Shown here in pieces: positions 1 to 64,000 of a stretch of 64,000 nucleotides of DNA. The translations under genes and the position numbers were made by a program. This DNA comes from Agilicoccus flavus. Lineage in GTDB: Bacteria > Actinomycetota > Actinomycetes > Actinomycetales > Dermatophilaceae. The stretch spans positions 1 to 64,000 of the forward strand of contig NZ_JACYXE010000009.1 of assembly GCF_014857905.1 (NCBI RefSeq). Reading direction: 5' to 3'. The stretch's first letter is position 1, and each line of letters begins with the position of its first letter. The notes beneath the pieces were generated by a model that made no database searches, was not told the origin of the DNA, and worked only from the letters and a program-made list of their open reading frames with translations.

Positions 1-114
1 GCTCACGCTCTGAACAACCGGCCCCGCAAGATCCTCGGCTGGCGAACCCCCGCCGAGGTCTTCGAAGAGCAACTACGCTCGCTCCCACAGACCGGTGTTG
101 CAACGACCCCTTGA
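1..114 (+). pseudogene. IS30-family transposase, C-terminal remnant
   Basis: The window opens inside a reading frame of 38 codons ending at TGA 112-114. Its product carries the typical end of an IS30 DDE transposase: LNNRPRKILGWRTPAEVFEE, followed by a short tail. Everything upstream lies outside the window, so it could be the tail of an intact element or a fragment. The stop is followed at once by IS3-type coding sequence in another frame, which points to a junction between two elements. Assignment rests on the N-RPR-LGW-TP motif, which is characteristic of the family. Confidence 0.75.
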
Positions 115-412
115 ACTCGCCCAATTTCGAGCCCGTAAATATATCCACGCTCTGAGCCGTCATGGCCTGGTCGGGTCGATGGGACGGGTCGGCGCGGCCG
201 GCGACAACGCGGCGATGGAGACCTTCTTCGCGCTACTGCAGAAGAACGTCCTTGACCGCAAGCGGTGGCACACCCGCGAGGAACTGCGCATCGCGATTGT
301 CACCTGGATTGAGCGGACCTACCATCGTCGACGCCGACAGACCCGACTCGGACGCGTAACCCCCATCGAGTTTGAGACCATAGCAACCAGTCAGACCGCA
401 ACCGCGGCCTGA
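95..412 (+). pseudogene. IS3-family transposase (OrfB), C-terminal remnant
   Basis: This frame encodes only the last third of an IS3-type DDE integrase core: FRARKYIHALSRHGLVGSMG, then GDNAAMETFFALLQKNVLD with the DNA/E-F signature, then the W-TREELR-AI-TWIERTYHRRR-LG-TPIEFE ending. A functional OrfB is near 280-300 residues, so the catalytic N-terminal part is missing. Real similarity starts about seven residues after the GTG at 95. The fragment is sandwiched between an IS30 tail and a serine recombinase that has lost its own N-terminus, so nested insertion followed by deletion is likely. Confidence 0.8.
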
Positions 413-429
413 CACCCCGACCGTCACCT

Positions 430-1429
<1,000 letters not shown>

Positions 1430-1537
1430 GGATGCGAGACCCAACATTAGCACCGGATCCCACAGACTCCGAATCGGTGCCCGCAGGCACCCTGACCGGC
1501 CACGATGCCGGTCCACGACCGCCCCTGCGGGCGGCCC

Positions 1538-2515
1538 TCAGCCCGCGACGACGCGGGGCTGGCGGCGCTCCTCGTCCCACGCGATCTCGTCGGTGTCGAC
1601 CTCGATCGGGACCGGAACGTCGAGCGGGGGCGGCATCGGGCGCTCGGCCCGCGCCTTGAGCGTGTACGTGGGCGGCGGGACCGGGGTGGGCGCCCAGCCC
1701 GCGTCGCCGTACAGGCGGTCGAACGGCACGTCGGAGGTCTTGAGGACCTTGGCGGCCACGACGGCCGCGGCGGCGGGCGTCTCGGGCGCCTCGGCCGCGG
1801 GCGCCGCGACGACCGGATCGGCGCGCGGCGCGACGTACTCCTGCGCGACCGGCAGCGAGGGGGCGGCGGGGCGGGCCTCGAGCGCCTCGCGACGGGCCTC
1901 GACGGCCTCGCGCTCCCGGCGGCGGCGCTCCGCGGCCGCGACCCGGCGCGCGGCCCGGCGGCGGGCGACGGCGGCCCGGCGCAGCCCCACGAGCAGGAGG
2001 CCGGCGACGGCGAGCGCCGCGACCGGCACGAACCACGGCACGAGGGTCGTCGCGGCGGCCAGCACCCCCGTGACGGCCGCGGTGAGGAGCGAGAGGACGA
2101 GCAGCAGACCCCCGACGCGGGAGGCCCGCGAGGGCCTGGGGCGCGGCGGCGCGAGCGCGTCGGACGGCGCGGTCCGAGCGGACGCGTCTGCGGCGGCGGG
2201 CATCGAACCGGCCTGCACCGCAACGCGATCCCCCGTCGACGCCGACGCGGCAACGGTGGCGGCGTGGTCGGCGGCGAAGACCGCGCCGGAGGCGACGAGC
2301 GGACGCGGACGGGTCAGGCTCGAGGAGGAGACGCGGGCCGACGTCGCCGGCGGGGTGTACGTCACCGCGCGGCGCTGGAGCACCCGCATCTGCGACGAGA
2401 ACCGGTCGACCGAGCGGGCCGTCGCCAGGTACTCCCGGCGGTGTGCCACGTGCACGACGAGATAGGTCGCCCAGATGGCGATGACGGCGACGAAGATGAG
2501 GCTGCTGGGCGACAC
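1538..2515 (-). CDS. sepX: SepX/GlpR-like divisome membrane protein
   Basis: The 325-residue protein has an N-terminal membrane segment (residues about 4-22) followed by a basic motif (HRREYLATARSVDRFSSQM). A disordered alanine- and proline-rich region comes next, then a second pair of hydrophobic segments (about 133-180), a basic helical stretch rich in RRRERE, and an acidic tail. The N-terminal segment plus RFS motif and the position next to rimJ and a moeA-like gene match actinobacterial SepX (Streptomyces) and GlpR, the membrane receptor of gephyrin-like Glp in corynebacteria. These proteins act at the division septum. The GTG start at 2515 is supported by a TAACGT box 7 nt upstream. Function is by family and synteny; sequence conservation outside the N-terminus is poor. 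Confidence 0.7.
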   Translation of the reverse strand: MSPSSLIFVAVIAIWATYLVVHVAHRREYLATARSVDRFSSQMRVLQRRAVTYTPPATSARVSSSSLTRPRPLVASGAVFAADHAATVAASASTGDRVAVQAGSMPAAADASARTAPSDALAPPRPRPSRASRVGGLLLVLSLLTAAVTGVLAAATTLVPWFVPVAALAVAGLLLVGLRRAAVARRRAARRVAAAERRRREREAVEARREALEARPAAPSLPVAQEYVAPRADPVVAAPAAEAPETPAAAAVVAAKVLKTSDVPFDRLYGDAGWAPTPVPPPTYTLKARAERPMPPPLDVPVPIEVDTDEIAWDEERRQPRVVAG

Positions 2516-2522
2516 GACGACA

Positions 2523-2528
2523 ACGTTA
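2523..2528 (-). promoter_or_regulatory. -10 box of a probable leaderless promoter for the sepX-like gene
   Basis: TAACGT on the minus strand lies 7 nt before the GTG at 2515, and no ribosome binding site precedes that codon. The arrangement fits an actinobacterial leaderless transcript and supports this start. No convincing -35 hexamer is visible. Confidence 0.5.
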
Positions 2529-2746
2529 GGCGCCCGAGAGGCCCTACGGCGACAGACACTCCGGGCCGGACGCGCATCGACTTACACGCGTGTAACTCGA
2601 TGCCCTCGGAGGGCGGCGTTCCGCCTGTTCGGGGGCCACCGGCCGGACCCGCCGCGCGGGCACCGGGCAGGGCAGCGCCCGACCACCCCCCGAGACGGGC
2701 CCCGCCACATGCCGGGCACGGCGCGCGCCTGTCGGCCCACGAGGCC

Positions 2747-3367
2747 TCAGACGCGCCCCGATCCGCCCCGCGAGCGCCACGCCTCGAGCAGGGAGGCGCC
2801 GTCGAGATCCAGTGCGGTGAGGGCGAAGCTGCGGTGGTCGCGCCACGCCCCGTCGATGTGGAGGTAGGCGCGTCGCAGCCCCTCGTCCCGGAACCCGAGC
2901 TTCTCGACGACGCGCAGGCTCGCGACGTTCTCCGGGCGCACGTTGACCTCGACGCGGTGCAGGCCGAGGCCGTAGAACGCGTGGTCGACGAGGCCGGCGA
3001 GGGCGAGCGGGGCGATCCCGCGGCCGGCGACGTCCTCGCTCACCCAGTACCCGGCGGCCCCGCCGCGCGCCGCGCCCCAGCCGATGCCGAACAGGTGCAT
3101 CTGGCCGACGAGGCGTCCCTCGAACTCGATGACGAACGGTTGCAGTCGCCCCGCCGCGGCCTCGCGGTCGTAGTGCCGGACGAGGGCGCGGAAGCGGGCC
3201 ACGCCCTGCGGCACCGGGTTCGTCGCCTCCCACGGCGAGAGCCAGCCGCGGTTGCGGGCGCGCAGGCTCTCCCACTCCTGCCGGTCGCGCGGCCGCAGCC
3301 CGCGCAGGACGATCGTCGGCCCGCCCACGTCGCGCAGGGTGATCTGCGTGGGCCACAGCCCCGTCAT
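2747..3367 (-). CDS. RimJ/RimL-type GNAT N-acetyltransferase
   Basis: The 206-residue protein has the GNAT fold of the RimJ/RimL group: an N-terminal strand with LRGLRPRDRQEW, the central VGQMHLFGI strand, the acetyl-CoA pyrophosphate loop region (SEDVAGRGIAPLALAGLVDH), and the C-terminal NVRPENVASLRVVEKLGFRDEG motif. Family members acetylate ribosomal-protein or other N-termini or small amines. The gene sits between mog and the sepX-like gene, 23 bp downstream of mog on the same strand. The rimJ-moeA-sepX neighbourhood is widely conserved in actinobacteria, so a role tied to the Glp/division module is possible, but the substrate is unknown. The 231-bp gap after it (2516-2746) contains nothing recognisable apart from the sepX promoter. 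Confidence 0.85.
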   Translation of the reverse strand: MTGLWPTQITLRDVGGPTIVLRGLRPRDRQEWESLRARNRGWLSPWEATNPVPQGVARFRALVRHYDREAAAGRLQPFVIEFEGRLVGQMHLFGIGWGAARGGAAGYWVSEDVAGRGIAPLALAGLVDHAFYGLGLHRVEVNVRPENVASLRVVEKLGFRDEGLRRAYLHIDGAWRDHRSFALTALDLDGASLLEAWRSRGGSGRV

Positions 3368-3389
3368 CGGGGCTCGCCGCCGCGCGGCA

Positions 3390-3887
3390 TCAGTGGTCTC
3401 CGCCGCGGATCTGATCCAGGGCGTGGCCCAGGATGGGCTCGAGGACGTCGAGGGCGTCGCGAACGCCCCCGGTCGACCCGGGGAGGTTGACGACGAGGGT
3501 GGTTCCGGCGAGCCCCGCCAGCCCGCGGGAGAGCACGGCCGTCGGCACGCCCTTGGCCACCCCCGCCGCCCGGATCGCCTCGGCGATGCCGGGGATCTGC
3601 GCGTCGAGGAGCGGGCGCGTCGCCTCGGGGGTCCGGTCGGTCGGGGTCAGGCCCGTCCCGCCGGTGGTGACGACGAGGGCGACCCCCGCCCCGATCGCGG
3701 CGCGCAGGGCGTCCGCGACCGGCTCGCCGTCGGGGACGACGACGGGGTCGGGCACGTCGAGACCGGCCGCGCGCAGCCGCTCGACGACGATCGGGCCTGC
3801 CCGGTCGGGGTAGACGCCCGCGCTCGCGCGGTTCGAGCACGTGATGACCCGCGCGGCGCGCGGGGCGGGCGGGGCGGGCACGGTCAC
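3390..3887 (-). CDS. mog: Molybdopterin adenylyltransferase (Mog/MoaB family)
   Basis: This 165-residue MogA/MoaB/CinA-fold protein would adenylylate molybdopterin before molybdenum insertion. Visible family motifs are ITCSNRASAG near the N-terminus, VVTTGGTGLTPTDRTPEAT (the TTGGTG substrate-binding loop) in the middle, and VVNLPGSTGGVRDAL near the C-terminus. Length is typical. The GTG start at 3887 overlaps the TGA of moaC as GTGA, so translation is probably coupled. It is the third gene of the moeA-moaC-mog run, which supports a genuine cofactor function for this block. Confidence 0.9.
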   Translation of the reverse strand: MTVPAPPAPRAARVITCSNRASAGVYPDRAGPIVVERLRAAGLDVPDPVVVPDGEPVADALRAAIGAGVALVVTTGGTGLTPTDRTPEATRPLLDAQIPGIAEAIRAAGVAKGVPTAVLSRGLAGLAGTTLVVNLPGSTGGVRDALDVLEPILGHALDQIRGGDH

Positions 3888-4351
3888 TCGACCCAGTCCC
3901 CGGAGCGCCCACCGGACTTGGCCGTGACGCGGACGTCGGTGATGCGGGCGTGCTTGTCGACCGCCTTGACCATGTCGATGAGCGCGAGCGCCGCCACGGC
4001 GACGCAGGTCAGCGCCTCCATCTCGATCCCGGTGCGGTCGGCGGTCGCGACCTGCGCGGTGATGTCGACGCCGTCGTCGAGCACGTCGAGGTCGACGGTC
4101 ACGGCGTGGATCGCGACGGGGTGCGCGAGCGGCACGAGGTCGGGGGTGCGCTTCGCGGCCTGGAGCCCGGCGATGCGGGCCACCGCGAGGGCGTCCCCCT
4201 TGGGGACCCGGCCGTCACGCAGGGCCGCGATCGCCGCCGGGGAGAGCAGGACCCGTCCCGCGGCGCTCGCGCGGCGGGCGGTGACCGGCTTGGCGCTGAC
4301 GTCGACCATGTGGGCCGTCCCGTCGGCGCGGACGTGGGTGAGATCGCTCAT
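3884..4351 (-). CDS. moaC: Cyclic pyranopterin monophosphate synthase MoaC
   Basis: The 155-residue protein carries MoaC hallmarks: MVDVSAKPVTARRA at the start, KGDALAVARIAGLQAAKRT, LVPLAHP with the conserved histidine, TGIEMEALTCVAVAAL, DMVKAVDK and KSGGRSGDW at the C-terminus. It converts the MoaA product to cyclic pyranopterin monophosphate in molybdopterin synthesis. The ATG at 4351 overlaps the moeA stop by ATGA, and its own stop overlaps the mog start. No moaA, moaD or moaE is in the window, so those steps must be encoded elsewhere. Confidence 0.95.
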   Translation of the reverse strand: MSDLTHVRADGTAHMVDVSAKPVTARRASAAGRVLLSPAAIAALRDGRVPKGDALAVARIAGLQAAKRTPDLVPLAHPVAIHAVTVDLDVLDDGVDITAQVATADRTGIEMEALTCVAVAALALIDMVKAVDKHARITDVRVTAKSGGRSGDWVE

Positions 4352-5667
4352 CGCGGCCCTCCGACCAGCTCGGGTCCGGCGAACCCGGACCGCTCCTCGT
4401 CGTCCTCGTAGCGGATCGGCCCGATGGGCAGGCACAGGACGTCCTGCCCCGGCACGACGCGGGTCGTCTCCGGCGGCACGACCATGAGCGCGTTGGCGGC
4501 CGCGAGCGAGCCGAGCATGTGGGAACCCTGCCCGCCCGCCGCCGCCACCGTGTGGTGCGTGGTGGTCCGGCGCAGCACGCCGCGCGCGAACTGGGTCTTG
4601 CCCTCGGGCGAGGTGAAGGAGTCGTCGGCGACGGCGCGCACCAGGCGTGTCTCGTGCGCGCGGCGCCCGGCCATGACCCGCAGGGCGGGTGCGACGAACA
4701 CCTCGAAGGAGACCATCGCGCTCACGGGGTTGCCCGGCAGCGTGAAGACGGGCGTGGCGCCCGCGCCGATGGTCCCGAACCCCTGCGGCTTGCCGGGCTG
4801 CATCGCGACCTTCGTGAACTCCACCGTGCCGAGCCGGCTCAGCGCCGCCTTGACCGCGTCGTAGACGCCCATGCTCACCCCGCCCGTCGTGACGATCGCG
4901 TCGGCGTGGCCGGCGGCGTCGTCCAGGGCCGCGAGCACGGCGTCCTCCGTGTCGACGACGCCGCGGACCAGCTCGGCGGTGAAGCCGGCCTCGCGGGCGG
5001 CGGTGACGAGCATGAGCGAGTTGGAGTCGACGAGCTGCCCGGGCCCCGGCTCGACGCCCGGCGGCACGAGCTCGTCGCCCGTGCTGACGACGACGACGTG
5101 CGGGACCCTGACGGCGGGCACCCGCCCGTGCCCCGAGGCCGCGAGCACCGCGATCTGGCGGGCGCCGAGCCGGGTGCCGGCGGTCAGGACGGTGTCGCCG
5201 GCGCGCAGGTCGGTGCCGCGGCGCCGCACGTGGGCGCCGGCGGGGGCCGTGATGCGCACCTCGCGCGCGCCGCCGTCGGAGTTCTCGACGGGGACCACCG
5301 CGTCCGCGCCCGCGGGCATCGGCGCCCCGGTCATGACGCGGACGCACCGTCCGGAGGCGACGGGCGTCGGGTCCGCGCAGCCGGCGGGGACGTCCCCGTC
5401 GACGGGCAACGTGACCGGCGAGGCGGCGCTCGCGCGGGCGACGTCGGCCGCGCGCACCGCGTAGCCGTCCATCGCGGAGTTGTCGAAGCCCGGCAGGTCG
5501 AGGCGGGAGATCGCGTCGCGGGCGAGCACCGCCCCCGCGGCGTCGGGGAGATCGAGCTCGACGACGTCGAGGCGCCGCACCGCCCCCAGGATCGACTCGA
5601 GGTGTTCGGCGACGGAGATCATGGCTCCCCGGGGGCCGGTCGCGTCGGGTCCGCTGCTCTCCGCCAT
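4348..5667 (-). CDS. moeA: MoeA/gephyrin-like molybdopterin molybdotransferase (Glp candidate)
   Basis: The 439-residue protein has the full MoeA layout. Domains I/II contain LPGFDNSAMDGYA and RVMTGAPMPAGADAVVPVE. Domain III contains VVVVSTGDELV and VTTGGVSMGVYDAVK. Domain IV contains PGKPQGFG and TLPGNPVSAMVSFEVFV. The enzyme ligates molybdenum to adenylylated molybdopterin. Because it neighbours rimJ- and sepX/glpR-like genes, it may also or instead be the division-linked paralogue Glp; coupling to moaC and mog favours a catalytic role, and both are possible. ATG 5667 is chosen because TATCGT lies 6 nt upstream; ATG 5622 is an alternative with a close GGGGAG. Confidence 0.92.
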   Translation of the reverse strand: MAESSGPDATGPRGAMISVAEHLESILGAVRRLDVVELDLPDAAGAVLARDAISRLDLPGFDNSAMDGYAVRAADVARASAASPVTLPVDGDVPAGCADPTPVASGRCVRVMTGAPMPAGADAVVPVENSDGGAREVRITAPAGAHVRRRGTDLRAGDTVLTAGTRLGARQIAVLAASGHGRVPAVRVPHVVVVSTGDELVPPGVEPGPGQLVDSNSLMLVTAAREAGFTAELVRGVVDTEDAVLAALDDAAGHADAIVTTGGVSMGVYDAVKAALSRLGTVEFTKVAMQPGKPQGFGTIGAGATPVFTLPGNPVSAMVSFEVFVAPALRVMAGRRAHETRLVRAVADDSFTSPEGKTQFARGVLRRTTTHHTVAAAGGQGSHMLGSLAAANALMVVPPETTRVVPGQDVLCLPIGPIRYEDDEERSGFAGPELVGGPR

Positions 5668-5673
5668 GTCGGC

Positions 5674-5679
5674 ACGATA
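5674..5679 (-). promoter_or_regulatory. -10 box of a probable leaderless promoter for moeA
   Basis: TATCGT on the minus strand is 6 nt before ATG 5667. It lies in the 73-bp divergent gap shared with the 5-formyl-THF cyclo-ligase gene and decides between two in-frame starts of moeA. Confidence 0.45.
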
Positions 5680-5740
5680 GCGCGGGCCCCTGCGCGCCCG
5701 GCGGCCCTCGCCTCGGGCGCAGCCGCGGCACGATGGGTCC

Positions 5741-6493
5741 ATGGCGGATCGCGAGCATGCGCAGGAGAGGCCTGCCCCGGCGGGCCGGGCGTCGGCGGGG
5801 CCGACGACGGACGAGGGGGCGGAGGACGAGCAGACCGCGGGCGCGAAGCGTCAGGTGCGGCGGCGGCTGCGGGCGGGGCGCGCGCACCACTACGCCGCCC
5901 CCGGGGCCGCCTCGGCGCGGGCCGCCGACGCGCGGCGTCTCGCGCAGGCCGGCCTGGCGCTCGCCGACCGGCTGGGCGCCGACGTCGTCGGGCTCTTCGA
6001 CGCGCTGCCGACCGAGCCCCCCACCCAGGAACTCGGCCGGGCCCTGACCGACTCGGGCCGCCGGGTCCTGCTGCCCCGGATGCTCGCCGACCGCGACCTG
6101 ACCTGGCACGACCTGCACCGGGTCGAACCGGTCGACCCCGCCGAACCGGACGCCGCACCCGCGTCGGCGGACGCTGCCCGGTTCGTCCTCGGCGAGGACC
6201 TCGGCCGGGAGGCGATCGGCGCGGCCGGACTCGTCTTCGTCCCGGCGCTCGCGGTGGACCGGACCGGGCGGCGCCTCGGCCAGGGCGGCGGCAGCTACGA
6301 CCGCGCGCTCGCCCGGGTGTCCGCCGGCGCACTCCTCGTCGCGATCGTCCACGACGACGAGGTGCTCGAGGCCGTGCCCGTCGAGGCGCACGACCGGCGG
6401 GTCGACGCCCGGCTCACGCCGCACGGCGGGTTCGCCGGATGGACAGGCGACGCATCGGGGGCGACCAGCACGGACAATGGGGCAGGTGGGTGA
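5741..6493 (+). CDS. 5-formyltetrahydrofolate cyclo-ligase
   Basis: The 250-residue protein converts 5-formyl-THF to 5,10-methenyl-THF using ATP. It shows the KRQVRRRLR start of the domain (residues about 36-44), GADVVGLFDALPTEPPT, FVPALAVDRTGRRLGQGGGSYDRAL (the GxGGGxYD nucleotide/substrate loop) and the late HDDEVLEAVPVEAHDRRVD strand. About 35 disordered N-terminal residues precede the domain, so a later start cannot be excluded. It is divergent from moeA across 73 bp, a common arrangement in actinobacteria, although the galU gene often found here is absent. A serine/glycine-rich tail follows the domain. Confidence 0.9.
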   Translation: MADREHAQERPAPAGRASAGPTTDEGAEDEQTAGAKRQVRRRLRAGRAHHYAAPGAASARAADARRLAQAGLALADRLGADVVGLFDALPTEPPTQELGRALTDSGRRVLLPRMLADRDLTWHDLHRVEPVDPAEPDAAPASADAARFVLGEDLGREAIGAAGLVFVPALAVDRTGRRLGQGGGSYDRALARVSAGALLVAIVHDDEVLEAVPVEAHDRRVDARLTPHGGFAGWTGDASGATSTDNGAGG

Positions 6494-6532
6494 CCGGCAC
6501 CGGGTCGCACGACGGGTGAGAGGGAGGGCGGA

Positions 6533-8092
6533 GTGGGTGACGTAGCCGCGGGTTTCACCATCCACGACCTCGACGTCGTCCTGGCGGTCGGGGCGGCCGT
6601 CGTCATCGTCGCGGTCGCGGCCGTGCGCCTCTCCGCCCGCACCGGCCTCCCGTCGCTCCTGCTCTACCTGCTCATCGGCGTGCTCCTCGGCGAGGCCGGT
6701 CTCGGCATCCAGTTCGAGTCGATGAACCTCTCCCGCGTGCTCGGCTACGTCGCGCTCATCCTCATCCTCGCGGAGGGTGGGCTGACGACCTCGTGGTCGG
6801 CCATCAAGTCCGCGGTGGCGCCCGCCGCCATGCTCGCGACCGTCGGCGTGGCCGTGTCGATCGTCGTCCTCGGCGCGATCGCGCACGTCCTGCTCGGGCT
6901 CGACTGGCAGACGGCGATGCTCGTCGCCGCCATCTTGTCCTCGACCGACGCGGCGGCCGTCTTCTCGGTGCTGCGTGACGTCCGACCGAGTCCGCGCCTC
7001 GCCGGCATCCTCGAGGCCGAGTCGGGGTTCAACGACGCTCCCGTGGTCCTCGTCGTCGTCGCGCTGTCGACGTCGCTCGCCCCCGGGGTGCAGGCCGAAC
7101 CGATCCCCGAGGTCGTCGCGCTCGTGGCGGCCGAGCTCGTCGGTGGCACGCTCGTCGGGCTCGGGGTCGGCTACGTGGCCGTCCGCCTCATGCGCAACCT
7201 CGGCTCGACGGCGTCCGGTCTGTTCCCCATCGGGGTCATCGCCTGGCTCGTCCTCGCCTACGCCGTCGCCGCGCTCGCGCACTCGAGCGGGTTCATCGCC
7301 GTCTACCTCGCGGGCCTCGTCATCGGCAACGCCGCCCTCCCCCACCGCACGACGACGCGCGGGTTCGCGCAGGCCCTCGGCTGGTTCGCGCAGATCGGGC
7401 TCTTCGTCATGCTCGGGCTCCTCGCGACGCCGTCGGAGCTGCTGCCCCAGCTCGTGCCCGCCGTCCTGCTCGGGCTCGGGCTCCTCCTCATCGCCCGACC
7501 GGCCTCCGTCATCGTCACGATGACCCCGTTCCGGGTGCCGTGGCGGGAGCAGGCGTTCCTGTCGTGGGCGGGCCTGCGGGGGGCCGTCCCCATCGTGCTC
7601 GCGACGGTTCCCGTCATCACCGGGGTCCGTGGCGTCGAGTGGATCTTCAACCTCGTCTTCGTGCTCGTCGTCGTGTTCACGCTCGTGCAGGCCCCGACCC
7701 TGCCCCTCGTCGCCCGGCTGCTGCGCCTGTCCGACCCCGAGCAGGCCGTCAACCTCGACATCGAGGCCACGCCCCTGGACGAGGTCGGCGTCGAGCTTCT
7801 CGAGGTCAAGGTCGGCGCCGACTCCCGGCTGCACGGCGTCGAGGTGTTCGAGCTGCGCCTGCCCCCGGGCTCCGACGTCTCGCTCGTCGTGCGCGACGAG
7901 GAGGCGTTCGTGCCCTCGCCCCACACGGTGCTGCGCCGCGGCGACCAGCTCCTGCTCGTCGTCCCCCGCGCCTCCCGCGCCGCGGCCGAGCAGCGGCTGC
8001 ACGCCGTCGACGAGTCGGGGCGCCTCTCGGGGTGGTCGGCCGGGCGCAGCCGCGACGTCTCCGCGCGACGCCCTCCGCCCGGGCCCGCCTGA
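6533..8092 (+). CDS. CPA1-type potassium/proton antiporter with TrkA_C domain (NhaP2/CvrA-like)
   Basis: The 519-residue protein has about 12-13 membrane segments over residues 8-395. These carry exchanger motifs including LLYLLIGVLLGEAGLG, ILILAEGGL, ILSSTDAAAVFSVLRD and ESGFNDAPVV (the acidic ND site), and WAGLRGAVPIVLA. A cytosolic TrkA_C-like domain follows (about 415-490, ELLEVKVGADSRLHGVEVFE to LRRGDQLLLVVP). Proteins of this build exchange K+ (or Na+) for H+ and are gated through the C-terminal domain. GTG 6533 follows a GAGGGAGGGCGGA purine tract that can act as ribosome binding site. Confidence 0.92.
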   Translation: MGDVAAGFTIHDLDVVLAVGAAVVIVAVAAVRLSARTGLPSLLLYLLIGVLLGEAGLGIQFESMNLSRVLGYVALILILAEGGLTTSWSAIKSAVAPAAMLATVGVAVSIVVLGAIAHVLLGLDWQTAMLVAAILSSTDAAAVFSVLRDVRPSPRLAGILEAESGFNDAPVVLVVVALSTSLAPGVQAEPIPEVVALVAAELVGGTLVGLGVGYVAVRLMRNLGSTASGLFPIGVIAWLVLAYAVAALAHSSGFIAVYLAGLVIGNAALPHRTTTRGFAQALGWFAQIGLFVMLGLLATPSELLPQLVPAVLLGLGLLLIARPASVIVTMTPFRVPWREQAFLSWAGLRGAVPIVLATVPVITGVRGVEWIFNLVFVLVVVFTLVQAPTLPLVARLLRLSDPEQAVNLDIEATPLDEVGVELLEVKVGADSRLHGVEVFELRLPPGSDVSLVVRDEEAFVPSPHTVLRRGDQLLLVVPRASRAAAEQRLHAVDESGRLSGWSAGRSRDVSARRPPPGPA

Positions 8093-8121
8093 CGCGCCCG
8101 GTCGTGGGTGCGGTGGCGGCA

Positions 8122-8149
8122 TGGAACCGCCGCCCCGCGTGTTTACACT
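8122..8149 (+). promoter_or_regulatory. Candidate sigma70-type promoter upstream of the FmdB gene
   Basis: TGGAAC (8122-8127) and TACACT (8144-8149) are separated by 16 bp in an otherwise very GC-rich gap. They would give a leader of about 80 nt before ATG 8237. The -35 match is only partial. Confidence 0.35.
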
Positions 8150-8236
8150 TCCGAGCGTCACCGACGCGAACCGACCGACGCGCACGGCGGCGGGGCCCGC
8201 GCCCCGCGACCCCCTGCGACCCGCGAGAGAGAACCG

Positions 8237-8578
8237 ATGCCCACCTACGCCTACGCCTGCACGCAGTGCCCGCACACCTTCGACGTCGTCCAGTCCTTCT
8301 CGGACGACGCGTTGACGACCTGCCCCGAGTGCGAGGGACGCCTGCGCAAGGTGTTCAACGCCGTCGGCGTCGTGTTCAAGGGGTCCGGGTTCTACCGGAC
8401 CGACTCCCGCGCCGGCGCCTCCGGCACCGACGGCTCGAAGAGCTCGGGCTCGAACGGGTCCGGGTCCACCGGCTCGGGGTCGGAATCGAAGAGCTCGTCG
8501 ACGACGTCGAAGGGCGGGGACTCCGGTTCGTCGTCCACCTCGTCGGCCTCGACCTCGTCCGCCGCCACCGCCTCCTGA
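8237..8578 (+). CDS. FmdB/CxxC_CxxC_SSSS family zinc-ribbon protein
   Basis: The 113-residue protein starts with the FmdB-type ribbon MPTYAYACTQCPHTFDVVQS, its second CPEC pair (residues about 34-37) and the RKVFNAVGVVFKGSGFYRTD motif that defines the family. The last 55 residues are almost only S, G, T, K and D, which is usual for the actinobacterial branch. The function of this family is not known; a nucleic-acid or regulatory role has been suggested from the ribbon. It is followed by the SAF-domain gene and mscL, a recurring actinobacterial order. Confidence 0.9.
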   Translation: MPTYAYACTQCPHTFDVVQSFSDDALTTCPECEGRLRKVFNAVGVVFKGSGFYRTDSRAGASGTDGSKSSGSNGSGSTGSGSESKSSSTTSKGGDSGSSSTSSASTSSAATAS

Positions 8579-8691
8579 CGTCCCGGGCACGACGCCCACA
8601 GGACGTCGCGGCGGGCCGCCGGTCGGGGGCTCGTCCCCGCGCGGTCCGTCGCTCGGGTGGCGTCCGGCGGCCCCGGACCTAGCGTCGGGCC

Positions 8692-9384
8692 ATGCTCTCC
8701 GCCGGCCCGCCCGACCCGTTCCACCCCTCACCGGGCGCCACCGCCTCGCGTCGTGCGCCGAGCGGCCGGCGTGGCCTGTACCTGCGGAGTCGGCTGCGCA
8801 AGGCGCTCGCCGCGGTGGCGGTCGGGGTCGCCGCCTGGTTCGGGGTCGGGGCGGCGGTCGGCACCGGCGACCGGGTCGAGGTGCTCGCCGCCCGCACCGA
8901 CCTGGCCCCCGGCCACGTCCTCGCCGCCGGCGACCTCGTGACCGTGCGGGTCGACCCCGGCGCCGCCCCGGCCCAGGGCGTCTCCGAGCCGGGCGAACTC
9001 GTGGGGCGCGCGGTGACCGGCGCCGTCGGCGCCGGCGAGATGCTCACGCGCCGCCGGGTGCATCCCGCGAGCGCCTACGCCTCGCTCGGGCGTGGCGCCC
9101 GCGCGGTGCATCTCCCGGTCGGCGACCCGGGCAGCCTCGACCTCGTGCGCGCCGGCGACCGCATCGACGTCGTCTCGCTCGACACGGGCGTCGTCGTCGG
9201 CACCGACCTGCTCGTCCTCGACGTCGACGCGCCGTCGGCCGCCGGTGGGCCGCTCGCCTCCGGGGGCGGCCCGGCCCGCGGTCTCGTCGTCGCGGCTCCA
9301 CCGGACGGGCTGCGCGCTCTGGTGCCCGCCGCGGCCCGCGGGGGCGGCGACGGCGTCCACATCGCGCTGCGGCCCGGCCGCTGA
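8692..9384 (+). CDS. SAF-domain protein, CpaB/RcpC-like
   Basis: The 230-residue protein has a basic N-terminus, one membrane segment (residues about 38-57) and a SAF domain (about 60-130: VEVLAARTDLAPGHVLAAGD, then GRAVTGAVGAGEMLTRRRV). A CpaB-like region follows that ends in HIALRPGR. CpaB homologues help assemble Flp pili outside the membrane, but no pilus gene is present nearby, so a role as a general envelope chaperone is equally possible. ATG 8692 is preceded by TAGCGT with 6 nt spacing and no Shine-Dalgarno sequence, which suggests a leaderless transcript. Confidence 0.8.
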   Translation: MLSAGPPDPFHPSPGATASRRAPSGRRGLYLRSRLRKALAAVAVGVAAWFGVGAAVGTGDRVEVLAARTDLAPGHVLAAGDLVTVRVDPGAAPAQGVSEPGELVGRAVTGAVGAGEMLTRRRVHPASAYASLGRGARAVHLPVGDPGSLDLVRAGDRIDVVSLDTGVVVGTDLLVLDVDAPSAAGGPLASGGGPARGLVVAAPPDGLRALVPAAARGGGDGVHIALRPGR

Positions 9385-9439
9385 GCTGTGGGGGCGCGAC
9401 TTTGCTCAACGGTGGACACCTGTCAAGGGCTGGAGGCCC

Positions 9440-9445
9440 TATCAT
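9440..9445 (+). promoter_or_regulatory. Possible -10 element for mscL
   Basis: TATCAT followed by a run of T stands out in the GC-rich gap between the SAF gene and mscL. No good -35 hexamer at 16-18 bp is visible, so this is tentative. It would leave a leader of about 60 nt with the AAGGAG site. Confidence 0.3.
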
Positions 9446-9510
9446 TTTTCAGGTTTCGGAGTGACCCCGCTCCGCGACTCCCATTCGTCCACCCCCGAAG
9501 AAGGAGCAGC

Positions 9511-9918
9511 ATGCTCAAGGGATTCAAGGACTTCGTCCTCCGCGGCAACGTCATCGAACTGGCCGTCGCCGTCGTCATCGGTAGTGCGTTCCAGAAGGTC
9601 GTCGACACGATGGTCTCCGCGCTCGTGACCCCCGTCGTCAACGCCGCCGGCAACCCGCAGTCGAGCGGCCTCGGGTTCTCGCTGCGCAACGACACCCCGC
9701 AGATGGCCCAGTCCACGTTCCTCGACTTCTCGACGATCATCAACGCGCTCATCGTCTTCATCATCACGGCCGCCGTCGTGTACTTCATCTTCGTCATGCC
9801 GATGAACAAGCTCGCCGAGCGCCGCAAGGCCGGCATCGAGCCGGAGCCGGTGGCCCCGTCCGAGGAGATCGTCCTCCTGCAGGAGATCCGCGACGAGCTG
9901 CGCAACCGCCGCGCCTGA
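9511..9918 (+). CDS. mscL: Large-conductance mechanosensitive channel MscL
   Basis: The 135-residue protein is a canonical MscL: the N-terminal amphipathic MLKGFKDFVLRGNVIELAV, TM1 with AVAVVIGSAFQKVV, a periplasmic loop, TM2 (ALIVFIITAAVVYFIFVMP) and a cytosolic helix (EEIVLLQEIRDELRNR). It forms the pentameric emergency valve for hypo-osmotic shock. AAGGAG at 9501-9506 fixes the ATG. A strong hairpin terminator follows. Confidence 0.97.
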   Translation: MLKGFKDFVLRGNVIELAVAVVIGSAFQKVVDTMVSALVTPVVNAAGNPQSSGLGFSLRNDTPQMAQSTFLDFSTIINALIVFIITAAVVYFIFVMPMNKLAERRKAGIEPEPVAPSEEIVLLQEIRDELRNRRA

Positions 9919-9956
9919 GCCTCCGCTCCGACGCTCGCGCCCCCCCGGCGCGAACA

Positions 9957-9985
9957 GGCCCGTTCCGACCCGATCGGAACGGGCC
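9957..9985 (+). terminator. Intrinsic-type hairpin after mscL
   Basis: A perfect 12-bp stem (GGCCCGTTCCGA / TCGGAACGGGCC) encloses a 5-nt loop 38 bp after the mscL stop and is followed by TTCG rather than a long T run, as is common in high-GC genomes. Confidence 0.8.
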
Positions 9986-10163
9986 TTCGCGTGTCCGGGG
10001 GCGAACAACTTCTCCGGCGGGACGGACGACGTGGCCAGGGTGCGCGGCCGAACCCTGGACGGACGGCCGGCGACCGGCCCGACGCTCCGGACCCGCTCGC
10101 CGTGACCGCCGACGACCTCTCGGGCGGTACTCGCGAGCCGCGGACCGGCGGTCGCGCCACCTC

Positions 10164-10278
10164 GGGAACCATTCGGGCCGGGTCGATCGGCAGCCGCCGC
10201 GGGTCGCGACGCGCTGACCAGCGCATGTGTCCCGCCGACCCCGTCGGCGGAGCGGTCGACCCGGCCCGATCGGTTCTT
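10164..10278. repeat. Dispersed inverted-repeat element, copy 1
   Basis: The left arm (10166-10185, GAACCATTCGGGCCGGGTCG) and right arm (10257-10278) are near-perfect inverted repeats about 70 bp apart. The same arms bound a second element at 59256-59380; 23 consecutive bases (10166-10188) are identical to 59258-59280. The interiors are not conserved. The copy lies between the convergent ends of mscL and the 74-residue gene. It could be a small MITE-like or REP-like element. The rest of the 315-bp gap holds only the mscL terminator. Confidence 0.7.
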
Positions 10279-10299
10279 CGGCCCCGCGCGGACGCGCGG

Positions 10300-10524
10300 T
10301 CAGCCCCAGTGCGGGGGCCGCTGGCGGCGCAGCCAGTCGTCGTGGGACTCAGGGGAGCCCTGGCCGCCGGCGCCGGCGGCCTCCGACCAGTCCTCGTCGG
10401 TGTCGTCCCTGGTCTGATCGGCGCCGGCCGGCCGGGTGTGCGTCCCGTCCTGCCCCGGCGGCGGGCCGGTGACGACGCGCCGCCGCCCGATCCGGCGCAC
10501 CGGCGGCGGGGTCGGCTCGCTCAT
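10300..10524 (-). CDS. Small hydrophilic protein coupled to the helicase gene
   Basis: The 74-residue protein of unknown function begins MSEPTPPPVRRIGRRRVVTG, has an acidic disordered middle and ends SHDDWLRRQRPPHWG. Its ATG shares one base with the TGA of the upstream helicase gene (TGATG), so translation is probably coupled. The tryptophan-rich end looks like a short conserved interaction motif, and similar small proteins follow this helicase in other actinobacteria as far as I recall. I cannot assign a function. Confidence 0.6.
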   Translation of the reverse strand: MSEPTPPPVRRIGRRRVVTGPPPGQDGTHTRPAGADQTRDDTDEDWSEAAGAGGQGSPESHDDWLRRQRPPHWG

Positions 10525-13500
10525 CAGGGCCGGCGGTCGCGCTCGGCCGAGCGCACGGCGTCGAGGATGCGGGCCACGTCGCGCGCCGGGTCGGCGAACA
10601 CGTCGAGACCCCACACCCGCACGTGCTGCCACCCGAGCCGGGCGAGCTGCTCCGCGCGCAGGCGGTCGCGGTCGCGGGCCCGGCCGATGGCGGCGTAGCG
10701 ACGGCCGTCGGACTCGACGGCGACGACGACCCGCCCCGGGGTGTACGGGTCCTCGACGGCGAGGTCGATCCGACGCCCCGACAGGCCGTAGCCCTCGTGG
10801 ACGACGAGCCCCTCCTGCCGCAGCCGGACGGCCAGCTCGGTGAGCAGCTCGTGGCGCTCGTCCTCCGGCGCCTGGCCCGGCGTCTCGGCGGCCGACGCGT
10901 CGACGGCCGGGCCGGGCCCGCCGACCGCCGGGCGGGTGGGGGCCGCGACCTGGCGGCGCAGGACGGCCGGGTCGCCGCGGTGGGCCGCGTACTCGAGGAG
11001 GTCGTGCAGCAGGCGGACGCCGACGGCCGACAGGTGCCGGTCGGCGAGGTCGGACGGGGTCAGCGCCGAGCAGACCGTGAGGCGCTCTCGCGCGGCGGAG
11101 ATCCCCACCCCGAGCCGCCGGGCGCCCCCGTCGAGGTGCAGCGGGCCGAGGCGGTGCACGACGCGCCCCTCCCCGTCCGGGGCCACGCCCACCGCGAGGA
11201 CGATCGCGGCGCGGGAGTCGCCCCGGACCCGGTCGAGCGGCTTGACGAAGAACGGCTCGTCCCCGTCGTCGTCGAAGAAGGCGAAGACGCTCGGGCTGCG
11301 CTCGGCGTCGAGCGCGGTGCGCAGGGCGGCGACGATCCGGGCCGCGTGACCGGCGTCGAGGGTGACGACGCCGAGGCTCTGCGTCGGCCGGGTGCGGGCG
11401 TGCTCGAGCACGAGCTCGACGACCCGGGCGGCCTCGGCCGCCTCGAGGTCGGTGCCGTCGCCGTCGCCCACGCGGACGGTCTCGAGGGTGACCGGCGAGG
11501 TGCGCCCGGCGGCCGGGAACGACTCTACGGCACCGCCGTGCAGGTGGGCGGCGACGAAGCCGCCGATCCGCTCGTCGCGGTCGCGGTACTGCGTCCGCAG
11601 GGTGAACCGCGGCAGGCGGCCGGCGAGCGCGTCGAGCACCGACGCAGTGGCCGGGCCGGTCACGCCGTCGTCGAGCTCGGCCTGCTCGGCGTCGGCGGCG
11701 GCCGTGAGGAACGGGCTCGGCGGGAGCGCCCGGTCGTCGCCGACGAGGACGACCTGCGCCGCTCGGGCCGCGGCGGAGACGAACTGCGCCGGCTCCACCC
11801 CGGAGGCCTCGTCGAGGACGACGACGTCGAAGTGGGCGCCCGGCGGGACGACCGAGGCGACGACGAGCGGGCTCATCGTCCACACGGGCCGCGCGGCGGT
11901 GAGCACCTCGGAGGTCTTCTCGACGAGGTCGAGCATCGGCAGGTGGCGTCCGGTGCGCGCGGCCTCCGAGCGCAGCAGGGAGACGGCGTCGCCACGGCGG
12001 TCGACCACGTCGTCGAGCCGGTCGGCGACCCGGGCGAGCACCCGGTCGGCGCCGGCGCGGACGAAGTCGCGGTCGAGCCGCACGTACTCCTCGAGCACGG
12101 TCCGCAGCTCGGCGCCGTCGTGCTCCCCGATGCGGGGGTCGGCGGCCGCGACGGCCTCGAGCACCGAGCACCACCAGACGAACTCCGTCTCGGCCCGCAC
12201 GTTCTCGGCGGGCAGGCGGCGGGCGGTGAGGTCGTCGACGAGGGGCGTGAGGCCGAGGCGGTCGAGCTCGTCGAGGATCGGCGTGACCGCCGGGAGGACG
12301 TCGAGCCGATCCCGTCGGCTCGTCAGGGCCTGCAGGCGGGCCGCGACGGCGTCGACCGCGGCGCGGCGCAGGTCTCCCCCGCCGCTCGTCGTCGCGAGCC
12401 GCTCGTCCAGCCAGGCGAGGTCCGCGTCGAGGGAGTCGTAGGTGCGCCGCGCCTCGTCGGTCCCGGCGGGCACGCGGGGCGTCGACGCGCCGCCGGACAG
12501 GCGCGCCCACTCGGCGCGTTGCTCGGAGGCGGCGAGGAGCGCCGCGTGGAGGCCGTCGGGGCGGGCGCCCTCGAGCAGGTGGGTGCGGGCCTCGCGACGC
12601 AGGCTCCAGCGCGTCCACCACCACATGCGCACACCGCGCTCGGCGCGGACCGCGCGCGACGCCGTGGCGCCCACGTAGTCGGTGAGGCGGGGGCCGTAGA
12701 CGTCGGCGTCGAACGTGTCGAGGGTCTCGCGCACACCGCCGACGAGGTCGAGCACCTCGCCCCAGCGCGCCGGGGTGGGCGCGGGCGGCATCCCCGCCGA
12801 GCGGAGCAGGGCGTCGAGCCGGTCGCGGTCCCGCTCGAAGCGCGCCCCCGACAGGTCGGCGACGAGGTCGGCGCTGCGCCGCCGGTCGGCCTCGGTCGTG
12901 ACGCGGGCGCGGGCCCACGGGTCCTTGCCCCGCTCCTCGGTCCAGGCGCCGTGCCCGGCGGCCTCGGTGAGCAGGGCGGCGGCGTGGCCGCGGCCCTGCG
13001 CGTCGAGCCGGGCGAGGATGTCGCCCGTCAGCCGCACCCGGGACGTGGGCGCGCGGCGCCCCCGCGACAGGCGGGACAGGGCGTCGTGCGCGTCGGCGAC
13101 GGTGACGCCCCACGGGGCGCGGGACTCGTGCATCGCGCCGCGATGCCGCTCGAGCCGGTCGCGGTAGGCGTGCAGGGAGGCCTCGACGTCGTGCACGTCG
13201 GGCTCGGCGGCCCGCCGCGGTCCGTCGATGCTCGCCCGGACGAGGCGGGCGACGCGGCCGCGGTCGAGCGGGCCGTCGTGCAGGTCGAGCACGAGGTCGC
13301 CGAGCCCGGCGCGCCCCAGGCGGGCGTGCAGGTCGGTGAGCGCGGCCCGCTTCTGGGCGAGCACGAGGACGCGCTTGCCGTCGGCGGCCAGGGCCGCGGC
13401 GAGGGCCGCGACGGTCTGCGTGCGGCCCGTGCCGGGCGCGCCCGTGACGACGGCGTCGGAGCCGGAGCGGACGGCGTCGAGCACGGCCTGCTGGTCGGCG

Positions 13501-14549
13501 TCGAGGTCGAACGAGGCGAGGCCGTCGCCGGGGTCGGAACCGATGCGGGCGGGCTGCGCCGTCGACGCGGTGCCGGGGCGGGCCGGCGTCGGATCGGCCA
13601 GGGCCGCGACGACGTCGTTGCGGTAGAGCGCGTTCCCGACGGCGGCGAGGTCGGCGACCATCGGCAGCTTCGCGTACGAGAACGTGCCGATGATGCGGCG
13701 GTCGGCGATGCGGAACCCGGGCACCGACCGGCACAGCCGGGTCAGCTCGCGGAACGCCGGCATCGGGTCGAACCGCTTCGCGATGTAGGCGATCTCGGTG
13801 ATCGCGCCGGGGTCGAGGCCGATCCCCTGCTCGGAGGCGAGGTAGTGCACGAGCACCGGGTTGAGCTCGAGTCGGTCGTCGAGGTCGATGTCGTAGTCGC
13901 GGTGGGCGGGATCGGTGGGCCGCAGCACGCAGGAGCGCAGCAGCACCGGCGCCTGCGGAGCGCGGCGGGCGCCCGGCACGTCCCACGTCGCCATGCCGAT
14001 CGCCATGAAACCGGCGACCAGTCCGCGCTCCTCGTCGAGCTCGCGGATCTTGTCGCGCACGACGTGGGCCCGGCGGCGCGCCTCCCGGAAGGCGCTCGGC
14101 TCGCGCACGAGGTCGGACAGGCGCGTCCCGCGGCCCGCCATGAGCATCGACACCCCGCCGGGGTGGGCGTTGGTGAGGTCGAGGACCCCCGACGGAAGGT
14201 CCTGGTACCACAGGAGCGTGTTGCGTCCGCCCAGGTCGGCGAGCCGGCGCTGCCACGTGCGCGCCGCCGACGTGATCTGCGCCTCCCGGGAACCGCCGGC
14301 CGGGAGTCCGTCGCCGGCAGCCGGTTGGCGGCGGTCCGCATCGCGACGCCCGTCGCGCCCCGCTCCGGACCCGGAGCCGGGCTCGGTCGGGCCCGCGGCC
14401 TGCGCAGACCCGTCGGACGGTGTCGTCCGCTCGGGCTCGGGCCGGGGGTCGGGCAGCGCGTCGCGGCGGGCCCGGGAGGAGCCCACCGGCCGACCTGCCG
14501 ACCGGTGGCTACGGGCAGGGGAGGACGACGGGAGGGGCTGCTGACTCAC
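10524..14549 (-). CDS. DUF4011-type SF1 helicase with C-terminal MTES_1575-type nuclease domain
   Basis: The protein of about 1341 residues begins with a disordered arginine- and proline-rich leader (to about 90). A DUF4011-like region follows (WQRRLADLGGRNTLLWYQD). Next is an SF1 helicase core with Walker A GAPGTGRTQT (about 368) and a Walker B-like VVLDEASGVEPAQF (about 908), then QYRDRDERIGGF. It ends in a Vsr/PD-(D/E)XK-like domain (GRRIDLAVED, VVVAVESDGRRY, LGWQHVRVWGLDVFADP). Such proteins are thought to act in DNA repair or defence. GTG 14549 is preferred because TACGAT lies 6 nt upstream; an upstream TTG (14555) has no support. It is the first gene of a two-gene operon. Confidence 0.85.
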   Translation of the reverse strand: MSQQPLPSSSPARSHRSAGRPVGSSRARRDALPDPRPEPERTTPSDGSAQAAGPTEPGSGSGAGRDGRRDADRRQPAAGDGLPAGGSREAQITSAARTWQRRLADLGGRNTLLWYQDLPSGVLDLTNAHPGGVSMLMAGRGTRLSDLVREPSAFREARRRAHVVRDKIRELDEERGLVAGFMAIGMATWDVPGARRAPQAPVLLRSCVLRPTDPAHRDYDIDLDDRLELNPVLVHYLASEQGIGLDPGAITEIAYIAKRFDPMPAFRELTRLCRSVPGFRIADRRIIGTFSYAKLPMVADLAAVGNALYRNDVVAALADPTPARPGTASTAQPARIGSDPGDGLASFDLDADQQAVLDAVRSGSDAVVTGAPGTGRTQTVAALAAALAADGKRVLVLAQKRAALTDLHARLGRAGLGDLVLDLHDGPLDRGRVARLVRASIDGPRRAAEPDVHDVEASLHAYRDRLERHRGAMHESRAPWGVTVADAHDALSRLSRGRRAPTSRVRLTGDILARLDAQGRGHAAALLTEAAGHGAWTEERGKDPWARARVTTEADRRRSADLVADLSGARFERDRDRLDALLRSAGMPPAPTPARWGEVLDLVGGVRETLDTFDADVYGPRLTDYVGATASRAVRAERGVRMWWWTRWSLRREARTHLLEGARPDGLHAALLAASEQRAEWARLSGGASTPRVPAGTDEARRTYDSLDADLAWLDERLATTSGGGDLRRAAVDAVAARLQALTSRRDRLDVLPAVTPILDELDRLGLTPLVDDLTARRLPAENVRAETEFVWWCSVLEAVAAADPRIGEHDGAELRTVLEEYVRLDRDFVRAGADRVLARVADRLDDVVDRRGDAVSLLRSEAARTGRHLPMLDLVEKTSEVLTAARPVWTMSPLVVASVVPPGAHFDVVVLDEASGVEPAQFVSAAARAAQVVLVGDDRALPPSPFLTAAADAEQAELDDGVTGPATASVLDALAGRLPRFTLRTQYRDRDERIGGFVAAHLHGGAVESFPAAGRTSPVTLETVRVGDGDGTDLEAAEAARVVELVLEHARTRPTQSLGVVTLDAGHAARIVAALRTALDAERSPSVFAFFDDDGDEPFFVKPLDRVRGDSRAAIVLAVGVAPDGEGRVVHRLGPLHLDGGARRLGVGISAARERLTVCSALTPSDLADRHLSAVGVRLLHDLLEYAAHRGDPAVLRRQVAAPTRPAVGGPGPAVDASAAETPGQAPEDERHELLTELAVRLRQEGLVVHEGYGLSGRRIDLAVEDPYTPGRVVVAVESDGRRYAAIGRARDRDRLRAEQLARLGWQHVRVWGLDVFADPARDVARILDAVRSAERDRRP

Positions 14550-14555
14550 CGGCAA

Positions 14556-14561
14556 ATCGTA
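14556..14561 (-). promoter_or_regulatory. -10 box of a probable leaderless promoter for the helicase gene
   Basis: TACGAT on the minus strand sits 6 nt before GTG 14549. A TTG start at 14555 would begin right at the box, which argues for the GTG. Confidence 0.5.
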
Positions 14562-14620
14562 TCGGCTCCCGCGGGTCCGCCCCGGGACGCCGGCCCGGGC
14601 GCCGCCGCGTCAGAGGTCGG

Positions 14621-16033
14621 TCAGCGGCGCGGCACGAAGACGAGCGCGTCGCTGATCGGGCGCTGCCGCCCGTTCGTACTGGGCACGTTCGCGACGCGGC
14701 CTTCGACGACGAGCGTGGTCGAGCCCCCGCCGTCGAGGTTGACGGCGTCGGCGAACCCGAGTGCCTTCGCGACCCGGGCCGTCTCGGTCAGGGAGGTGCC
14801 GACGCTGGTGACCGAGCGCCCGTCGATCGTCACGACCGAGACGCGGCCGTCGTTGGTCCGGCCCAGGAACGTGCGCGGGTTGCGGCCCGAGATGCTGTTG
14901 CGGCCGGTGGGGGCGACGATCTCGCCGTCGTCGACGAGCCGGTAGCGGCCGGTGAGCCCGTAGGTGCTCGGGCCGATGTTCAGCTCGTCGCCGTCGCCGT
15001 CGCGCACCGTCTCGTCGATCTTCAGGCACCCGGAGGTGGCCAGCTCGGCGAGCTCGGCGGCGTCGGTGCCGGTCGCCTGGAGGGTCGTCTGCGAGCCCGT
15101 GATGCGGGTGCCCCGCACGACGGCCTTGCGGACGATGCAGCCCGCGCGGTCGAGGACGACCTCGACCCCCGGCCCCGCCGGCGTGCGCCTGGTGAACGAC
15201 GGCGTGATGCGGACGAGCCGCCCCGGGGCGGCGCACTCGGTCGGGTCGGGCAGGCCCTCGCAGCCGGCCGGGGTGGCGAGCGCCGTGTTGACCGCGTCGA
15301 TCCGGGCCTCACGTCCGCTCTCGCGGTGGCGCACGGTCGCCTCCCACGCGAAGCGGCCCATCCGCAGACGCATGGTGTCGGAGTCGATGAGGACGTTCTG
15401 CTCGGCGCCCGCCCCCGTGGGCTCGCTGACGACCATCCCGGCGTGGATCGCGAGACCGACGGGGTCCCCCGGGTAGAGCCGGGACCGGCCGAGGGCGAAG
15501 AAGCCCCCGTTCGTCGCGAAGAGCGCCTTGGCCCACCCGGCGACGGTGCTCACGGGCTCGGTGCGCGCGATGTCGCCCCCGAACGTCGTCTGGAGCCGCC
15601 CCTTCGCGGTCTTCGGGTTGACGGTGACGACGTTGACGCGCCACGGGCCGTAGGCGGTCGTCGCGATCTGCGAGGCGCGGGCGCGGGGCACGCCGCGGAC
15701 GATCGTCGTCTGCGTGACCCCGGGGGCCAGGGTGCGGGCGCGGCGCGTCTCGGGGAGCGTGTCCGTCCCGAGCGGCAGGGGCTTCGTGCCGCTGCGACGG
15801 GCAGCCGGAGTGCCCGGGGTGCGGGGCGTCGCCGGCGACGACGCTTCCGGCGAGGCGGCCGCGACCGGCGAGGCGGTCGTGACGGGTGTGGCGGCCGCCG
15901 CGTGCGCGCCGTATCCGGTCGACGCGACGAGCGCCGCGGCACCGGCCGCGGCGACGAACGCGACGCCGGAACGGGCGCGTCGGGCACGGCCTGTCTGCGG
16001 GCGCGCGGAAACGGAAGGGCGTGCTGTGGTCAT
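14621..16033 (-). CDS. Secreted phosphodiester glycosidase family protein (NAGPA domain)
   Basis: The 470-residue protein has a basic n-region with RRAR and a hydrophobic core (residues about 22-47), consistent with an export signal. A Pro/Thr/Ala-rich linker follows. The NAGPA/phosphodiester-glycosidase domain begins at about 100 (TIVRGVPRARASQIATTAYG), shows FATNGGFFALGRS and ends with FADAVNLDGGGSTTLVVEGR. Three cysteines in the middle (GCEGL, TECAAP, GCIVR) may form disulfides. Family members remove sugars from phosphodiester-linked glycans; the actinobacterial substrate is unknown but is expected to be an envelope polymer. Confidence 0.85.
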   Translation of the reverse strand: MTTARPSVSARPQTGRARRARSGVAFVAAAGAAALVASTGYGAHAAAATPVTTASPVAAASPEASSPATPRTPGTPAARRSGTKPLPLGTDTLPETRRARTLAPGVTQTTIVRGVPRARASQIATTAYGPWRVNVVTVNPKTAKGRLQTTFGGDIARTEPVSTVAGWAKALFATNGGFFALGRSRLYPGDPVGLAIHAGMVVSEPTGAGAEQNVLIDSDTMRLRMGRFAWEATVRHRESGREARIDAVNTALATPAGCEGLPDPTECAAPGRLVRITPSFTRRTPAGPGVEVVLDRAGCIVRKAVVRGTRITGSQTTLQATGTDAAELAELATSGCLKIDETVRDGDGDELNIGPSTYGLTGRYRLVDDGEIVAPTGRNSISGRNPRTFLGRTNDGRVSVVTIDGRSVTSVGTSLTETARVAKALGFADAVNLDGGGSTTLVVEGRVANVPSTNGRQRPISDALVFVPRR

Positions 16034-16353
16034 GGCTGGCTCGTCTCGGCTCGAGGTCGAAACGGGCGGCCCCCTGCCGCCCAGAACGCGCTCAGGCTAA
16101 CAAGCGGCGTGGGCACGGGGAGGGTGGACGACCGGTGATTCCGCACGTCATCGCCCTCGGCCGGAAGGCTCGGCGGTGTCCGAGCCGCGGACGGACCACG
16201 CGGGGACGCCGCGTCCAGCCCGCGCGCAGGCGGGGTTGAGTTGACGTGCAGCGGGTGCGGCGGCAGGGTGAACGCCACCCGCCCCCTCGGCGGCCCCGCG
16301 CCCGCCCCGGCGCGACGGCCCGTCCGAATCCTCTGATACGAGAGTCGAATCCG
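16034..16353. other. Divergent intergenic region
   Basis: These 320 bp separate the secreted glycosidase gene (minus) from the ParA-like gene (plus). No gene, RNA or repeat is recognisable. TTGACG at about 16241 could be a -35 element for the plus-strand gene, but no matching -10 is seen. Confidence 0.4.
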
Positions 16354-17448
16354 ATGAACGAGCCGGCGTCCTCCCCGTCGTCCACCCGCGTCATCCCCGC
16401 CGAGGGTCCCATGCTCCGCTCCCGCCGCCCCCGCCCCCGGACCGGCTGGCGGTCCCTCGCCTACAACGCGTCGCTGGGGCGCTGGAACCCCGGACTCTCG
16501 GAACGGGAGCAGCGGCGTCGCGATCGCGAGCAGCAGATCGCGGCTCAGCTCAAGGGCAAGCACGTGACGGCCTTCTTCTGCCTCAAGGGCGGCGTGAGCA
16601 AGACGTCGACGACCGCCGCGACCTCGATCGCGCTCGCCGACCTGCGCCCTGACCCCGTGTTCGCGGTGGACGCCAACCCGGACGCCGGCGACCTCTCCGA
16701 GCGGCTCGTCGGGCGCCAGTTGTCCGGGATCAGCGCGCTGGCCCGCGACGTGGACCGCATCTCGAGCCTGGAGGACCTGTCGCGGTACACGACGACGGCC
16801 GGGCGCCTCACCGTGCTGCCGGGCGAGCCGAACCCCGTGCTCGGCGACTCGCTCAGCTCGACCGACTTCGAGCGGGTGCTCGGTGTCGTCCGCCGCTTCT
16901 ACTCGTACGTGCAGGTCGACTGCGGCACGGGCGTGACGCACCCGCTCATGGGCGGCATCCTCAAGTACACGACGACGGCCGTCATCCCGGCCGCCTGGTC
17001 GGTGACCGGCGCCCGCCGGGCCGCCGAGACCCTCGACTGGCTCGCCGACAACGGCTTCGAGCACCTGGCCCGGACGAGCATCGTCGTCCTCACCGCGAAG
17101 GACGTCGTGTCGAGCTCCGTCGACAAGAACGCGGTCCTCGAGCACCTCGGCAAGGCCGCCGACCTCATCGTCGTCCCGGCCGACCCGCACATGGCCGACG
17201 GCGGCACGATCGAGTGGGACCTGCTCAAGCCGAAGACGCGGGAGGCGTTCCTCGACATCGCCGAGGCCATCACGCGGCGCTTCGACGGCCCGGCCCCCAC
17301 CCCGGCCCCCGAACGGACCCACCGGCGGACCGACGCGCTCGCCGATCGGCCCCTCACCCGCACCGCCGCCGACCGGCGCCACGCCGCCGACACCGGCCAC
17401 GCCAACGGCGCCGTCGCCTCCCGGCTCGAGGCGTCCAGCGACGCCTGA
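16354..17448 (+). CDS. MinD/ParA-like P-loop ATPase
   Basis: The 364-residue protein has a basic N-terminal region (to about 65) and a ParA/MinD-type ATPase domain. The deviant Walker A motif reads FCLKGGVSKTSTTAATS (about 75-90), then VFAVDANPDAGDLSERL and VQVDCGTGVTHPLM (Walker B region). The tail from about 315 is basic, proline- and threonine-rich and probably disordered. Similar ATPases accompany type VII secretion or act in polar positioning, but no ESX gene or parB is nearby, so it is an orphan. ATG 16354 gives the usual N-terminal length; an internal ATG at 16411 is possible. tRNA-Arg follows 98 bp downstream. Confidence 0.8.
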   Translation: MNEPASSPSSTRVIPAEGPMLRSRRPRPRTGWRSLAYNASLGRWNPGLSEREQRRRDREQQIAAQLKGKHVTAFFCLKGGVSKTSTTAATSIALADLRPDPVFAVDANPDAGDLSERLVGRQLSGISALARDVDRISSLEDLSRYTTTAGRLTVLPGEPNPVLGDSLSSTDFERVLGVVRRFYSYVQVDCGTGVTHPLMGGILKYTTTAVIPAAWSVTGARRAAETLDWLADNGFEHLARTSIVVLTAKDVVSSSVDKNAVLEHLGKAADLIVVPADPHMADGGTIEWDLLKPKTREAFLDIAEAITRRFDGPAPTPAPERTHRRTDALADRPLTRTAADRRHAADTGHANGAVASRLEASSDA

Positions 17449-17545
17449 CGCAGTCGCCGAGGACGGGTCCGCCGGGGGCGAGGTCGCACCGACGCCCCCG
17501 CGAGGCCGTGAGACGATGTCCACCGCGCGGCCCCGCCGCGCCCCC

Positions 17546-17618
17546 GCCCTCGTAGCTCAGGGGATAGAGCACCGCTCTCCTAAAGCGGGTGTCGCAGGTT
17601 CGAATCCTGCCGGGGGCA
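17546..17618 (+). tRNA. tRNA-Arg (anticodon CCT)
   Basis: A 73-nt cloverleaf with acceptor stem GCCCTCG/CGGGGGC, D-arm TAGCTCAGGGGATAGAGCA, anticodon stem CCGCT/AGCGG with loop CTCCTAA (anticodon CCT), and T-arm GCAGGTTCGAATCCTGC. It reads AGG arginine codons. CCA is not encoded. Confidence 0.95.
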
Positions 17619-17715
17619 CTCGCTGACCAGCACACACGCGCTACCCCGAGGACGTGGGGGCGAGACCCAACGGTGCCGAGCTCCGGGGCCGATGACGGGC
17701 CGGACGCGGCCGTCG

Positions 17716-17964
17716 CTACGCCGTGCGCCGCAGGGCTCGGACCGCCCGGGCACGGTCCTGCTTCGCGTACCTGCGCATCGCCACGCGTACGTCGGGACTG
17801 TCGTGCATGTGAGTCCACAGGCCGCCGTCGATCGCCGCGGCGAACCACCCGAGATACCAGGCCCGCTGGTCGTCGTAGTCGGTGAGCGCGGCTGGTCGCG
17901 CCATGTGCCACAGGCCGACGGCGGCGGCAGCGGCGCCATCGGCGTACAGCTCGTCACACCTCAC
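17716..17964 (-). CDS. Small hypothetical protein (82 aa)
   Basis: I do not recognise this protein. It begins VRCDELYADGAAAAAVGLWH, is helical and rich in W and H (QRAWYLGWFAAAIDGGLWTH) and ends in a basic stretch (RRYAKQDRARAVRALRR). The GTG at 17964 is supported by TACCCT 6 nt upstream with no Shine-Dalgarno sequence, the leaderless pattern seen elsewhere here. It lies between tRNA-Arg and an XRE regulator gene and is antisense to no larger gene. A nucleic-acid-associated role is conceivable from its composition but unsupported. Confidence 0.55.
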   Translation of the reverse strand: MRCDELYADGAAAAAVGLWHMARPAALTDYDDQRAWYLGWFAAAIDGGLWTHMHDSPDVRVAMRRYAKQDRARAVRALRRTA

Positions 17965-17988
17965 GCGGGGAGGGTACGCGGTCGGCTG

Positions 17989-18180
17989 GTGCCGGGTCTC
18001 CGGCGCCGACTCGACGGTCCGAGCCGCGCCCCCTTCCTGACCACCTGCGTGGCGGCGGGGCTGGGCGGCATCTGGGTCTCCACGGACCTGTGGTGGGTCC
18101 GGATCGCCGCGGCGCTCGACGGCCTCGTCCTCGTCGTCGTCATGCTGAGCCGGCGGCGCCCCGCCCGGCCCTGGGTCTGA
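17989..18180 (+). CDS. Possible small two-helix membrane protein (63 aa)
   Basis: From GTG 17989 the product is VPGLRRRLDGPSRAPFLTTC and then two hydrophobic stretches (VAAGLGGIWVSTDLWWV and IAAALDGLVLVVVML) before a basic end. GGGAGGG lies about 15 nt upstream, a long spacing, so the start is uncertain. It is divergent from the 82-residue gene and precedes the XRE regulator. The hydrophobic pattern is protein-like, but no family is recognised. Confidence 0.35.
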   Translation: MPGLRRRLDGPSRAPFLTTCVAAGLGGIWVSTDLWWVRIAAALDGLVLVVVMLSRRRPARPWV

Positions 18181-18245
18181 CCGCGACCCTCGCGGCGCCT
18201 CGTGGGGTGTACCGGCAGGGCGTTCCTCGTGGCCGTGGGGCGACC

Positions 18246-18251
18246 TACCGT
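18246..18251 (+). promoter_or_regulatory. -10 box of a probable leaderless promoter for the XRE regulator
   Basis: TACCGT ends 7 nt before ATG 18259 and there is no ribosome binding site, which fixes the start of the XRE gene. Confidence 0.45.
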
Positions 18252-18258
18252 TGGCCGC

Positions 18259-19137
18259 ATGGCCCTGGACAACCGCGCGGAGGTCCGCGAGTTCCTCACC
18301 ACCCGGCGCGCCAAGCTGACGCCGCGGGAGGTGGGGCTGCCCGACGTCGGCCAGCGGCGCGTGCCCGGGCTCCGGCGCGGGGAGGTCGCCACCCTCGCGG
18401 GCGTGAGCATCGAGTACTACGCCAAGCTCGAGCGCGGCTCCCTCGCCGGGGCCGGCCCCGCCATCCTCGACGCGCTCGCCCGCGCCCTGCGCCTCTCCGA
18501 CGCGGAGCGCGCCCACCTCTTCCACCTCGCGCAGGCCGCCGACGGCACGAGCGCGATGCTCCGGCCGCGCCGTCGGCGCAAGCGCTGGGAACCCCCGGTC
18601 GGCCTGCAGTGGGTGCTCGACGCCTTCACCGGCGGCCCCGCCATCGTCCGCAACGGCCGCATGGATCTGCTCGCGACCAACGCGCTCGGTCGGGCGATGC
18701 ACGCGGCGCTGTACGACCGCGCGCCCGACGGCGTGCCGAACTTCGCCCGCTACACCTTCCTCGACGACGACTCGCACCGGTTCTACCCCGACTGGCCGGG
18801 GGCCGCCGACACGTGCGTCGCCATCCTGCGCACCGAGGCCGGACGCGACCCGCACGACCCCGTCATGCACGACCTGGTCGGCGAGCTGTCCACCCGCAGC
18901 ACCGAGTTCGCCACGCGCTGGTGGCGCCACGACGTCCGCTACCACGGGGCCGGTGCGAAGAGCTACCACCACGAGGCCGTCGGGGAGTTCGAGCTGACCT
19001 ACGAGAGCGTCGACATGCTCTCCGAGCCGGGCCTGACCATGACCCTGTACGCCGCCGAGCCCGCCTCCCCCGCCGCGGACGCGCTCGCGCTGCTCGCGTC
19101 GTGGGCGGCCTCCCCGGCGGCCCAGCCCCAGCGCTGA
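18259..19137 (+). CDS. XRE-family regulator with MmyB-like ligand-binding domain
   Basis: The 292-residue protein has an N-terminal helix-turn-helix. VPGLRRGEVATLAGVSIEYY followed by KLERG is the hallmark of this actinobacterial group. A C-terminal MmyB-type PAS-like domain follows from about 105 (VLDAFTGGPAIVRNGRMDLLATN, later NFARYTFLDD and FATRWWRHDVRYH). Such regulators usually control a neighbouring short-chain dehydrogenase or other redox enzyme, but none is adjacent here. The C-terminal domain is thought to bind a fatty acid or similar small molecule. It converges with the secreted hydrolase gene. Confidence 0.9.
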   Translation: MALDNRAEVREFLTTRRAKLTPREVGLPDVGQRRVPGLRRGEVATLAGVSIEYYAKLERGSLAGAGPAILDALARALRLSDAERAHLFHLAQAADGTSAMLRPRRRRKRWEPPVGLQWVLDAFTGGPAIVRNGRMDLLATNALGRAMHAALYDRAPDGVPNFARYTFLDDDSHRFYPDWPGAADTCVAILRTEAGRDPHDPVMHDLVGELSTRSTEFATRWWRHDVRYHGAGAKSYHHEAVGEFELTYESVDMLSEPGLTMTLYAAEPASPAADALALLASWAASPAAQPQR

Positions 19138-19236
19138 CCCCTCCGAGAACGACGGGGCCGGTCGGGGTCACTCCCCCGCGGCCCGCCCGGGTTCGGAAGG
19201 GTGGGCTCGACCCCGGCCGGTCGACGAGGTCCGGGC

Positions 19237-20457
19237 TCAGCGGGCCGTCGTGAACGCGCCCGTGGCCCGGACGACCCCGGCGTGGTCGACGACGTAGGTG
19301 TGGCGGCCCGACAACGGCGCGATGGACGCGGTGACGCTCCGGGTGACGGTCGTGGCGGACGCCGAGCGGGCCCGGCCGGCGGCGTCGCGCACGGTGACCC
19401 GGACCCGCCCCTTCGTCCCGCGCGGGAACGACACCGAGACCCGGACGCCGGTGCGCGACGGCACGACCCGCGTCGCCCAACCCGACGCGGACACGGCCCC
19501 ACGGGCGGACGCGGCGGGCCGTGCGGCGTCGAACGCCCCCGCGAAAACGGTGCCGAAGCGCCCGCCGAGGTCGTCGTGGTCGATGCCCGCCGGCTGCTGA
19601 CGGGTCACGGCGAAGCCCCGGGCCTGATACCAGGCGGCGCCGCGCTTCGCGTCGGCGAGAGCGTCGTACCCGTCGTCCGCCGTGCTGCCGTCGTCGTCCG
19701 AGCCCGTGTACCAGAGCAGCGGCATCCGGCTCGACGCCGCGCGGGTCAGCGCGGCGGTGGACGAGCGCGGCGCGCCGCCGCCGCCGGTGATGACGGCGCC
19801 ACCGCGGGTGAACAGGTCGGCGTGCGCGGGTAGGAGGTACTTGGTGATGAGCTGGGACCCGCCGGAGTAGCCGACGACCCACACCGTGTCCGTGCGCAGG
19901 TCGCCCGCGACCTTCCGCGTGAGTGCCGCGACGTACGCGGCGTTGACGGTGCCGTTCTCCCAGAAGGTCGGCGTCCCGGACCGGTCGGGGGTGCGCACCG
20001 AGAGGGTCGCCAGCCCGCGGGCCGCGGCCTGCGCGACGACGCCGCGGCTCCCGCCGAGGGCCCACGTCGACGAGGGATGGTCGTGGCCGTACATGCCGTC
20101 ACCGTCGAGGTAAACGACCAGGCCCTTCGCCGGCGCGGTGAGCCGGGACGTGAACAGGTGGTACGTCGAGCGCGTTCCCGACGGCGCGGTGAACGCCGCC
20201 GACATCCGGTCGGCGGCCCCGGTCGTGCCCGAGGAGACGCCGGGCGCCGCGGCCCGCGACGGGCCGACGGAGGCGGCCGAGGACGCGGCCGGCGACGCGG
20301 CACCGGCCCCGAGGACCGCCGCGGCGACGAGCGCTCCGGCCGCGGACACCCTCCCGACCGTACGCCGTCGGGTTGAGCGCCTCCGGGCGTCGATCGACGC
20401 GTCACCTCCCCGGTCGGACGCGCGGTGACAGGACGACGGGACGGGCTGAAGGGACAC
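19237..20457 (-). CDS. Secreted alpha/beta hydrolase (putative esterase)
   Basis: The protein of about 406 residues has a long basic n-region, a hydrophobic signal core (VSAAGALVAAAVLGAGAASPA, ending near residue 53) and an alpha/beta-hydrolase domain. The strand-loop LVVYLDGDGMYGHDHP and the nucleophile elbow VVGYSGGSQL give a candidate catalytic serine. A candidate acid occurs in TGSDDDGS and a candidate histidine in GIDHDDLGG. The last 100 residues (from about 305) look like a beta-rich Ig-like module (VRVSVSFPRGTKGRVRVTV). GTG 20457 is chosen because GGAGG precedes it at 4-nt spacing. Substrate is unknown. The 270 bp upstream hold no other gene. Confidence 0.7.
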   Translation of the reverse strand: MSLQPVPSSCHRASDRGGDASIDARRRSTRRRTVGRVSAAGALVAAAVLGAGAASPAASSAASVGPSRAAAPGVSSGTTGAADRMSAAFTAPSGTRSTYHLFTSRLTAPAKGLVVYLDGDGMYGHDHPSSTWALGGSRGVVAQAAARGLATLSVRTPDRSGTPTFWENGTVNAAYVAALTRKVAGDLRTDTVWVVGYSGGSQLITKYLLPAHADLFTRGGAVITGGGGAPRSSTAALTRAASSRMPLLWYTGSDDDGSTADDGYDALADAKRGAAWYQARGFAVTRQQPAGIDHDDLGGRFGTVFAGAFDAARPAASARGAVSASGWATRVVPSRTGVRVSVSFPRGTKGRVRVTVRDAAGRARSASATTVTRSVTASIAPLSGRHTYVVDHAGVVRATGAFTTAR

Positions 20458-20727
20458 GAGGCCTCCGGGGCGTCGGGCGCCGCGGGACCGCAGTGATGAG
20501 GGCCCGGCGGCACGACTGGACCTCACCGGCGGGACGACGACCGGTGCGGTGGATCGACGGACCGCGGGCGCGGCCGACGACCTCTCTCCGATCGGCCGGG
20601 GCGGCCGCAACCTGAACGCTCGGCACACCCTGCTCCCGGCCCCGCCCACACGCCGCGGCCGGATGGCTAGGGTCGACGGAGGATTCCGCGGTCGGCGGAG
20701 TCCGATTCGACGGCGAAGGGGGGCGAG

Positions 20728-21606
20728 ATGTCCACACGATCGCGGATCGGGCGGACGCCCGGGTCGATCGTCGGCGCGTTCCTTCTCGCGGCGATGATGT
20801 TCGTGACGGCCGGGTGCGGCAGTCCCAGCCGACAGGTGGATGCGCTGCCCAGCGACTTCGTCGAGGCCCCCACCGCGTCGGCCGCTGCGCGAGCCAGGTA
20901 CGGCAAGGCGATCGACACGGCGTACCGGGAGATCACGACCTTCAGCCTCCGGCAGTGGTTGCAGCCCGAGCTGCTCGACCCGTCCGCCACGAAGAGCGTC
21001 ACCGCCGAGAACCTGACCGAGGGCATCGACGGCCGACTGCGGCCGTCCACCCGCCCGCACTGGGCGGGCCTGGTGGACCGGGCCATCGCCGGTGACGCGG
21101 CCGCGCGACTGGACGTCGCCCTCCTGCGGTTTCACGACTGGCAGACCCCGACGCTGACGCTCGACAGCTCCCCCGTGCGCAGTCAGGCCATCAGTGGCGC
21201 CAAGATCGGCGTCGGCGCGGCCTACGCCGACGGTACGGTCCCCCTCGTCGTCACCTTCCGGCAGCAGGCGCGGGTCGCCCTCGTCAACAAGCGCGCCCCC
21301 TATCCCGCGACGATCACCAAGAACATCACCTTCGCGCTGGTGCCCGCGGCCTCGAAGGCGGCCACCTCGACGACCACTCCGTCGGCCCCGGCGACGAGTC
21401 CTTCGACCTCGGGGACGGCGTCCAGGGCCTCGGCGGCGGCGACCACCGACCCGCAGGCGACCTGGCTCATCAGCGCCTTCGAGGGCACGCTCGACATCGA
21501 CTTCGACCGCGCCGAGAGCGACTCCACCACGACACCCGCGGCGACGGACCCGACCCCCGCGGCCTCCACCGCGAGCGCGGGCACGATCAGCACGTCGGCG
21601 CCCTGA
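20728..21606 (+). CDS. Putative lipoprotein of unknown function
   Basis: The 292-residue protein has a signal peptide whose lipobox VTAGC places the lipidated cysteine at about residue 30. The mature part contains a helical region (YGKAIDTAYREITTFSLRQW) and a beta-rich region (VPLVVTFRQQARVALVNK, ITFALVP). Its C-terminal quarter is almost only S, T, A and P. A purine-rich AAGGGGGGCGAG precedes the ATG. It converges with the M1 peptidase gene, leaving 4 bp between stops. No family is recognised; a surface or wall-spanning role is inferred from the lipobox and the ST-rich tail. Confidence 0.75.
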   Translation: MSTRSRIGRTPGSIVGAFLLAAMMFVTAGCGSPSRQVDALPSDFVEAPTASAAARARYGKAIDTAYREITTFSLRQWLQPELLDPSATKSVTAENLTEGIDGRLRPSTRPHWAGLVDRAIAGDAAARLDVALLRFHDWQTPTLTLDSSPVRSQAISGAKIGVGAAYADGTVPLVVTFRQQARVALVNKRAPYPATITKNITFALVPAASKAATSTTTPSAPATSPSTSGTASRASAAATTDPQATWLISAFEGTLDIDFDRAESDSTTTPAATDPTPAASTASAGTISTSAP

Positions 21607-21610
21607 TCCC

Positions 21611-23038
21611 TCAGCCCGTGACGCCGGACCCGGTCCCCGCGGCGGGCGGCAGCGCCCCGGCGCGTCGCAGGACGGCCACCGCCTCCGGCAGATCCCGCAG
21701 CGCGTAGGCCAGGTCGGCCGGCTGCGCGACGGTCCACGCCCGGGTGCGCATGTACTCCCGAACCGCCTGGTCGAACGCCTCCGCGCCCCCCGCCGCCCGC
21801 GCCCGGTGCAGCGCACAGGCACCGCCCTCGTAGACGGTGTCGACGTAGTCGTCGTCCTTCCCCGCCCCGCCGGCGAAGGACGCCAGAGAGCGCCCCACTC
21901 CGCTGGGCGCGGGCCGGCAGTCGGCGGCGTTCGGCGTCGCGCTGACGAGTTCCTCGGCGTAGGTCGCGAACGCCTCGTCGAGCCACGGATCGCGCCCTTG
22001 GTCGTTGCCGACGAGACCGTAGAAGTACATGTGCGCCAGCTCGTGCAGGATCAGCCACCGCTCGCGGGCGGGGTCGACGTCGGAGAACTGGACGGCGCCG
22101 GGGTACTCGACCCCGTCCGTCACGGCCGGCAGCACGCTGATCCACAACGACGGGAACGGCATCGGCCCGAAACGGGCCTCGAGGGCGGTGACGGCGGCGG
22201 TCAGCCGGCTCGTCCATTCCTGGGCCGTCGCGCGCGACCCGTTCCGCGGCAGGGACAGGACGATGTCGGTGTCGCCGACCTTCGCGGTGCTGCGGACGAT
22301 GTTCCCGACCGTCACGGTCACGTCGCGCACCGCGTCGGCGGAGAACGTGTGCACGCGCCGGCCGTCGGGCGCCGAGCTCGGCTCCCCCTGCTCCTGCCCC
22401 ACGCCGGAGACGACGTCCTGGGCCGGCGCGACCACCTGGAGCCGTTCGAGACGGAACGCCTCGCTCGTCGCGGACTCGCCCACGACGGCCACTGCCGGAT
22501 CCGTGACCCATCCGACGCCGCGTTGCCACGCGAGCAGCGGGAAGGCGGTGCCGAGCCAGGCGATCCGATCCCGCGGCGAGTACCCGATGCGTTCGTCGGT
22601 GCCGGCCCCGAGGGTGACGGCGTAGCTCAGGTCGGCGGTGACGGGTGTGCCCGCCGGCGAGCAGGCCGGCAGCCGCGCGGTGACCAGCGTGCCCGGCCGG
22701 CCCGTGGGGGCGCCGGCGGCGGAGACGGACAGGGGCAGGGCGGCGCCGTCGACCCGCACGTCGCGCACGGTGAGGGAGTTTCCCGTCGAGGCGGTCAGCG
22801 GCTTGTTCGCCCAGGCCCGGAAGACGAGCTCGCACACCCGCCGGTCGGGGGTGAAGGTGACGCGTTCGGTGCCCGTCATCGAGTCGAGGGCCGACGACAT
22901 CGAGTACGTCAGCGACACGACCGGGCGGTCCTCCGGCGGGTCGGGCCGGCCGGTGTCGTCCGAGGATCCGGCGCAGCCGCCGAGCGCCAGTGCGAGCACG
23001 GCGAACCCGGTCACGAAGGGCGTGCATCTGCGCGTCAC
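21611..23038 (-). CDS. M1-type (gluzincin) metallopeptidase lipoprotein
   Basis: The 475-residue protein starts at GTG 23038, which has TATCCT 6 nt upstream. A signal peptide ends in the lipobox ALGGC (cysteine near residue 22). The M1 catalytic site is HELAH plus 18 residues then E (HELAHMYFYGLVG to WLDEAF). The N-terminal part has the beta-sandwich expected for the family (MTGTERVTFTPDRRVCELVF). The family's exopeptidase motif is not the standard GAMEN; the segment GVEYPGAVQFSD lies in its place. It is anchored outside the membrane and downstream of the Pls-like operon (101-bp gap), so it may trim or degrade that system's product. Activity is inferred. Confidence 0.82.
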   Translation of the reverse strand: MTRRCTPFVTGFAVLALALGGCAGSSDDTGRPDPPEDRPVVSLTYSMSSALDSMTGTERVTFTPDRRVCELVFRAWANKPLTASTGNSLTVRDVRVDGAALPLSVSAAGAPTGRPGTLVTARLPACSPAGTPVTADLSYAVTLGAGTDERIGYSPRDRIAWLGTAFPLLAWQRGVGWVTDPAVAVVGESATSEAFRLERLQVVAPAQDVVSGVGQEQGEPSSAPDGRRVHTFSADAVRDVTVTVGNIVRSTAKVGDTDIVLSLPRNGSRATAQEWTSRLTAAVTALEARFGPMPFPSLWISVLPAVTDGVEYPGAVQFSDVDPARERWLILHELAHMYFYGLVGNDQGRDPWLDEAFATYAEELVSATPNAADCRPAPSGVGRSLASFAGGAGKDDDYVDTVYEGGACALHRARAAGGAEAFDQAVREYMRTRAWTVAQPADLAYALRDLPEAVAVLRRAGALPPAAGTGSGVTG

Positions 23039-23044
23039 CCGGCG

Positions 23045-23050
23045 AGGATA
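23045..23050 (-). promoter_or_regulatory. -10 box of a probable leaderless promoter for the M1 lipoprotein gene
   Basis: TATCCT on the minus strand lies 6 nt before GTG 23038. It suggests the peptidase gene can be expressed separately from the upstream operon. Confidence 0.4.
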
Positions 23051-23139
23051 GAGGGCCCGCCCGCGGCGTCGCCGCTCGGACCGCCACCGGTCCACGACGC
23101 GATCGACCCAGAACGGGCGGAGCGGACGGGAGCGGGCGG

Positions 23140-23865
23140 TCACCTCGCCAGGACGGTCGCGACGAGGTCGCGGGCGAGATCGGTCGCCGCGGGCTCGGGC
23201 GGGGTGAGCCCGGCGTCGTCGTACCAGTCGTCCGTGGCCTCCGGATGCGGACCGACCACCCCCACCGTTCCCGCTCCGAAGCCGCAGACGAGGGCCGCGA
23301 CCTGCCCGTTGTCGTAGCGGGCGAGGACGTCGACACCCGACTCGTCGACGTCGAAGACCGGACCGTCCTGGAAGAACACCTGCCGGGGCACGCCGGCCCA
23401 CGTCACGGTCACCAGGGCGTCGCCCTCGTGCCGGACGGTCGCCCCCGGCGAGGAGATGTACCGGTCGGTGTCACCCGGCAGCAGCCCGAAGCCGGGCGTC
23501 TTCCCCGCGAGGTACCCGCCCAGGCAGAACCCGAGGTAACGACCGCCGCCGCGGACGTACTCCCGCAGCAGGTCGGCGCCCCCGGCCAGGTGCGGCCACG
23601 CGTCGTCGAGATCGGGCCCGCCCGGCTGGGCGTAGACCCGGCAACCGCGCAGCGACTCCCGCGAGAGCCGGACCGGCTCGCGAGGACCGACGAACCGGGG
23701 ACGGAGGCCGACCTCGGCGAGGCTGCGGGCCACGGCCTCCGGGCACCCGGGCAGGGCGGCGGGGCCGCGGTACACCAGCGCGTCGGCGGCCTTCTCGGGC
23801 CCCCGCCCGCGGGCCGAGCCGGCCCATCGACGCAGCGCGGCGAGGAACCCGACCTCAGCGGGCAT
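23140..23865 (-). CDS. BPL_N / class I glutamine-amidotransferase-like protein
   Basis: The 241-residue protein resembles the BPL_N domain, a class I amidotransferase-like fold. DALVYRGPAALPG and VYAQPGGPDLDDAW precede the nucleophile elbow YLGFCLGGYLAG (cysteine at about residue 114). A late GVVGPHPEATDDWY supplies the histidine and glutamate of a potential catalytic triad. The biochemical role of free-standing BPL_N proteins is not established; peptidase, amidase or deglycase activity is possible. The ATG at 23865 lies inside the end of the acyltransferase gene (11-bp overlap), so it belongs to the Pls-like operon. Confidence 0.75.
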   Translation of the reverse strand: MPAEVGFLAALRRWAGSARGRGPEKAADALVYRGPAALPGCPEAVARSLAEVGLRPRFVGPREPVRLSRESLRGCRVYAQPGGPDLDDAWPHLAGGADLLREYVRGGGRYLGFCLGGYLAGKTPGFGLLPGDTDRYISSPGATVRHEGDALVTVTWAGVPRQVFFQDGPVFDVDESGVDVLARYDNGQVAALVCGFGAGTVGVVGPHPEATDDWYDDAGLTPPEPAATDLARDLVATVLAR

Positions 23866-25144
23866 GGCGCGGCACGTAGCGGGCCCGGCGGGCCCCCGGG
23901 GTGACGGCCTTCGTCAGGCGCCACATCATCCACTCGAGGGGGCCGCGGCGGAACCGGCGGTTCCAGACGAGCGCGAACGCCGTGAGAAGGAGGATCTGGG
24001 TGGCGAAGTGCCACTCGCCCGGGAGGTCGCCGAGCGGCTCGATGAGCAGCAGGTGCGCGCAGTAGAGCGTGAGCGTCATGCTCCCGGGGACGGCGAGCAC
24101 CCGCAGCCTGGCACCGAAGGAGTGCGACAGCGCGAGCATGAGGCCCAGCACCAGCACAGCGAGCCCGATCGTGTGCAGCAGATCCAACGGCGTGGCCGTG
24201 TGCCGCGCGTCCACGGTGAGCCACCACCAGGAGTCGGTGGGCAGGGTGCCGTCCCCGCCCCACATCAAGGCGTCGGTGAAGTCGTCGAGACTCATGTGCC
24301 CCTGGACGTCCTGCGCGATGCGGCCCCAGACGTCGACGACCTCGACGAGGAACCAGGACAGGGCCGTGACGGCCACCGTGAGGGCGGCCCCACCCGCGAC
24401 GAGGCGTGCGACGACCCGGCGCGACCCGAGCGCGGCACGGCCCAGGCCGAGCCCGACGGCCAGGTAGGCGATCCACGTGAGGGCCGGGTAGAACCCGCCG
24501 AGCGTGAGCGCCTCCAGCGACCCGAGAGGATCGGCGGCCACGGCCCCCAGGGTGAAGTTCGCGGCCGGCGGCGTGGTTCCGAGGGCCGCGCGGATCGCGT
24601 GCCCGACGACCGGGCCGAGCACCGCCCATCCCAGGCCGAACGCGAGGAGCGCGCGGGTCCGCAACGGCAGCAACAGGGTCGAGGCGATGAACAGGACGCC
24701 GTAGTAGGCGAGGATCACCTTGGCGTCGTCGGCCAGGACGACGGCACCGAGCAGCCCGCCGACGAGGATGAGTACGAGGCCTCGCACGACCGGACCGATG
24801 GCCGCCCGGGCCCACGCCGCCCCGCGCGGGGCGACGGTCCGCCCGCTGACGAAGGCCAGACCCACCCCACCGATCACGGCGAAGAGCGCTGCGGCGTTGC
24901 CGGACGCGAGCTGCCAGGCCGCGGTCACGTCGCCGTCGGCGGTATCGGGTGCGACGGTGTGCACGGCGACCATGCCGATGAGGGCGAGCCCGCGCGCGGC
25001 GTCGATCCCGATGAGACGCGAACCGGACGTGGACCGCTCGGGGGGATCGACCGCCTCGGTCACGCAGTCGTGCGGGATCGGCACGTCGGACCCGGCGTGC
25101 AGGGGCGCCTCGGTCCGCACCCCCGTCGTGGCGACCGTCGACAT
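23855..25144 (-). CDS. DUF418/HGSNAT-type membrane acyltransferase family protein
   Basis: The 429-residue polytopic membrane protein has about 9-10 membrane segments. It starts with the family motif SRLIGIDAARGLALIGMVAVHT and ends with the DUF418-like MTLTLYCAHLLLIEP and WNRRFRRGPLEWMMWRLT. Relatives include YeiB and the catalytic domain of heparan-alpha-glucosaminide N-acetyltransferase, which transfer acetyl groups across membranes. The ATG shares one base with the TGA of the synthetase gene (TGATG), so the two are translationally coupled. It may acylate the synthetase product outside the cell; this is inference from context. Confidence 0.85.
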   Translation of the reverse strand: MSTVATTGVRTEAPLHAGSDVPIPHDCVTEAVDPPERSTSGSRLIGIDAARGLALIGMVAVHTVAPDTADGDVTAAWQLASGNAAALFAVIGGVGLAFVSGRTVAPRGAAWARAAIGPVVRGLVLILVGGLLGAVVLADDAKVILAYYGVLFIASTLLLPLRTRALLAFGLGWAVLGPVVGHAIRAALGTTPPAANFTLGAVAADPLGSLEALTLGGFYPALTWIAYLAVGLGLGRAALGSRRVVARLVAGGAALTVAVTALSWFLVEVVDVWGRIAQDVQGHMSLDDFTDALMWGGDGTLPTDSWWWLTVDARHTATPLDLLHTIGLAVLVLGLMLALSHSFGARLRVLAVPGSMTLTLYCAHLLLIEPLGDLPGEWHFATQILLLTAFALVWNRRFRRGPLEWMMWRLTKAVTPGARRARYVPRHAR

Positions 25145-28100
25145 CAGCGACCTCCTGCGGTGGAGCGGGCGGACAGTTGGGCGGGGATGCCCGACCAGGC
25201 GGTGTCCGGAGGAAGGGACTCGCCCTTCATGACGAGGGTGAGCGGCGCGAGGTCCGCGCCCCGGCCGACGTGGGTGTCGTAGAGCACGACGGAACGGGTG
25301 CCGGTGCTGACGTCGTCGCCGACCTCGATCGTGCCCATCTTCATGACGCGGTCCTCGAACAGGTGCGTCTGGAGCGAGGTCTCGGGCCCGATGACCACGT
25401 CGTCGCCGAGGCGGACGAGGTCGAACTCGGTGAGGTAGGTGGTCTCGAGCAGGCTGCGCCGGCCGACGTGCACCCCGAACAGGCGCAGAACCGGCCCGAG
25501 CAGCGGGGTCCCGGTGAGGAGGCCGAGGAGAGCCGGCACCGCCGCGGCCTCGTACAGCCCGGTGACGAACTCGGTGCGGCGCACGAACCGGCTCCACAGG
25601 GGCTCCACGCGAGGCCGGTAGCGGCCGACGAGGATCCACTTGAGGGCGGCGACGACGAGGACGACGGTCAGGCCGAACACCATCGCGGCCGCCGGGACGG
25701 CGAACACCATCGCGAGGACCGGCGCGCCGAGCTCGCCGAGCACGGAGGCCACGTGCAGCGTCGCGAACAGCGACAGGGCCAGCAGCGAGGACGGCAGGCA
25801 GATGCGCAGGGCCTCGATGACGTACCGCTCGACGACGCGCGACCGCGCCGGACGGAACGTCTGTTCGTCGGTGTACTCGTCGAACACCTCCCGCTTGGGC
25901 AGGTAGATCGGCGGATTGCCCAGCCAGGACGTGCCGGCCCGCACCCCGCTCGTGGGCGGGACGGATCCCACCCCGAGGAGCGAGTTGTCGGCCAGGTGGC
26001 TGCCCGACGGCACGAAGGACGCGTTGCCGACGAACGACTGGCGTCCGACCACCGTGGGGCGGAACGCGACGTGCCCGTTGCAGTAGGTGGCGCTGCCGAC
26101 GCTGGCCATGTCGGCGACGAACGATTCGTCACCGAGGGTGAGCAGGTCGGGATCGATGTTGGCGATCGTCGACACCTCGGCCCGGGTCCCGATGCGGGCG
26201 CCGAGGCGGCGCAGCCAGGGCGGGGTGTAGAGCGTCGAGTACAGCGTGTTCGTGAACTGCAGGCTCATCTCGAGCAGCTTGTCGGCGAACCACTTCTCGA
26301 CCCCGAGACGGGAGCGCAGGTGATGGATGCCCACCGGCGTCCGCGGCAGGCCGAACCGGCGCAGGGCGAGGATGAGCAGGCACACGGACATGACGAACAC
26401 CGGCCCGGTGAGGGCGGTGATGACGACCGCGACGAGCTCGGTGGAGGCGAGCAACGCCCACCAGACGAGGGCCACGACGGGCAACATGGCGGCGAGCGGC
26501 GCCAGCTCCAGGGCGACGAGACCGAGCGCGAAGCGCTCCTTGTGCGCGCGGTCCCAGTCGCGGGGAGCCTCGTCGCACGAGGCCATGATCTCGAGGATCG
26601 GCTCACCGACCGACGGCAGGCGCTTGGCCGGGGCCCCCTGCCACGCCTCGCGGGAGGGCAGCGCCGCGCCGGCGGCCAGCGAGGACTGCTCCCGCAGGAG
26701 GGCGCGCTCGCCCACCCGGCACGGGCCGGTGAGCACGCAGTTCGCGGCCACGGTAGCGGCGTCGTCGATGCGCACCCGGCCGATCCGGAGCACCCCGTCG
26801 TGCAGGGAGGCACCCGCGAGGTGGGTGGCGTATCCGACGGTGACGTCGTCCCCGAGGTCGACGAGCGTCGGCAGTGCCACCTTGGCGGTCCCGATGTGGC
26901 AGGCCTGGCCGATCCTCGCGCCGGCCAGGCGCAGGTAGCCGGGCGCGTAGGCCGACCCGGCCAGGTTGCTCATCGGCGACAGCTCCATCGCCTTCCCCAC
27001 GAGCCAGACCCGCAGATGGACGAGACCGAAGAGGGGATGCTCGCCCTCCTGGAGGTCGCGCCCGGCGAGACGGGCCACCACCAGCGGGAGGAGCCAGCGC
27101 TCGGCGAGGTAGACGAGCGGGAAGGTGAGGACGATGCCCTGGAGCATGGCCGACGACGGCTGCCCGCCGTACCACCAGTACAGGAGGGCGAACGGCAGGG
27201 TCGCGATCGCGACGACGATGAAGACGACGGCGAGCTGGGCCGCGCCGAACGCCGCCACCCGTCCGGTGCTCGGACGCCGGGCGGCGCGGTCGACGGGCTG
27301 CGCGAGGGGGCCGTCGGGGGCCTCGGCGCTCGCGAACGCCGCGAGGTCGAGGTGCTCGGCGAGCGCGCGCACGCTGGGGTGGGCGTACAGGTCGACGACC
27401 GACATCGAGGCGGCCCGGGGGTCCTCCCGCAGCCGGGAGGTGGCGTTCGCAGCCGACAGGGAGTGACCGCCGAGATCGGCGAAGAAGTCGGCCGTGACCG
27501 AGAGGACGTCCTCGTCCACCCCGAAGACGGTGGCCCAGACCGACCGCACCCACGTCTCCATCGCCGTGTCCGGCGCCACCACGGCGCCGGTGCCACCGAT
27601 GAGGCGGGGGGTCGTGGGGTCGGGCAGCGCCTTGCGGTCGACCTTGCCGCTGGGCAGCATCGGCGCCTCGTCGATCCGCTCCATGAAGGTCGGCACCATG
27701 TAGGCCGGCAGGCTCGTGCGCATCGCGGTGTGCACCCGCGCCAGCACGGCGTCGGGATTCTCGCCCGGGGAGACGACCACGTATCCCGCGAGTTCGTCGC
27801 CCTGCTCGGCCGAGCGTAGGTGCTTCACGGCGGCGGTCGGCACCGCCGGGTCGCGCATCATCACGCTCTCGATCTCGCCGAGATCCACCCGGTGCCCGCG
27901 GATCTTCACCTCGGCGTCGGCGCGGCCGAGGTAGACGATGTCGCCGTCCTCCTGGACGCGGGCGAGGTCGCCGGTGCGGTAGATGCGCCCGCCGTGCGGA
28001 TCGGTGGGGTGCGCGATGAACTTGTCGGCGGTGAGATCGGGACGGTTGAGGTAGCCCCGGGCGACGCCGATGCCGCCGATGCACAGCTCACCGACCTCGC

Positions 28101-29166
28101 CGTCGGGGACGGGGTTCCGGTCATCGTCGAGGATGACGGCGGTGTACGTGGGCACGGGGACCCCGATCGTCACCGCACGACCGGGCAGCAGACGCGTCCA
28201 CACGCAGGTGACGGTGGCCTCGGTCGGCCCGTACGTGTTGAGCATGCGACGCCCCGGCGCCCACCGCTCCACGAGCTCCGCGGGGCAGGCCTCCCCACCG
28301 ACCATGAGCCCGCGGATCGACGGGATCGTCCGTTCGACGGTGGAGAGCACCGTGGGGACGCAGTACAGCAGCGAGATCGCCCGCTCCTCGAGGAAACGGG
28401 TCAGGCCCGCGCCCACCCGGCGTCCGTCGGTGGGGCCCGCGACGAGGGTGGCCCCCACGCACCACGTCGGCCACACCTCCTCGATCGCGAAGTCGAACGA
28501 GATGGTCATGCCCTGGTAGACCCGGTCGGAGGGCTGGACGTCGTACACCTCGCTGATGACCTGCAGGAAGTTGCAGATGCTCGACTGGGCGACGTCGACG
28601 CCCTTGGGTCGGCCGCTGGAGCCGGACGTGTAGATGATGTACGCCGTCGGGTCGCCCTCGACCGGCACCTGAGGGCGCGTCCCCGAGGACCGGCGGATGA
28701 CCTCCAGCTCCTCGTCGAGGACGAGCATCCGGGCGTCGACGTCCTCGAGGCGGCCGGCGAGGTCGGCCGTCGTGATGACGATGTCGAGGCCGGAGTCGGA
28801 GGCGAAGTACTCGACCCGGTCCGCCGGCGACGCAGGATCGATCGGCACGAAGGCCGCGCCGGTCTTCTGCGCCCCGAGCAGGGCGACGTACATGAGGTAG
28901 CTCCGGTTGAAGAACAACCCCACCCGCGCCCCGACGGGCAGGCCGGCGGACAACAGGTGGTTGGCCAGGTGGTTCGCCTCGTCGTCGAGCTCGCGATAGG
29001 TGGCGGCGCCCCCCTCCCACTCCAGCGCGGTGGCATCGGGGCGCCGATCGCACGAGGCCTCGAAGTAGTGGTGCATCCGGGCCTGCAGAGGCGGTCCCCC
29101 GGGCCATTGCCCCGGGCGGTCCGACACGGTCCCGTCAGTCCGGGCGCGCAGGCCCTCCGTAGTCAT
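25144..29166 (-). CDS. Pls-like membrane NRPS: adenylation, PCP, membrane segments and three beta-helix domains
   Basis: The 1340-residue protein has an adenylation domain (residues about 35-530): YIIYTSGSSGRPKG, GGEACPAELVE, NTYGPTEATV, YRTGDLAR, RGHRVDLGEIE, SGKVDRKALP. A carrier domain follows with GGHSLS (serine about 570). The C-terminal half alternates at least six membrane segments with three left-handed beta-helix domains (from about 740, 985 and 1230; LAGARIGQACHIG, LGARIGTRAEVS, GVHVGRRSLLE). This is the layout of epsilon-poly-lysine synthetase Pls and the NRPS terminal-domain family. My manual pocket reading is D-F-E-Y-M-G-T-V-T-K; the acidic residue would suit a basic amino acid. 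Condensation and termination domains are absent. The product is unknown. Confidence 0.88.
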   Translation of the reverse strand: MTTEGLRARTDGTVSDRPGQWPGGPPLQARMHHYFEASCDRRPDATALEWEGGAATYRELDDEANHLANHLLSAGLPVGARVGLFFNRSYLMYVALLGAQKTGAAFVPIDPASPADRVEYFASDSGLDIVITTADLAGRLEDVDARMLVLDEELEVIRRSSGTRPQVPVEGDPTAYIIYTSGSSGRPKGVDVAQSSICNFLQVISEVYDVQPSDRVYQGMTISFDFAIEEVWPTWCVGATLVAGPTDGRRVGAGLTRFLEERAISLLYCVPTVLSTVERTIPSIRGLMVGGEACPAELVERWAPGRRMLNTYGPTEATVTCVWTRLLPGRAVTIGVPVPTYTAVILDDDRNPVPDGEVGELCIGGIGVARGYLNRPDLTADKFIAHPTDPHGGRIYRTGDLARVQEDGDIVYLGRADAEVKIRGHRVDLGEIESVMMRDPAVPTAAVKHLRSAEQGDELAGYVVVSPGENPDAVLARVHTAMRTSLPAYMVPTFMERIDEAPMLPSGKVDRKALPDPTTPRLIGGTGAVVAPDTAMETWVRSVWATVFGVDEDVLSVTADFFADLGGHSLSAANATSRLREDPRAASMSVVDLYAHPSVRALAEHLDLAAFASAEAPDGPLAQPVDRAARRPSTGRVAAFGAAQLAVVFIVVAIATLPFALLYWWYGGQPSSAMLQGIVLTFPLVYLAERWLLPLVVARLAGRDLQEGEHPLFGLVHLRVWLVGKAMELSPMSNLAGSAYAPGYLRLAGARIGQACHIGTAKVALPTLVDLGDDVTVGYATHLAGASLHDGVLRIGRVRIDDAATVAANCVLTGPCRVGERALLREQSSLAAGAALPSREAWQGAPAKRLPSVGEPILEIMASCDEAPRDWDRAHKERFALGLVALELAPLAAMLPVVALVWWALLASTELVAVVITALTGPVFVMSVCLLILALRRFGLPRTPVGIHHLRSRLGVEKWFADKLLEMSLQFTNTLYSTLYTPPWLRRLGARIGTRAEVSTIANIDPDLLTLGDESFVADMASVGSATYCNGHVAFRPTVVGRQSFVGNASFVPSGSHLADNSLLGVGSVPPTSGVRAGTSWLGNPPIYLPKREVFDEYTDEQTFRPARSRVVERYVIEALRICLPSSLLALSLFATLHVASVLGELGAPVLAMVFAVPAAAMVFGLTVVLVVAALKWILVGRYRPRVEPLWSRFVRRTEFVTGLYEAAAVPALLGLLTGTPLLGPVLRLFGVHVGRRSLLETTYLTEFDLVRLGDDVVIGPETSLQTHLFEDRVMKMGTIEVGDDVSTGTRSVVLYDTHVGRGADLAPLTLVMKGESLPPDTAWSGIPAQLSARSTAGGR

Positions 29167-29548
29167 GAGTGGCGTATCCCAACGTGTGAGGCGGTCGCAG
29201 CGGGCAGACCGGGCCGGCGTCGGGCGTGACGGCGGGCCGGAGCTGCGCGTCGGCGGCTCGCCCCCGTCCCCGGCCGGGCGGCGCACGCCACGCGCGTCAT
29301 TCGGGTCATCCGTTCAGAACGGACGTCCAGAATGTACGAACAGTAACGCAACACAGGCGAAATCACCCCTCCGCGTGCGGCCCGGGGCGCGGGCGACCCG
29401 CTCTCACGTCGGGCGATGCCCTCACGCCGTCGTCTCGACTGACGAGACACAGGGGGGTCGGGACGGGTGGCGGGTGGGGCGCGTGGCGACCCCTACGCGC
29501 CTCCCGCGGGCCCGAGCGGGCGGAGGGCACACCTGCGAGACTGGGCCG
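29167..29548. other. Divergent intergenic region between the Pls-like operon and pepN
   Basis: These 382 bp contain the lowest-GC patch of the neighbourhood (about 29310-29370). It holds GTTCAGAACGGACGTCCAGA and nearby ATGTACGAACAGTAACG, including the palindrome GGACGTCC. It is the likely control region for both divergent genes. No start-proximal ribosome binding site or clear -35/-10 pair is visible. Confidence 0.4.
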
Positions 29549-31954
29549 ATGCCCTCGCTGACCTGGACCGAGGCGGTCGAGCGCGCTCGCCTGCTCACCG
29601 TCGATCGCTACGACGTCACCCTGGCGCTGGACGAGGGCGAGACGTATCGGTGCCGCACCGTCGTCACGTTCGACTGCGCCGAACCGGGGGCGACCAGCTT
29701 CGTCGAGCTCGCCGATCCCCTCACGCTCGAGGCCACCCTCAACGGCACCCCGGTCGCCCACGCCGACGGGCGCATCGCCCTGCCGGACCTGGCGGCGAGC
29801 AGCGAGCTCGTCGTCGAGGCGAGCATGCCGACGGTGACGAACGGCGACGGGATGCACCGCTTCGTCGACACCGACGGCCGCACGTACGTGTCGGCCTACA
29901 CCGGGATGGACATCGCCTCCCGCGTGTTCCCGTGCTTCGACCAGCCCGACCTCAAGGCCCGGATCGCCCTGGCGGTCACCGCGCCGGACGGCTGGACCGT
30001 CCTCGCCCACGGCACCCCGACCCGCGAGGCCGGCGCGTGGTGTTTCCCGACGACCCCGCCGATCTCGACGTACCTGTTCGTCGTGTGCGCCGGGCCGTGG
30101 CACTCGCGCACGTGGGAGCACGCCGGCCTGCCGTTCGGGTGGCACGCCCGGGCCGCGAAGGCGGCGGACCTCGACCGCGACCTCCCCGAGCTGCGGCGCA
30201 TGACGGAGGCGTTCTTCGACCACTACACGACGTTCTTCACGCCGCCCTACCCGTTCGCGAGCTACCACCAGGTGCTCGTGCCGGGCCACAACTGGGGCGC
30301 CCTCGAGACGCCCGGCGCCGTCACCTTCCGGGACGAGCTCCTCCCCCGCGCCGCTCCCACCGCCCTCGAACAGCAGGGGCTCGCCGACACCATCGCCCAC
30401 GAGATGGCGCACATGTGGTTCGGCGACCTCGTGACGATGCGCTGGTGGCAGGACAGCTGGCTCAACGAGTCGTTCGCCGACTTCATGGGCTACGAGGTCG
30501 CGGGGCGGGCCGGGGGCTTCACCGACGCGTGGAGCGAGTGCGCACTGCTGCGCAAGCCCACCGGCTACCGCGCCGACGAGCGTCGCTCGACGCACCCGAT
30601 CGCCGAGGACGCCGCCGCACTCGTCGACGTCGACACGGCGTTCTCGAACTTCGACATGATCACGTACGCGAAGGGCAACGCCGTGCTCCGGCAGCTCGGC
30701 ACGTGGCTGGGGCGGGAGACCTTCCTCGCGGGCACGAACGCGTACCTGTCGGCGCATGCGTTCGGCAACGCCGACCTCGCCGACTTCCTCGCGGCGATGG
30801 ACTCCGTGAGCGACCGCGACGTGCGCGGCTGGGCTCAGCGCTGGCTGCGGACGACGGGCTTCGACACGATCCGGGTGACACGCGAGGGCGACGTCCCGGT
30901 GCTGACCAGGTTCGGGAGCCGGCCGCACCGGTTCACCGTCGCCGGCCTCGGGCCCGGGGGCGACCTCGTCGCGACCCGGCTCGTCGACCTCGACGACGAC
31001 CCGGTGAGGCTGCCCGAGTTCGCCGGCCTCGCCGTCCTGCCCAACGCGGGCGACGAGACGTTCGCGCGGGTGCGCCTCGACGAGGCGAGCCGGTCCGGCA
31101 TCGCGTCGTCGCTGTCGGGCATCGCCGACCCGCTGACGCGGGCGGTGGCGTGGCACACGGCCGCCGACATGGTCGGCACCGGCGACCTCACCGTCTCCGC
31201 CGCGTTCGACCTGCTCGAACGCCACCTGGGCCCCGAGCGCAACGAGGTGATCCTCGAGGGGGTGCTGCGCACGTTCGGGCGCCTGCGCGGCTCACTCGTC
31301 TGCGACCCGGCGGACCTCCCGCGCGCGCAGTCCGTCCTCGCGGCCACGGCCGCCCGGCTCGCCGACGGGGTGCCCGGTGCCGCCCGGGCGGCCCGGGAGG
31401 TGCTCGCCGCGAACACCGCGGACGTCGCCGCGCTGCGGGCGCTCCTTGCCGACGGCTCGACCGAGCCCTCGCTGCGCTGGACCGCCGTCGGCCGGCTCGT
31501 CGCTCTCGGGGAGGATCCGGGCCTTGTCGAGGACGAGGCCCGGCGGGACGGCAGCGACGCCGGGCGGCTCGCCGCGATCACCGCCCGCGCGATGATCCCG
31601 ACGCCGGCCGCGAAGACCGCGGCGTGGTCGCTGCTGGTGGACGGCACCCCGTCGAACCGGGAGTGGTCGGCGGGCTCCGCCGGGTTCTGGACCCCCGGTC
31701 AGGACGAGCTGACCGGGGACTACATCGGGCGTTACCTGGAGCGGGCGCCCGGCATCGCGGCCGAGCGCGGCCAGGGGTTCGCGCGGCTCGTCGGGGCGAG
31801 CGGACCGGTCCTGCCGTTGCCGACCGGGCGGCTGCGGGGATTGCGTGACGGCCTCGCCGCGGCCCTCGCGGGCGACCTGCCCCCCGTCCTGCGCCGCCAG
31901 TGGGACGACCTGCTCGACGACACCGACCGCGCGTTGGCGGTCCGGGCGGGCTGA
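29549..31954 (+). CDS. pepN: Aminopeptidase N (M1 family)
   Basis: The 801-residue cytosolic zinc aminopeptidase has an N-terminal beta-sandwich (YDVTLALDEGETYRCRTVV), FPCFDQPDLKA, the zinc site HEMAHMWFGDLVTMRWWQDS followed by WLNESFADF (HExxH-x18-E), the catalytic tyrosine in MITYAKGNAVLRQL and a helical ERAP1-like C-terminal half. The exopeptidase motif normally reading GAMEN is GALET, which keeps the substrate-binding glutamate but replaces the asparagine. It is divergent from the Pls-like operon, so involvement in turnover of that product is possible but general peptide turnover is the default role. Confidence 0.93.
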   Translation: MPSLTWTEAVERARLLTVDRYDVTLALDEGETYRCRTVVTFDCAEPGATSFVELADPLTLEATLNGTPVAHADGRIALPDLAASSELVVEASMPTVTNGDGMHRFVDTDGRTYVSAYTGMDIASRVFPCFDQPDLKARIALAVTAPDGWTVLAHGTPTREAGAWCFPTTPPISTYLFVVCAGPWHSRTWEHAGLPFGWHARAAKAADLDRDLPELRRMTEAFFDHYTTFFTPPYPFASYHQVLVPGHNWGALETPGAVTFRDELLPRAAPTALEQQGLADTIAHEMAHMWFGDLVTMRWWQDSWLNESFADFMGYEVAGRAGGFTDAWSECALLRKPTGYRADERRSTHPIAEDAAALVDVDTAFSNFDMITYAKGNAVLRQLGTWLGRETFLAGTNAYLSAHAFGNADLADFLAAMDSVSDRDVRGWAQRWLRTTGFDTIRVTREGDVPVLTRFGSRPHRFTVAGLGPGGDLVATRLVDLDDDPVRLPEFAGLAVLPNAGDETFARVRLDEASRSGIASSLSGIADPLTRAVAWHTAADMVGTGDLTVSAAFDLLERHLGPERNEVILEGVLRTFGRLRGSLVCDPADLPRAQSVLAATAARLADGVPGAARAAREVLAANTADVAALRALLADGSTEPSLRWTAVGRLVALGEDPGLVEDEARRDGSDAGRLAAITARAMIPTPAAKTAAWSLLVDGTPSNREWSAGSAGFWTPGQDELTGDYIGRYLERAPGIAAERGQGFARLVGASGPVLPLPTGRLRGLRDGLAAALAGDLPPVLRRQWDDLLDDTDRALAVRAG

Positions 31955-31963
31955 CGCCCGCCC
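31944..31963. terminator. Short hairpin at the pepN/marR convergent junction
   Basis: GGGCGGGC-TGAC-GCCCGCCC is a perfect 8-bp stem that spans the pepN stop codon and lies 4 bp from the end of the convergent marR gene. It lacks a T run, so termination is plausible but not certain. Confidence 0.4.
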
Positions 31964-31967
31964 GTCA

Positions 31968-32447
31968 TCAACGATCGACGGGGTCCTTCTCGCGGGAGAG
32001 CGCCTCGGAGATGTCCGCCAGGGCGGCGTCGAAGGCCTCGAGCCGCTCGGCGTCGAGGGCGTCGAAGACGAGTCGACGCACCGCGCGGGCGTGCGCCGGC
32101 GCGGCCGCCTCGATGGCGGCCCGACCCGCGTCGGTGACGTGCACGAAGGCACCGCGCCGGTCCTCGGCGCATCCCCGGCGCCGCACGAGGCCGCGATTCT
32201 CCATGCGCGTCACCTGATGGGACACGCGGGAGCGCTCCCACCCGGTCGCCTGGGCGAGGTCCCCGACGCGCAGCCGCCCGTCCGGCGACTCGGTGAGGCC
32301 CACGAGCACCTCGAAGTCGGGCAGCGACAACCCGGACCCGGCCTGCAGGTCCCGCGCGAGCGCGGCCGGCAGGAGCCGTTCCACGGTCAGCCACCGGCGC
32401 CACGTGCGCTGCTGGGAGTCGCTGAGCCAGGGGTCCTCGGTGTCCAT
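31968..32447 (-). CDS. MarR-family transcriptional regulator
   Basis: The 159-residue winged-helix protein reads LSLPDFEVLVGLTES, LRVGDLAQATGWERSRVSHQ (recognition helix), TRMENRGLVRRR and the wing DRRGAFVHVTDAGR. It is divergent from the YceI gene across 119 bp that contain an ACACGT-8-ACGTGT palindrome, so it probably represses yceI and itself. TAGGAT lies 6 nt before ATG 32447, with TTGAGT 18 bp further up, which predicts a leaderless mRNA. The inducing ligand is unknown. Confidence 0.9.
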   Translation of the reverse strand: MDTEDPWLSDSQQRTWRRWLTVERLLPAALARDLQAGSGLSLPDFEVLVGLTESPDGRLRVGDLAQATGWERSRVSHQVTRMENRGLVRRRGCAEDRRGAFVHVTDAGRAAIEAAAPAHARAVRRLVFDALDAERLEAFDAALADISEALSREKDPVDR

Positions 32448-32453
32448 GTCGTC

Positions 32454-32496
32454 ATCCTAGCCGATAGTTGACACGTCACTCAAAACGTGTGCATCC
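32454..32496. promoter_or_regulatory. Divergent marR/yceI promoters with a palindromic operator
   Basis: Minus strand: -35 TTGAGT (32478-32483), 18-bp spacer, -10 TAGGAT (32454-32459). Plus strand: -35 TTGACA (32468-32473), 17-bp spacer and a weak -10 GCATCC (32491-32496). The palindrome ACACGT-cactcaaa-ACGTGT (32471-32490) fills the yceI spacer and covers the marR -35, an ideal repressor site for both directions. Confidence 0.6.
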
Positions 32497-32566
32497 TGCT
32501 GGTGACGCATCACGCAGATCGCCCGGACCGCCGTCCGACGATCGACCCGACCAGAAGGAGTCAGAC

Positions 32567-33130
32567 ATGACCACCGCCACCGCCCCCCGCACGCTGTCCG
32601 ACCTCGCCGGCAGGTACGCCATCGACCCGGCCCACAGCCGCGTCGGCTTCGTCGCCCGCCACGCGATGGTGACCAAGGTCCGCGGCGCCTTCAACGACGT
32701 CGAGGGCACCGCGACCGTCGGCGCCGACCTCGCTGACGCCCGGGTCGACGTGACGATCCGCACCGCGAGCCTCGACACCCGCAACGAGCAGCGCGACGGC
32801 CATGTGAAGAGCGGCGACTTCCTCGCGGTCGAGGAGTACCCGACCATCACGTTCGTCTCGACGTCGGTCCGCGCCACGTCCGAGTCGGATCTGGAGATCA
32901 CCGGCGACCTCACCATCAAGGGCGTGACGAAGAGCGTCACCGTGCCCTTCGAGTTCGCCGGCGGCGCGCTCGACCCGTTCGGCAACGAGCGCATCGGCTT
33001 CGACGGCGGCCTGAGCATCAACCGCAGCGACTTCGGCATCACGTGGAACGCGGCCCTCGAGACCGGCGGCGTCCTCGTCAGCGACAAGATCACGCTCGAG
33101 TTCGAGATCTCGGCGATCAAGACCGCCTGA
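32567..33130 (+). CDS. YceI-family lipid-binding protein
   Basis: The 187-residue YceI protein is a lipocalin-like barrel that binds isoprenoid or other lipophilic molecules. Motifs: YAIDPAHSRVGFVARHAMVT, VRGAFNDVEGT, HVKSGDFLAVEEYPTITFVS, LTIKGVTKSVTVPFEF and ERIGFDGGLSINRSDFGI. No signal peptide is present, as in many actinobacterial members, so it should be cytosolic. AGAAGGAG precedes the ATG by 7 nt. It is controlled presumably by the divergent MarR protein and is followed by a strong terminator. Confidence 0.93.
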   Translation: MTTATAPRTLSDLAGRYAIDPAHSRVGFVARHAMVTKVRGAFNDVEGTATVGADLADARVDVTIRTASLDTRNEQRDGHVKSGDFLAVEEYPTITFVSTSVRATSESDLEITGDLTIKGVTKSVTVPFEFAGGALDPFGNERIGFDGGLSINRSDFGITWNAALETGGVLVSDKITLEFEISAIKTA

Positions 33131-33143
33131 ACCACACACCACG

Positions 33144-33188
33144 ACGCGTGAGGGGCGGCCCCGGATCTCGGGGCCGCCCCTCACGCGT
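33144..33188. terminator. Strong bidirectional hairpin between yceI and the DksA-like gene
   Basis: A perfect 19-bp stem (ACGCGTGAGGGGCGGCCCC and its complement) encloses the 7-nt loop GGATCTC, 13 bp after the yceI stop and 12 bp after the end of the convergent gene. Confidence 0.85.
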
Positions 33189-33200
33189 CCGGCGGCGGGG

Positions 33201-33620
33201 TCAGCGCGCCGCGGTCCGCCCGGCGCAGTCGACGCAGCGCGTCGTGGCCGGGCGCACCGCCAGCCGCTCCGCCGGGATCGGCCGCCCGCAGTCCTCGCAG
33301 GCGCCGTCCCACCCCTGCTCGAGCCGGGTGAGGGCGGCGTCGACGTCGGCGATCGCGCGCCTCGCCTCGTCGGCCGAGGCGCTCGCCTGCGCCCGGTCCC
33401 ACGCGATGGTCTGGCCCTCCGGATCGTGCTCGTCGTCGGCGTTCGCATCCACCGCGCCCTCGACGATGCGCGCGACGGTCTCCTCCGACGCGGCGAGGCG
33501 GACGAGGGCGTCGGCGCGGCGGGCGAGCAGCGCCTCGCGGTGGGTCCGGGGCGTGGTCGTGCCCTCGGACGCGTCCGGTCCGCGGCCGGCGTCAGGCCCG
33601 GGGCGTGGCGAACGTGTCAT
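33201..33620 (-). CDS. DksA/TraR C4 zinc-finger protein
   Basis: The 139-residue protein has a helical N-terminal region (REALLARRADALVRLAASEE) and a coiled-coil half (ADEARRAIADVDAALTRLEQ). The C-terminal four-cysteine finger is CEDCGRPIPAERLAVRPA plus TRCVDCAG. Such proteins can bind the RNA polymerase secondary channel, although the acidic DxxDxA tip of classical DksA is not evident; the actinobacterial members are poorly studied. The ATG at 33620 overlaps the end of the aldo/keto reductase gene by 29 bp, so the two are probably co-transcribed. Confidence 0.82.
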   Translation of the reverse strand: MTRSPRPGPDAGRGPDASEGTTTPRTHREALLARRADALVRLAASEETVARIVEGAVDANADDEHDPEGQTIAWDRAQASASADEARRAIADVDAALTRLEQGWDGACEDCGRPIPAERLAVRPATTRCVDCAGRTAAR

Positions 33621-34575
33621 ACCCGTGCCCCGAGCCGCGCGGCACGATCTCGTCGAGCTCGGCGAGGTCCTCCTCGCTCGGCTCCCACTCCAGGGCGGCC
33701 GCGTTGAGCGCCACCTGCTCCGGGCGGGACACCCCCGCGATGACGGAGGAGACCGTCGGTTGGGCGGCCAGGCCGGCGATCGCCACGTGCAGCAGCTCGA
33801 CGCCGCGGGCCTCGGCGAACCCGGCGAGGGCCTCGACGACGTCCCAGTCGGCGCCCGCCAGGCGCGACGCCTGGCTCGACTGCGCGAGGCGGCTGCCCTC
33901 CGGCGCGTCCTGCCCACGGCGGTACTTGCCCGTGAGAAGGCCGTACGCGAGCGGGAAGTAGGGCAGCACCCCCACCCCGAGATGCTCGCAGGCCGGCACG
34001 AGGTCGGTCTCCGCCGAGCGGTTGTACAGCGAGTACTCGTTCTGCGCCGAGACGAACGCCTGCACGCCGAGCGACTCCGCGAGCCGGTTCGCGTCGACGA
34101 CCTCCCAGGCGCGCAGGTTGGAGCAGCCGACGTAGCGGACCTTGCCTTCGCGGACGAGGTCGTCGAGCGTCGTCAACGTCTCCTCCATCGGCGTGTTCCG
34201 GTCGGGGGTGTGCAACTGGTAGAGGTCGATCCAGTCGGTGTCGAGGCGGCGCAGGCTCGCCTCCACCGCCCGGCGGATGTAGCGCCGGGATCCGCGCCGG
34301 TCGAAGTCGGGCCCGTTCAGGCCCTCGAGATCCATGCCGAACTTCGTCGCGACCACGACCTCGTCGCGGCGCCCCCGCAGCGCGCGACCCAGCAGCGTCT
34401 CGCTCTCGCCGCGCGTGTACGTGTCGGCGGTGTCGAAGAACGTGACCCCGTGCTCGAGCGCGGCGTCGACGATCCGGACCACCTCGTCGGCGTCGGTCCG
34501 CGCGCCGAAGGCGTTGCACCCGATGCCGAGGGCCGAGACCGCCAGACCGCTGTTCCCCACGGAGACATTGCGCAT
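33592..34575 (-). CDS. Aldo/keto reductase
   Basis: The 327-residue TIM-barrel oxidoreductase reads LGIGCNAFGARTD. The catalytic Asp/Tyr are in FFDTADTYTRGESE, the lysine in VVVATKFG and the histidine in DLYQLHTPDRN. The NADPH-binding end is SSVIAGVSRPEQVALNAAA. It probably reduces carbonyl compounds with NADPH; the physiological substrate cannot be inferred. TAGGGT lies 6 nt before ATG 34575, suggesting a leaderless mRNA. It is followed by the overlapping DksA-like gene. Confidence 0.92.
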   Translation of the reverse strand: MRNVSVGNSGLAVSALGIGCNAFGARTDADEVVRIVDAALEHGVTFFDTADTYTRGESETLLGRALRGRRDEVVVATKFGMDLEGLNGPDFDRRGSRRYIRRAVEASLRRLDTDWIDLYQLHTPDRNTPMEETLTTLDDLVREGKVRYVGCSNLRAWEVVDANRLAESLGVQAFVSAQNEYSLYNRSAETDLVPACEHLGVGVLPYFPLAYGLLTGKYRRGQDAPEGSRLAQSSQASRLAGADWDVVEALAGFAEARGVELLHVAIAGLAAQPTVSSVIAGVSRPEQVALNAAALEWEPSEEDLAELDEIVPRGSGHGYDTFATPRA

Positions 34576-34634
34576 GTGCCGACCCTACGACCCGTCGTTC
34601 GGGGCGACGGATCTCCCCCGCAGCGCGACCCGCC

Positions 34635-37283
34635 TCACAGGCGGACCACGTCGGCGTGACCGATGGCGGAGTACCGACCGGGCGTGCAGGTGAGGAGGAC
34701 GACCTGGGCGCCGGGGTCGAGGCGGCCGAACGCCGCGCAGACGCGGCGCAGCTTGTCGGGGTCGGAGTAGCCGAGCGCGTCGTCGATGAGCACGGGCACG
34801 CCGTGCTCGGCGTCGACGACGCTCGCGCAGGCCAGGCGTGTGAGGATGGCGAGCTGCTCCTTGGCGCCGCTCGACAGGTGGGCGAACGGGACGGCGCGGC
34901 CGTCGACGGTGCGGCTCGTCACGGACAGGTCGTCGGCGACCTCGACGTCGAACGACGCGCCGTAGACGACGCGGCCCAGCCGGGTGATCGCATCGGTGAA
35001 GGGCCGCACGTAGGCGCGGCGGGCCGCGTCGGACTCGTCGCGCAGCAGCGTGCGTAGCAGCCGGGCCGCCTGGGCGTGCCGCGTCGTGGCCTCGAACAGC
35101 CGGGTGACGTGCGCATGTTCGGACCGGGCCGCGTCGAACGCCTCGCGCCGGCCCTGCCCGCCGGCGTGCTCGAGGCGTGCGGCGACCCGCAGCCGGTCGT
35201 CCTCCAGTTCCCGCCGCCGCCGCAGCACGCCCGGGACCTCGGCGCGCGCCGACTCGAGCTGGGTCCGCAGCGCGTCGACGTCGGCCTCGCGCACGCGCTG
35301 CTCGTGGCGGCCGGCCTCGCGTGACGCCTCCTCGGCCCGGGCTGCGGCGCTCTCGCGCGCGGACTCGAGGTCGGCGTCGGCGCACGCCTCGCGCGCCGCG
35401 GCCAGACGCGCGGACAGGCCGGCCGTCTCGGCGGCGACCGCCTCGGCGAGGCTCTCGGCGCGGGCGAGCTCGATGCGCGCCTCGTGCCCGGACTCCCGCG
35501 CCGCGTGGTGGGCGTCCCGCACCCGCTCGACCTCGTCGCGGGCCGCGTCGTGGGCCTCACGCGCCCGCGTCAGTCCGGCTTCGGGCGGCTCGGTCGGAGC
35601 GGTCGATTCGACGTCGTCGGCCCCCTCGGTGCTCTCTGCGTTCTCGGCGTTCTCGGCCGGCCGCTCGCGCAGTCGGTCGCGGGCGGCGGCGAGGTCGTCG
35701 CGGTTGTCGCCGGACAGGAGCGCCGCGAGGGCGTCTCGCGCGGAACGGACGTCCTCCTCGCGGTCGCGGCGCACGTCGTGGGCGGCGCGGGCGGCGTCGA
35801 GGGAGTCGACGCCCGCCCGGACCAGCGCGTCGTCGAGCGCCTCACGCGCCTGCGCCACCCCGGCGGCGAGCCGCGACGCCGCCTCGTCGGGGGCCAGCGC
35901 GATCTCGACCTCGCCGCCGACGACGAGGGTGACCGGCTCGCTGAGCGCCCGCTCCCACGGGGCGTCGAGTATAAGCGGCGACCCGTCGACCTCGACGACG
36001 GGGTGTCCGTCGAGCCGGCGCACGCTCACCCGAGCGCTGACGGCGTCCTCGCGGGCCCGGGCCACCGCGAGGTCGCGGGCCGCGTCCTCCACGCGCCGCA
36101 GGGCGGCGGCGTCGACGGGCGCCTCGTCGGCCGCGGCGCGGGCAGCGTGCAGGTCGGCGCTCGCGCGATCGATCCGGTCGAGCCGGGCCTCGACTTCCCG
36201 GAGCTCCTCGGCCTCGCGGGCGTGCTCGGCCCGGGCCCGGGCCGCGACCAGGTCGGCCCGCGTACGCGCCTCCGCCGCCACCGCCGCGTCGAGCTCGGCG
36301 GCGCGGCCCGCGGCGGCGGCGTCGTCGGGGGCGAGCCGTTCCCGCAGTTCGTCGAGCGTGGACCGGGCGCCGGCCAGGGCCAGTTCGCGCTCGGCGAGGT
36401 CGCGGACCGCCCGGGCCCGCTCCTGCGCACGCCCGATCGCGAGGTCGTGGTCGCGGCGGGCGTCGTCGTGGGCGCGCCGGGCCCGCTGCGCGGCCGCGAC
36501 CACGTCCTCGACGTCGGCCCAGTGCGCCTCGACCTGGTCGAGGGCGGCCCGGGCGGCGGTCTCCTGGCGGGCGCACTCGGTGATCTCGGCCTGGAGCCGG
36601 GCGTGCCGGTCGACGTCCGCGGCCACCTCGTCGAGCCCGGCCTGCGCGGCGGCGACAGCGGCCTCCGCGCGCTCGAGCCGCTCGCCGAGCACCCGGTACT
36701 CGCCCGTGGGCTGCCCGCTCTTGGCGGTGAAGTAGCGCAGGTACACCTCCTCGGCGGCGGCGAGGATCGTGTCGCCCTCTCCCCCCGGCGCGTTCGCCGC
36801 ACCTGCCGCGCGGTCGAGGGCCGCCGCCAGCGCCGGCGACCCCGACAGCTCCGCCGGGTCGAGGGGGCTCGCCTGCATGAGCCGGAGCGCCCGCCACAGG
36901 TGCAGGTCGGCCGTCTGCGCGAGCAGGGCGCGCACGCGCTCGTGTGCCACGTCGCCCACGAGCTGCTCGCGGGTCGGTGCCGTGACGTCGAGCTCGGTGA
37001 GGCTGCGGCGCAGCCAGCGCTTGCGATAGGTGAAGCGGTAGGGCCCGGTGGACATCTCGACCTCGACGAACGGGCCGACATCGCGCCCGATGGGCCGGGC
37101 CGCCCGGATCTCGGCCCGCCGGGAGGTGTCCTTGTGGTCGAGGAGCAGGTCGAGCGCCTCGATCATCGAGGTCTTGCCGACCTCGTTCGGCCCCTCGACG
37201 ACGAGGATGCCGCGGTCGGGGAAGCGCAGCTCGCGATGCTCGATCCCCTTGAAGTCGCGGATCTCCATCCGGTGCAGCCTCAT
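34635..37283 (-). CDS. SbcC/YhaN-like SMC-type ATPase
   Basis: The 882-residue protein starts MRLHRMEIRDFKGIEH and has Walker A GPNEVGKTSMIEAL (about 34-42), very long alanine/arginine/glutamate coiled coils, an ABC signature LSSGAKEQLAIL (about 795) and Walker B VLIDDALGYSDPDKL. It should form the ATPase of an SbcCD-like nuclease with the upstream gene. No CxxC zinc hook is present; an acidic low-complexity stretch (AENAENAESTEGADDVEST, about 545-565) occupies the middle. Length and the missing hook resemble YhaN more than SbcC. The ATG overlaps the phosphoesterase stop as ATGA. Confidence 0.88.
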   Translation of the reverse strand: MRLHRMEIRDFKGIEHRELRFPDRGILVVEGPNEVGKTSMIEALDLLLDHKDTSRRAEIRAARPIGRDVGPFVEVEMSTGPYRFTYRKRWLRRSLTELDVTAPTREQLVGDVAHERVRALLAQTADLHLWRALRLMQASPLDPAELSGSPALAAALDRAAGAANAPGGEGDTILAAAEEVYLRYFTAKSGQPTGEYRVLGERLERAEAAVAAAQAGLDEVAADVDRHARLQAEITECARQETAARAALDQVEAHWADVEDVVAAAQRARRAHDDARRDHDLAIGRAQERARAVRDLAERELALAGARSTLDELRERLAPDDAAAAGRAAELDAAVAAEARTRADLVAARARAEHAREAEELREVEARLDRIDRASADLHAARAAADEAPVDAAALRRVEDAARDLAVARAREDAVSARVSVRRLDGHPVVEVDGSPLILDAPWERALSEPVTLVVGGEVEIALAPDEAASRLAAGVAQAREALDDALVRAGVDSLDAARAAHDVRRDREEDVRSARDALAALLSGDNRDDLAAARDRLRERPAENAENAESTEGADDVESTAPTEPPEAGLTRAREAHDAARDEVERVRDAHHAARESGHEARIELARAESLAEAVAAETAGLSARLAAAREACADADLESARESAAARAEEASREAGRHEQRVREADVDALRTQLESARAEVPGVLRRRRELEDDRLRVAARLEHAGGQGRREAFDAARSEHAHVTRLFEATTRHAQAARLLRTLLRDESDAARRAYVRPFTDAITRLGRVVYGASFDVEVADDLSVTSRTVDGRAVPFAHLSSGAKEQLAILTRLACASVVDAEHGVPVLIDDALGYSDPDKLRRVCAAFGRLDPGAQVVLLTCTPGRYSAIGHADVVRL

Positions 37284-38443
37284 GCCGCGGGCCCCTTGGC
37301 GAGGCGATACAGCAGCGACAACGCGTCGCGCGCCGTCCCGGCCTCGTCGCCCGCCGACCCGGCGCCGGCGGGTCCGGGGCCGGCCGCGCCGCCGACCCCC
37401 GCCTGGGCGGCGAGCCGGTCGACGACGTGGTCGACGAACCCGCCGACCCCGAGGTCGGTCAGCTCGTCGCCGACGACGACGGCGATGTCGTCGTGGCTGC
37501 TCCACGTGATGCGCGCCGCGAACGCGTCGTCGTAGGCGTCGAGCAGCGTGTCCAGGCGTGCCTTGTCGGCGAGGGTGAGCGTGCCCTGCAGGGCGGTGCG
37601 GACGACGGTCCGGTCCTTGGGCGCGAGGGCGCCGAGCTCCTCGTCGAGGGCGTCGATGTCGGCCGCGCCCTCGACCTGCGCCTGCACCGACACGAACGAC
37701 CACGTGCCCACGTGATGCGGGGTGAGCACCGGCGGGGCGCCCGCCGAGACGTCGACGACGAGCACGTCGCCCGGCTGCTCCTCCCGGAACGACGTGACCT
37801 CGGGCGAGCCCGAGTAGTGGACCGCCTCCCCCACACCCAGCCGGGTGTGTTTGTCGCCCAGGGCGACGTAGTGCACGACGCCGTCGGCGAGCGCCCGCTG
37901 CAGGCCCGCGAGCCCGATCGAGCGCACGGAGGACTCGTCGGGGTCGAGGACGTCGAGCGCACCGTGGCCCACGGCGATCCGCACGCCGTCGGCGGGACCG
38001 AGCCCGGCGAGCGCGTCGGCGAGGAGGTCGGACAGCGGCTCCTTCGAGAACCAGGGGGCGGCCACGAGCTCGACCCCCGGCGCGACCTCGTGGAGCCCCG
38101 GGGTGTCGAGGACCACGACGTTCTCGGGCCGCGCGGCCGCGAACACCCGCGAGGAGTACACGCTCACCGCGTCGAGCGGGTCGTGGTTGCCGGGCAGGAG
38201 ATAGACGGGGACGTCGATGCTGCCCATGGCCTCGAGCGCCCGCCGGACGGTCTGGGTGGCCACGAGGCTCGACTCGAAGACGTCGCCGGCGACGACGACG
38301 AACTCGCACCCCTCCCGCCGCGCCACGTCGGCCACGGACCGGATCGCGTCGATGCGCGCTCCCGTGTACCGGGCCTGCGCCTCCCCCTCGAGGAAGTGAC
38401 GGGTCATGCCGAGCTGCCAGTCGCTGGTGTGCAGGAACCGCAC
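37280..38443 (-). CDS. SbcD/YhaO-like metallophosphoesterase (DNA exonuclease subunit)
   Basis: The 387-residue calcineurin-like phosphoesterase has FLHTSDWQLGM (first metal site), VVVAGDVFES, LLPGNHDPLD, VGHGALDV and YVALGDKHTR. It should be the nuclease partner of the SMC-like ATPase encoded just downstream, cutting DNA ends or hairpins. A glycine/proline/alanine-rich linker separates a C-terminal helix (ARDALSLLYRLAKG). GTG 38443 or GTG 38446 may be used; both follow the GGAAGGGAGG site. Confidence 0.88.
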   Translation of the reverse strand: MRFLHTSDWQLGMTRHFLEGEAQARYTGARIDAIRSVADVARREGCEFVVVAGDVFESSLVATQTVRRALEAMGSIDVPVYLLPGNHDPLDAVSVYSSRVFAAARPENVVVLDTPGLHEVAPGVELVAAPWFSKEPLSDLLADALAGLGPADGVRIAVGHGALDVLDPDESSVRSIGLAGLQRALADGVVHYVALGDKHTRLGVGEAVHYSGSPEVTSFREEQPGDVLVVDVSAGAPPVLTPHHVGTWSFVSVQAQVEGAADIDALDEELGALAPKDRTVVRTALQGTLTLADKARLDTLLDAYDDAFAARITWSSHDDIAVVVGDELTDLGVGGFVDHVVDRLAAQAGVGGAAGPGPAGAGSAGDEAGTARDALSLLYRLAKGPAA

Positions 38444-38568
38444 CACGTCACCCTCCCTTCCTCCGGCGCCGCGCCCCGCGGCTTCGTCGTCCTCGACGCT
38501 AATGCCCACCACCGACAGACTCGCGGAGGTCGGCCGGGTGGCGGCGCGCGCCCCCGCGCCATCCGCCC

Positions 38569-39909
38569 TCACCGCACCCGACCGTACGTGGCGTTCGGGG
38601 ACCAGATTCGGTGCAGCCCGGTGTGTTTGCCGGTGCGCGGGGCGTCGTACATCTTCCCCTTGCCCGCGTAGATGCCGACGTGGTGGGCGGGCCGGCCGAA
38701 GAACACGAGGTCGCCGGGCCGGGGGTCGTTCGTCTTCTTCGCGAAGCGCTGCTGCGCGGCCGCCGTGCGGGGCAGCTCGACCCCCACGCGGCCGTACACG
38801 TGCTGGGTGAACCCCGAGCAGTCGAAGCCCTTCGTGCTCGTGCCGCCCCACCGGTAGCGGATACCCGACAGCCCCGCCGCGGTGGCCGTGGCCCGGTCCA
38901 CCGCCCGCGCCGGCGTCGAAGGGTTGGCCCGCCGCGGCGTCTCCCGTCGCCGCTCGGTCCGGGACGGGCTCGCCCCGGGTGCCTTCGTCGTCGAGGGCTT
39001 CACGGCGGGCTTCGCGGGAGGCTCGGCAGAAGGCTTCGCAGACGGCGTCTCGGAGGGCTTCCCTGCGGGCCCCTCCGAGGGCACGACAGAGGGCTGCTCG
39101 GCGCCCGTCTGCGCGGACCCCGGGGCCGACCGCTGCGGCGGCGTCGGGGGTGCGTCCCCGTCGCCGTCCTCGGCCGTCTCGCCCGGCGCCGTGGGGGCCG
39201 GCGTGCTCGGCGTCCCCTCGTCCCCGCTCGCCGGGGTGGCGGGCACCGGCGACACCGGCGGCCCCGGCACGCTCGTGCCCGGCACGACCGGCGGCGGGGA
39301 CGCAGGCCGTGTCGCGATGGAGGGCGGCGACACCGCCACCGCGGGGGACGGAGACCCTGCCGTCGCCTCGGGCAGCTGGATGACGACCACGAGGGTGTCG
39401 CCCGCCTGCGCCTGTGCGCCCTGGCGGGCCAGCGCCTCGACGACCGCCGCGGCGAGCCGGTCCCGATCCATCCCCGCGACCGGGGACGAGGCCGGCGCGG
39501 GGGCGGACGACGGCGCGGGCGGCGTCACGGCCGGGCTCCCCGACGACGCCACCGTCGGCCCCGCCGACGACGCGGGGGATGCCGCGTCCGACGACGTCGC
39601 GGGGCTCGTGGGCATCGGCGCCGGGAGGTCGGGCGTCGGTGCGCCCGGCGCGGCGTCCGATCCGTGCGCCTGCGGCCCGGCGGTCCGGGCGTCGTCGGTC
39701 GCGACCGGGAGCGGCCGGTCGGTGGCGAGGGCCGGGGCCGCGGCCGGAACGGTCAGGGCGGCGGCCACACCCGAGGCGAGCACCAGAGCGCCGGGGCCAC
39801 GGGGCAGGCCGCGGGATGGGGTGCGGGGCAGGGCGCGATGCCGGCCCGGGGTCGAGCGGGGGACGACGGCGGAGGGTGCGAACGCCGTCGCCGAGGAGGA
39901 GGAGCCCAT
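38569..39909 (-). CDS. Secreted NlpC/P60 cell-wall hydrolase
   Basis: The 446-residue protein has a long N-terminal leader with a hydrophobic core (GALVLASGVAAALTVPAAAP, about 41-60). About 270 residues of Pro/Ser/Ala/Thr-rich linker follow, including the near-repeat KPSAEPPAKPAVKPS. The C-terminal NlpC/P60 domain (about 335-446) has IRYRWGGTSTKGFDCSGFTQ (catalytic cysteine), PGDLVFFGRPAHHVGIYAG (catalytic histidine) and a short KHTGLHRIW. It should cleave D-gamma-glutamyl-diaminopimelate bonds in peptidoglycan. GGAAAG lies 7 nt before the ATG. The linker probably spans the wall. Confidence 0.9.
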   Translation of the reverse strand: MGSSSSATAFAPSAVVPRSTPGRHRALPRTPSRGLPRGPGALVLASGVAAALTVPAAAPALATDRPLPVATDDARTAGPQAHGSDAAPGAPTPDLPAPMPTSPATSSDAASPASSAGPTVASSGSPAVTPPAPSSAPAPASSPVAGMDRDRLAAAVVEALARQGAQAQAGDTLVVVIQLPEATAGSPSPAVAVSPPSIATRPASPPPVVPGTSVPGPPVSPVPATPASGDEGTPSTPAPTAPGETAEDGDGDAPPTPPQRSAPGSAQTGAEQPSVVPSEGPAGKPSETPSAKPSAEPPAKPAVKPSTTKAPGASPSRTERRRETPRRANPSTPARAVDRATATAAGLSGIRYRWGGTSTKGFDCSGFTQHVYGRVGVELPRTAAAQQRFAKKTNDPRPGDLVFFGRPAHHVGIYAGKGKMYDAPRTGKHTGLHRIWSPNATYGRVR

Positions 39910-40130
39910 GGGTCTGCTTTCCGGCCTCGCCCGCGGTCACCCGCGCCCCGCCGCACCGCACGCAGGGGCGACGCCCGGGTGGCGGCGGGGGCGGCGAGCC
40001 ACGAGGACGGTCGCCAGGCGACGACCCCTGCACGCTACGAACGTCGTGGGAGCCGGCCGATCCGTCGTGCACAGCCCCGCCGCACGGCGCGCATGCCGCC
40101 CCGGCCAGGACTCACGTGTGGACGAAACCC
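39910..40130 (-). promoter_or_regulatory. Long upstream region of the NlpC/P60 gene
   Basis: These 221 bp contain GCAGGGG and, further down, CCCCTGC as potential long-range pairing (about 39961-40031 on the plus strand). A structured leader is possible because wall-hydrolase genes in actinobacteria are often riboswitch-controlled. The sequence does not show a convincing c-di-AMP riboswitch core, so no class is assigned. Confidence 0.25.
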
Positions 40131-40829
40131 TCAGGCCCCCGTGGTGACGAAGAGGTGCGCCGCGAGATCGGGCGGCAGGTAGGCGGCGTCGGACTCGGCG
40201 GCGTCGGCGGCGCGGACCACGTAGGTCGTCCCGTCGCGGCGGACGACGAGCTCGGCCCCGGGCACGACACCCGCGGCGTGCACCCCGGCGAGGATGTCGG
40301 GCTCCCCCTGCAGCTCCTCACCGATGCGGCGCAGGACGACGCGCTCGCTCGAGGGGTCCTCCACGGACGTCAGGTGCATCGTGTCGCCCGGGGTGAACGG
40401 CAGTGACGTCTCGCCCAGCTCCTCCAGCCCCGGGATGGGGTTGCCGTAGGGGCTCAGCCCGTGCTCGGTGAGCATGGCGAGGATCTTGCGCTCCACCCGC
40501 TCGGACATGACGTGCTCCCACCGGCACGCCTCGTCGTGGACGTACTCGTACTCGAGGCCGATGACGTCGACGAGGAGGCGCTCGGCGAGCCGGTGCTTGC
40601 GCATGACGCGCACCGCTCGGGCCCGCCCCTCGGGCAGGAGGACGACGTGGCGGTCCTCCTGGACCTGGACGAGGTCGTCACGCTCCATGCGCGCCACCGT
40701 CTGCGAGACCGTGGGGCCGGAGTGCCCGAGCCGCTCGGCGATCCGGGCCCGCAGCAGCGGGATGCCCTCCTCCTCGAGCTCGAGGAAGGTCCGCAGGTAC
40801 ATCTCCGTGGTGTCGATCAGGTCCGTCAC
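40131..40829 (-). CDS. dtxR: DtxR/IdeR-type iron-dependent repressor
   Basis: The 232-residue protein matches DtxR/IdeR: LIDTTEMYLRTFLELEEEGI, the winged helix LRARIAERLGHSGPTVSQTV, metal ligands in MRKHRLAERLLVDVIGLE and VHDEACRWEHVMS, and SPYGNPIPG before an SH3-like C-terminal domain (VVPGAELVVRRDGTTYVV). With Fe2+ (or Mn2+) it represses iron uptake and stress genes. No iron transporter is next to it. GTG 40829 gives the standard length and N-terminus. Confidence 0.93.
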   Translation of the reverse strand: MTDLIDTTEMYLRTFLELEEEGIPLLRARIAERLGHSGPTVSQTVARMERDDLVQVQEDRHVVLLPEGRARAVRVMRKHRLAERLLVDVIGLEYEYVHDEACRWEHVMSERVERKILAMLTEHGLSPYGNPIPGLEELGETSLPFTPGDTMHLTSVEDPSSERVVLRRIGEELQGEPDILAGVHAAGVVPGAELVVRRDGTTYVVRAADAAESDAAYLPPDLAAHLFVTTGA

Positions 40830-40902
40830 GCGCCCCAGTCTCGCACCACCGGCGCGCCGACCGCGCGTCCTGCCGCGGCGCACGACCCGCGCCGTCCCGC
40901 GC

Positions 40903-41580
40903 TCAGGGCTGCAGGCGTTCCGAGCGCCAGGCCTCCGGCGCGTCCAGGCCCCCTTCGCCCACCCGGGTGAAGCGCAACCGGTCGTGCAGACGGTCGGGCC
41001 GGCCCGACCAGAACTCGACCGACTCGCACGCGATGCGGTAGGCGACCCAGTCCTCGGGGGCCGGGACGTCGTCGGGGGACCCCGTGTCGGGCCATCGGGT
41101 CGCCTCCGCGGCGTAGGCCGCCTCGAGCTCGGCCCGCCCGGGCACCGGGTGCGACTGCCGCGACGCGCGGGCCGAGATGCGCGAGCCCCACGGACGGGTG
41201 CGCCAGTAGGCGTCGGCCGTCTCGGCGTCGATCACCTGGGCCCGCCCCCGGAATCGCACCGCCCGATACAGGGGTGTCCACGTGAGGGCGGCCGCGATGG
41301 TCCCCGTCCGCTCGATCTGCGCGGCCTTGGCCGAGTGGAGACTCGAGACGAACCCGGGCCCGGTCGGGTCGAAGAACCGCATGAGGACGACCCGGACGTC
41401 GGGCATGCCGTCGGCGTCGACCGTCGCGACGGCGAGCGCCGAGGGTTCGTGGATCCGGCCGTCGCGCGCGGCCTGCGCCGCGTCGTCCACCCACGTGCGC
41501 GCCAGCGCCCACGGCGCGCGCCCCGCGGTCTCCTCGTCGATGCCGATCCCCTCGTAGTCCCACCGGCGCACCTGTTCCAT
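40903..41580 (-). CDS. pdxH: Pyridoxamine 5'-phosphate oxidase
   Basis: The 225-residue FMN enzyme makes pyridoxal phosphate. Motifs: PSALAVATVDADGMPDVRVV with the FMN-binding R-VVLMRFF, SLHSAKAAQI, RFRGRAQVID, RPWGSRISARASRQS and the C-terminal HDRLRFTRVG and WRSERLQP ending. TAGGGT lies 6 nt before ATG 41580, suggesting a leaderless mRNA. The PLP-dependent serC is close by, but in the opposite orientation. Confidence 0.95.
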   Translation of the reverse strand: MEQVRRWDYEGIGIDEETAGRAPWALARTWVDDAAQAARDGRIHEPSALAVATVDADGMPDVRVVLMRFFDPTGPGFVSSLHSAKAAQIERTGTIAAALTWTPLYRAVRFRGRAQVIDAETADAYWRTRPWGSRISARASRQSHPVPGRAELEAAYAAEATRWPDTGSPDDVPAPEDWVAYRIACESVEFWSGRPDRLHDRLRFTRVGEGGLDAPEAWRSERLQP

Positions 41581-41774
41581 GCCACGACCCTAGGAGACGG
41601 GCGAACGGTCCCGTCGGCTCGCCCGCCGCTCACCGGTCGACGGCCGTGTTCACCACCCCCATCGGCGGACCGCCCGGGGCCGCCGGCGGGCGGCAGCCCG
41701 AGGGGACGACGTCGGACGCGACGCGCCGCCTGCAGGGTGACCGATTCGTCGCATTCGTCCCGGGTCGCCGGGAT

Positions 41775-41790
41775 CATCCGCGTTCGGATG
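41775..41790. promoter_or_regulatory. Palindrome upstream of citA
   Basis: CATCCG-CGTT-CGGATG forms a 6-bp-arm palindrome 15 bp before ATG 41806 in the 225-bp gap between pdxH and citA. It overlaps an alternative ATG (41788). It could be an operator or a small hairpin. Nothing else is recognised in this gap. Confidence 0.35.
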
Positions 41791-41805
41791 ACGCACAATG
41801 GCGGC

Positions 41806-44039
<2,234 letters not shown>

Positions 44040-44063
44040 CCCGGTCGCCGGCCGGCCGGGCGC

Positions 44064-44150
44064 TCAGCGGACGAACGGGGCGATGAGCACCACCGCGAGC
44101 ATCGCGGCGAGCGCGACGAGGACGATGAGGCGGCGGGTCCTCGGGGTCAT
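44064..44150 (-). CDS. 28-residue single-membrane-span peptide
   Basis: The product is a basic head (MTPRTRRL) followed by one hydrophobic span (IVLVALAAMLAVVLIAPFVR). Its ATG overlaps the MFS stop codon as ATGA, so it would be translated by coupling and inserted next to the transporter. A helper or regulatory subunit of the exporter is possible. No family is recognised, but the coupling and the ideal membrane-span composition argue for a real gene. Confidence 0.5.
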   Translation of the reverse strand: MTPRTRRLIVLVALAAMLAVVLIAPFVR

Positions 44151-45430
44151 CGCGTCACCTCCGGCAACGGTGTGGGCGGCGGCCCGCTCACGAGCAGGTG
44201 CGGCGTACGCGCCCGACGGTAGCGCACCCGCAGACCCCGGTAGACCACGAGATAGACGAGCACGCCCACCAGCAGCAACGCGTCGGCGACCGAGCCCACG
44301 AGGATCGTCGCCCGGGCCCCCCAGTTCTCGCCGACCCACCCGATGAGCGGCGCCCCGAGCGGCGTGCCACCCATGAAGATCGCGAAGTACAGGGCCATGA
44401 CGCGGCCGCGCATCTCCGGCGCGACGGCGAGCTGCACCATCGAGTTGGCCGTCGGCATGATCGTCATCGCGGTGAGCCCGACGGGCACGAGCAGGGCGGC
44501 GAAGGTCCAGTAGGACGGGGCGAAGGCCGCCGCGGTCGAGGCGAGCACGAACGCGGCGAGTCCGCCGACGACGACACGCAGGCGCGCCCGCTCCCGGCGG
44601 GCGACGAGCAGGGCGGCGGCGAGCGACCCCACGGCCATGATCGACCCGAGCAGACCGAACTCCCCCGGCCCCTGGTGGAAGACCGTCGTCGCCATGAGCG
44701 CCGTCGTCATCTGGAAGTTCATCGCGAACGTGCCGTGGACGAAGACGATGGCGAACACGAGCAGGACGTCGGGCCGGGCGAGCACGTAGGCGAGCCCCTC
44801 CCGCGCGCCACCGCCGCCGCGGCGCAGGGGCGCCGGCCGCAGGGTCCGCGCGTCCATCGCCCACAGGCAGGCGATGATCGCGACGAAGCTCGCCGCGTCG
44901 ACGAGGAACACGCCCCCGGTGCCGACGAGCGCGATGAGAACCCCGGCGACGGCCGGCCCGATGAGTCGCGCCATGTTGAAGTTCGCGCTGTTGAGGCCGA
45001 CCGCGTTGGTGAGCAGGTCGGGCCCGACGACCTCGGAGACGAACCCCTGCCGGGCCGGGGTGTCGATCGCGGCCGCCGACCCGAGCGCGAAGGTCAGCGC
45101 GTAGACGAGCGGCAGCGTCGCGGTGCCCGTGAGCACGAGCACGGCCGTCGTCAGCTGGATGATGGCCATCGCGCCCTGGGTCGCCGTGAGCACCCGCCGC
45201 TTCGGGAAACGGTCGGCGATCCCACCGGAGACGGGGGCGAAGAGCACCGCGGGCAGGAACTGCAGGGCGGTGCAGATGCCGAGGGCCGCCGCGGAGTGGT
45301 CGGTCAGCTCGGTGAGCACGAGCCAGCCCTGGGCGGTGCGCCCCATCCACGTGCCGACGTTGTTGACGAGCGCCCCGACGAAGAACAGGCGGTAGTTGCG
45401 CTCGACGAACGACCGGAAGGTGGGGCTCAC
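44147..45430 (-). CDS. MFS transporter, EntS/DHA3-like
   Basis: The 427-residue protein has about 12 membrane segments. N-terminal RLFFVGALVNNVGTWMGRTA, the loop-2/3 motif GGIADRFPKRRVLTATQ, FNMARLIGPAVAGVLIA, LLGSIMAVGSLAAALLVARR and GRVMALYFAIFMGGTPLGAP are typical of the DHA3/EntS exporter group. It probably exports a drug, siderophore or other small molecule. GTG 45430 overlaps the stop of the upstream marR gene as GTGA, so expression should be under that regulator. Confidence 0.9.
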   Translation of the reverse strand: MSPTFRSFVERNYRLFFVGALVNNVGTWMGRTAQGWLVLTELTDHSAAALGICTALQFLPAVLFAPVSGGIADRFPKRRVLTATQGAMAIIQLTTAVLVLTGTATLPLVYALTFALGSAAAIDTPARQGFVSEVVGPDLLTNAVGLNSANFNMARLIGPAVAGVLIALVGTGGVFLVDAASFVAIIACLWAMDARTLRPAPLRRGGGGAREGLAYVLARPDVLLVFAIVFVHGTFAMNFQMTTALMATTVFHQGPGEFGLLGSIMAVGSLAAALLVARRERARLRVVVGGLAAFVLASTAAAFAPSYWTFAALLVPVGLTAMTIMPTANSMVQLAVAPEMRGRVMALYFAIFMGGTPLGAPLIGWVGENWGARATILVGSVADALLLVGVLVYLVVYRGLRVRYRRARTPHLLVSGPPPTPLPEVTR

Positions 45431-45960
45431 GCGTCGGCCACCTTCGACAACACCGGGGCCGCCGCGGCGAGGAGGGCGATCTCGCGCTCGCAGAGGCCGG
45501 CGAGCCGCGCGCCCATCCACAGGTCGCGCCGGGCGCGCACGTCGGCGACGGCGGCGCGCCCCGCCTCCGTGATCGCGACGACGACCTGACGCCGGTCGAG
45601 GGCGTTCTCGAGCCGCTGCGCGAGGCCGGCGTCGACGAGGGAACCGACGGTGCGCGTCATGCTCGGGCCGCTGACGCGCTCGGTCTCGGCGAGGCGCGTG
45701 ACGGGCAGGGGCCCCGACTCGAGCCGGGCGAGGACGCTGAACCGGTGGGGTGCGAGCGCGTCGGGGGCGCCCGGCCGACCGGACTGCTCGAAGCGCACGC
45801 GCCGGCTGATCCGCATGCACGCGAGGCGCACCTCGGCGGCCAGGGCCGCGACGTCGACCTCGCCGGTGCTGTCGGTACCGCCGGTGCTGTCGGTGCCGCC
45901 GACGTCGCCGACGCGCGAGCCGGTCGCGGTGGGGGTGGGCGCGTCCGGCGGCGTGGCCAC
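45427..45960 (-). CDS. MarR-family regulator of the coupled MFS exporter
   Basis: The 177-residue winged-helix protein has a low-complexity N-terminus containing the duplicated GGTDSTGGTDSTGEVD (an 18-bp tandem repeat in DNA). The MarR core reads LAPHRFSVLARLES, LPVTRLAETERVSGPSMTRT (recognition helix), LVDAGLAQRLENALDRRQVV. It is first in an operon with the MFS exporter and the 28-residue peptide, and a direct-repeat operator lies just upstream, so autorepression is likely. Confidence 0.9.
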   Translation of the reverse strand: MATPPDAPTPTATGSRVGDVGGTDSTGGTDSTGEVDVAALAAEVRLACMRISRRVRFEQSGRPGAPDALAPHRFSVLARLESGPLPVTRLAETERVSGPSMTRTVGSLVDAGLAQRLENALDRRQVVVAITEAGRAAVADVRARRDLWMGARLAGLCEREIALLAAAAPVLSKVADA

Positions 45961-45989
45961 GGTGACTCCAGGGGGTCGACTCGGCGGGT

Positions 45990-46017
45990 GCTTAGCTCAA
46001 CTCCGTAGCTTAGCTCA
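45990..46017. promoter_or_regulatory. Direct-repeat operator upstream of marR-MFS
   Basis: GCTTAGCTCA occurs twice (45990-45999 and 46008-46017) with start-to-start distance 18 bp; the second copy extends the near-palindrome AGCTTAGCT. It lies 29 bp before the marR start in an unusually AT-rich patch. It is a good candidate for the MarR binding site. Confidence 0.6.
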
Positions 46018-46099
46018 GCATTCCGCGGGCCGCACGACGACGCCCCCGCCGCCGGGGAGGCGACGGGGGCGACGGAGGCGACAGAGGCGGCCCGGACGC

Positions 46100-47590
46100 T
46101 CAGGCGGCGCCGAGGAACGACTTGATCGGGTCGATCGCGAAGTACACGACGAAGAGCACCGCGATGAGCCACATGAGCGGGTGCAGCTCGCGGGCGCGGC
46201 CGCGGGCGATGCGGATGACGACGTACGTGACGAAGCCCGCGCCGATGCCGGCCGTGATGGAGTACGTGAACGGCATGAGCACGATGGTGAGGAACGCCGG
46301 GATGGCGATGTCCATGTCGTGCCAGTCGATGCCCGTGACCTGCTGCATCATGAGGAACCCGACGATGACGAGCGCCGGGGTGGCCGCCTCGTACGGGACG
46401 ATCGCGACGAGCGGGGCGAGGAACGTCGCGAGCAGGAACAGGATGCCGGTGACCACGGAGGCGAACCCGGTCCGGGCGCCCTCGCCCACCCCGGAGGCCG
46501 ACTCGATGTAGGCCGTGTTGCTCGACACGCTCGCGGCGCCGCCGGCCGCCGCGGCGAGGGAGTCGACGACGAGGATGCGCTGGGTGCGGGGCGGGTTGCC
46601 TTCATCGTCGAGCAGGTCGGCCTCCGCGCCGATGGCGACCATGGTGCCCATCGTGTCGAAGAAGTCGGCGAGCATGAGCGTGAAGACGAGCAGCGCGGCG
46701 GAGACGATGCCGATCTTCTCGAACGACCCGAGCAGGCTGAACTGCCCGACGAGTCCGAAGTCGGGCGGGTCGATGATGTCGCTCGGCAGGGCCGGGACGT
46801 TCAGGCCCCACCCCGTGGGGTTGACGACCTTTCCGGTCGCGTCGGTCTGGCTGCCGACCCCCACGATCGCCTCGACGACGATCGCGAGGATCGTGCCCCC
46901 GACGATGCCGTAGAGGATGGCGCCGCTGACGCGCTTGACCATCATGACGATGATCGCGAGCAGGACGATGACGAAGACGAGGCTGGGCCACCCGGCGAGG
47001 AAGCCGCCCGGGCCGAGCTGCACGGGCGTGGCCGGCGCCTTGCGCACGATGCCCGCGTCGAAGAGCCCGATGAGCGTGATGAACAGGCCGATGCCGACGC
47101 TGATCGCCGTCTTGAGCTGGGCGGGGATCGCGTGGAACACGGCCTGGCGGAAGCCGGTGAGCACGAGCAGCAGGATGATGATGCCCTCGAGGACGACGAG
47201 CCCCATCGCGTCGGCCCACGTCATCCGCGGCAGGCTGGCAATGCCGAACGCGACGAACGCGTTGAGCCCGAGCCCGGTCGCGAGCGCGAGCGGGAAGTTC
47301 GCGACGAGCCCCATGAGGATCGTCATGACGCCCGCGACGAGCGCCGTGCCGGAGGCGACGAGGGCGAGGTCCGGCTCGGTGCCGCCGCCGAGGAACCGGC
47401 CCGTGCCGTCCTGCACGGTGCCGATGATCAGGGGGTTGAGGACGACGATGTACGCCATCGTGAAGAAGGTCGCGACGCCGCCGCGGATCTCGCGGCCGAT
47501 CGTCGAACCGCGCCGGCTGATGGAGAAGAAGCGGTCGACGCCGCTGCGACCGTCGGCGCGGGTGGTGGTAAGGGGGGGCGCGCTGCTCAT
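46100..47590 (-). CDS. NCS2 purine permease, AzgA/PbuG-like
   Basis: The 496-residue protein has about 12-14 membrane segments and the AzgA-group signatures TIGREIRGGVATFFTMAYIV, LGLNAFVAFGI, LADFFDTMGTMVAIG, SSNTAYIESASGVGEGARTG and MPFTYSITAGIGAGFV. It is a proton-coupled importer for guanine, hypoxanthine or adenine. TAGGCT lies 7 nt before ATG 47590 with no Shine-Dalgarno sequence. The 147-bp gap upstream is too short for a purine riboswitch plus promoter, and none is seen. Confidence 0.92.
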   Translation of the reverse strand: MSSAPPLTTTRADGRSGVDRFFSISRRGSTIGREIRGGVATFFTMAYIVVLNPLIIGTVQDGTGRFLGGGTEPDLALVASGTALVAGVMTILMGLVANFPLALATGLGLNAFVAFGIASLPRMTWADAMGLVVLEGIIILLLVLTGFRQAVFHAIPAQLKTAISVGIGLFITLIGLFDAGIVRKAPATPVQLGPGGFLAGWPSLVFVIVLLAIIVMMVKRVSGAILYGIVGGTILAIVVEAIVGVGSQTDATGKVVNPTGWGLNVPALPSDIIDPPDFGLVGQFSLLGSFEKIGIVSAALLVFTLMLADFFDTMGTMVAIGAEADLLDDEGNPPRTQRILVVDSLAAAAGGAASVSSNTAYIESASGVGEGARTGFASVVTGILFLLATFLAPLVAIVPYEAATPALVIVGFLMMQQVTGIDWHDMDIAIPAFLTIVLMPFTYSITAGIGAGFVTYVVIRIARGRARELHPLMWLIAVLFVVYFAIDPIKSFLGAA

Positions 47591-47737
47591 GGGCGGAAGC
47601 CTAGAGGGGGCCGCGCGGCGGCCCGAGGGGCGCCCGAACGGCGGACAGCGGGCGCTCGCCCCGAGGCGACATGCGCGCCCGGCGTCCCGCCGCCGCGCGC
47701 GCAGAATCGCGTGGGCGGCGACGTCGGGCGGTCCGGC

Positions 47738-48478
47738 TCAGCCCGGGACGACGTCGTAGGCGAGGTCGTCGAGGAGCGGCTCGAGGACGACCTCCGGGCG
47801 CGGGGGCACGTCGGTCTCGCTGTGCGCGCCGCACCCGTGGTCGAGGCTGACGACCTTGCCGTCGGACGGCGACCATCCGTTTGCGCACACGCCGAAGACG
47901 GCGCGCAGCGCACCCGACAGCGGCAGGAAGTACCCGCACGTGGAGCACGGGGCCGCGGCCTGCTGGGCGACGTCGGCGTGGGGGCCGGCGTCCCCGTCGT
48001 ACCAGCGCTGGGCGGCGACGTCGCGACCCTCCGCGGAGAGCACGCGGGTGCGGCCGAGGCCGAGCTCCCACTGCGCCATCGCGTCGACGTCCTCGTCGCC
48101 CGTGGCCTCGAAACCGGGCTCGAGGAGCGCGTCGTCCTCCTCGTAGGGCAGGACGTCGCCCGCCCCGACGTCGCCCGGTCGGAGGCGCTGGGTGTAGGGA
48201 AGCCACTCCGGCGAGAGCACGGAGTCGTCGGTGGGCAGCAGGTGCGTCTCGCTCACCGTGACGGCGCGCGAGCGCGGCGCCCGGGAGACGGTGACGGCCC
48301 AGCGCCAGCCGCGGTAGGCCCGCGCCGTGCACCGGAACGAGTGCGTCGCGACGCGCTCGCCCTCCATGACGACGCCGAGGTGGTCGCCGACCGTGCCGGG
48401 CTCGGCGATCTCGAGCGCGGCCGCCCGGGCCGCGTCGACCGCGTCGGCGAGGGTGAGGTCCTTCTTCAGGGTGGGCAT
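47738..48478 (-). CDS. DUF3027 family protein
   Basis: The 246-residue actinobacterial DUF3027 protein starts LADAVDAARAAALEIAEPGTV and has SFRCTARAYRGWRWAVTVSR and PYTQRLRPGDVGAGDVLPY. Its C-terminal zinc-ribbon-like segment contains CSTCGYFLPLSGALRAVFGV, CANGWSPSDGKVV and DHGCGAHSE. No function is established. The four cysteines and the fixed linkage to the cold-shock gene (2-bp gap) suggest a nucleic-acid-related task. Confidence 0.88.
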   Translation of the reverse strand: MPTLKKDLTLADAVDAARAAALEIAEPGTVGDHLGVVMEGERVATHSFRCTARAYRGWRWAVTVSRAPRSRAVTVSETHLLPTDDSVLSPEWLPYTQRLRPGDVGAGDVLPYEEDDALLEPGFEATGDEDVDAMAQWELGLGRTRVLSAEGRDVAAQRWYDGDAGPHADVAQQAAAPCSTCGYFLPLSGALRAVFGVCANGWSPSDGKVVSLDHGCGAHSETDVPPRPEVVLEPLLDDLAYDVVPG

Positions 48479-48480
48479 CG

Positions 48481-48879
48481 TCAGGCTCCGTCGAGGTCGG
48501 AGGCCACGGCCCGCAGCACCGCCGCGACCTTGCCGGCGACCTTGGGGTCGGGGTAGTGGCCGCGACGCAGCTGCGTCGAGACGCCGTCGAGGAGCGTGAT
48601 GAGGTCCTCGACGATGACGACCATCTCGTCGGTGGGCTTGCGGTGCTTGGCGTGCTGGGCCGCGGCGATGGACGGGGCGCGGTCGAGCACGCTGACCTGC
48701 ATCGCCTGGGCGCCGCGGCGCCCCTGCGCCACGCCGAACTCGACCTTGGTGCCGGCCTTGAGCGTGGCCACGCCCGCGGGCAGCGCGTTGGCGTGCAGGA
48801 ACACGTCGCCTCCCGCGTCGTCGGAGAGGAACCCGAAGCCCTTCTCCGCGTCGTACCACTTCACCTTGCCAGTGGGCAC
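48481..48879 (-). CDS. Cold-shock-domain protein with C-terminal extension
   Basis: The 132-residue protein has a cold-shock domain in the first 67 residues: TGKVKWYDAEKGFGFLSDD (RNP1) and GDVFLHANAL (RNP2), then KVEFGVAQGRRGAQAMQV. A helical extension follows (TDEMVVIVEDLITLLDGVST), about doubling the size of a standard CspA. It binds single-stranded RNA or DNA. GTG 48879 is preceded by GGAAGG. It is co-transcribed with the DUF3027 gene. Confidence 0.92.
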   Translation of the reverse strand: MPTGKVKWYDAEKGFGFLSDDAGGDVFLHANALPAGVATLKAGTKVEFGVAQGRRGAQAMQVSVLDRAPSIAAAQHAKHRKPTDEMVVIVEDLITLLDGVSTQLRRGHYPDPKVAGKVAAVLRAVASDLDGA

Positions 48880-49055
48880 CTGCGCACACCTTCCCCGCCG
48901 CTCGAGGCGGCCGCCGTCATCGTTCGTCGTGGGCGGCGCGCCGAGTCCGCCGTCGGCGGACGGGCCTGCGCCGTCCTCACCAGGCTATCCGGTGGCACAA
49001 CACCCGGGCACGCGCGTTTCGTCCCGCGCACGGGCGGGGGCCGCGCACGCCCGGC

Positions 49056-50027
49056 TCAGGGCGTCGGGTCGATGCCGAACGTGCCGCTCCACGCCTGGCC
49101 CGGCTGCAGGACGATCAGGTCGCGGCCGGAGTCGAACGCGCCCGGCGGGCACGTCATCGGCTCCACGGCGACCCCCGTGCGCCGCCGGGCCGGCTCGAGC
49201 AGCGTGCCGCCGGAGTAGATCTGCAGCCACGGGAAGGTGGCGGCGTCGGCCCAGACGCGGGTCGTGCGCTCCGGCCCGCGCAGCTCCACGGTCCAGCGAC
49301 CGTCGGCGCCGGTGTCGAGATCGGTGTAGGCGAGGTCGACGTCGCGGTCGCCCACCGGGTCGTCCCCGCGGAAGTCGTTGCTCGGGTCGACGGGCACGAT
49401 CTGCGGCCCGCCGTCCGCCGCGCGGCCGGCCACGAGCCGGTCGTCGACGACGAGCCGGGAGCGGGCCGGCGCGACGAGGACGAGGTCGTCGACCCGCTCC
49501 TCCCCCGCCGTCACGTACGGGTGGGCGCCGAAGCCGAACGGCGCGGGGGTCTGGGACAGGTTGGTCGCGCGCGTCGTCACGGTGAGGCCGGACGCGCCGA
49601 GGGTGTACGTGACGTCGATGCGCAGGATCCAGTCCCAGCCCGGCTGCGGGAGGAGGTCGAGGCGCAGGGTCACCTCGTCCTCGGCCAGGTGCACCGCCGT
49701 GAACGGCAGCCAGCACGCGAGTCCGCCGAGGGCGTTGTGCCGCTCGGGCTCGGTGTGCGCCAGCAGACGCGTCGTGCCCTCGAAGGTGTACTCGCCGTCG
49801 CCGATGCGGTTCGGCCAGGGCACGAGCAGCTTGCCGCGGAAGGCGGGGCTCGCCTCGCCCTCGGCGAACCCCGAGATGACGGGCCGTCCGCCGACGTCGT
49901 ACCGCCGCAGCGCGCCCCCGACCTGGACGACGGTCGCGACGTGGTCGCCGTGACGGATCGTCCACTCCGTCCCGCTGGCCCCGGGGAGCCGCTCCTGGGT
50001 CGTGTCGTCGGTCTCGGCGTGGCTCAC
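49056..50027 (-). CDS. Aldose 1-epimerase family protein (GalM-like)
   Basis: The 323-residue beta-sandwich enzyme reads VQVGGALRRYDVGGRPVISG, LVPWPNRIGDGEYTFEG, HNALGGLACW, FGFGAHPYVT (catalytic histidine region), and the C-terminal LLEPARRRTGVAVEPMTCPP with the acid/base glutamate. It should interconvert aldose anomers; YihR-like or hexose-6-phosphate epimerase activity is also possible. GTG 50027 is fixed by GGAGG with 6-nt spacing. Confidence 0.88.
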   Translation of the reverse strand: MSHAETDDTTQERLPGASGTEWTIRHGDHVATVVQVGGALRRYDVGGRPVISGFAEGEASPAFRGKLLVPWPNRIGDGEYTFEGTTRLLAHTEPERHNALGGLACWLPFTAVHLAEDEVTLRLDLLPQPGWDWILRIDVTYTLGASGLTVTTRATNLSQTPAPFGFGAHPYVTAGEERVDDLVLVAPARSRLVVDDRLVAGRAADGGPQIVPVDPSNDFRGDDPVGDRDVDLAYTDLDTGADGRWTVELRGPERTTRVWADAATFPWLQIYSGGTLLEPARRRTGVAVEPMTCPPGAFDSGRDLIVLQPGQAWSGTFGIDPTP

Positions 50028-50113
50028 AGGGGTCCTCCGGGGGTGTGTCGTGAGTCGGGGTGTGTCGTGGATCGGGGCGAGGTCGTGGGTGGGGGGCGTC
50101 GGGATCGGGGCCG

Positions 50114-51775
50114 TCACCGGGCTCGTGCGCCGGCCGCGGGCGGCAGGCCGAGGAGCTCGAGCGCCTGCGCGCGCATCTCGACCTTGCGGATCTTGCCCGT
50201 CACCGTCATGGGGAACGACGTCGTCACGTGGACGTAGCGCGGGATCTTGTAGTGCGCGAGACGACCGGCGCAGAACTCCCGGATCGCGTCGGCGTCGACC
50301 TCGTCGGCACCGTCGCGCAGGATGATCCACGCCATGAGCTCTTCACCGTACTTCTCGTCGGGGACCCCGATGACCTGCACGTCGGCCACGCTGGGGTGGC
50401 CGTAGAGGAACTCCTCGATCTCGCGCGGGTACACGTTCTCCCCGCCGCGGATGACCATGTCCTTGATGCGGCCGACGATCGCGCAGTAGCCGTCGTCGTC
50501 CATCGTCGCGAGGTCGCCGGTGTGCATCCAGCCCTCCGCGTCGATGGCCTCGGCCGTCTTGTCCTCGTCCTCCCAGTACCCGATCATCACCGAGTAGCCG
50601 CGGGTGCACAGCTCTCCGGCGCGCCCGCGGGGGGTCGGCTCGCCCGTCACCGGGTCGACGACCTGGACCTGCAGGTGCGGCATGACGCGCCCGACCGTCT
50701 CGGTGCGCCGCCGCAGGTCGTCGTCGGTCCGGGTCATCGTCGACACCGGCGAGGTCTCGGTCATGCCGTAGCAGATCGCGACCTCGCCCATGTTCATGCG
50801 CGCGACCACCTGCTTCATCACCTCGACGGGGCACGGCGAGCCCGCCATGATCCCGGTGCGCAGGGTCGACAGGTCGTAGGTGTCGAAGTCGGGCAGCCCC
50901 AGCTCGGCGATGAACATCGTCGGGACGCCGTACAGGCTCGTGCAGCGTTCGGCCACGACGGCCTCGAGGGTGAGCGCGGGGTGGAACGAGGGCGCGGAGA
51001 TGACCATGGCGGAGCCGTGGGAGGTGCACGCGAGGTTGCCCATGATCATGCCGAAGCAGTGGTAGAAGGGCACGGGGATGCACACCCGGTCGGTCGGGCC
51101 GTACCCGACGAGCTCGCCGACGAAGTAGCCGTTGTTGAGGATGTTGCGGTGGCTGAGGGTGGCGCCCTTGGGGAAGCCCGTCGTGCCGGAGGTGTACTGG
51201 ATGTTGATCGGGTCGCCCGGTGTCAGGGAGGCGGAGCGGTCCGCCAGTTCCGCGGCGCTCACGCCCGCGCCCGCCGCGACGACCTCGTCCCAGCTCGGGT
51301 CGCCCACGTAGACGACGTCGTGCAGGTCCGGGCACTGCTCCCGCACGTCCTCGACCATGGCCCGGTAGTCGCTGCTCTTGTGCCGCGTCGCGGACACGAG
51401 CGTCGACATGCCCGACTGGGTGACGACGTAGGCGAGCTCGTGGCTCCGGTAGGCCGGGTTGACGTTGACGAGGATCGCGCCGATCTTCGCCGTGGCGTAC
51501 TGCAGGAGGGTCCACTCGGGGCAGTTCGGCGCCCAGATGCCGACGCGGTCGCCGGCGTCCACGCCGCGCGCCATGAGGCCGCGGGCGAGGGCGTCGACGT
51601 CGGCGTCGAACTCCCGGTAGGTCCAGCGGCGACCACTCGGGACGTCGACGAGCGCCTCCCGATCCCCATGGGCGGCCACGGTGCGCTCGAGGTTCGCCCC
51701 GATCGTCTCCTCGAGCAGGGCGGGCTCCGTCGGGCCCGCGTCGAGCGAGGGGGTCGGGTTCTCGGGCGCGGTCAT
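50114..51775 (-). CDS. Acyl-CoA ligase (FadD-type AMP-binding enzyme)
   Basis: The 553-residue ANL-superfamily enzyme reads [20 protein letters not shown], the P-loop [79 protein letters not shown] and the lysine-containing [12 protein letters not shown]. It activates medium- or long-chain fatty acids to CoA thioesters. It resembles actinobacterial ligases used in fatty-acid degradation. GGAGG 8 nt before ATG 51775 supports the start. The 235 bp before the next gene contain only GC-rich sequence and the -10 box of that gene. Confidence 0.93.
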
Positions 51776-51997
51776 GGCGGGACCTCCGTGCGGCGTTGCA
51801 GGGACGACGTGGGACGCGTCCCATCCTGCGGGCCGGACGCGCCCCCGACAACCGGATCGGGCGACGACGTCGACCTCGGCCGGACCCGGCCGGCATCGCG
51901 GCGGACCCAGCCGGCGTCGCGGCGGCACCTGACCGGCCGCCGCGGCCGAGGCGGGGTCCCGTCGCCCGCGGAGGGGACCCGACCTCGGGTCGCGGCG

Positions 51998-52003
51998 TAC
52001 CGT
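51998..52003 (+). promoter_or_regulatory. -10 box of a probable leaderless promoter for the helicase-associated gene
   Basis: TACCGT lies 7 nt before GTG 52011, with no ribosome binding site, and supports the GTG as the start. Confidence 0.45.
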
Positions 52004-52010
52004 TGATCGG

Positions 52011-54335
52011 GTGCCCACGCGACGTCGAACCGTCCGCAGCCTCGCGGACGACCTCCGCACCCGCCGCGACGACCAGCTCGGCGACCTGCTGACCGCCCGC
52101 CCCGACCTCGCCCGCCCGGCGCCGGCCGACGTCGGCGCGCTCGGGGCCCGGGCCGCGACCAGGCCGAGCGTGCAGCGCTGCCTCGACTCCCTCGACCGCG
52201 CGCACCTGCAGGTCCTCGAGGCCCTGCTCGTCACCGGCACCGACGCCGTCGACCCCGCCGCCGCGGCCGCCCTGCTCGGGGTCGGACCGCGGCGCCTGGG
52301 CCCCTACCTCGACCGGTTGTGGGAGCTCGCCCTGCTGTGGCGCGGCGAGCACTGGCACGTGGTCCGCACCGCCGCCGAGGTGCTCGGCCCGCACGTCGCC
52401 GGGCTCGCGCCGGGCGAACCGACCTCCCTGGTCGGACGCGACGGGGCCGGCGGGGCCGGCGGGGCCGGCGCGACGCGCACGACCGGGGCGGCGGAGCGGC
52501 TCGCGGCGCTCGGGGAGCGCGAGCCCGAGGCGCGGGCGCTGCTCGACCGGCTGACGTGGGGCCCGCCCGTCGGGCAGCTCGATCCCGCGGGTCCGCTCGG
52601 CGGCCTCGCGGAACAGCTCGTCGCCCACGGTCTCCTGCGGCGCGACGGCGGCCAGGACGGCGCGGTGCTCCTCCCCCGCGAGATCGCCCTGGATCTGCGC
52701 GGGGGACGCAGCCATGCGGCCTTCGAGACCGAACCACCGGCGGGAGCGGGCCGCGACGTCGCCCCGGAGGCGGTGGCCGCGGCCGGGGCCGGTCAGGCCT
52801 CGCTGTTGCTCGAGCAGGTCGACGAGATCGCGGGCTCCTGGGGTCCGCGTCCGCCGCGCGTCCTGCGCAGCGGCGGGCTCGCCGCGCTCGACCTGCGGCG
52901 GCTCGCCGCGTCGCTGGAGATCACGCCCGCGCACGCGGCGCTCGTGCTCGAGGTCGCCCACGCCGCGGGGCTCGTCGACGACGACGGCGAGCTCGACCCC
53001 GTCTGGGCGCCGACGCCCGAGTACGACGAGTGGCAGCGACACCCTGCCGCGGCGCGATGGGCGACGCTGGCCCGCGCCTGGCTCACCTCCACGCGGGCCC
53101 CGCACCTCGTCGGCACCCGGCCGCCGGCCGGCCGCGGCGCGACGTCGTCGATCAACGCCCTGTCGGAGGAGACGACCTGGCCGGCGATCCGTACGCTGCG
53201 CCGCGACGTCCTCGCCGAGCTGGCCGACCTGCCGCCCGGCCGGTCGCTGCGCGCCGACGACGTCCTCGCCCGGTTCGCGTGGCGCCGACCGCTGCGCACG
53301 TCCGGGCACGTCGCGGACGCTGTGCGGGCCGTGCTCACCGAGGCCGAGATCATCGGCGTCTCCGGGCGCGGCGCGCTCACGGAGGCAGGTCGGGCGCTGC
53401 TCGAGGGGGCGCCGCCGGAGCGCATCGCCGCGGCCGTGGACGCCCACATCCCGGCCCCGGTCGAGTCGGTGCTCGTGCAGGCCGACCTCACCGTCGTCGC
53501 GCCCGGCCGTCTCGAGGGGGCGCTCGCGGCGTTCCTGCGGCTCGTCGCCGACGTCGAGTCCCGCGGCGGCGCCACCGTCCACCGGCTGACCCCCGAGGGG
53601 GTCCGTCGGTGCCTCGACGCCGGGTGGTCGGCCGACGACGTCCTCGACGCGCTGCGCGACGCGTCGACCGGCCCGCTGCCCCAGCCGGTCGAGTACCTCG
53701 TCTCCGACGTCGCGCGGCGCCACGGGCAGGCGCGGGTGGGAGCCGTCTCGGCGTACGTGCGCAGCGACGACCCCGCGACCCTCGACGCCATGGCCGCGCG
53801 GGCCGAGCTCGCCCCTCTGCGGCTGCGGCGGCTGGCCCCGACGGTCCTCGTCACCGGGGTCTCGCCGACCGCGCTCGTGGACGCCCTGCGCGGGCAGGGC
53901 TTCACCCCCGTCGTCGAGGGCGCCGACGGCGGCCTCGTGCTCACGGCGGTCGACCACCGGCGGGCCGTGCCGCGCCGACGGCCCCCACGGGCGACGTCGA
54001 CGGCGACCTTCGACACGCAGGACGCGGCGACCCTCGTCTCCGCCCTGCGCGCCGGTGACGAGGCCCGCGCCGGCGCCGACCGCGAGGCCGCGGGACGCGT
54101 CGGCCCCTCGGTGCCGGCCTGCGATCCAGCGGTGACCCTCGCCCTCGTCCGGGAGGCGATCGCCGACCGCACCAACGTGTGGATCGGGGTCGCCGACGGG
54201 TCGGGCGGCACGACGCGCCTGCTGCTGCACCCCGAGCGCGTGGACGGCGGCCGGGTGCACGGGACCGTCGACGGCCGCACCAGCCCCCAGGCGTTCTCGG
54301 TGCACCGGATCACCGGGGCGCGCGCCGCCGACTGA
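52011..54335 (+). CDS. Helicase-associated (Helicase_C_3/XPB-DRD-type) domain protein
   Basis: The 774-residue actinobacterial protein starts [20 protein letters not shown], continues with winged-helix-like segments ([34 protein letters not shown]) and has the conserved [20 protein letters not shown] and [20 protein letters not shown] before [22 protein letters not shown]-terminal WYL-like strand set ([20 protein letters not shown]) ends it. It has no helicase ATPase motifs itself. In many actinobacteria it sits directly upstream of the XPB helicase; here xpb begins about 9.5 kb later. A GAGGAGGAG stretch near residue 145 comes from a 9-bp tandem repeat. Confidence 0.85.
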
Positions 54336-54427
54336 CCCTCGGGCACGCGGCGGCCCGGCGGCGGGGTCCGCGCCGATCCGAGGACCGGCGAGCCGCACCG
54401 ACGGGCCACCGCCGGCGAGCCCGCCGG

Positions 54428-56422
54428 TCACCAGATGCGGACGCGGTCCTCCTCGGCCAGCCACAACCCGTCGCCCGGTGCGACCTCGAACGCCTCGTGG
54501 AACTCGACGAGGTTGCGGACGATGTTCGCGCGCAGGTCCATGGGCGAGTGCGGGTCGAGGGCGAGGAGGCGGCGCGCCTCCTCGGGCCGGGCCGCCCCGC
54601 GCCACGCCTGGGCCCAGCCGGCGAAGAAGCGCTGGTCGCCGCTCAGGCCGTCGAGCACGGGCGGCGTCGCCCCGTCGAGCGAGATCCGGTAGGCGAGATG
54701 GGCGATGGTCACGCCCCCCAGGTCGCCGATGTTCTCGCCGACGGTGAGCTCGCCGTTGACCTTCTCGCCCGGCAGCTCGCGCGGGGACAGCGCGGAGTAC
54801 TGCGCGATGAGGGCCCCGGAAAGGGCGTCGAACCGTTCGCGGTCGTCGTCGGTCCACCACTCGGCGAGGTTGCCCGCGCCGTCGTAGCGGCTGCCCTGGT
54901 CGTCGAAGCCGTGCCCGATCTCGTGACCGATGACCGACCCGATCGCGCCGTAGTTCACCGCGTCGTCGGCGTCCGCGTCGAAGAACGGCGGCTGGAGAAT
55001 GGCGGCGGGGAAGACGATCTCGTTCATCGTCGGGTTGTAGTACGCGTTGACCGTCTGCGGGCTCATGTGCCACTCGCCGCGGTCGATGGGGCCGCCCAGC
55101 TTGGCGAACTCCCGGTCGGTCTCGAAGGCGAACCCCCGGGCGACGTTGCCGACGAGGTCGGCGGCGTCGAGCTCGTAGGCCGAGTAGTCGCGCCACTCGT
55201 CGGGGTAGCCGATCTTCGGGGTGAAGGCGCCGAGCTTGTCGAGCGCCTTGGCCCGCGTCTGCTCCCCCATCCACGCCAGCTCCGAGATGTCCTGCCGATA
55301 CGCGGCGATGAGGTTGTCGACGAGCGTGAGCATCCGCTCCTTGCTCTCCGGGGAGAAGTGCTCGGCCACGTACAGCCGGCCGGCCGCTTCGCCGAGGAGC
55401 ATGTCGACGAGTCCGATGCCGCGGCGCCAGCGCTCGCGGTTCTGCGGCGTGCCGGTGAGGGTGCGGCCGAAGAAGTCGAAGTCCTCCTCGACGAAGGTCT
55501 CGGGCAGATAGGGCGCCCGGGAGGAGAGGACGTGCCACCGCAGCCACGACCGCCAGGCGTCGAGCGGCTCGTGCTCGACCGCGGCCGACAGGCCCTCGAG
55601 GTAGCTCGGCTGGACGACGACCGCCGGGTCGAGGGCGCCGGCCGGGGCGCCGAGGGCGTCCGCCCACGCGTCGAGGTCGATGGGGGGCGCGAGGTCGGTC
55701 AGCTCCGCCCGCGTGAGCTTGGTGTATGTCTTCACCGCGTCGCGGGAGGCTACGCGGTCCCAGTGGGACCGGGCGAGCCGCGTCTCGAGCGCCACGACGG
55801 CCGCGGCCTGCCCGGCCGCGTCGTCGAGGCCGGCGAGCGCGAACATCCGCTCGACGTGGGCGACGTAGGCCGCGCGCGTGGCCGCGTGCTGGTCCTCGCG
55901 GTAGTAGGCCTCGTCGGGCAGGCCGAGGCCGGCCTGGTAGAGGTACACGACGTAGGAGTCGGAGGCCCGCTTGTCGGGCGCCACGTAGGCGGCGAGCGCA
56001 CCCGAGACCCCCGCCCGCATGAGGCGCCCCTGCGTGGCGAACAGCTCGGTGGCCGAGTCGATCGCGTCGACGGCCGCGAGGTCGGCCCGAACGGGCTCGA
56101 GCCCGGCCGCCTCGATGCGCTCGGTGTCCGTGAACGAGGTGAACAGCGCCCCGACCTTCTCCTGCGCGGCCGCCACCTCCGGGTCGGCCGCTTGCGCCCC
56201 CGCGGCGGACCGGCCACCCTCCTCGACCACCGCGGCAGCCCGCTCGATGAGCGCCCGCACGTGCTCCTGCGCCTGGTCGCGCAGCATGTCGAAGGTGCCG
56301 TACCGGCCCTTGTCGTCGGGGATCGGCGTCGAGGCGACCCACCCCCCGTTGACGTACCCGAACAGGTCGTCCTGCGGGCGGATCGTCGTGTCCATGCCGG
56401 TGGTGTCGATGCCGGAACGCAT
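54428..56422 (-). CDS. M13-family metallopeptidase (neprilysin/PepO-like)
   Basis: The 664-residue zinc endopeptidase starts RPQDDLFGYVNGGWVASTPI, then has the substrate-binding VNAYYNPTMNEIVFPAAIL, the zinc site VIGHEIGHGFDDQGSRYD, the third ligand GENIGDLGG and the canonical RVRIW end. No signal peptide is evident, as for other actinobacterial members, so it probably acts on peptides in the cytosol. Length is typical for the family. It is convergent with the helicase-associated gene. Confidence 0.95.
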   Translation of the reverse strand: MRSGIDTTGMDTTIRPQDDLFGYVNGGWVASTPIPDDKGRYGTFDMLRDQAQEHVRALIERAAAVVEEGGRSAAGAQAADPEVAAAQEKVGALFTSFTDTERIEAAGLEPVRADLAAVDAIDSATELFATQGRLMRAGVSGALAAYVAPDKRASDSYVVYLYQAGLGLPDEAYYREDQHAATRAAYVAHVERMFALAGLDDAAGQAAAVVALETRLARSHWDRVASRDAVKTYTKLTRAELTDLAPPIDLDAWADALGAPAGALDPAVVVQPSYLEGLSAAVEHEPLDAWRSWLRWHVLSSRAPYLPETFVEEDFDFFGRTLTGTPQNRERWRRGIGLVDMLLGEAAGRLYVAEHFSPESKERMLTLVDNLIAAYRQDISELAWMGEQTRAKALDKLGAFTPKIGYPDEWRDYSAYELDAADLVGNVARGFAFETDREFAKLGGPIDRGEWHMSPQTVNAYYNPTMNEIVFPAAILQPPFFDADADDAVNYGAIGSVIGHEIGHGFDDQGSRYDGAGNLAEWWTDDDRERFDALSGALIAQYSALSPRELPGEKVNGELTVGENIGDLGGVTIAHLAYRISLDGATPPVLDGLSGDQRFFAGWAQAWRGAARPEEARRLLALDPHSPMDLRANIVRNLVEFHEAFEVAPGDGLWLAEEDRVRIW

Positions 56423-56581
56423 CAGGCGCAGCCCCCTCGAATCGTCGGTCCCGCCACCATAGGCGAGCCCCCTGACAGGGTGGCCGGGACCGCCGGGCCT
56501 CGCCCGGGCGGAGGTCCGGTCGGTCCGGCCGGCCCCGCCCGGGCAGGCCGCTCGACCCGTCGCGGTCGGCGTCGGCGGACG

Positions 56582-57184
56582 TCAGTTCGCGACGGTGAAG
56601 CGGACGCCGCGGTGGGCGGGCCGCTCGAGCTCGTCGACAAGGGCCACCGCGAAGTCCTCGGCGCTGACCTGGTCGCCGGCGGGCACGTCGAGCTCGACGC
56701 TGTAGCGTCCGGTCCGCTCGCCGGGCGCGATCATCGGCGCCGGGGCGAGCATCGTCCAGTCCAGCCCCTCGGCCGCGCGATAGAGGTCGAGCACGGCGGC
56801 GAAGGTGTCGGCCTCGGCCTTGTACTCCGCCGGGAAGCCCGGGGTGCCGCGCAGCTGCGTGTCCCCGGCCTGGAGGGCGCCGGCCCCGCCGACGACCAGG
56901 AGGCGACCCTGGGGACGGGCCTCGATGAGCGCGCGGTGCGCGGCGAGCGTCGGCTCGTGGCTGCTGCCGTCCCGCGCCGGGGGCACCGAGAGGACGGTCG
57001 CGTCGCTCGCAGCCATCCGGGCGGCGATGGCGTCGGTGTCGGAGAGGTCGACGGTCAGGGCCTGCGCCCCGTCGACGGGGGTGCCGCGACGCGAGCCGGC
57101 GACGACCTCGTGACCGCGGGAGAGCGCCTCCGCGACGACGCGCTGACCGACCATGCCGGTCGCTCCGATGACGGTGATCTTCAT
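56582..57184 (-). CDS. NAD(P)-binding (atypical SDR) oxidoreductase
   Basis: The 200-residue Rossmann protein reads MKITVIGATGMVGQRVVAEA (dinucleotide loop), VVAGSRRG, VDLSDTDAIAARMAASD, LLVVGGAGALQ, LDWTMLAPAPMIAPGERTG. It resembles the YwnB/flavin-reductase-like atypical SDRs whose substrates are mostly unknown. GGAGG 5 nt before ATG 57184 sets the start. It is divergent from an HxlR regulator whose likely operator lies in the 98-bp gap, so it is probably that regulator's target. Confidence 0.88.
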   Translation of the reverse strand: MKITVIGATGMVGQRVVAEALSRGHEVVAGSRRGTPVDGAQALTVDLSDTDAIAARMAASDATVLSVPPARDGSSHEPTLAAHRALIEARPQGRLLVVGGAGALQAGDTQLRGTPGFPAEYKAEADTFAAVLDLYRAAEGLDWTMLAPAPMIAPGERTGRYSVELDVPAGDQVSAEDFAVALVDELERPAHRGVRFTVAN

Positions 57185-57229
57185 GTCTGCCTCCTGTGAC
57201 GATGTGTGGATCGTCCGATAGTATGCATT

Positions 57230-57256
57230 GGTAACTGAGTACCTCAAGGTAACCTT
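57230..57256. promoter_or_regulatory. HxlR-type operator between the SDR and hxlR genes
   Basis: GGTAACTGAGTACC (57230-57243) and AAGGTAACCTT (57246-57256, 5-bp arms around a central A) provide three related GGTA/TACC half-sites in the AT-rich centre of the divergent gap. Position and symmetry suggest binding by the adjacent HxlR protein. Confidence 0.55.
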
Positions 57257-57282
57257 CAAGGCGACGAGAGGAGGAGCTTTTC

Positions 57283-57663
57283 GTGGATGCGGTCCGACCC
57301 TTCGACGTCCTCGACCCGGCCTGCCCCTCGCGGAGCGTCCTGCGTCACCTCACCGATCGGTGGACCCCCCTCGTGGTGGGGGTGCTGGCTCCCGGGCCGG
57401 CGCGGTTCGGAGAGATCCGCGACCAGGTGGGCGGCGTGACGGCCAAGGTGCTCACCCAGACGCTGCGCTCCATGGAGCGGGACGGACTCGTCGACCGGCG
57501 CGCCCTGCCGACGATGCCGCCGCGGGTGGACTACGAGCTGACCCCGCTCGGGCGCACGCTCGTCGGTCCGCTGGACGCGCTGCGCAGCTGGGCCGAGCGG
57601 CATGCGGGCGAGGTGCTGGGAGCCCGAGCGTCGTACGACGCGCAGGACGGGGCACCCGGGTGA
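57283..57663 (+). CDS. HxlR-family transcriptional regulator
   Basis: The 126-residue winged-helix protein has an N-terminal CPSRSVLRHLTDRWTPLVVG, RFGEIRDQVGGVTAKVLTQT (recognition helix), LRSMERDGLVDRRALP and PRVDYELTPLGRTL, all typical of HxlR/YodB. The conserved cysteine near residue 14, which senses quinones or aldehydes in some members, is present. GTG 57283 follows a GAGAGGAGG site. It is divergent from the SDR gene, a usual redox-sensor/target pair. Confidence 0.92.
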   Translation: MDAVRPFDVLDPACPSRSVLRHLTDRWTPLVVGVLAPGPARFGEIRDQVGGVTAKVLTQTLRSMERDGLVDRRALPTMPPRVDYELTPLGRTLVGPLDALRSWAERHAGEVLGARASYDAQDGAPG

Positions 57664-57694
57664 GGCCCGACCCATCCCGCCCGGCGGCGCGGTC

Positions 57695-58263
57695 ATGATC
57701 GGCGTCCTCGTCGTCGTGGCCGTGGCCGCGGTCGTGCAGCTCGCGACCGGGTTCGGCTTCGCGCTGGTGTCGGTGCCGCTGCTCGCGCTCGTCACGGACG
57801 CGCACCAGGCGGTCCTTCTCGCCCTGCTGCTCGCCACCGTCGACAACCTCGGCCAGGCCGTCGAGGGGCGCAAGGTCGTCGATCGATCGGTCATCGGCCG
57901 ACTGCTGCTGGGTGCGCTGGTGGGACTGCCGCTCGGCTGCATCGCCTTCACCCGCAGCGATGCCCGCGTCCTGCAGCTCACCATCGGCGCCGTCATCCTC
58001 GTGACCGTCGTCGCCCTGGCCCGCGGCGCGACTCTCGCCCGGAGCTCGCGCCGCGTCGACCTGCTGGTCGGGACACTGAGCGGGATGCTCACCACCTGCA
58101 CCGGCACCAACGGACCGCCTGTCGTGGCCGTGGCCCGCGCTGGCCGTGGGGGGGTCTGCTCGGGGTACGCGTCCGCAGTCTGCTGTCGCCGGGCACCTTC
58201 CGCGTGATCGTGCTGGTGCTGCTGAGCGTCACGGCCGCCACCGCCATCGTCACCGCCCTCTGA
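57695..58263 (+). pseudogene. TSUP (TauE/SafE-like) transporter, internally deleted and frameshifted
   Basis: The first part, from ATG 57695 to about 58135, encodes a good TSUP N-terminal half (VQLATGFGFALVSVPLLALV, LLGALVGLPLGCIAFT, TCTGTNGPPVV). The frame then changes. The C-terminal family end (LLGVRVRSLLSPGTFRVIVL to the TGA at 58261) follows immediately in another frame. About 60-70 residues expected between them are missing, so an internal deletion with frame change has destroyed the gene. If translated it would stop at 58207 with a nonsense tail. The intact family moves sulfite, sulfoacetate or related anions. Confidence 0.75.
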
Positions 58264-58325
58264 CAGCCGACGCCTGACCTCCCAGCTCGTCCCAACGGAC
58301 GCCGCGTGACCGGTCGAGGGCGACA

Positions 58326-58391
58326 ACTCACATGCACAACGGCCCGTTCGGCGGCAGCGTCCTGCGGCGATGGGTCGTTGTGCGTGCGAGT
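58326..58391. repeat. Imperfect inverted repeat downstream of the TSUP relic
   Basis: ACTCACATGCACAACG (58326-58341) and CGTTGTGCGTGCGAGT (58376-58391) pair at 14 of 16 positions around a 34-nt loop. They lie in the 196-bp gap before the VOC gene. A terminator-like or leader structure is possible. Confidence 0.4.
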
Positions 58392-58446
58392 CCCCCCGCA
58401 CCTGACGCCCCGCCCTCATCCGCAGGCGCGGCGTCACCCCCACGCC

Positions 58447-58452
58447 TACCGT
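58447..58452 (+). promoter_or_regulatory. -10 box of a probable leaderless promoter for the VOC gene
   Basis: TACCGT ends 7 nt before ATG 58460; no ribosome binding site is present. Confidence 0.4.
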
Positions 58453-58459
58453 CGACACC

Positions 58460-59185
58460 ATGTCCTCCCACCTGTCAGCCGTGGTCCTCGACGCCGACGA
58501 CCCCGATCGCCTCGCCCGCTTCTGGGCCGACCTGCTCGGGCGCACCGTCGCCCCTGACCCACGCGGTCCGCTCGCCGGCTCGCCCACCCAGGTCGGCCTC
58601 CGCTTCGCCCACGCCACGAGCGCCAAGGCCGGCCTCAACCGCCTGCACCTCCACCTCACCAGCCACGACGCTGACGAGCAGCAGGCGACCGTCGACCACG
58701 TCATACGGCTCGGGGGTGCTCACCTCGACGTCGGGCAGCTCCCCGAGGAGGGGCACATCGTGCTGGCCGACCCGGAGGGCAACGAGTTCTGCGTGATCGA
58801 GCCGCGCAACGCCTATCTCGCCGGGTGCGGGCATCTCGGCGAGGTCGCGTGCGACGGCACGCAGCAGGTCGGCTATTTCTGGGCCGAGGCGCTCGGCTGG
58901 CCGCTCGTCTGGGACCAGGACCAGGAGACCGCGATCCAGTCCCCCCACGGCGGCACGAAGGTCGCCTGGGGCGGCCCGCCCCTCGAGCCCAAGCACGGGC
59001 GCAACCGCCAGCGCTTCGAGCTCACCGTCCCCGACGGCGACTTCACGCACGAGGTCGGCCGCCTCACCGATCTCGGCGCCGCCGTCCTCCTCCGCGAGCC
59101 GGACGCGGACGTCGTCGAGCTGGCCGATCCTGACGGCAACGAGTTCGAGCTCCATCGACTGCCGCGCGCGGGCGGCCGCGGCTGA
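58460..59185 (+). CDS. VOC-superfamily protein with two glyoxalase-like modules
   Basis: The 241-residue protein is two VOC repeats: first SAVVLDADDPDRLARFWADL to HIVLADPEGNEFCVIEP, second VGYFWAEALGWPLVWDQDQE to VVELADPDGNEFELHR. This is the common actinobacterial Glyoxalase_6 tandem form. The repeats contain metal-ligand-type glutamates, but substrate and reaction cannot be predicted; enzymes, resistance proteins and regulators all occur in this superfamily. Confidence 0.88.
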   Translation: MSSHLSAVVLDADDPDRLARFWADLLGRTVAPDPRGPLAGSPTQVGLRFAHATSAKAGLNRLHLHLTSHDADEQQATVDHVIRLGGAHLDVGQLPEEGHIVLADPEGNEFCVIEPRNAYLAGCGHLGEVACDGTQQVGYFWAEALGWPLVWDQDQETAIQSPHGGTKVAWGGPPLEPKHGRNRQRFELTVPDGDFTHEVGRLTDLGAAVLLREPDADVVELADPDGNEFELHRLPRAGGRG

Positions 59186-59255
59186 CCGAGCCGTATGCCG
59201 TACCGACGGAGACCCCGACGGGCGGTGCGATCGCACGACGTCAGGTCGCGGCGCG

Positions 59256-59380
59256 AAGAACCATTCGGGCCGGGTCGATCATGACCCCGGCAACGCGCGG
59301 ATCTCGGAACCACTGCGGCACAACGATTCTCGAATTTGCCCTGATGCGAGCGCCATGCCGACCCGGCCCGAATGGTTCTT
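59256..59380. repeat. Dispersed inverted-repeat element, copy 2 (perfect 22-bp arms)
   Basis: The left arm 59256-59277 (begins AAGAACCATTCGGG, ends GGGTCG) and right arm 59359-59380 are perfect inverted repeats of 22 bp around an 81-bp, more AT-rich core. The same arms bound an element at 10164-10278. This copy also lies between convergent genes (VOC and GNAT). No other gene or RNA is recognised in the 361-bp gap (59186-59546). Confidence 0.8.
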
Positions 59381-59546
59381 GGTCCCCGACGACCCGGCGC
59401 ACGGCGGACCGGGACCTCGATCCGCAGGACATGACCGGTAACCCCCGAGCCCTCGCACACCACACGCACGGTCCGGGCGGGCGTTCCGAGGGCGCACCCG
59501 GCTGTCGCGAACCGAGCACGTCGCCGACGTCGTCGGCCGCCCGACG

Positions 59547-60068
59547 TCACAGCTCCTTCTTGAACCCCGTGTGGCTGGCGACGAACCCGAGCCGCTCGTA
59601 GAAGCGGTGGGCGTTGCCGCGGGAGGTGTCGGAGGTGAGCTGCACGAGGGTCGCACCCTTGGCCCGAGCGGTCTCGAACGCCCACGCGAACAGCTGCTCC
59701 CCGATCCCCCGGCCCCGCAGGGTCGACAGGGTGCGGACCCCCTCGATCTGCGCGCGGGTCGTCCCCCGCCGGCTCAAGCCGTGGATGATCGTGAACTGCA
59801 TCGTCCCGACCACCTGCCCGCCCAGCTCGGCGACGGCCTGGATCTGGTTGCGGTCGGCGACCATCCGCGCGAAGGCCGCCGCGTAGGGGGCGAGGTCGCC
59901 GCCGTCCCGGCCGCGCCCCAGCCCGTCGTGGGCGAGCAGGCCCACGATGGCCTCGAGGTCCTCGATCCGGCCGGCGCGCACCGTCACCTCCGGCCGATCC
60001 GGCTGCTCGGCGTGCGTCGAGGGCTCCGGCGGTTCCGGCGGACCGGACGCGCTGCCGGCGGCACTCAC
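59547..60068 (-). CDS. GNAT-family N-acetyltransferase coupled to HMG-CoA lyase
   Basis: The 173-residue protein has a disordered N-terminus (to about 30). The GNAT fold follows: VTVRAGRIEDLEAIVGLLAH, VVGTMQFTIIHGLSRRGTTR, LSTLRGRGIGEQLFAWAFE (acetyl-CoA loop RGRGIG) and GNAHRFYERLGF. The GTG at 60068 overlaps the lyase stop as GTGA. The acceptor is unknown; lysine acetylation of the upstream enzyme or small-amine acetylation are both possible. Confidence 0.88.
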   Translation of the reverse strand: MSAAGSASGPPEPPEPSTHAEQPDRPEVTVRAGRIEDLEAIVGLLAHDGLGRGRDGGDLAPYAAAFARMVADRNQIQAVAELGGQVVGTMQFTIIHGLSRRGTTRAQIEGVRTLSTLRGRGIGEQLFAWAFETARAKGATLVQLTSDTSRGNAHRFYERLGFVASHTGFKKEL

Positions 60069-61000
60069 GAGGCCCCCGTCAGCGCGCGGACGACGGCCGA
60101 CGGCGACGGCCGCCCGAGCCGGCCCGCCATCCACGCGCTCGTCGCGACGAGCTGATCGAGGTCGACACCGGTCTCGATGCCCAGGCCGTGCAGGGCCCAC
60201 ACGAGGTCCTCGGTCGCGAGGTTGCCCGTCGCCGACTTCGCGTACGGGCACCCGCCGAGCCCGCCGGCCGACGCGTCGACGATGCTCACGCCCCGGCGCA
60301 GCGCGGCGAGGGTGTTCGCGAGCGCCTGGCCGTAGGTGTCGTGGAAGTGGACGGCGACGTCGTCCAGCCCGATGCCGGCCGCCTCGACGCCGTCGAGCAG
60401 CCGCGTCACGTGGCCGGTGGTGCCGACGCCGATCGTGTCCCCGAGTGACAGCTCGTCCGCGCCGAGGTCCATGAGCCGCCGGCTCACCTCCACCACGTCG
60501 GCGATCGGCACGTGCCCCTCCCAGGGGTCGCCGAACGCCATCGAGACGTAGGCGCGCACCCACATCCCCGCGTCCTTCGCGCGCCGGACGACCGGGGCGA
60601 ACATGTCGAACTGCCCGTCGACGCTCGAGTTGAGGTTCTTCTCCGCGAACGTCTGCGTGGCCGAGGCGAAGATCGCCACCGACGTCACGCCGAGGTCGAG
60701 GGCGCGGTCGAGGCCCTTCTCGTTCGGCACGAGCACGGGACGGTCCTTGCCGAGGCCGAGCTCGCCGAGGTTGGCGAGCAGGTCGGCGGCGTCCGCGAGC
60801 TGCGGCACCCAGCGCGGCGACACGAACGAGGTCACCTCGATAGTGCCCAGCCCGGCCTGCGCCAGCATGCGCACGAACTCCGCCTTGTCGGCGACGGGGA
60901 CGATGCCCTGCTCGTTCTGCAGGCCGTCCCGCGGGCCGACCTCGTAGATCCTCACGCGCTCCGGCAGGCCCTCAGCGGGCTCGATCTGGGGTTCACGCAT
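60065..61000 (-). CDS. Hydroxymethylglutaryl-CoA lyase
   Basis: The 311-residue HMGL-like TIM barrel reads IYEVGPRDGLQNEQGIVPV (active-site RDGLQNE), VTSFVSPRWVPQ, LSLGDTIGVGT, VHFHDTYGQALANTLAAL (metal ligands) and the signature GGLGGCPYAKSATGNLATED with the catalytic cysteine. It cleaves HMG-CoA to acetyl-CoA and acetoacetate, the last step of leucine degradation. AGGAG 8 nt before ATG 61000 supports the start. No other leucine-pathway genes are adjacent. Confidence 0.95.
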   Translation of the reverse strand: MREPQIEPAEGLPERVRIYEVGPRDGLQNEQGIVPVADKAEFVRMLAQAGLGTIEVTSFVSPRWVPQLADAADLLANLGELGLGKDRPVLVPNEKGLDRALDLGVTSVAIFASATQTFAEKNLNSSVDGQFDMFAPVVRRAKDAGMWVRAYVSMAFGDPWEGHVPIADVVEVSRRLMDLGADELSLGDTIGVGTTGHVTRLLDGVEAAGIGLDDVAVHFHDTYGQALANTLAALRRGVSIVDASAGGLGGCPYAKSATGNLATEDLVWALHGLGIETGVDLDQLVATSAWMAGRLGRPSPSAVVRALTGAS

Positions 61001-61067
61001 CGCTGCACTCCTCGTGGTGGGGACGGATACCGACAACGGTGCCCCATCCTCGCCGACCCGGCCTTCC

Positions 61068-61255
61068 CCGTCGCCGACCCGGGTGCCCGAACGGCCGGGC
61101 CGAATCAGAGACTCACGGCAGCGCCTGACATCGATGGCCGATGTCCGCGTCGCGCTCACCTCGGAGCTCCTGCGGGTGATCCGATCGAGGTTCTCGACGT
61201 CGGCCGACTTCATCGGCGGGCGTTTTCCCTACCCGCCGCTGCTGCACCGCGACGG
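61068..61255 (+). pseudogene. Degenerate duplicate of the fkbM promoter and 5' end
   Basis: This segment aligns with 63010-63199, from upstream CCGTCGCCGACCC through the RBS region (AGAGACT versus GAGGAGACT) into the coding part: GCCGATGTCCGCG, then GCGGGTGATCCGATCGAGGT, CTCGACGTCGGC, CCGCTGCTGC. Small indels near 61172 break the frame and the copy ends after about 40 codons. It is in the same orientation as intact fkbM, with the acyltransferase gene between the two copies. The rest of the gap 61001-61305 holds nothing else recognisable. Confidence 0.75.
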
Positions 61256-61305
61256 CCGTCGCGTGCATGACTCGTCGCGTCGGCGACGGCTGCGCGTCTG
61301 TCGTC

Positions 61306-62604
61306 TCACCCACCGCCGGCGATCGATAGCAGCAACCCGACCGCCCCGACCAGGAGCATTCCCGCCGCGGCCGCCCACAGCGTCATTCGGGTGCTTTCCC
61401 TCATGCCCGGCACGTAGCGCGAGGCGTCCTCCACCCAGCGCTGCCACACGTGCCCGAGCCCGAGGGCAAGTGCCAGCAGGACGAGCCGTACGGAGCCACC
61501 CATCTGCCCGATCAGGTTCTCGGCCAGCGGAATGAGCGGCCAGTGCCACAGGTACACGGAGTACGAGATGAGCCCGAGCCACTGGGTGGGTCTCCAGGCG
61601 ACGATCCGATCCAGCATCGTGCCCGGCCGGGTGCCGCCCGCGAGAATGACCAGCGCGGTCCCCAGCACCGCCGGCAGAGCCAACGGGGCGGGGAACATGG
61701 CCGCCGCGGGCAGGACGTCCGGACCGGGGATGACATCGGGCAGGACGAGTAGAAGCGAGCCGGGAAGAATGAGCAGCAGCCCGATCCAGCGCATCGCGGT
61801 GGCGGCCGCGGGGCCCGGCGCCCACCGCCGCAGGAGGAGCGCGACCAGGCCTCCTGCGGCGAACTCCCAGACCCGCGTGACTGTGACGAAGAAGGCGACG
61901 GGGTGGTCGTGCCACGTCCAGACCAGCGCCGCGACGAAAGAGATGGCCGCGACGACGACAAGGGCCGTCCCGACTGCGAACACGGAACTCACCGCTCGAC
62001 CGCGCCGCCTCGACCACGACGCCACCCCGACGGCCAGGAGGATGAGGGGAGGCCAGAGCAGATAGAACTGCTCCTCCGCTGAGAGGGACCAGTAATGGAC
62101 GGTCGGTAGATCGGCGAACGCGCTCTGGCCACCGAGGGACGTGAGGTAGGCCGCGTACAGGTTCATCGCGTAAAAGGCCGCGGCGAAGATGCTTCGGCCC
62201 GCGTCCCCCCACTCCGACCGCGGGAGGACGACGGGCACCATCGCCCCCACGAGCAGAAGCACCGACAGGCTGGCCGGCAGCAGCCTCCGCGCCCGGCGGG
62301 CGTAGAAGGCCCCGAGGCGCACCCGGCCGGTCCGGTCGAGCTCGGCGAGCAGGTGCCCGGAGATGAGGAATCCGGAGATGACGAAGAACACGTCGACGCC
62401 GACGAAGCCGCCGCCGAACGCATCGATGCCCGAGCCGAAATGAAAGAGCAACACCATGGCGATGGCCACGGCCCGAAGCGCCTGCACCTCGGGATAGAAC
62501 CGACGCTCCGCCCGCGCCTGGACTCGATGCGCTGTCGCGTCTCGGCGCACGTCCAAGGAAGTCCGCTCCTGTGACCGAGTGCGTCGAGGTTCACCGGACG
62601 TCAT
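61306..62604 (-). CDS. OafA/YrhL-type membrane O-acyltransferase (Acyl_transf_3), without SGNH domain
   Basis: The 432-residue protein has about 10-11 membrane segments. It begins with a basic head, then FYPEVQALRAVAIAMVLLFH (conserved RAxA and H), GVDVFFVISGFLISGHLL, ARRARRLLPASLSVLLL and the WSLSAEEQFYLLWPPLIL motif, and ends LISYSVYLWHWPLIPLAENL plus a last span. Such enzymes O-acylate surface glycans; the usual periplasmic SGNH domain is absent, so it may need a partner or act alone. ATG 62604 is chosen; ATG 62637 is an alternative. It lies between a relic and an intact copy of the fkbM 5' end. Confidence 0.88.
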   Translation of the reverse strand: MTSGEPRRTRSQERTSLDVRRDATAHRVQARAERRFYPEVQALRAVAIAMVLLFHFGSGIDAFGGGFVGVDVFFVISGFLISGHLLAELDRTGRVRLGAFYARRARRLLPASLSVLLLVGAMVPVVLPRSEWGDAGRSIFAAAFYAMNLYAAYLTSLGGQSAFADLPTVHYWSLSAEEQFYLLWPPLILLAVGVASWSRRRGRAVSSVFAVGTALVVVAAISFVAALVWTWHDHPVAFFVTVTRVWEFAAGGLVALLLRRWAPGPAAATAMRWIGLLLILPGSLLLVLPDVIPGPDVLPAAAMFPAPLALPAVLGTALVILAGGTRPGTMLDRIVAWRPTQWLGLISYSVYLWHWPLIPLAENLIGQMGGSVRLVLLALALGLGHVWQRWVEDASRYVPGMRESTRMTLWAAAAGMLLVGAVGLLLSIAGGG

Positions 62605-63058
62605 CTTGCTACCCCCAAGTTCTTCGTGCCCGGTCATGACTCCATCACCACCACGTCGTGGCGGCTGCGTCAGTCGGCTCTCGCGACGGCCGACCCCGGC
62701 CCCTCGCATCATCTGGACAGACGTCCACGGACGAGAATACGCACGTGCACGTACACCCACCAAGGCTGTGTCTCGTGAGCGCAGAGAACCGAGCGAACGC
62801 GAAGATACCGGCCGCATCGTCGGTGCGCCTGCGCGAGATTCCCCACGGGGCGAGCGTGCACCTGACGTCGGGCGCGACGAGCCGCTCGGGATCGATGCCT
62901 CGTGGCGCAGCCGGGTGATTCGCCCGCCCTCATTCAACCCGGCTGCGGCTCGGCTGCGGCTCGGGGTGGGTTCGCAGCGACCCCGAGTCGGCGGCGGGCC
63001 GGCCCGCTGCCGTCCCCGACCCGCACGCCCACACGGGTCGACGAGGAGACTGATCTTC
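62605..63058. other. Divergent intergenic region with a short tandem repeat
   Basis: These 454 bp precede both the acyltransferase (minus) and fkbM (plus). No gene is recognised. An 11-bp tandem repeat GGCTGCGGCTC occurs twice at 62941-62962. The part from 63010 onward is the duplicated fkbM upstream segment. GAGGAGA at 63043-63049 is the fkbM ribosome binding site. Confidence 0.5.
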
Positions 63059-63895
63059 GTGAAGCTGTGTTCGATCGCCGATGTCCGCGCCGCCCTGACC
63101 TCCGGTGAGCTCCCCGCGGGTGATCCGATCGAGGTCCTCGACGTCGGCGCGAACCCCATCGACGGCGACCCGCCCTACCTGCCGCTGCTGCGCGCCGGCC
63201 TGGCCCGCGTGACCGGCTTCGAGCCGCAGCCCGACGCCCTCGCCCGGTTGCTCGAGCGGGCGGGACCGGCCGAGCGGTACCTGCCCCACGCCCTCGGCGA
63301 CGGCCGGACCCACGAGCTGTCCGTCTGCGCCGAGTCGGGCTTCACGTCGATCCTGGCGCCCGACGAGGGGCAGCTCGCGCTCCTCACCGACTTTCCGCGC
63401 CTGGCGGAGGTCGTCGCCCGGGTGCCGGTGCCCACCGCCCGTCTCGACGACCTCGACGTCGGCCGCGTCGACTACCTCAAGATCGACGTCCAGGGTGCCG
63501 AGGCGATGATCGTCGAGCACGGCCGGCGGACCCTCGCGGACGTGCTCGCGGTGCAGATCGAGGTCAACCACCACCGCCTCTACGTCGACCAGCCGACGGC
63601 CGGCCAGATCGACGCGCTCCTGCGCGGGATGGGGCTCGTGCCCCACCTGACCGTGGCGACGAAGACGTGGCCGCTCGCGCCGACGCCGTGGGCCGACCCC
63701 GACCAGGCCCACGCCCACACCCTCGTCGAGGCCGACGTCCTCTACGTGCGCGACCCGGCCACCCTGGCCGACCTCGCGGACGCGCAGCTGCTCGCGCTCG
63801 CGCGCGTCGTGGGCCTCGCCTACGACTCCCTCGGCCTGGCCCGCACCTGCCTGACGACGCTCGCGCAGCGGGGGTCCGTCAGACTGGAGGGATGA
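63059..63895 (+). CDS. FkbM-family SAM-dependent methyltransferase
   Basis: The 278-residue protein reads PIEVLDVGANPIDGDPPYLP (SAM motif I), VTGFEPQPDALARLLER (motif II), ALGDGRTHELSVCAESG, and VDYLKIDVQGAEAMIVEHG, which defines FkbM proteins. Members O-methylate sugars or polyketides; with an adjacent O-acyltransferase a glycan target is plausible but unproven. GTG 63059 follows GAGGAGA at 9-nt spacing. Its stop overlaps the xpb start as ATGA, so xpb translation may be coupled to it. Confidence 0.88.
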   Translation: MKLCSIADVRAALTSGELPAGDPIEVLDVGANPIDGDPPYLPLLRAGLARVTGFEPQPDALARLLERAGPAERYLPHALGDGRTHELSVCAESGFTSILAPDEGQLALLTDFPRLAEVVARVPVPTARLDDLDVGRVDYLKIDVQGAEAMIVEHGRRTLADVLAVQIEVNHHRLYVDQPTAGQIDALLRGMGLVPHLTVATKTWPLAPTPWADPDQAHAHTLVEADVLYVRDPATLADLADAQLLALARVVGLAYDSLGLARTCLTTLAQRGSVRLEG

Positions 63896-64000
63896 CCGAC
63901 GGCCCTCTCATCGTCCAGAGCGACAAGACGCTGCTCCTCGAGGTCGACCACCCGCGGGCCGGCGAGGCGCGGCGGGCCATCGCCCCCTTCGCCGAGCTCG
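63892..64000 (+). CDS. xpb: DNA repair helicase XPB (partial, N-terminus only)
   Basis: Only 36 residues are in the window: MTDGPLIVQSDKTLLLEVDH followed by PRAGEARRAIAPFAEL. This is the highly conserved start of bacterial XPB/ERCC3 helicases such as the mycobacterial protein, which unwind DNA 3'-5' in repair. The gene continues past the window edge. Its ATG overlaps the fkbM stop. Confidence 0.85.
   Translation, partial: MTDGPLIVQSDKTLLLEVDHPRAGEARRAIAPFAEL

What the first reader, a model, noticed from the sequence alone, without database searches (positions are those of the whole stretch)
21611..29166. Pls-like synthetase operon with acyltransferase, amidotransferase-like and lipoprotein peptidase genes
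Seen: an A-PCP protein with six or more membrane spans and three beta-helix domains is translationally coupled (TGATG) to a DUF418-type acyltransferase, which overlaps a BPL_N protein, followed by an M1-type lipoprotein peptidase. Known: the layout is that of epsilon-poly-lysine synthetase and the NRPS terminal-domain family. Inference: the operon makes an isopeptide-type amino-acid polymer or conjugate, modifies it at the membrane and trims it outside. The pocket reading (D-F-E-Y-M-G-T-V-T-K) suggests a basic substrate but is manual. I know of no described product for this gene combination.
Basis: partly seen in the sequence, partly recalled or inferred. Interest (0 to 1): 0.78.

Follow-up and report, generated by a model that had tools for sequence, protein, structure and literature searches.

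The report
Uncharted Pls-type polymer gene cassette
This stretch holds a conserved set of genes, found in many actinobacteria, that probably builds a chain of one small positively charged amino acid and then modifies and trims it at the cell surface; the enzyme type is known, but this branch, its partner genes and its product appear undescribed.

Summary
On the minus strand lie a 1340-aa Pls/PosA-family synthetase (TIGR02353 523 bits, cut-off 423), a 429-aa membrane acyltransferase, a BPL_N protein and an M1 lipoprotein; the first three overlap. The acyltransferase is better called HGSNAT/TmAT than DUF418: its predicted fold matches human HGSNAT (Z 23) and it carries the DxxRx10H motif. BPL_N has a class I glutamine-amidotransferase fold and an intact Cys-His-Glu triad.

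The gene set is real: of 67 relatives' loci with 6 kb downstream, 55 have the acyltransferase, 57 BPL_N, 51 both, 27 also M1; 32 other Pls-family loci (all Streptomyces) have neither. The synthetases form a separate clade with a near-constant pocket, DFEY(L/M/N)GTVTK, unlike epsilon-polylysine (DAESIGTVVK), poly-ornithine (DMEHNGTVSK) and dat/ask-linked (DFECLSVVTK) members.

Best reading: a short cationic isopeptide homopolymer, acylated while crossing the membrane and trimmed outside. Monomer unresolved: Phe in the pocket points to Dab/Dap, but 17 of 42 clade genomes lack both known supply routes, and some operons carry an arginine-dihydrolase-like gene, favouring ornithine slightly. Whether the published poly-Dap synthetase belongs to this clade could not be tested. 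New variant of a known kind.

The parts
25144..29166 (-). Pls/PosA-family synthetase, 1340 aa: A domain about residues 35-514, PCP 539-606 (Ser569), terminal domain 642-1329 with conserved His1268
   Evidence: TIGR02353 523.4 bits; AMP-binding, AMP-binding_C, PP-binding; pocket code; conserved residues
27625..29064 (-). adenylation domain with pocket DFEYMGTVTK
25180..27243 (-). membrane terminal (polymerising) domain, C1-C3
   Evidence: TIGR02353
23855..25144 (-). HGSNAT/TmAT-type transmembrane acyltransferase, 429 aa, translationally coupled (TGATG) to the synthetase
   Evidence: HGSNAT_cat and Acyl_transf_3 over cut-off; model pLDDT 89, HGSNAT Z 23.3; D48xxR51-x10-H62; junction
23140..23865 (-). 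BPL_N protein, class I glutamine-amidotransferase fold, triad C114/H207/E209
   Evidence: PF09825 49.5 bits; triad 68 of 68; model pLDDT 92.8, PLP-synthase glutaminase Z 20.4
21611..23038 (-). M1-type peptidase lipoprotein, 475 aa if GTG 23038 is the start
   Evidence: Peptidase_M1 38.1 bits; HExxH-x18-E 30 of 30, lipobox Cys 27 of 27 rows with a letter
20728..21606 (+). convergent lipoprotein of unknown function, with relatives at sister loci
   Evidence: relatives in 7 of 80 clade loci, 0 of 32 controls; no Pfam match
19237..20205 (-). probable secreted hydrolase (esterase-like by eye only; no Pfam match over cut-off); start uncertain
   Evidence: 67% identical to the homologue beside the Mobilicoccus synthetase; relatives in 15 of 80 clade loci, 0 of 32 controls

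Best explanation
The operon makes, exports, modifies and clears a short cationic homopolymer joined through side-chain amines. Steps: (1) the A domain activates one diamino acid and loads it on the carrier Ser569 [shown: motifs and pocket; inferred: monomer]. (2) The membrane terminal domain, with one His conserved (95% or more of rows) in all three groups compared, joins monomers repeatedly and passes the chain out [inferred from Pls, PosA and PDAP synthetase]. (3) The coupled HGSNAT-type protein carries an acyl group from cytosolic acyl-CoA across the membrane to an acceptor outside; by proximity and by analogy with HGSNAT, which acetylates an amine, the likely acceptor is a free amine of the polymer [fold and motif shown; acceptor inferred]. 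(4) The BPL_N protein hydrolyses an amide of substrate or product, or supplies ammonia to release the chain as an amide [fold and triad shown; reaction inferred]. (5) The M1 lipoprotein trims the polymer outside and may protect the producer, as PldII does for epsilon-polylysine [active site and lipobox shown; substrate inferred]. Monomer: ornithine slightly favoured (about 0.4), diaminobutyrate or diaminopropionate about 0.35, other 0.25.
For: TIGR02353 over cut-off. Conserved His1268 and carrier Ser. Pocket: 74 of 74 complete codes begin DFE and 73 of 74 end GTVTK. E239/T322/(S,T)331 (GrsA numbering, recalled) match the trio that holds the ornithine side-chain amine in PosA (PMC10522769, passages). 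Gene set: of 67 loci, ACT 55, BPL_N 57, both 51, with M1 27; 32 control loci have ACT 0, BPL_N 0. Phosphopantetheinyl transferase genes in 18 of 80 loci, in some inside the operon. ACT: HGSNAT Z 23.3 over 297 residues, next family (GWT1) 13.8; D48 and R51 49 of 49 and H62 57 of 57 rows with a letter, F88, G93, R121 and Y361 conserved, matching TmAT marks in PMC12423673 (passages). HGSNAT acetylates an amino group (PMC11357348, start of abstract in a listing). Ornithine: 17 of 42 clade genomes lack both SbnB and Dat over cut-off; a DDAH/arginine-dihydrolase-like gene in 15 of 80 loci, in L084 within the overlapping run SYN-DDAH-BPLN-ACT-BPLN2; the Nigerium pocket DFEHNGTASK differs from PosA at two of ten positions.
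Against: No product is known. Phe at the second pocket position is stated for PDAP/PDAB synthetases (PMC10522769), so a chain shorter than ornithine is quite possible, and the window's own genome has SbnA and SbnB over cut-off, though in another cluster; 8 of the 17 genomes counted as lacking supply have weak, sub-cut-off SbnB-type matches. The arginine-dihydrolase-like gene passes Pfam's DDAH model but is under the cut-off of every NCBIfam enzyme model, and occurs in only part of the clade. 10 of 67 loci lack BPL_N, 12 lack ACT and 38 lack M1; S. cattleyicolor shows none of the three. Second BPL_N copies with export-like N-termini do not fit an ammonia-supply role. The clade M1 is not sister to the pls-type-linked M1.
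Confidence: 0.45

Rival explanations
1. It is a poly-Dab or poly-Dap gene set: the clade is a branch of the known PDAB/PDAP synthetases and the partner genes merely tailor a known polymer.
For: Pocket shares D-F-E and V-T-K with the dat/ask-linked synthetases (DFECLSVVTK; dat and aspartate kinase confirmed in L175, and annotated in a plasmid example with pocket DFECLSAVTK). PMC10522769 gives Phe at position 2 for PDAP/PDAB (passages). The own genome has SbnA and SbnB over cut-off. The poly-Dap synthetase EXU85975 could not be placed.
Against: Tree separates the clade (36 rows, SH-aLRT 99) from the four DFECLSVVTK rows. dat or ask beside the synthetase in 0 of 80 clade loci. 17 of 42 clade genomes lack both SbnB and Dat over cut-off, although the pocket is nearly constant.
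Confidence: 0.3
2. It is a second epsilon-polylysine-type locus: the synthetase activates lysine and the M1 enzyme is its PldII.
For: Same family; M1 gene beside the synthetase, as in 23 of 24 polylysine-code loci; published pls-pldII pairing (PMC8117764, Results section read).
Against: Pocket differs at four of ten positions from DAESIGTVVK, including Ala to Phe at the length-setting position; about 33% identity to that branch; the own genome already has a polylysine-code synthetase with an M1 gene beside it; the M1s are on separate branches.
Confidence: 0.08
3. The product is not a homopolymer but an amino-acid conjugate: the terminal domain transfers the loaded amino acid to a lipid, glycan or small amine, which the acyltransferase then caps.
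For: [quoted passage not shown] Pls itself can pass its chain to alcohols (PMC9606270, passages); no polymer is reported for any clade member in what I read.
Against: The terminal domain is homologous over its length to polymerising family members, and the residues conserved in all three groups are kept.
Confidence: 0.12

Closest known systems
epsilon-poly-L-lysine synthetase Pls with PldII (Streptomyces albulus)
   Same: A-PCP-terminal domain architecture (TIGR02353); an M1-type peptidase gene beside it (23 of 24 polylysine-code loci)
   Different: pocket DFEYMGTVTK, not DAESIGTVVK; about 33% identity; HGSNAT-type and BPL_N genes absent from all 24 such loci; M1 on a different branch
delta-poly-L-ornithine synthetase PosA (Acinetobacter baumannii)
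   Same: six of ten pocket residues identical (D235, E239, G301, T322, V330, K517; GrsA numbering recalled) and Ser/Thr at 331; the Nigerium relative differs from PosA at two of ten positions
   Different: about 35% identity; no ACT, BPL_N or M1 match in the 9.9 kb around the PosA relative read here; Phe instead of Met at the length-setting position
gamma-poly-L-Dab synthetase type (dat and ask beside the synthetase)
   Same: D-F-E and V-T-K in the pocket
   Different: C278, S301, V322 in the pocket; dat and ask adjacent in 3 of 4 there and in 0 of 80 clade loci; separate branch
HGSNAT and the TmAT superfamily
   Same: fold (Z 23.3); DxxRx10H, FxxxxG, TM3 Arg and Tyr361 (motif list from PMC12423673)
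   Different: no solved homologue found by sequence; the TM1 His follows the AT3-type DxxRx10H motif; acceptor unknown
class I glutamine amidotransferases (Pdx2, HisH) and gamma-glutamyl peptidase 1
   Same: fold (Z 20.4 and 16.1) and Cys-His-Glu triad
   Different: no synthase partner identified; some loci carry a second copy with an export-like N-terminus

Membership tests
Pls/PosA family synthetase (TIGR02353) | terminal domain over the curated score | tested here: met
   523.4 bits, cut-off 423.1
Pls/PosA family synthetase (TIGR02353) | A domain with Glu at pocket position 3; PCP serine | tested here: met
Pls/PosA family synthetase (TIGR02353) | six membrane spans in three pairs | tested here: inconclusive
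   three main hydrophobic blocks by hydropathy, single spans not resolved
Pls/PosA family synthetase (TIGR02353) | makes an isopeptide homopolymer | not testable with these tools
   needs expression and mass spectrometry
epsilon-polylysine synthetase | lysine pocket DAESIGTVVK | tested here: not met
   DFEYMGTVTK; reference residues seen in the alignment with PDB 7wew
epsilon-polylysine synthetase | groups with polylysine-code members in a tree | tested here: not met
   separate branches, SH-aLRT 100 and 99
poly-Dab synthetase (dat-ask linked) | dat and ask beside the synthetase | tested here: not met
   0 of 80 clade loci; none seen by the same queries in the window; own genome has no Dat match at E <= 1e-90
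poly-Dab synthetase (dat-ask linked) | pocket DFECLSVVTK | tested here: not met
   6 of 10 positions shared
poly-Dap synthetase EXU85975 | same clade as the named enzyme | not tested
   its sequence was not obtained here
delta-poly-ornithine synthetase PosA | pocket DMEHNGTVSK | tested here: not met
   6 of 10 positions shared by the window protein, 8 of 10 by the Nigerium relative
TmAT superfamily (HGSNAT branch) | 10-TM fold | tested here: met
   model pLDDT 89.2; HGSNAT Z 23.3, rmsd 4.0, 297 aligned
TmAT superfamily (HGSNAT branch) | DxxR in TM1, FxxxxG in TM2, Arg in TM3, Tyr in TM9 | tested here: met
   D48 and R51 49 of 49, H62, F88 and G93 57 of 57, R121 59 of 59, Y361 57 of 58 rows with a letter; motif list from PMC12423673; helix placing from the model
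class I glutamine amidotransferase fold | fold and Cys-His-Glu triad | tested here: met
   Z 20.4; C114, H207, E209 68 of 68
class I glutamine amidotransferase | glutaminase activity coupled to a synthase | not testable with these tools
   no partner enzyme identified
M1 metallopeptidase | HExxH-x18-E and the conserved Gly/Glu of the exopeptidase motif | tested here: met
   H454/E455/H458/E477 and G431/E433 30 of 30, numbered on the 597-aa open frame; motif names recalled
PldII (polylysine-degrading enzyme) | same M1 branch as the M1 beside polylysine-code synthetases | tested here: not met
   separate branches, the deeper join weak at 86; about 30-35% identity

The most novel reading that the evidence does not exclude
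The gene set makes an undescribed class of natural polymer: a homopolymer of a short diamino acid, probably ornithine, whose free amines are acylated while it crosses the membrane by a dedicated HGSNAT-type enzyme, so that a toxic polycation leaves the cell charge-masked and is later unmasked or trimmed outside. It would be, as far as I know, the first transmembrane acyl transferase serving an NRPS-like homopolymer; the synthetase clade is seen in at least 12 named actinobacterial families, the acyltransferase beside it in at least eight, and also on plasmids.
Probability: 0.25. Interest if true: 0.8.

Novelty: new variant of a known kind. Interest (0 to 1): 0.56.

Why it matters
Few isopeptide homopolymers are known, and they are used or studied as preservatives, antivirals and cell-penetrating carriers. 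A clade with its own pocket and partner genes points to a further polymer, probably a modified one, and gives a concrete route to it: culturable strains carry it, such as the plasmid-borne set (synthetase, BPL-N, HGSNAT-type, coupled) of Rhodococcus erythropolis R138. It would also give an acceptor for one HGSNAT-type bacterial acyltransferase and a function for one BPL_N protein.

Tried and rejected
Spurious reading frames: rejected, all four proteins are conserved with intact catalytic residues.

'DUF418' label: rejected as the best name (below cut-off). Sequence search of the acyltransferase alignment against solved chains found nothing; the fold search did. The BPL_N alignment gave only weak sequence matches (best E 0.053).

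BPL_N as a marker unique to the gene set: rejected in part. Of 297 genomes of the order, 13 have a match at E <= 1e-20; 3 lie by a clade synthetase (285-413 bits), 10 (169-194 bits) do not.

M1 as a PldII orthologue: rejected (the deeper join is weak at 86, and the tree used about half of the rows).

Streptantibioticus cattleyicolor as a carrier of the whole set: rejected. Its pSCAT locus has a clade synthetase (pocket DFEYVGTVTK) but no ACT, BPL_N or M1 match within 8 kb.

Literature: none of six pocket strings was found, but the polylysine string was not found either and PMC10522769 prints codes with spaces, so this says little. Joining BPL_N or HGSNAT words with the synthetase gave two unrelated papers (listing only); two searches gave nothing on the set. 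The library lacks most subscription journals, so this is no proof of absence. Two paper searches are unused.

Limits: named relatives are the best 80 of 351 matches, so the census leans towards close relatives; near-duplicate strains are not collapsed. The 32 controls are all from one genus (Streptomyces), 24 of them polylysine-code, 4 DFECLSVVTK, 3 DIWQSTADDK, 1 unassigned. The family tally lists one locus under a cyanobacterial family, probably a clash of the name Rhodococcus. The synthetase tree used 57 of 105 full-length rows, without bootstrap. The Piscicoccus copy (L049) reads in two frames; it was left as it is. Dat was sought only at E <= 1e-90, so weaker aminotransferases are not excluded. 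Gene starts come from a simple home-made caller; 10 of 59 acyltransferase rows lack the first motif through a late start.
Full report
What is there. The window lies in a genome of 4.2 Mb; the synthetase's nearest named relatives are from Dermatophilaceae and Kytococcus. On the minus strand are a 1340-aa synthetase (25144-29166), a 429-aa membrane protein (23855-25144), a 241-aa BPL_N protein (23140-23865) and an M1-type lipoprotein (21611 to about 23038). Synthetase and membrane protein share TGATG; the BPL_N gene overlaps the end of the membrane protein's gene by 11 nt. The synthetase passes TIGR02353 (Pls/PosA family) at 523 bits against 423 and has A, A-C-terminal and carrier domains.

The pocket. 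As a check, the same columns give DMEHNGTVSK on an Acinetobacter PosA relative, the code printed in PMC10522769 (passages), and the alignment of a polylysine-type A domain with PDB 7wew shows the residues of DAESIGTVVK in epsilon-polylysine synthase itself. Of 74 complete clade codes (window included), all begin DFE and 73 end GTVTK; the fourth and fifth positions vary. Twenty-six rows among the window's relatives, 25 genes since one gene appears twice, read DAESIGTVVK, as do 24 Streptomyces loci. Four Streptomyces rows read DFECLSVVTK, three of them beside dat and ask (confirmed for one by family models), the published context of poly-L-Dab synthetase (PMC8117764, Results section read).

A separate clade. 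In a tree of 57 of 105 full-length rows the window's clade is a branch of 36 rows (SH-aLRT 99), apart from the polylysine-code branch (100) and the DFECLSVVTK branch (98) (quick method, some long branches). Of 297 genomes of the order, 89 match the clade's terminal-domain profile at E <= 1e-60; three hold a clade synthetase (1070-1340 bits) and the next best match is 370 bits; all three have a strong BPL_N match within about 4 kb. Members also lie on plasmids. In Rhodococcus NJ-530 and R. erythropolis R138 NCBI's annotation reads Pls/PosA synthetase, BPL-N, HGSNAT-domain protein in a row. The pSCAT locus of Streptantibioticus cattleyicolor has the synthetase but no match to the partners within 8 kb.

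The gene set. Of 80 named loci, 67 have at least 6 kb downstream: acyltransferase 55, BPL_N 57, both 51, both plus M1 27 (M1 in 29 in all), DDAH/arginine-dihydrolase-like 12, hydrolase 13, phosphopantetheinyl transferase 17, dat or ask 0. Of 32 other Pls-family loci, all Streptomyces: acyltransferase 0, BPL_N 0, DDAH-like 0, hydrolase 0, lipoprotein 0, phosphopantetheinyl transferase 2, M1 25. Orders vary: SYN-ACT-BPLN-M1 in Dermatophilaceae, with an opposed hydrolase gene before M1 in Geodermatophilaceae; SYN-BPLN-ACT-M1 in Pseudonocardia; SYN-DDAH-BPLN-ACT-BPLN2, all overlapping, in one Dactylosporangium. Sixteen of the 67 loci lack ACT or BPL_N, among them all six Streptomycetaceae loci, which lack ACT.

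The partners. The membrane protein passes HGSNAT_cat and Acyl_transf_3 but not DUF418. Its model (pLDDT 89) matches human HGSNAT at Z 23.3 and GWT1 at 13.8; no other listed entry reaches 5. It has D48xxR51-x10-H62, F88xxxxG93, R121 and Y361, marks listed for the TmAT superfamily in PMC12423673 (passages): D48 and R51 in 49 of 49 rows with a letter, H62, F88 and G93 in 57 of 57, R121 in 59 of 59, Y361 in 57 of 58. BPL_N (pLDDT 93) has the class I glutamine-amidotransferase fold (Z 20.4 to the PLP-synthase glutaminase, 16.1 to gamma-glutamyl peptidase 1) and Cys114/His207/Glu209 in 68 of 68 rows; some loci carry a second copy with an export-like N-terminus. M1: HExxH-x18-E in 30 of 30 and lipobox Cys in 27 of 27 rows with a letter.

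The monomer. For Dap or Dab: Phe at the second pocket position, stated for PDAP/PDAB synthetases (PMC10522769, passages). For ornithine: the trio E239, T322, S/T331 that holds the side-chain amine in PosA; the Nigerium code DFEHNGTASK; and supply. Of 42 clade genomes, SbnB (Dap route) is over cut-off in 14 and Dat (Dab route) in 22; 17 have neither, 9 of these without any SbnB-type match and 8 with weak ones, while the pocket hardly changes. In 15 of 80 loci a gene related to dimethylargininase and arginine dihydrolase is near the synthetase; it passes Pfam's DDAH model (47 bits, cut-off 23) but not NCBIfam's enzyme models (213 and 148 bits, cut-offs 300 and 450). Arginine dihydrolase makes ornithine (recalled biochemistry). 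I hold ornithine at about 0.4 and Dab/Dap at about 0.35. The window's own genome has SbnA and SbnB in another cluster but no Dat.

How it likely works. Loading, polymerising and export by the synthetase follow the family's studied members (Pls, PosA, PDAP synthetase: PMC8117764, PMC10522769 and PMC4668381, passages and some sections). Acylation outside by the TmAT protein, hydrolysis or amidation by BPL_N and trimming by M1 are inferred from fold, motifs and gene order. The pls-linked peptidase PldII degrades polylysine (PMC8117764 and PMC9223678, passages), but the clade's M1 is on a different branch, so that role is by analogy.

Verdict. Observation confirmed, interpretation partly supported. 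The kind is known; the clade, its pocket and the TmAT/BPL_N pairing were not described in the papers I could search. The main open risk is that the published poly-Dap synthetase belongs to this clade, which I could not test.

Noticed in passing
own genome G000:C11, L050:7219-16126: A second Pls-related cluster: SbnA and SbnB genes over cut-off, a carrier plus terminal-domain protein without an A domain, and a separate A-PCP protein with pocket DIWQSTADDK; the same split type recurs in Streptomyces (L182, L193), in one protein in L187. Looks like a Dap-dependent system.
   Followed up: partly
own genome G000:C28, L051:6622-12046: A polylysine-code synthetase (DAESIGTVVK) with an M1 gene beside it, downstream of an oligoribonuclease-like gene (by eye) and a membrane protein gene; the same arrangement in Mobilicoccus (L044).
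   Followed up: partly
L044 / L052 (Mobilicoccus pelagius): Polylysine-type and clade synthetases lie within about 15 kb, facing each other, with two phosphopantetheinyl transferase genes and the convergent lipoprotein between or beside them.
   Followed up: partly
window 20728-21606: Lipoprotein without any Pfam match, relatives at 7 of 80 clade loci; in Nigerium it is inside the run of genes.
   Followed up: partly
window 29549-31954: Full-length aminopeptidase N (M1) gene, divergent from the synthetase; not taken as part of the set.
   Followed up: partly
L197-L206: A wider family of BPL_N proteins, at least one a predicted lipoprotein (L197, by eye), in other contexts in other genera of the order.
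   Followed up: partly
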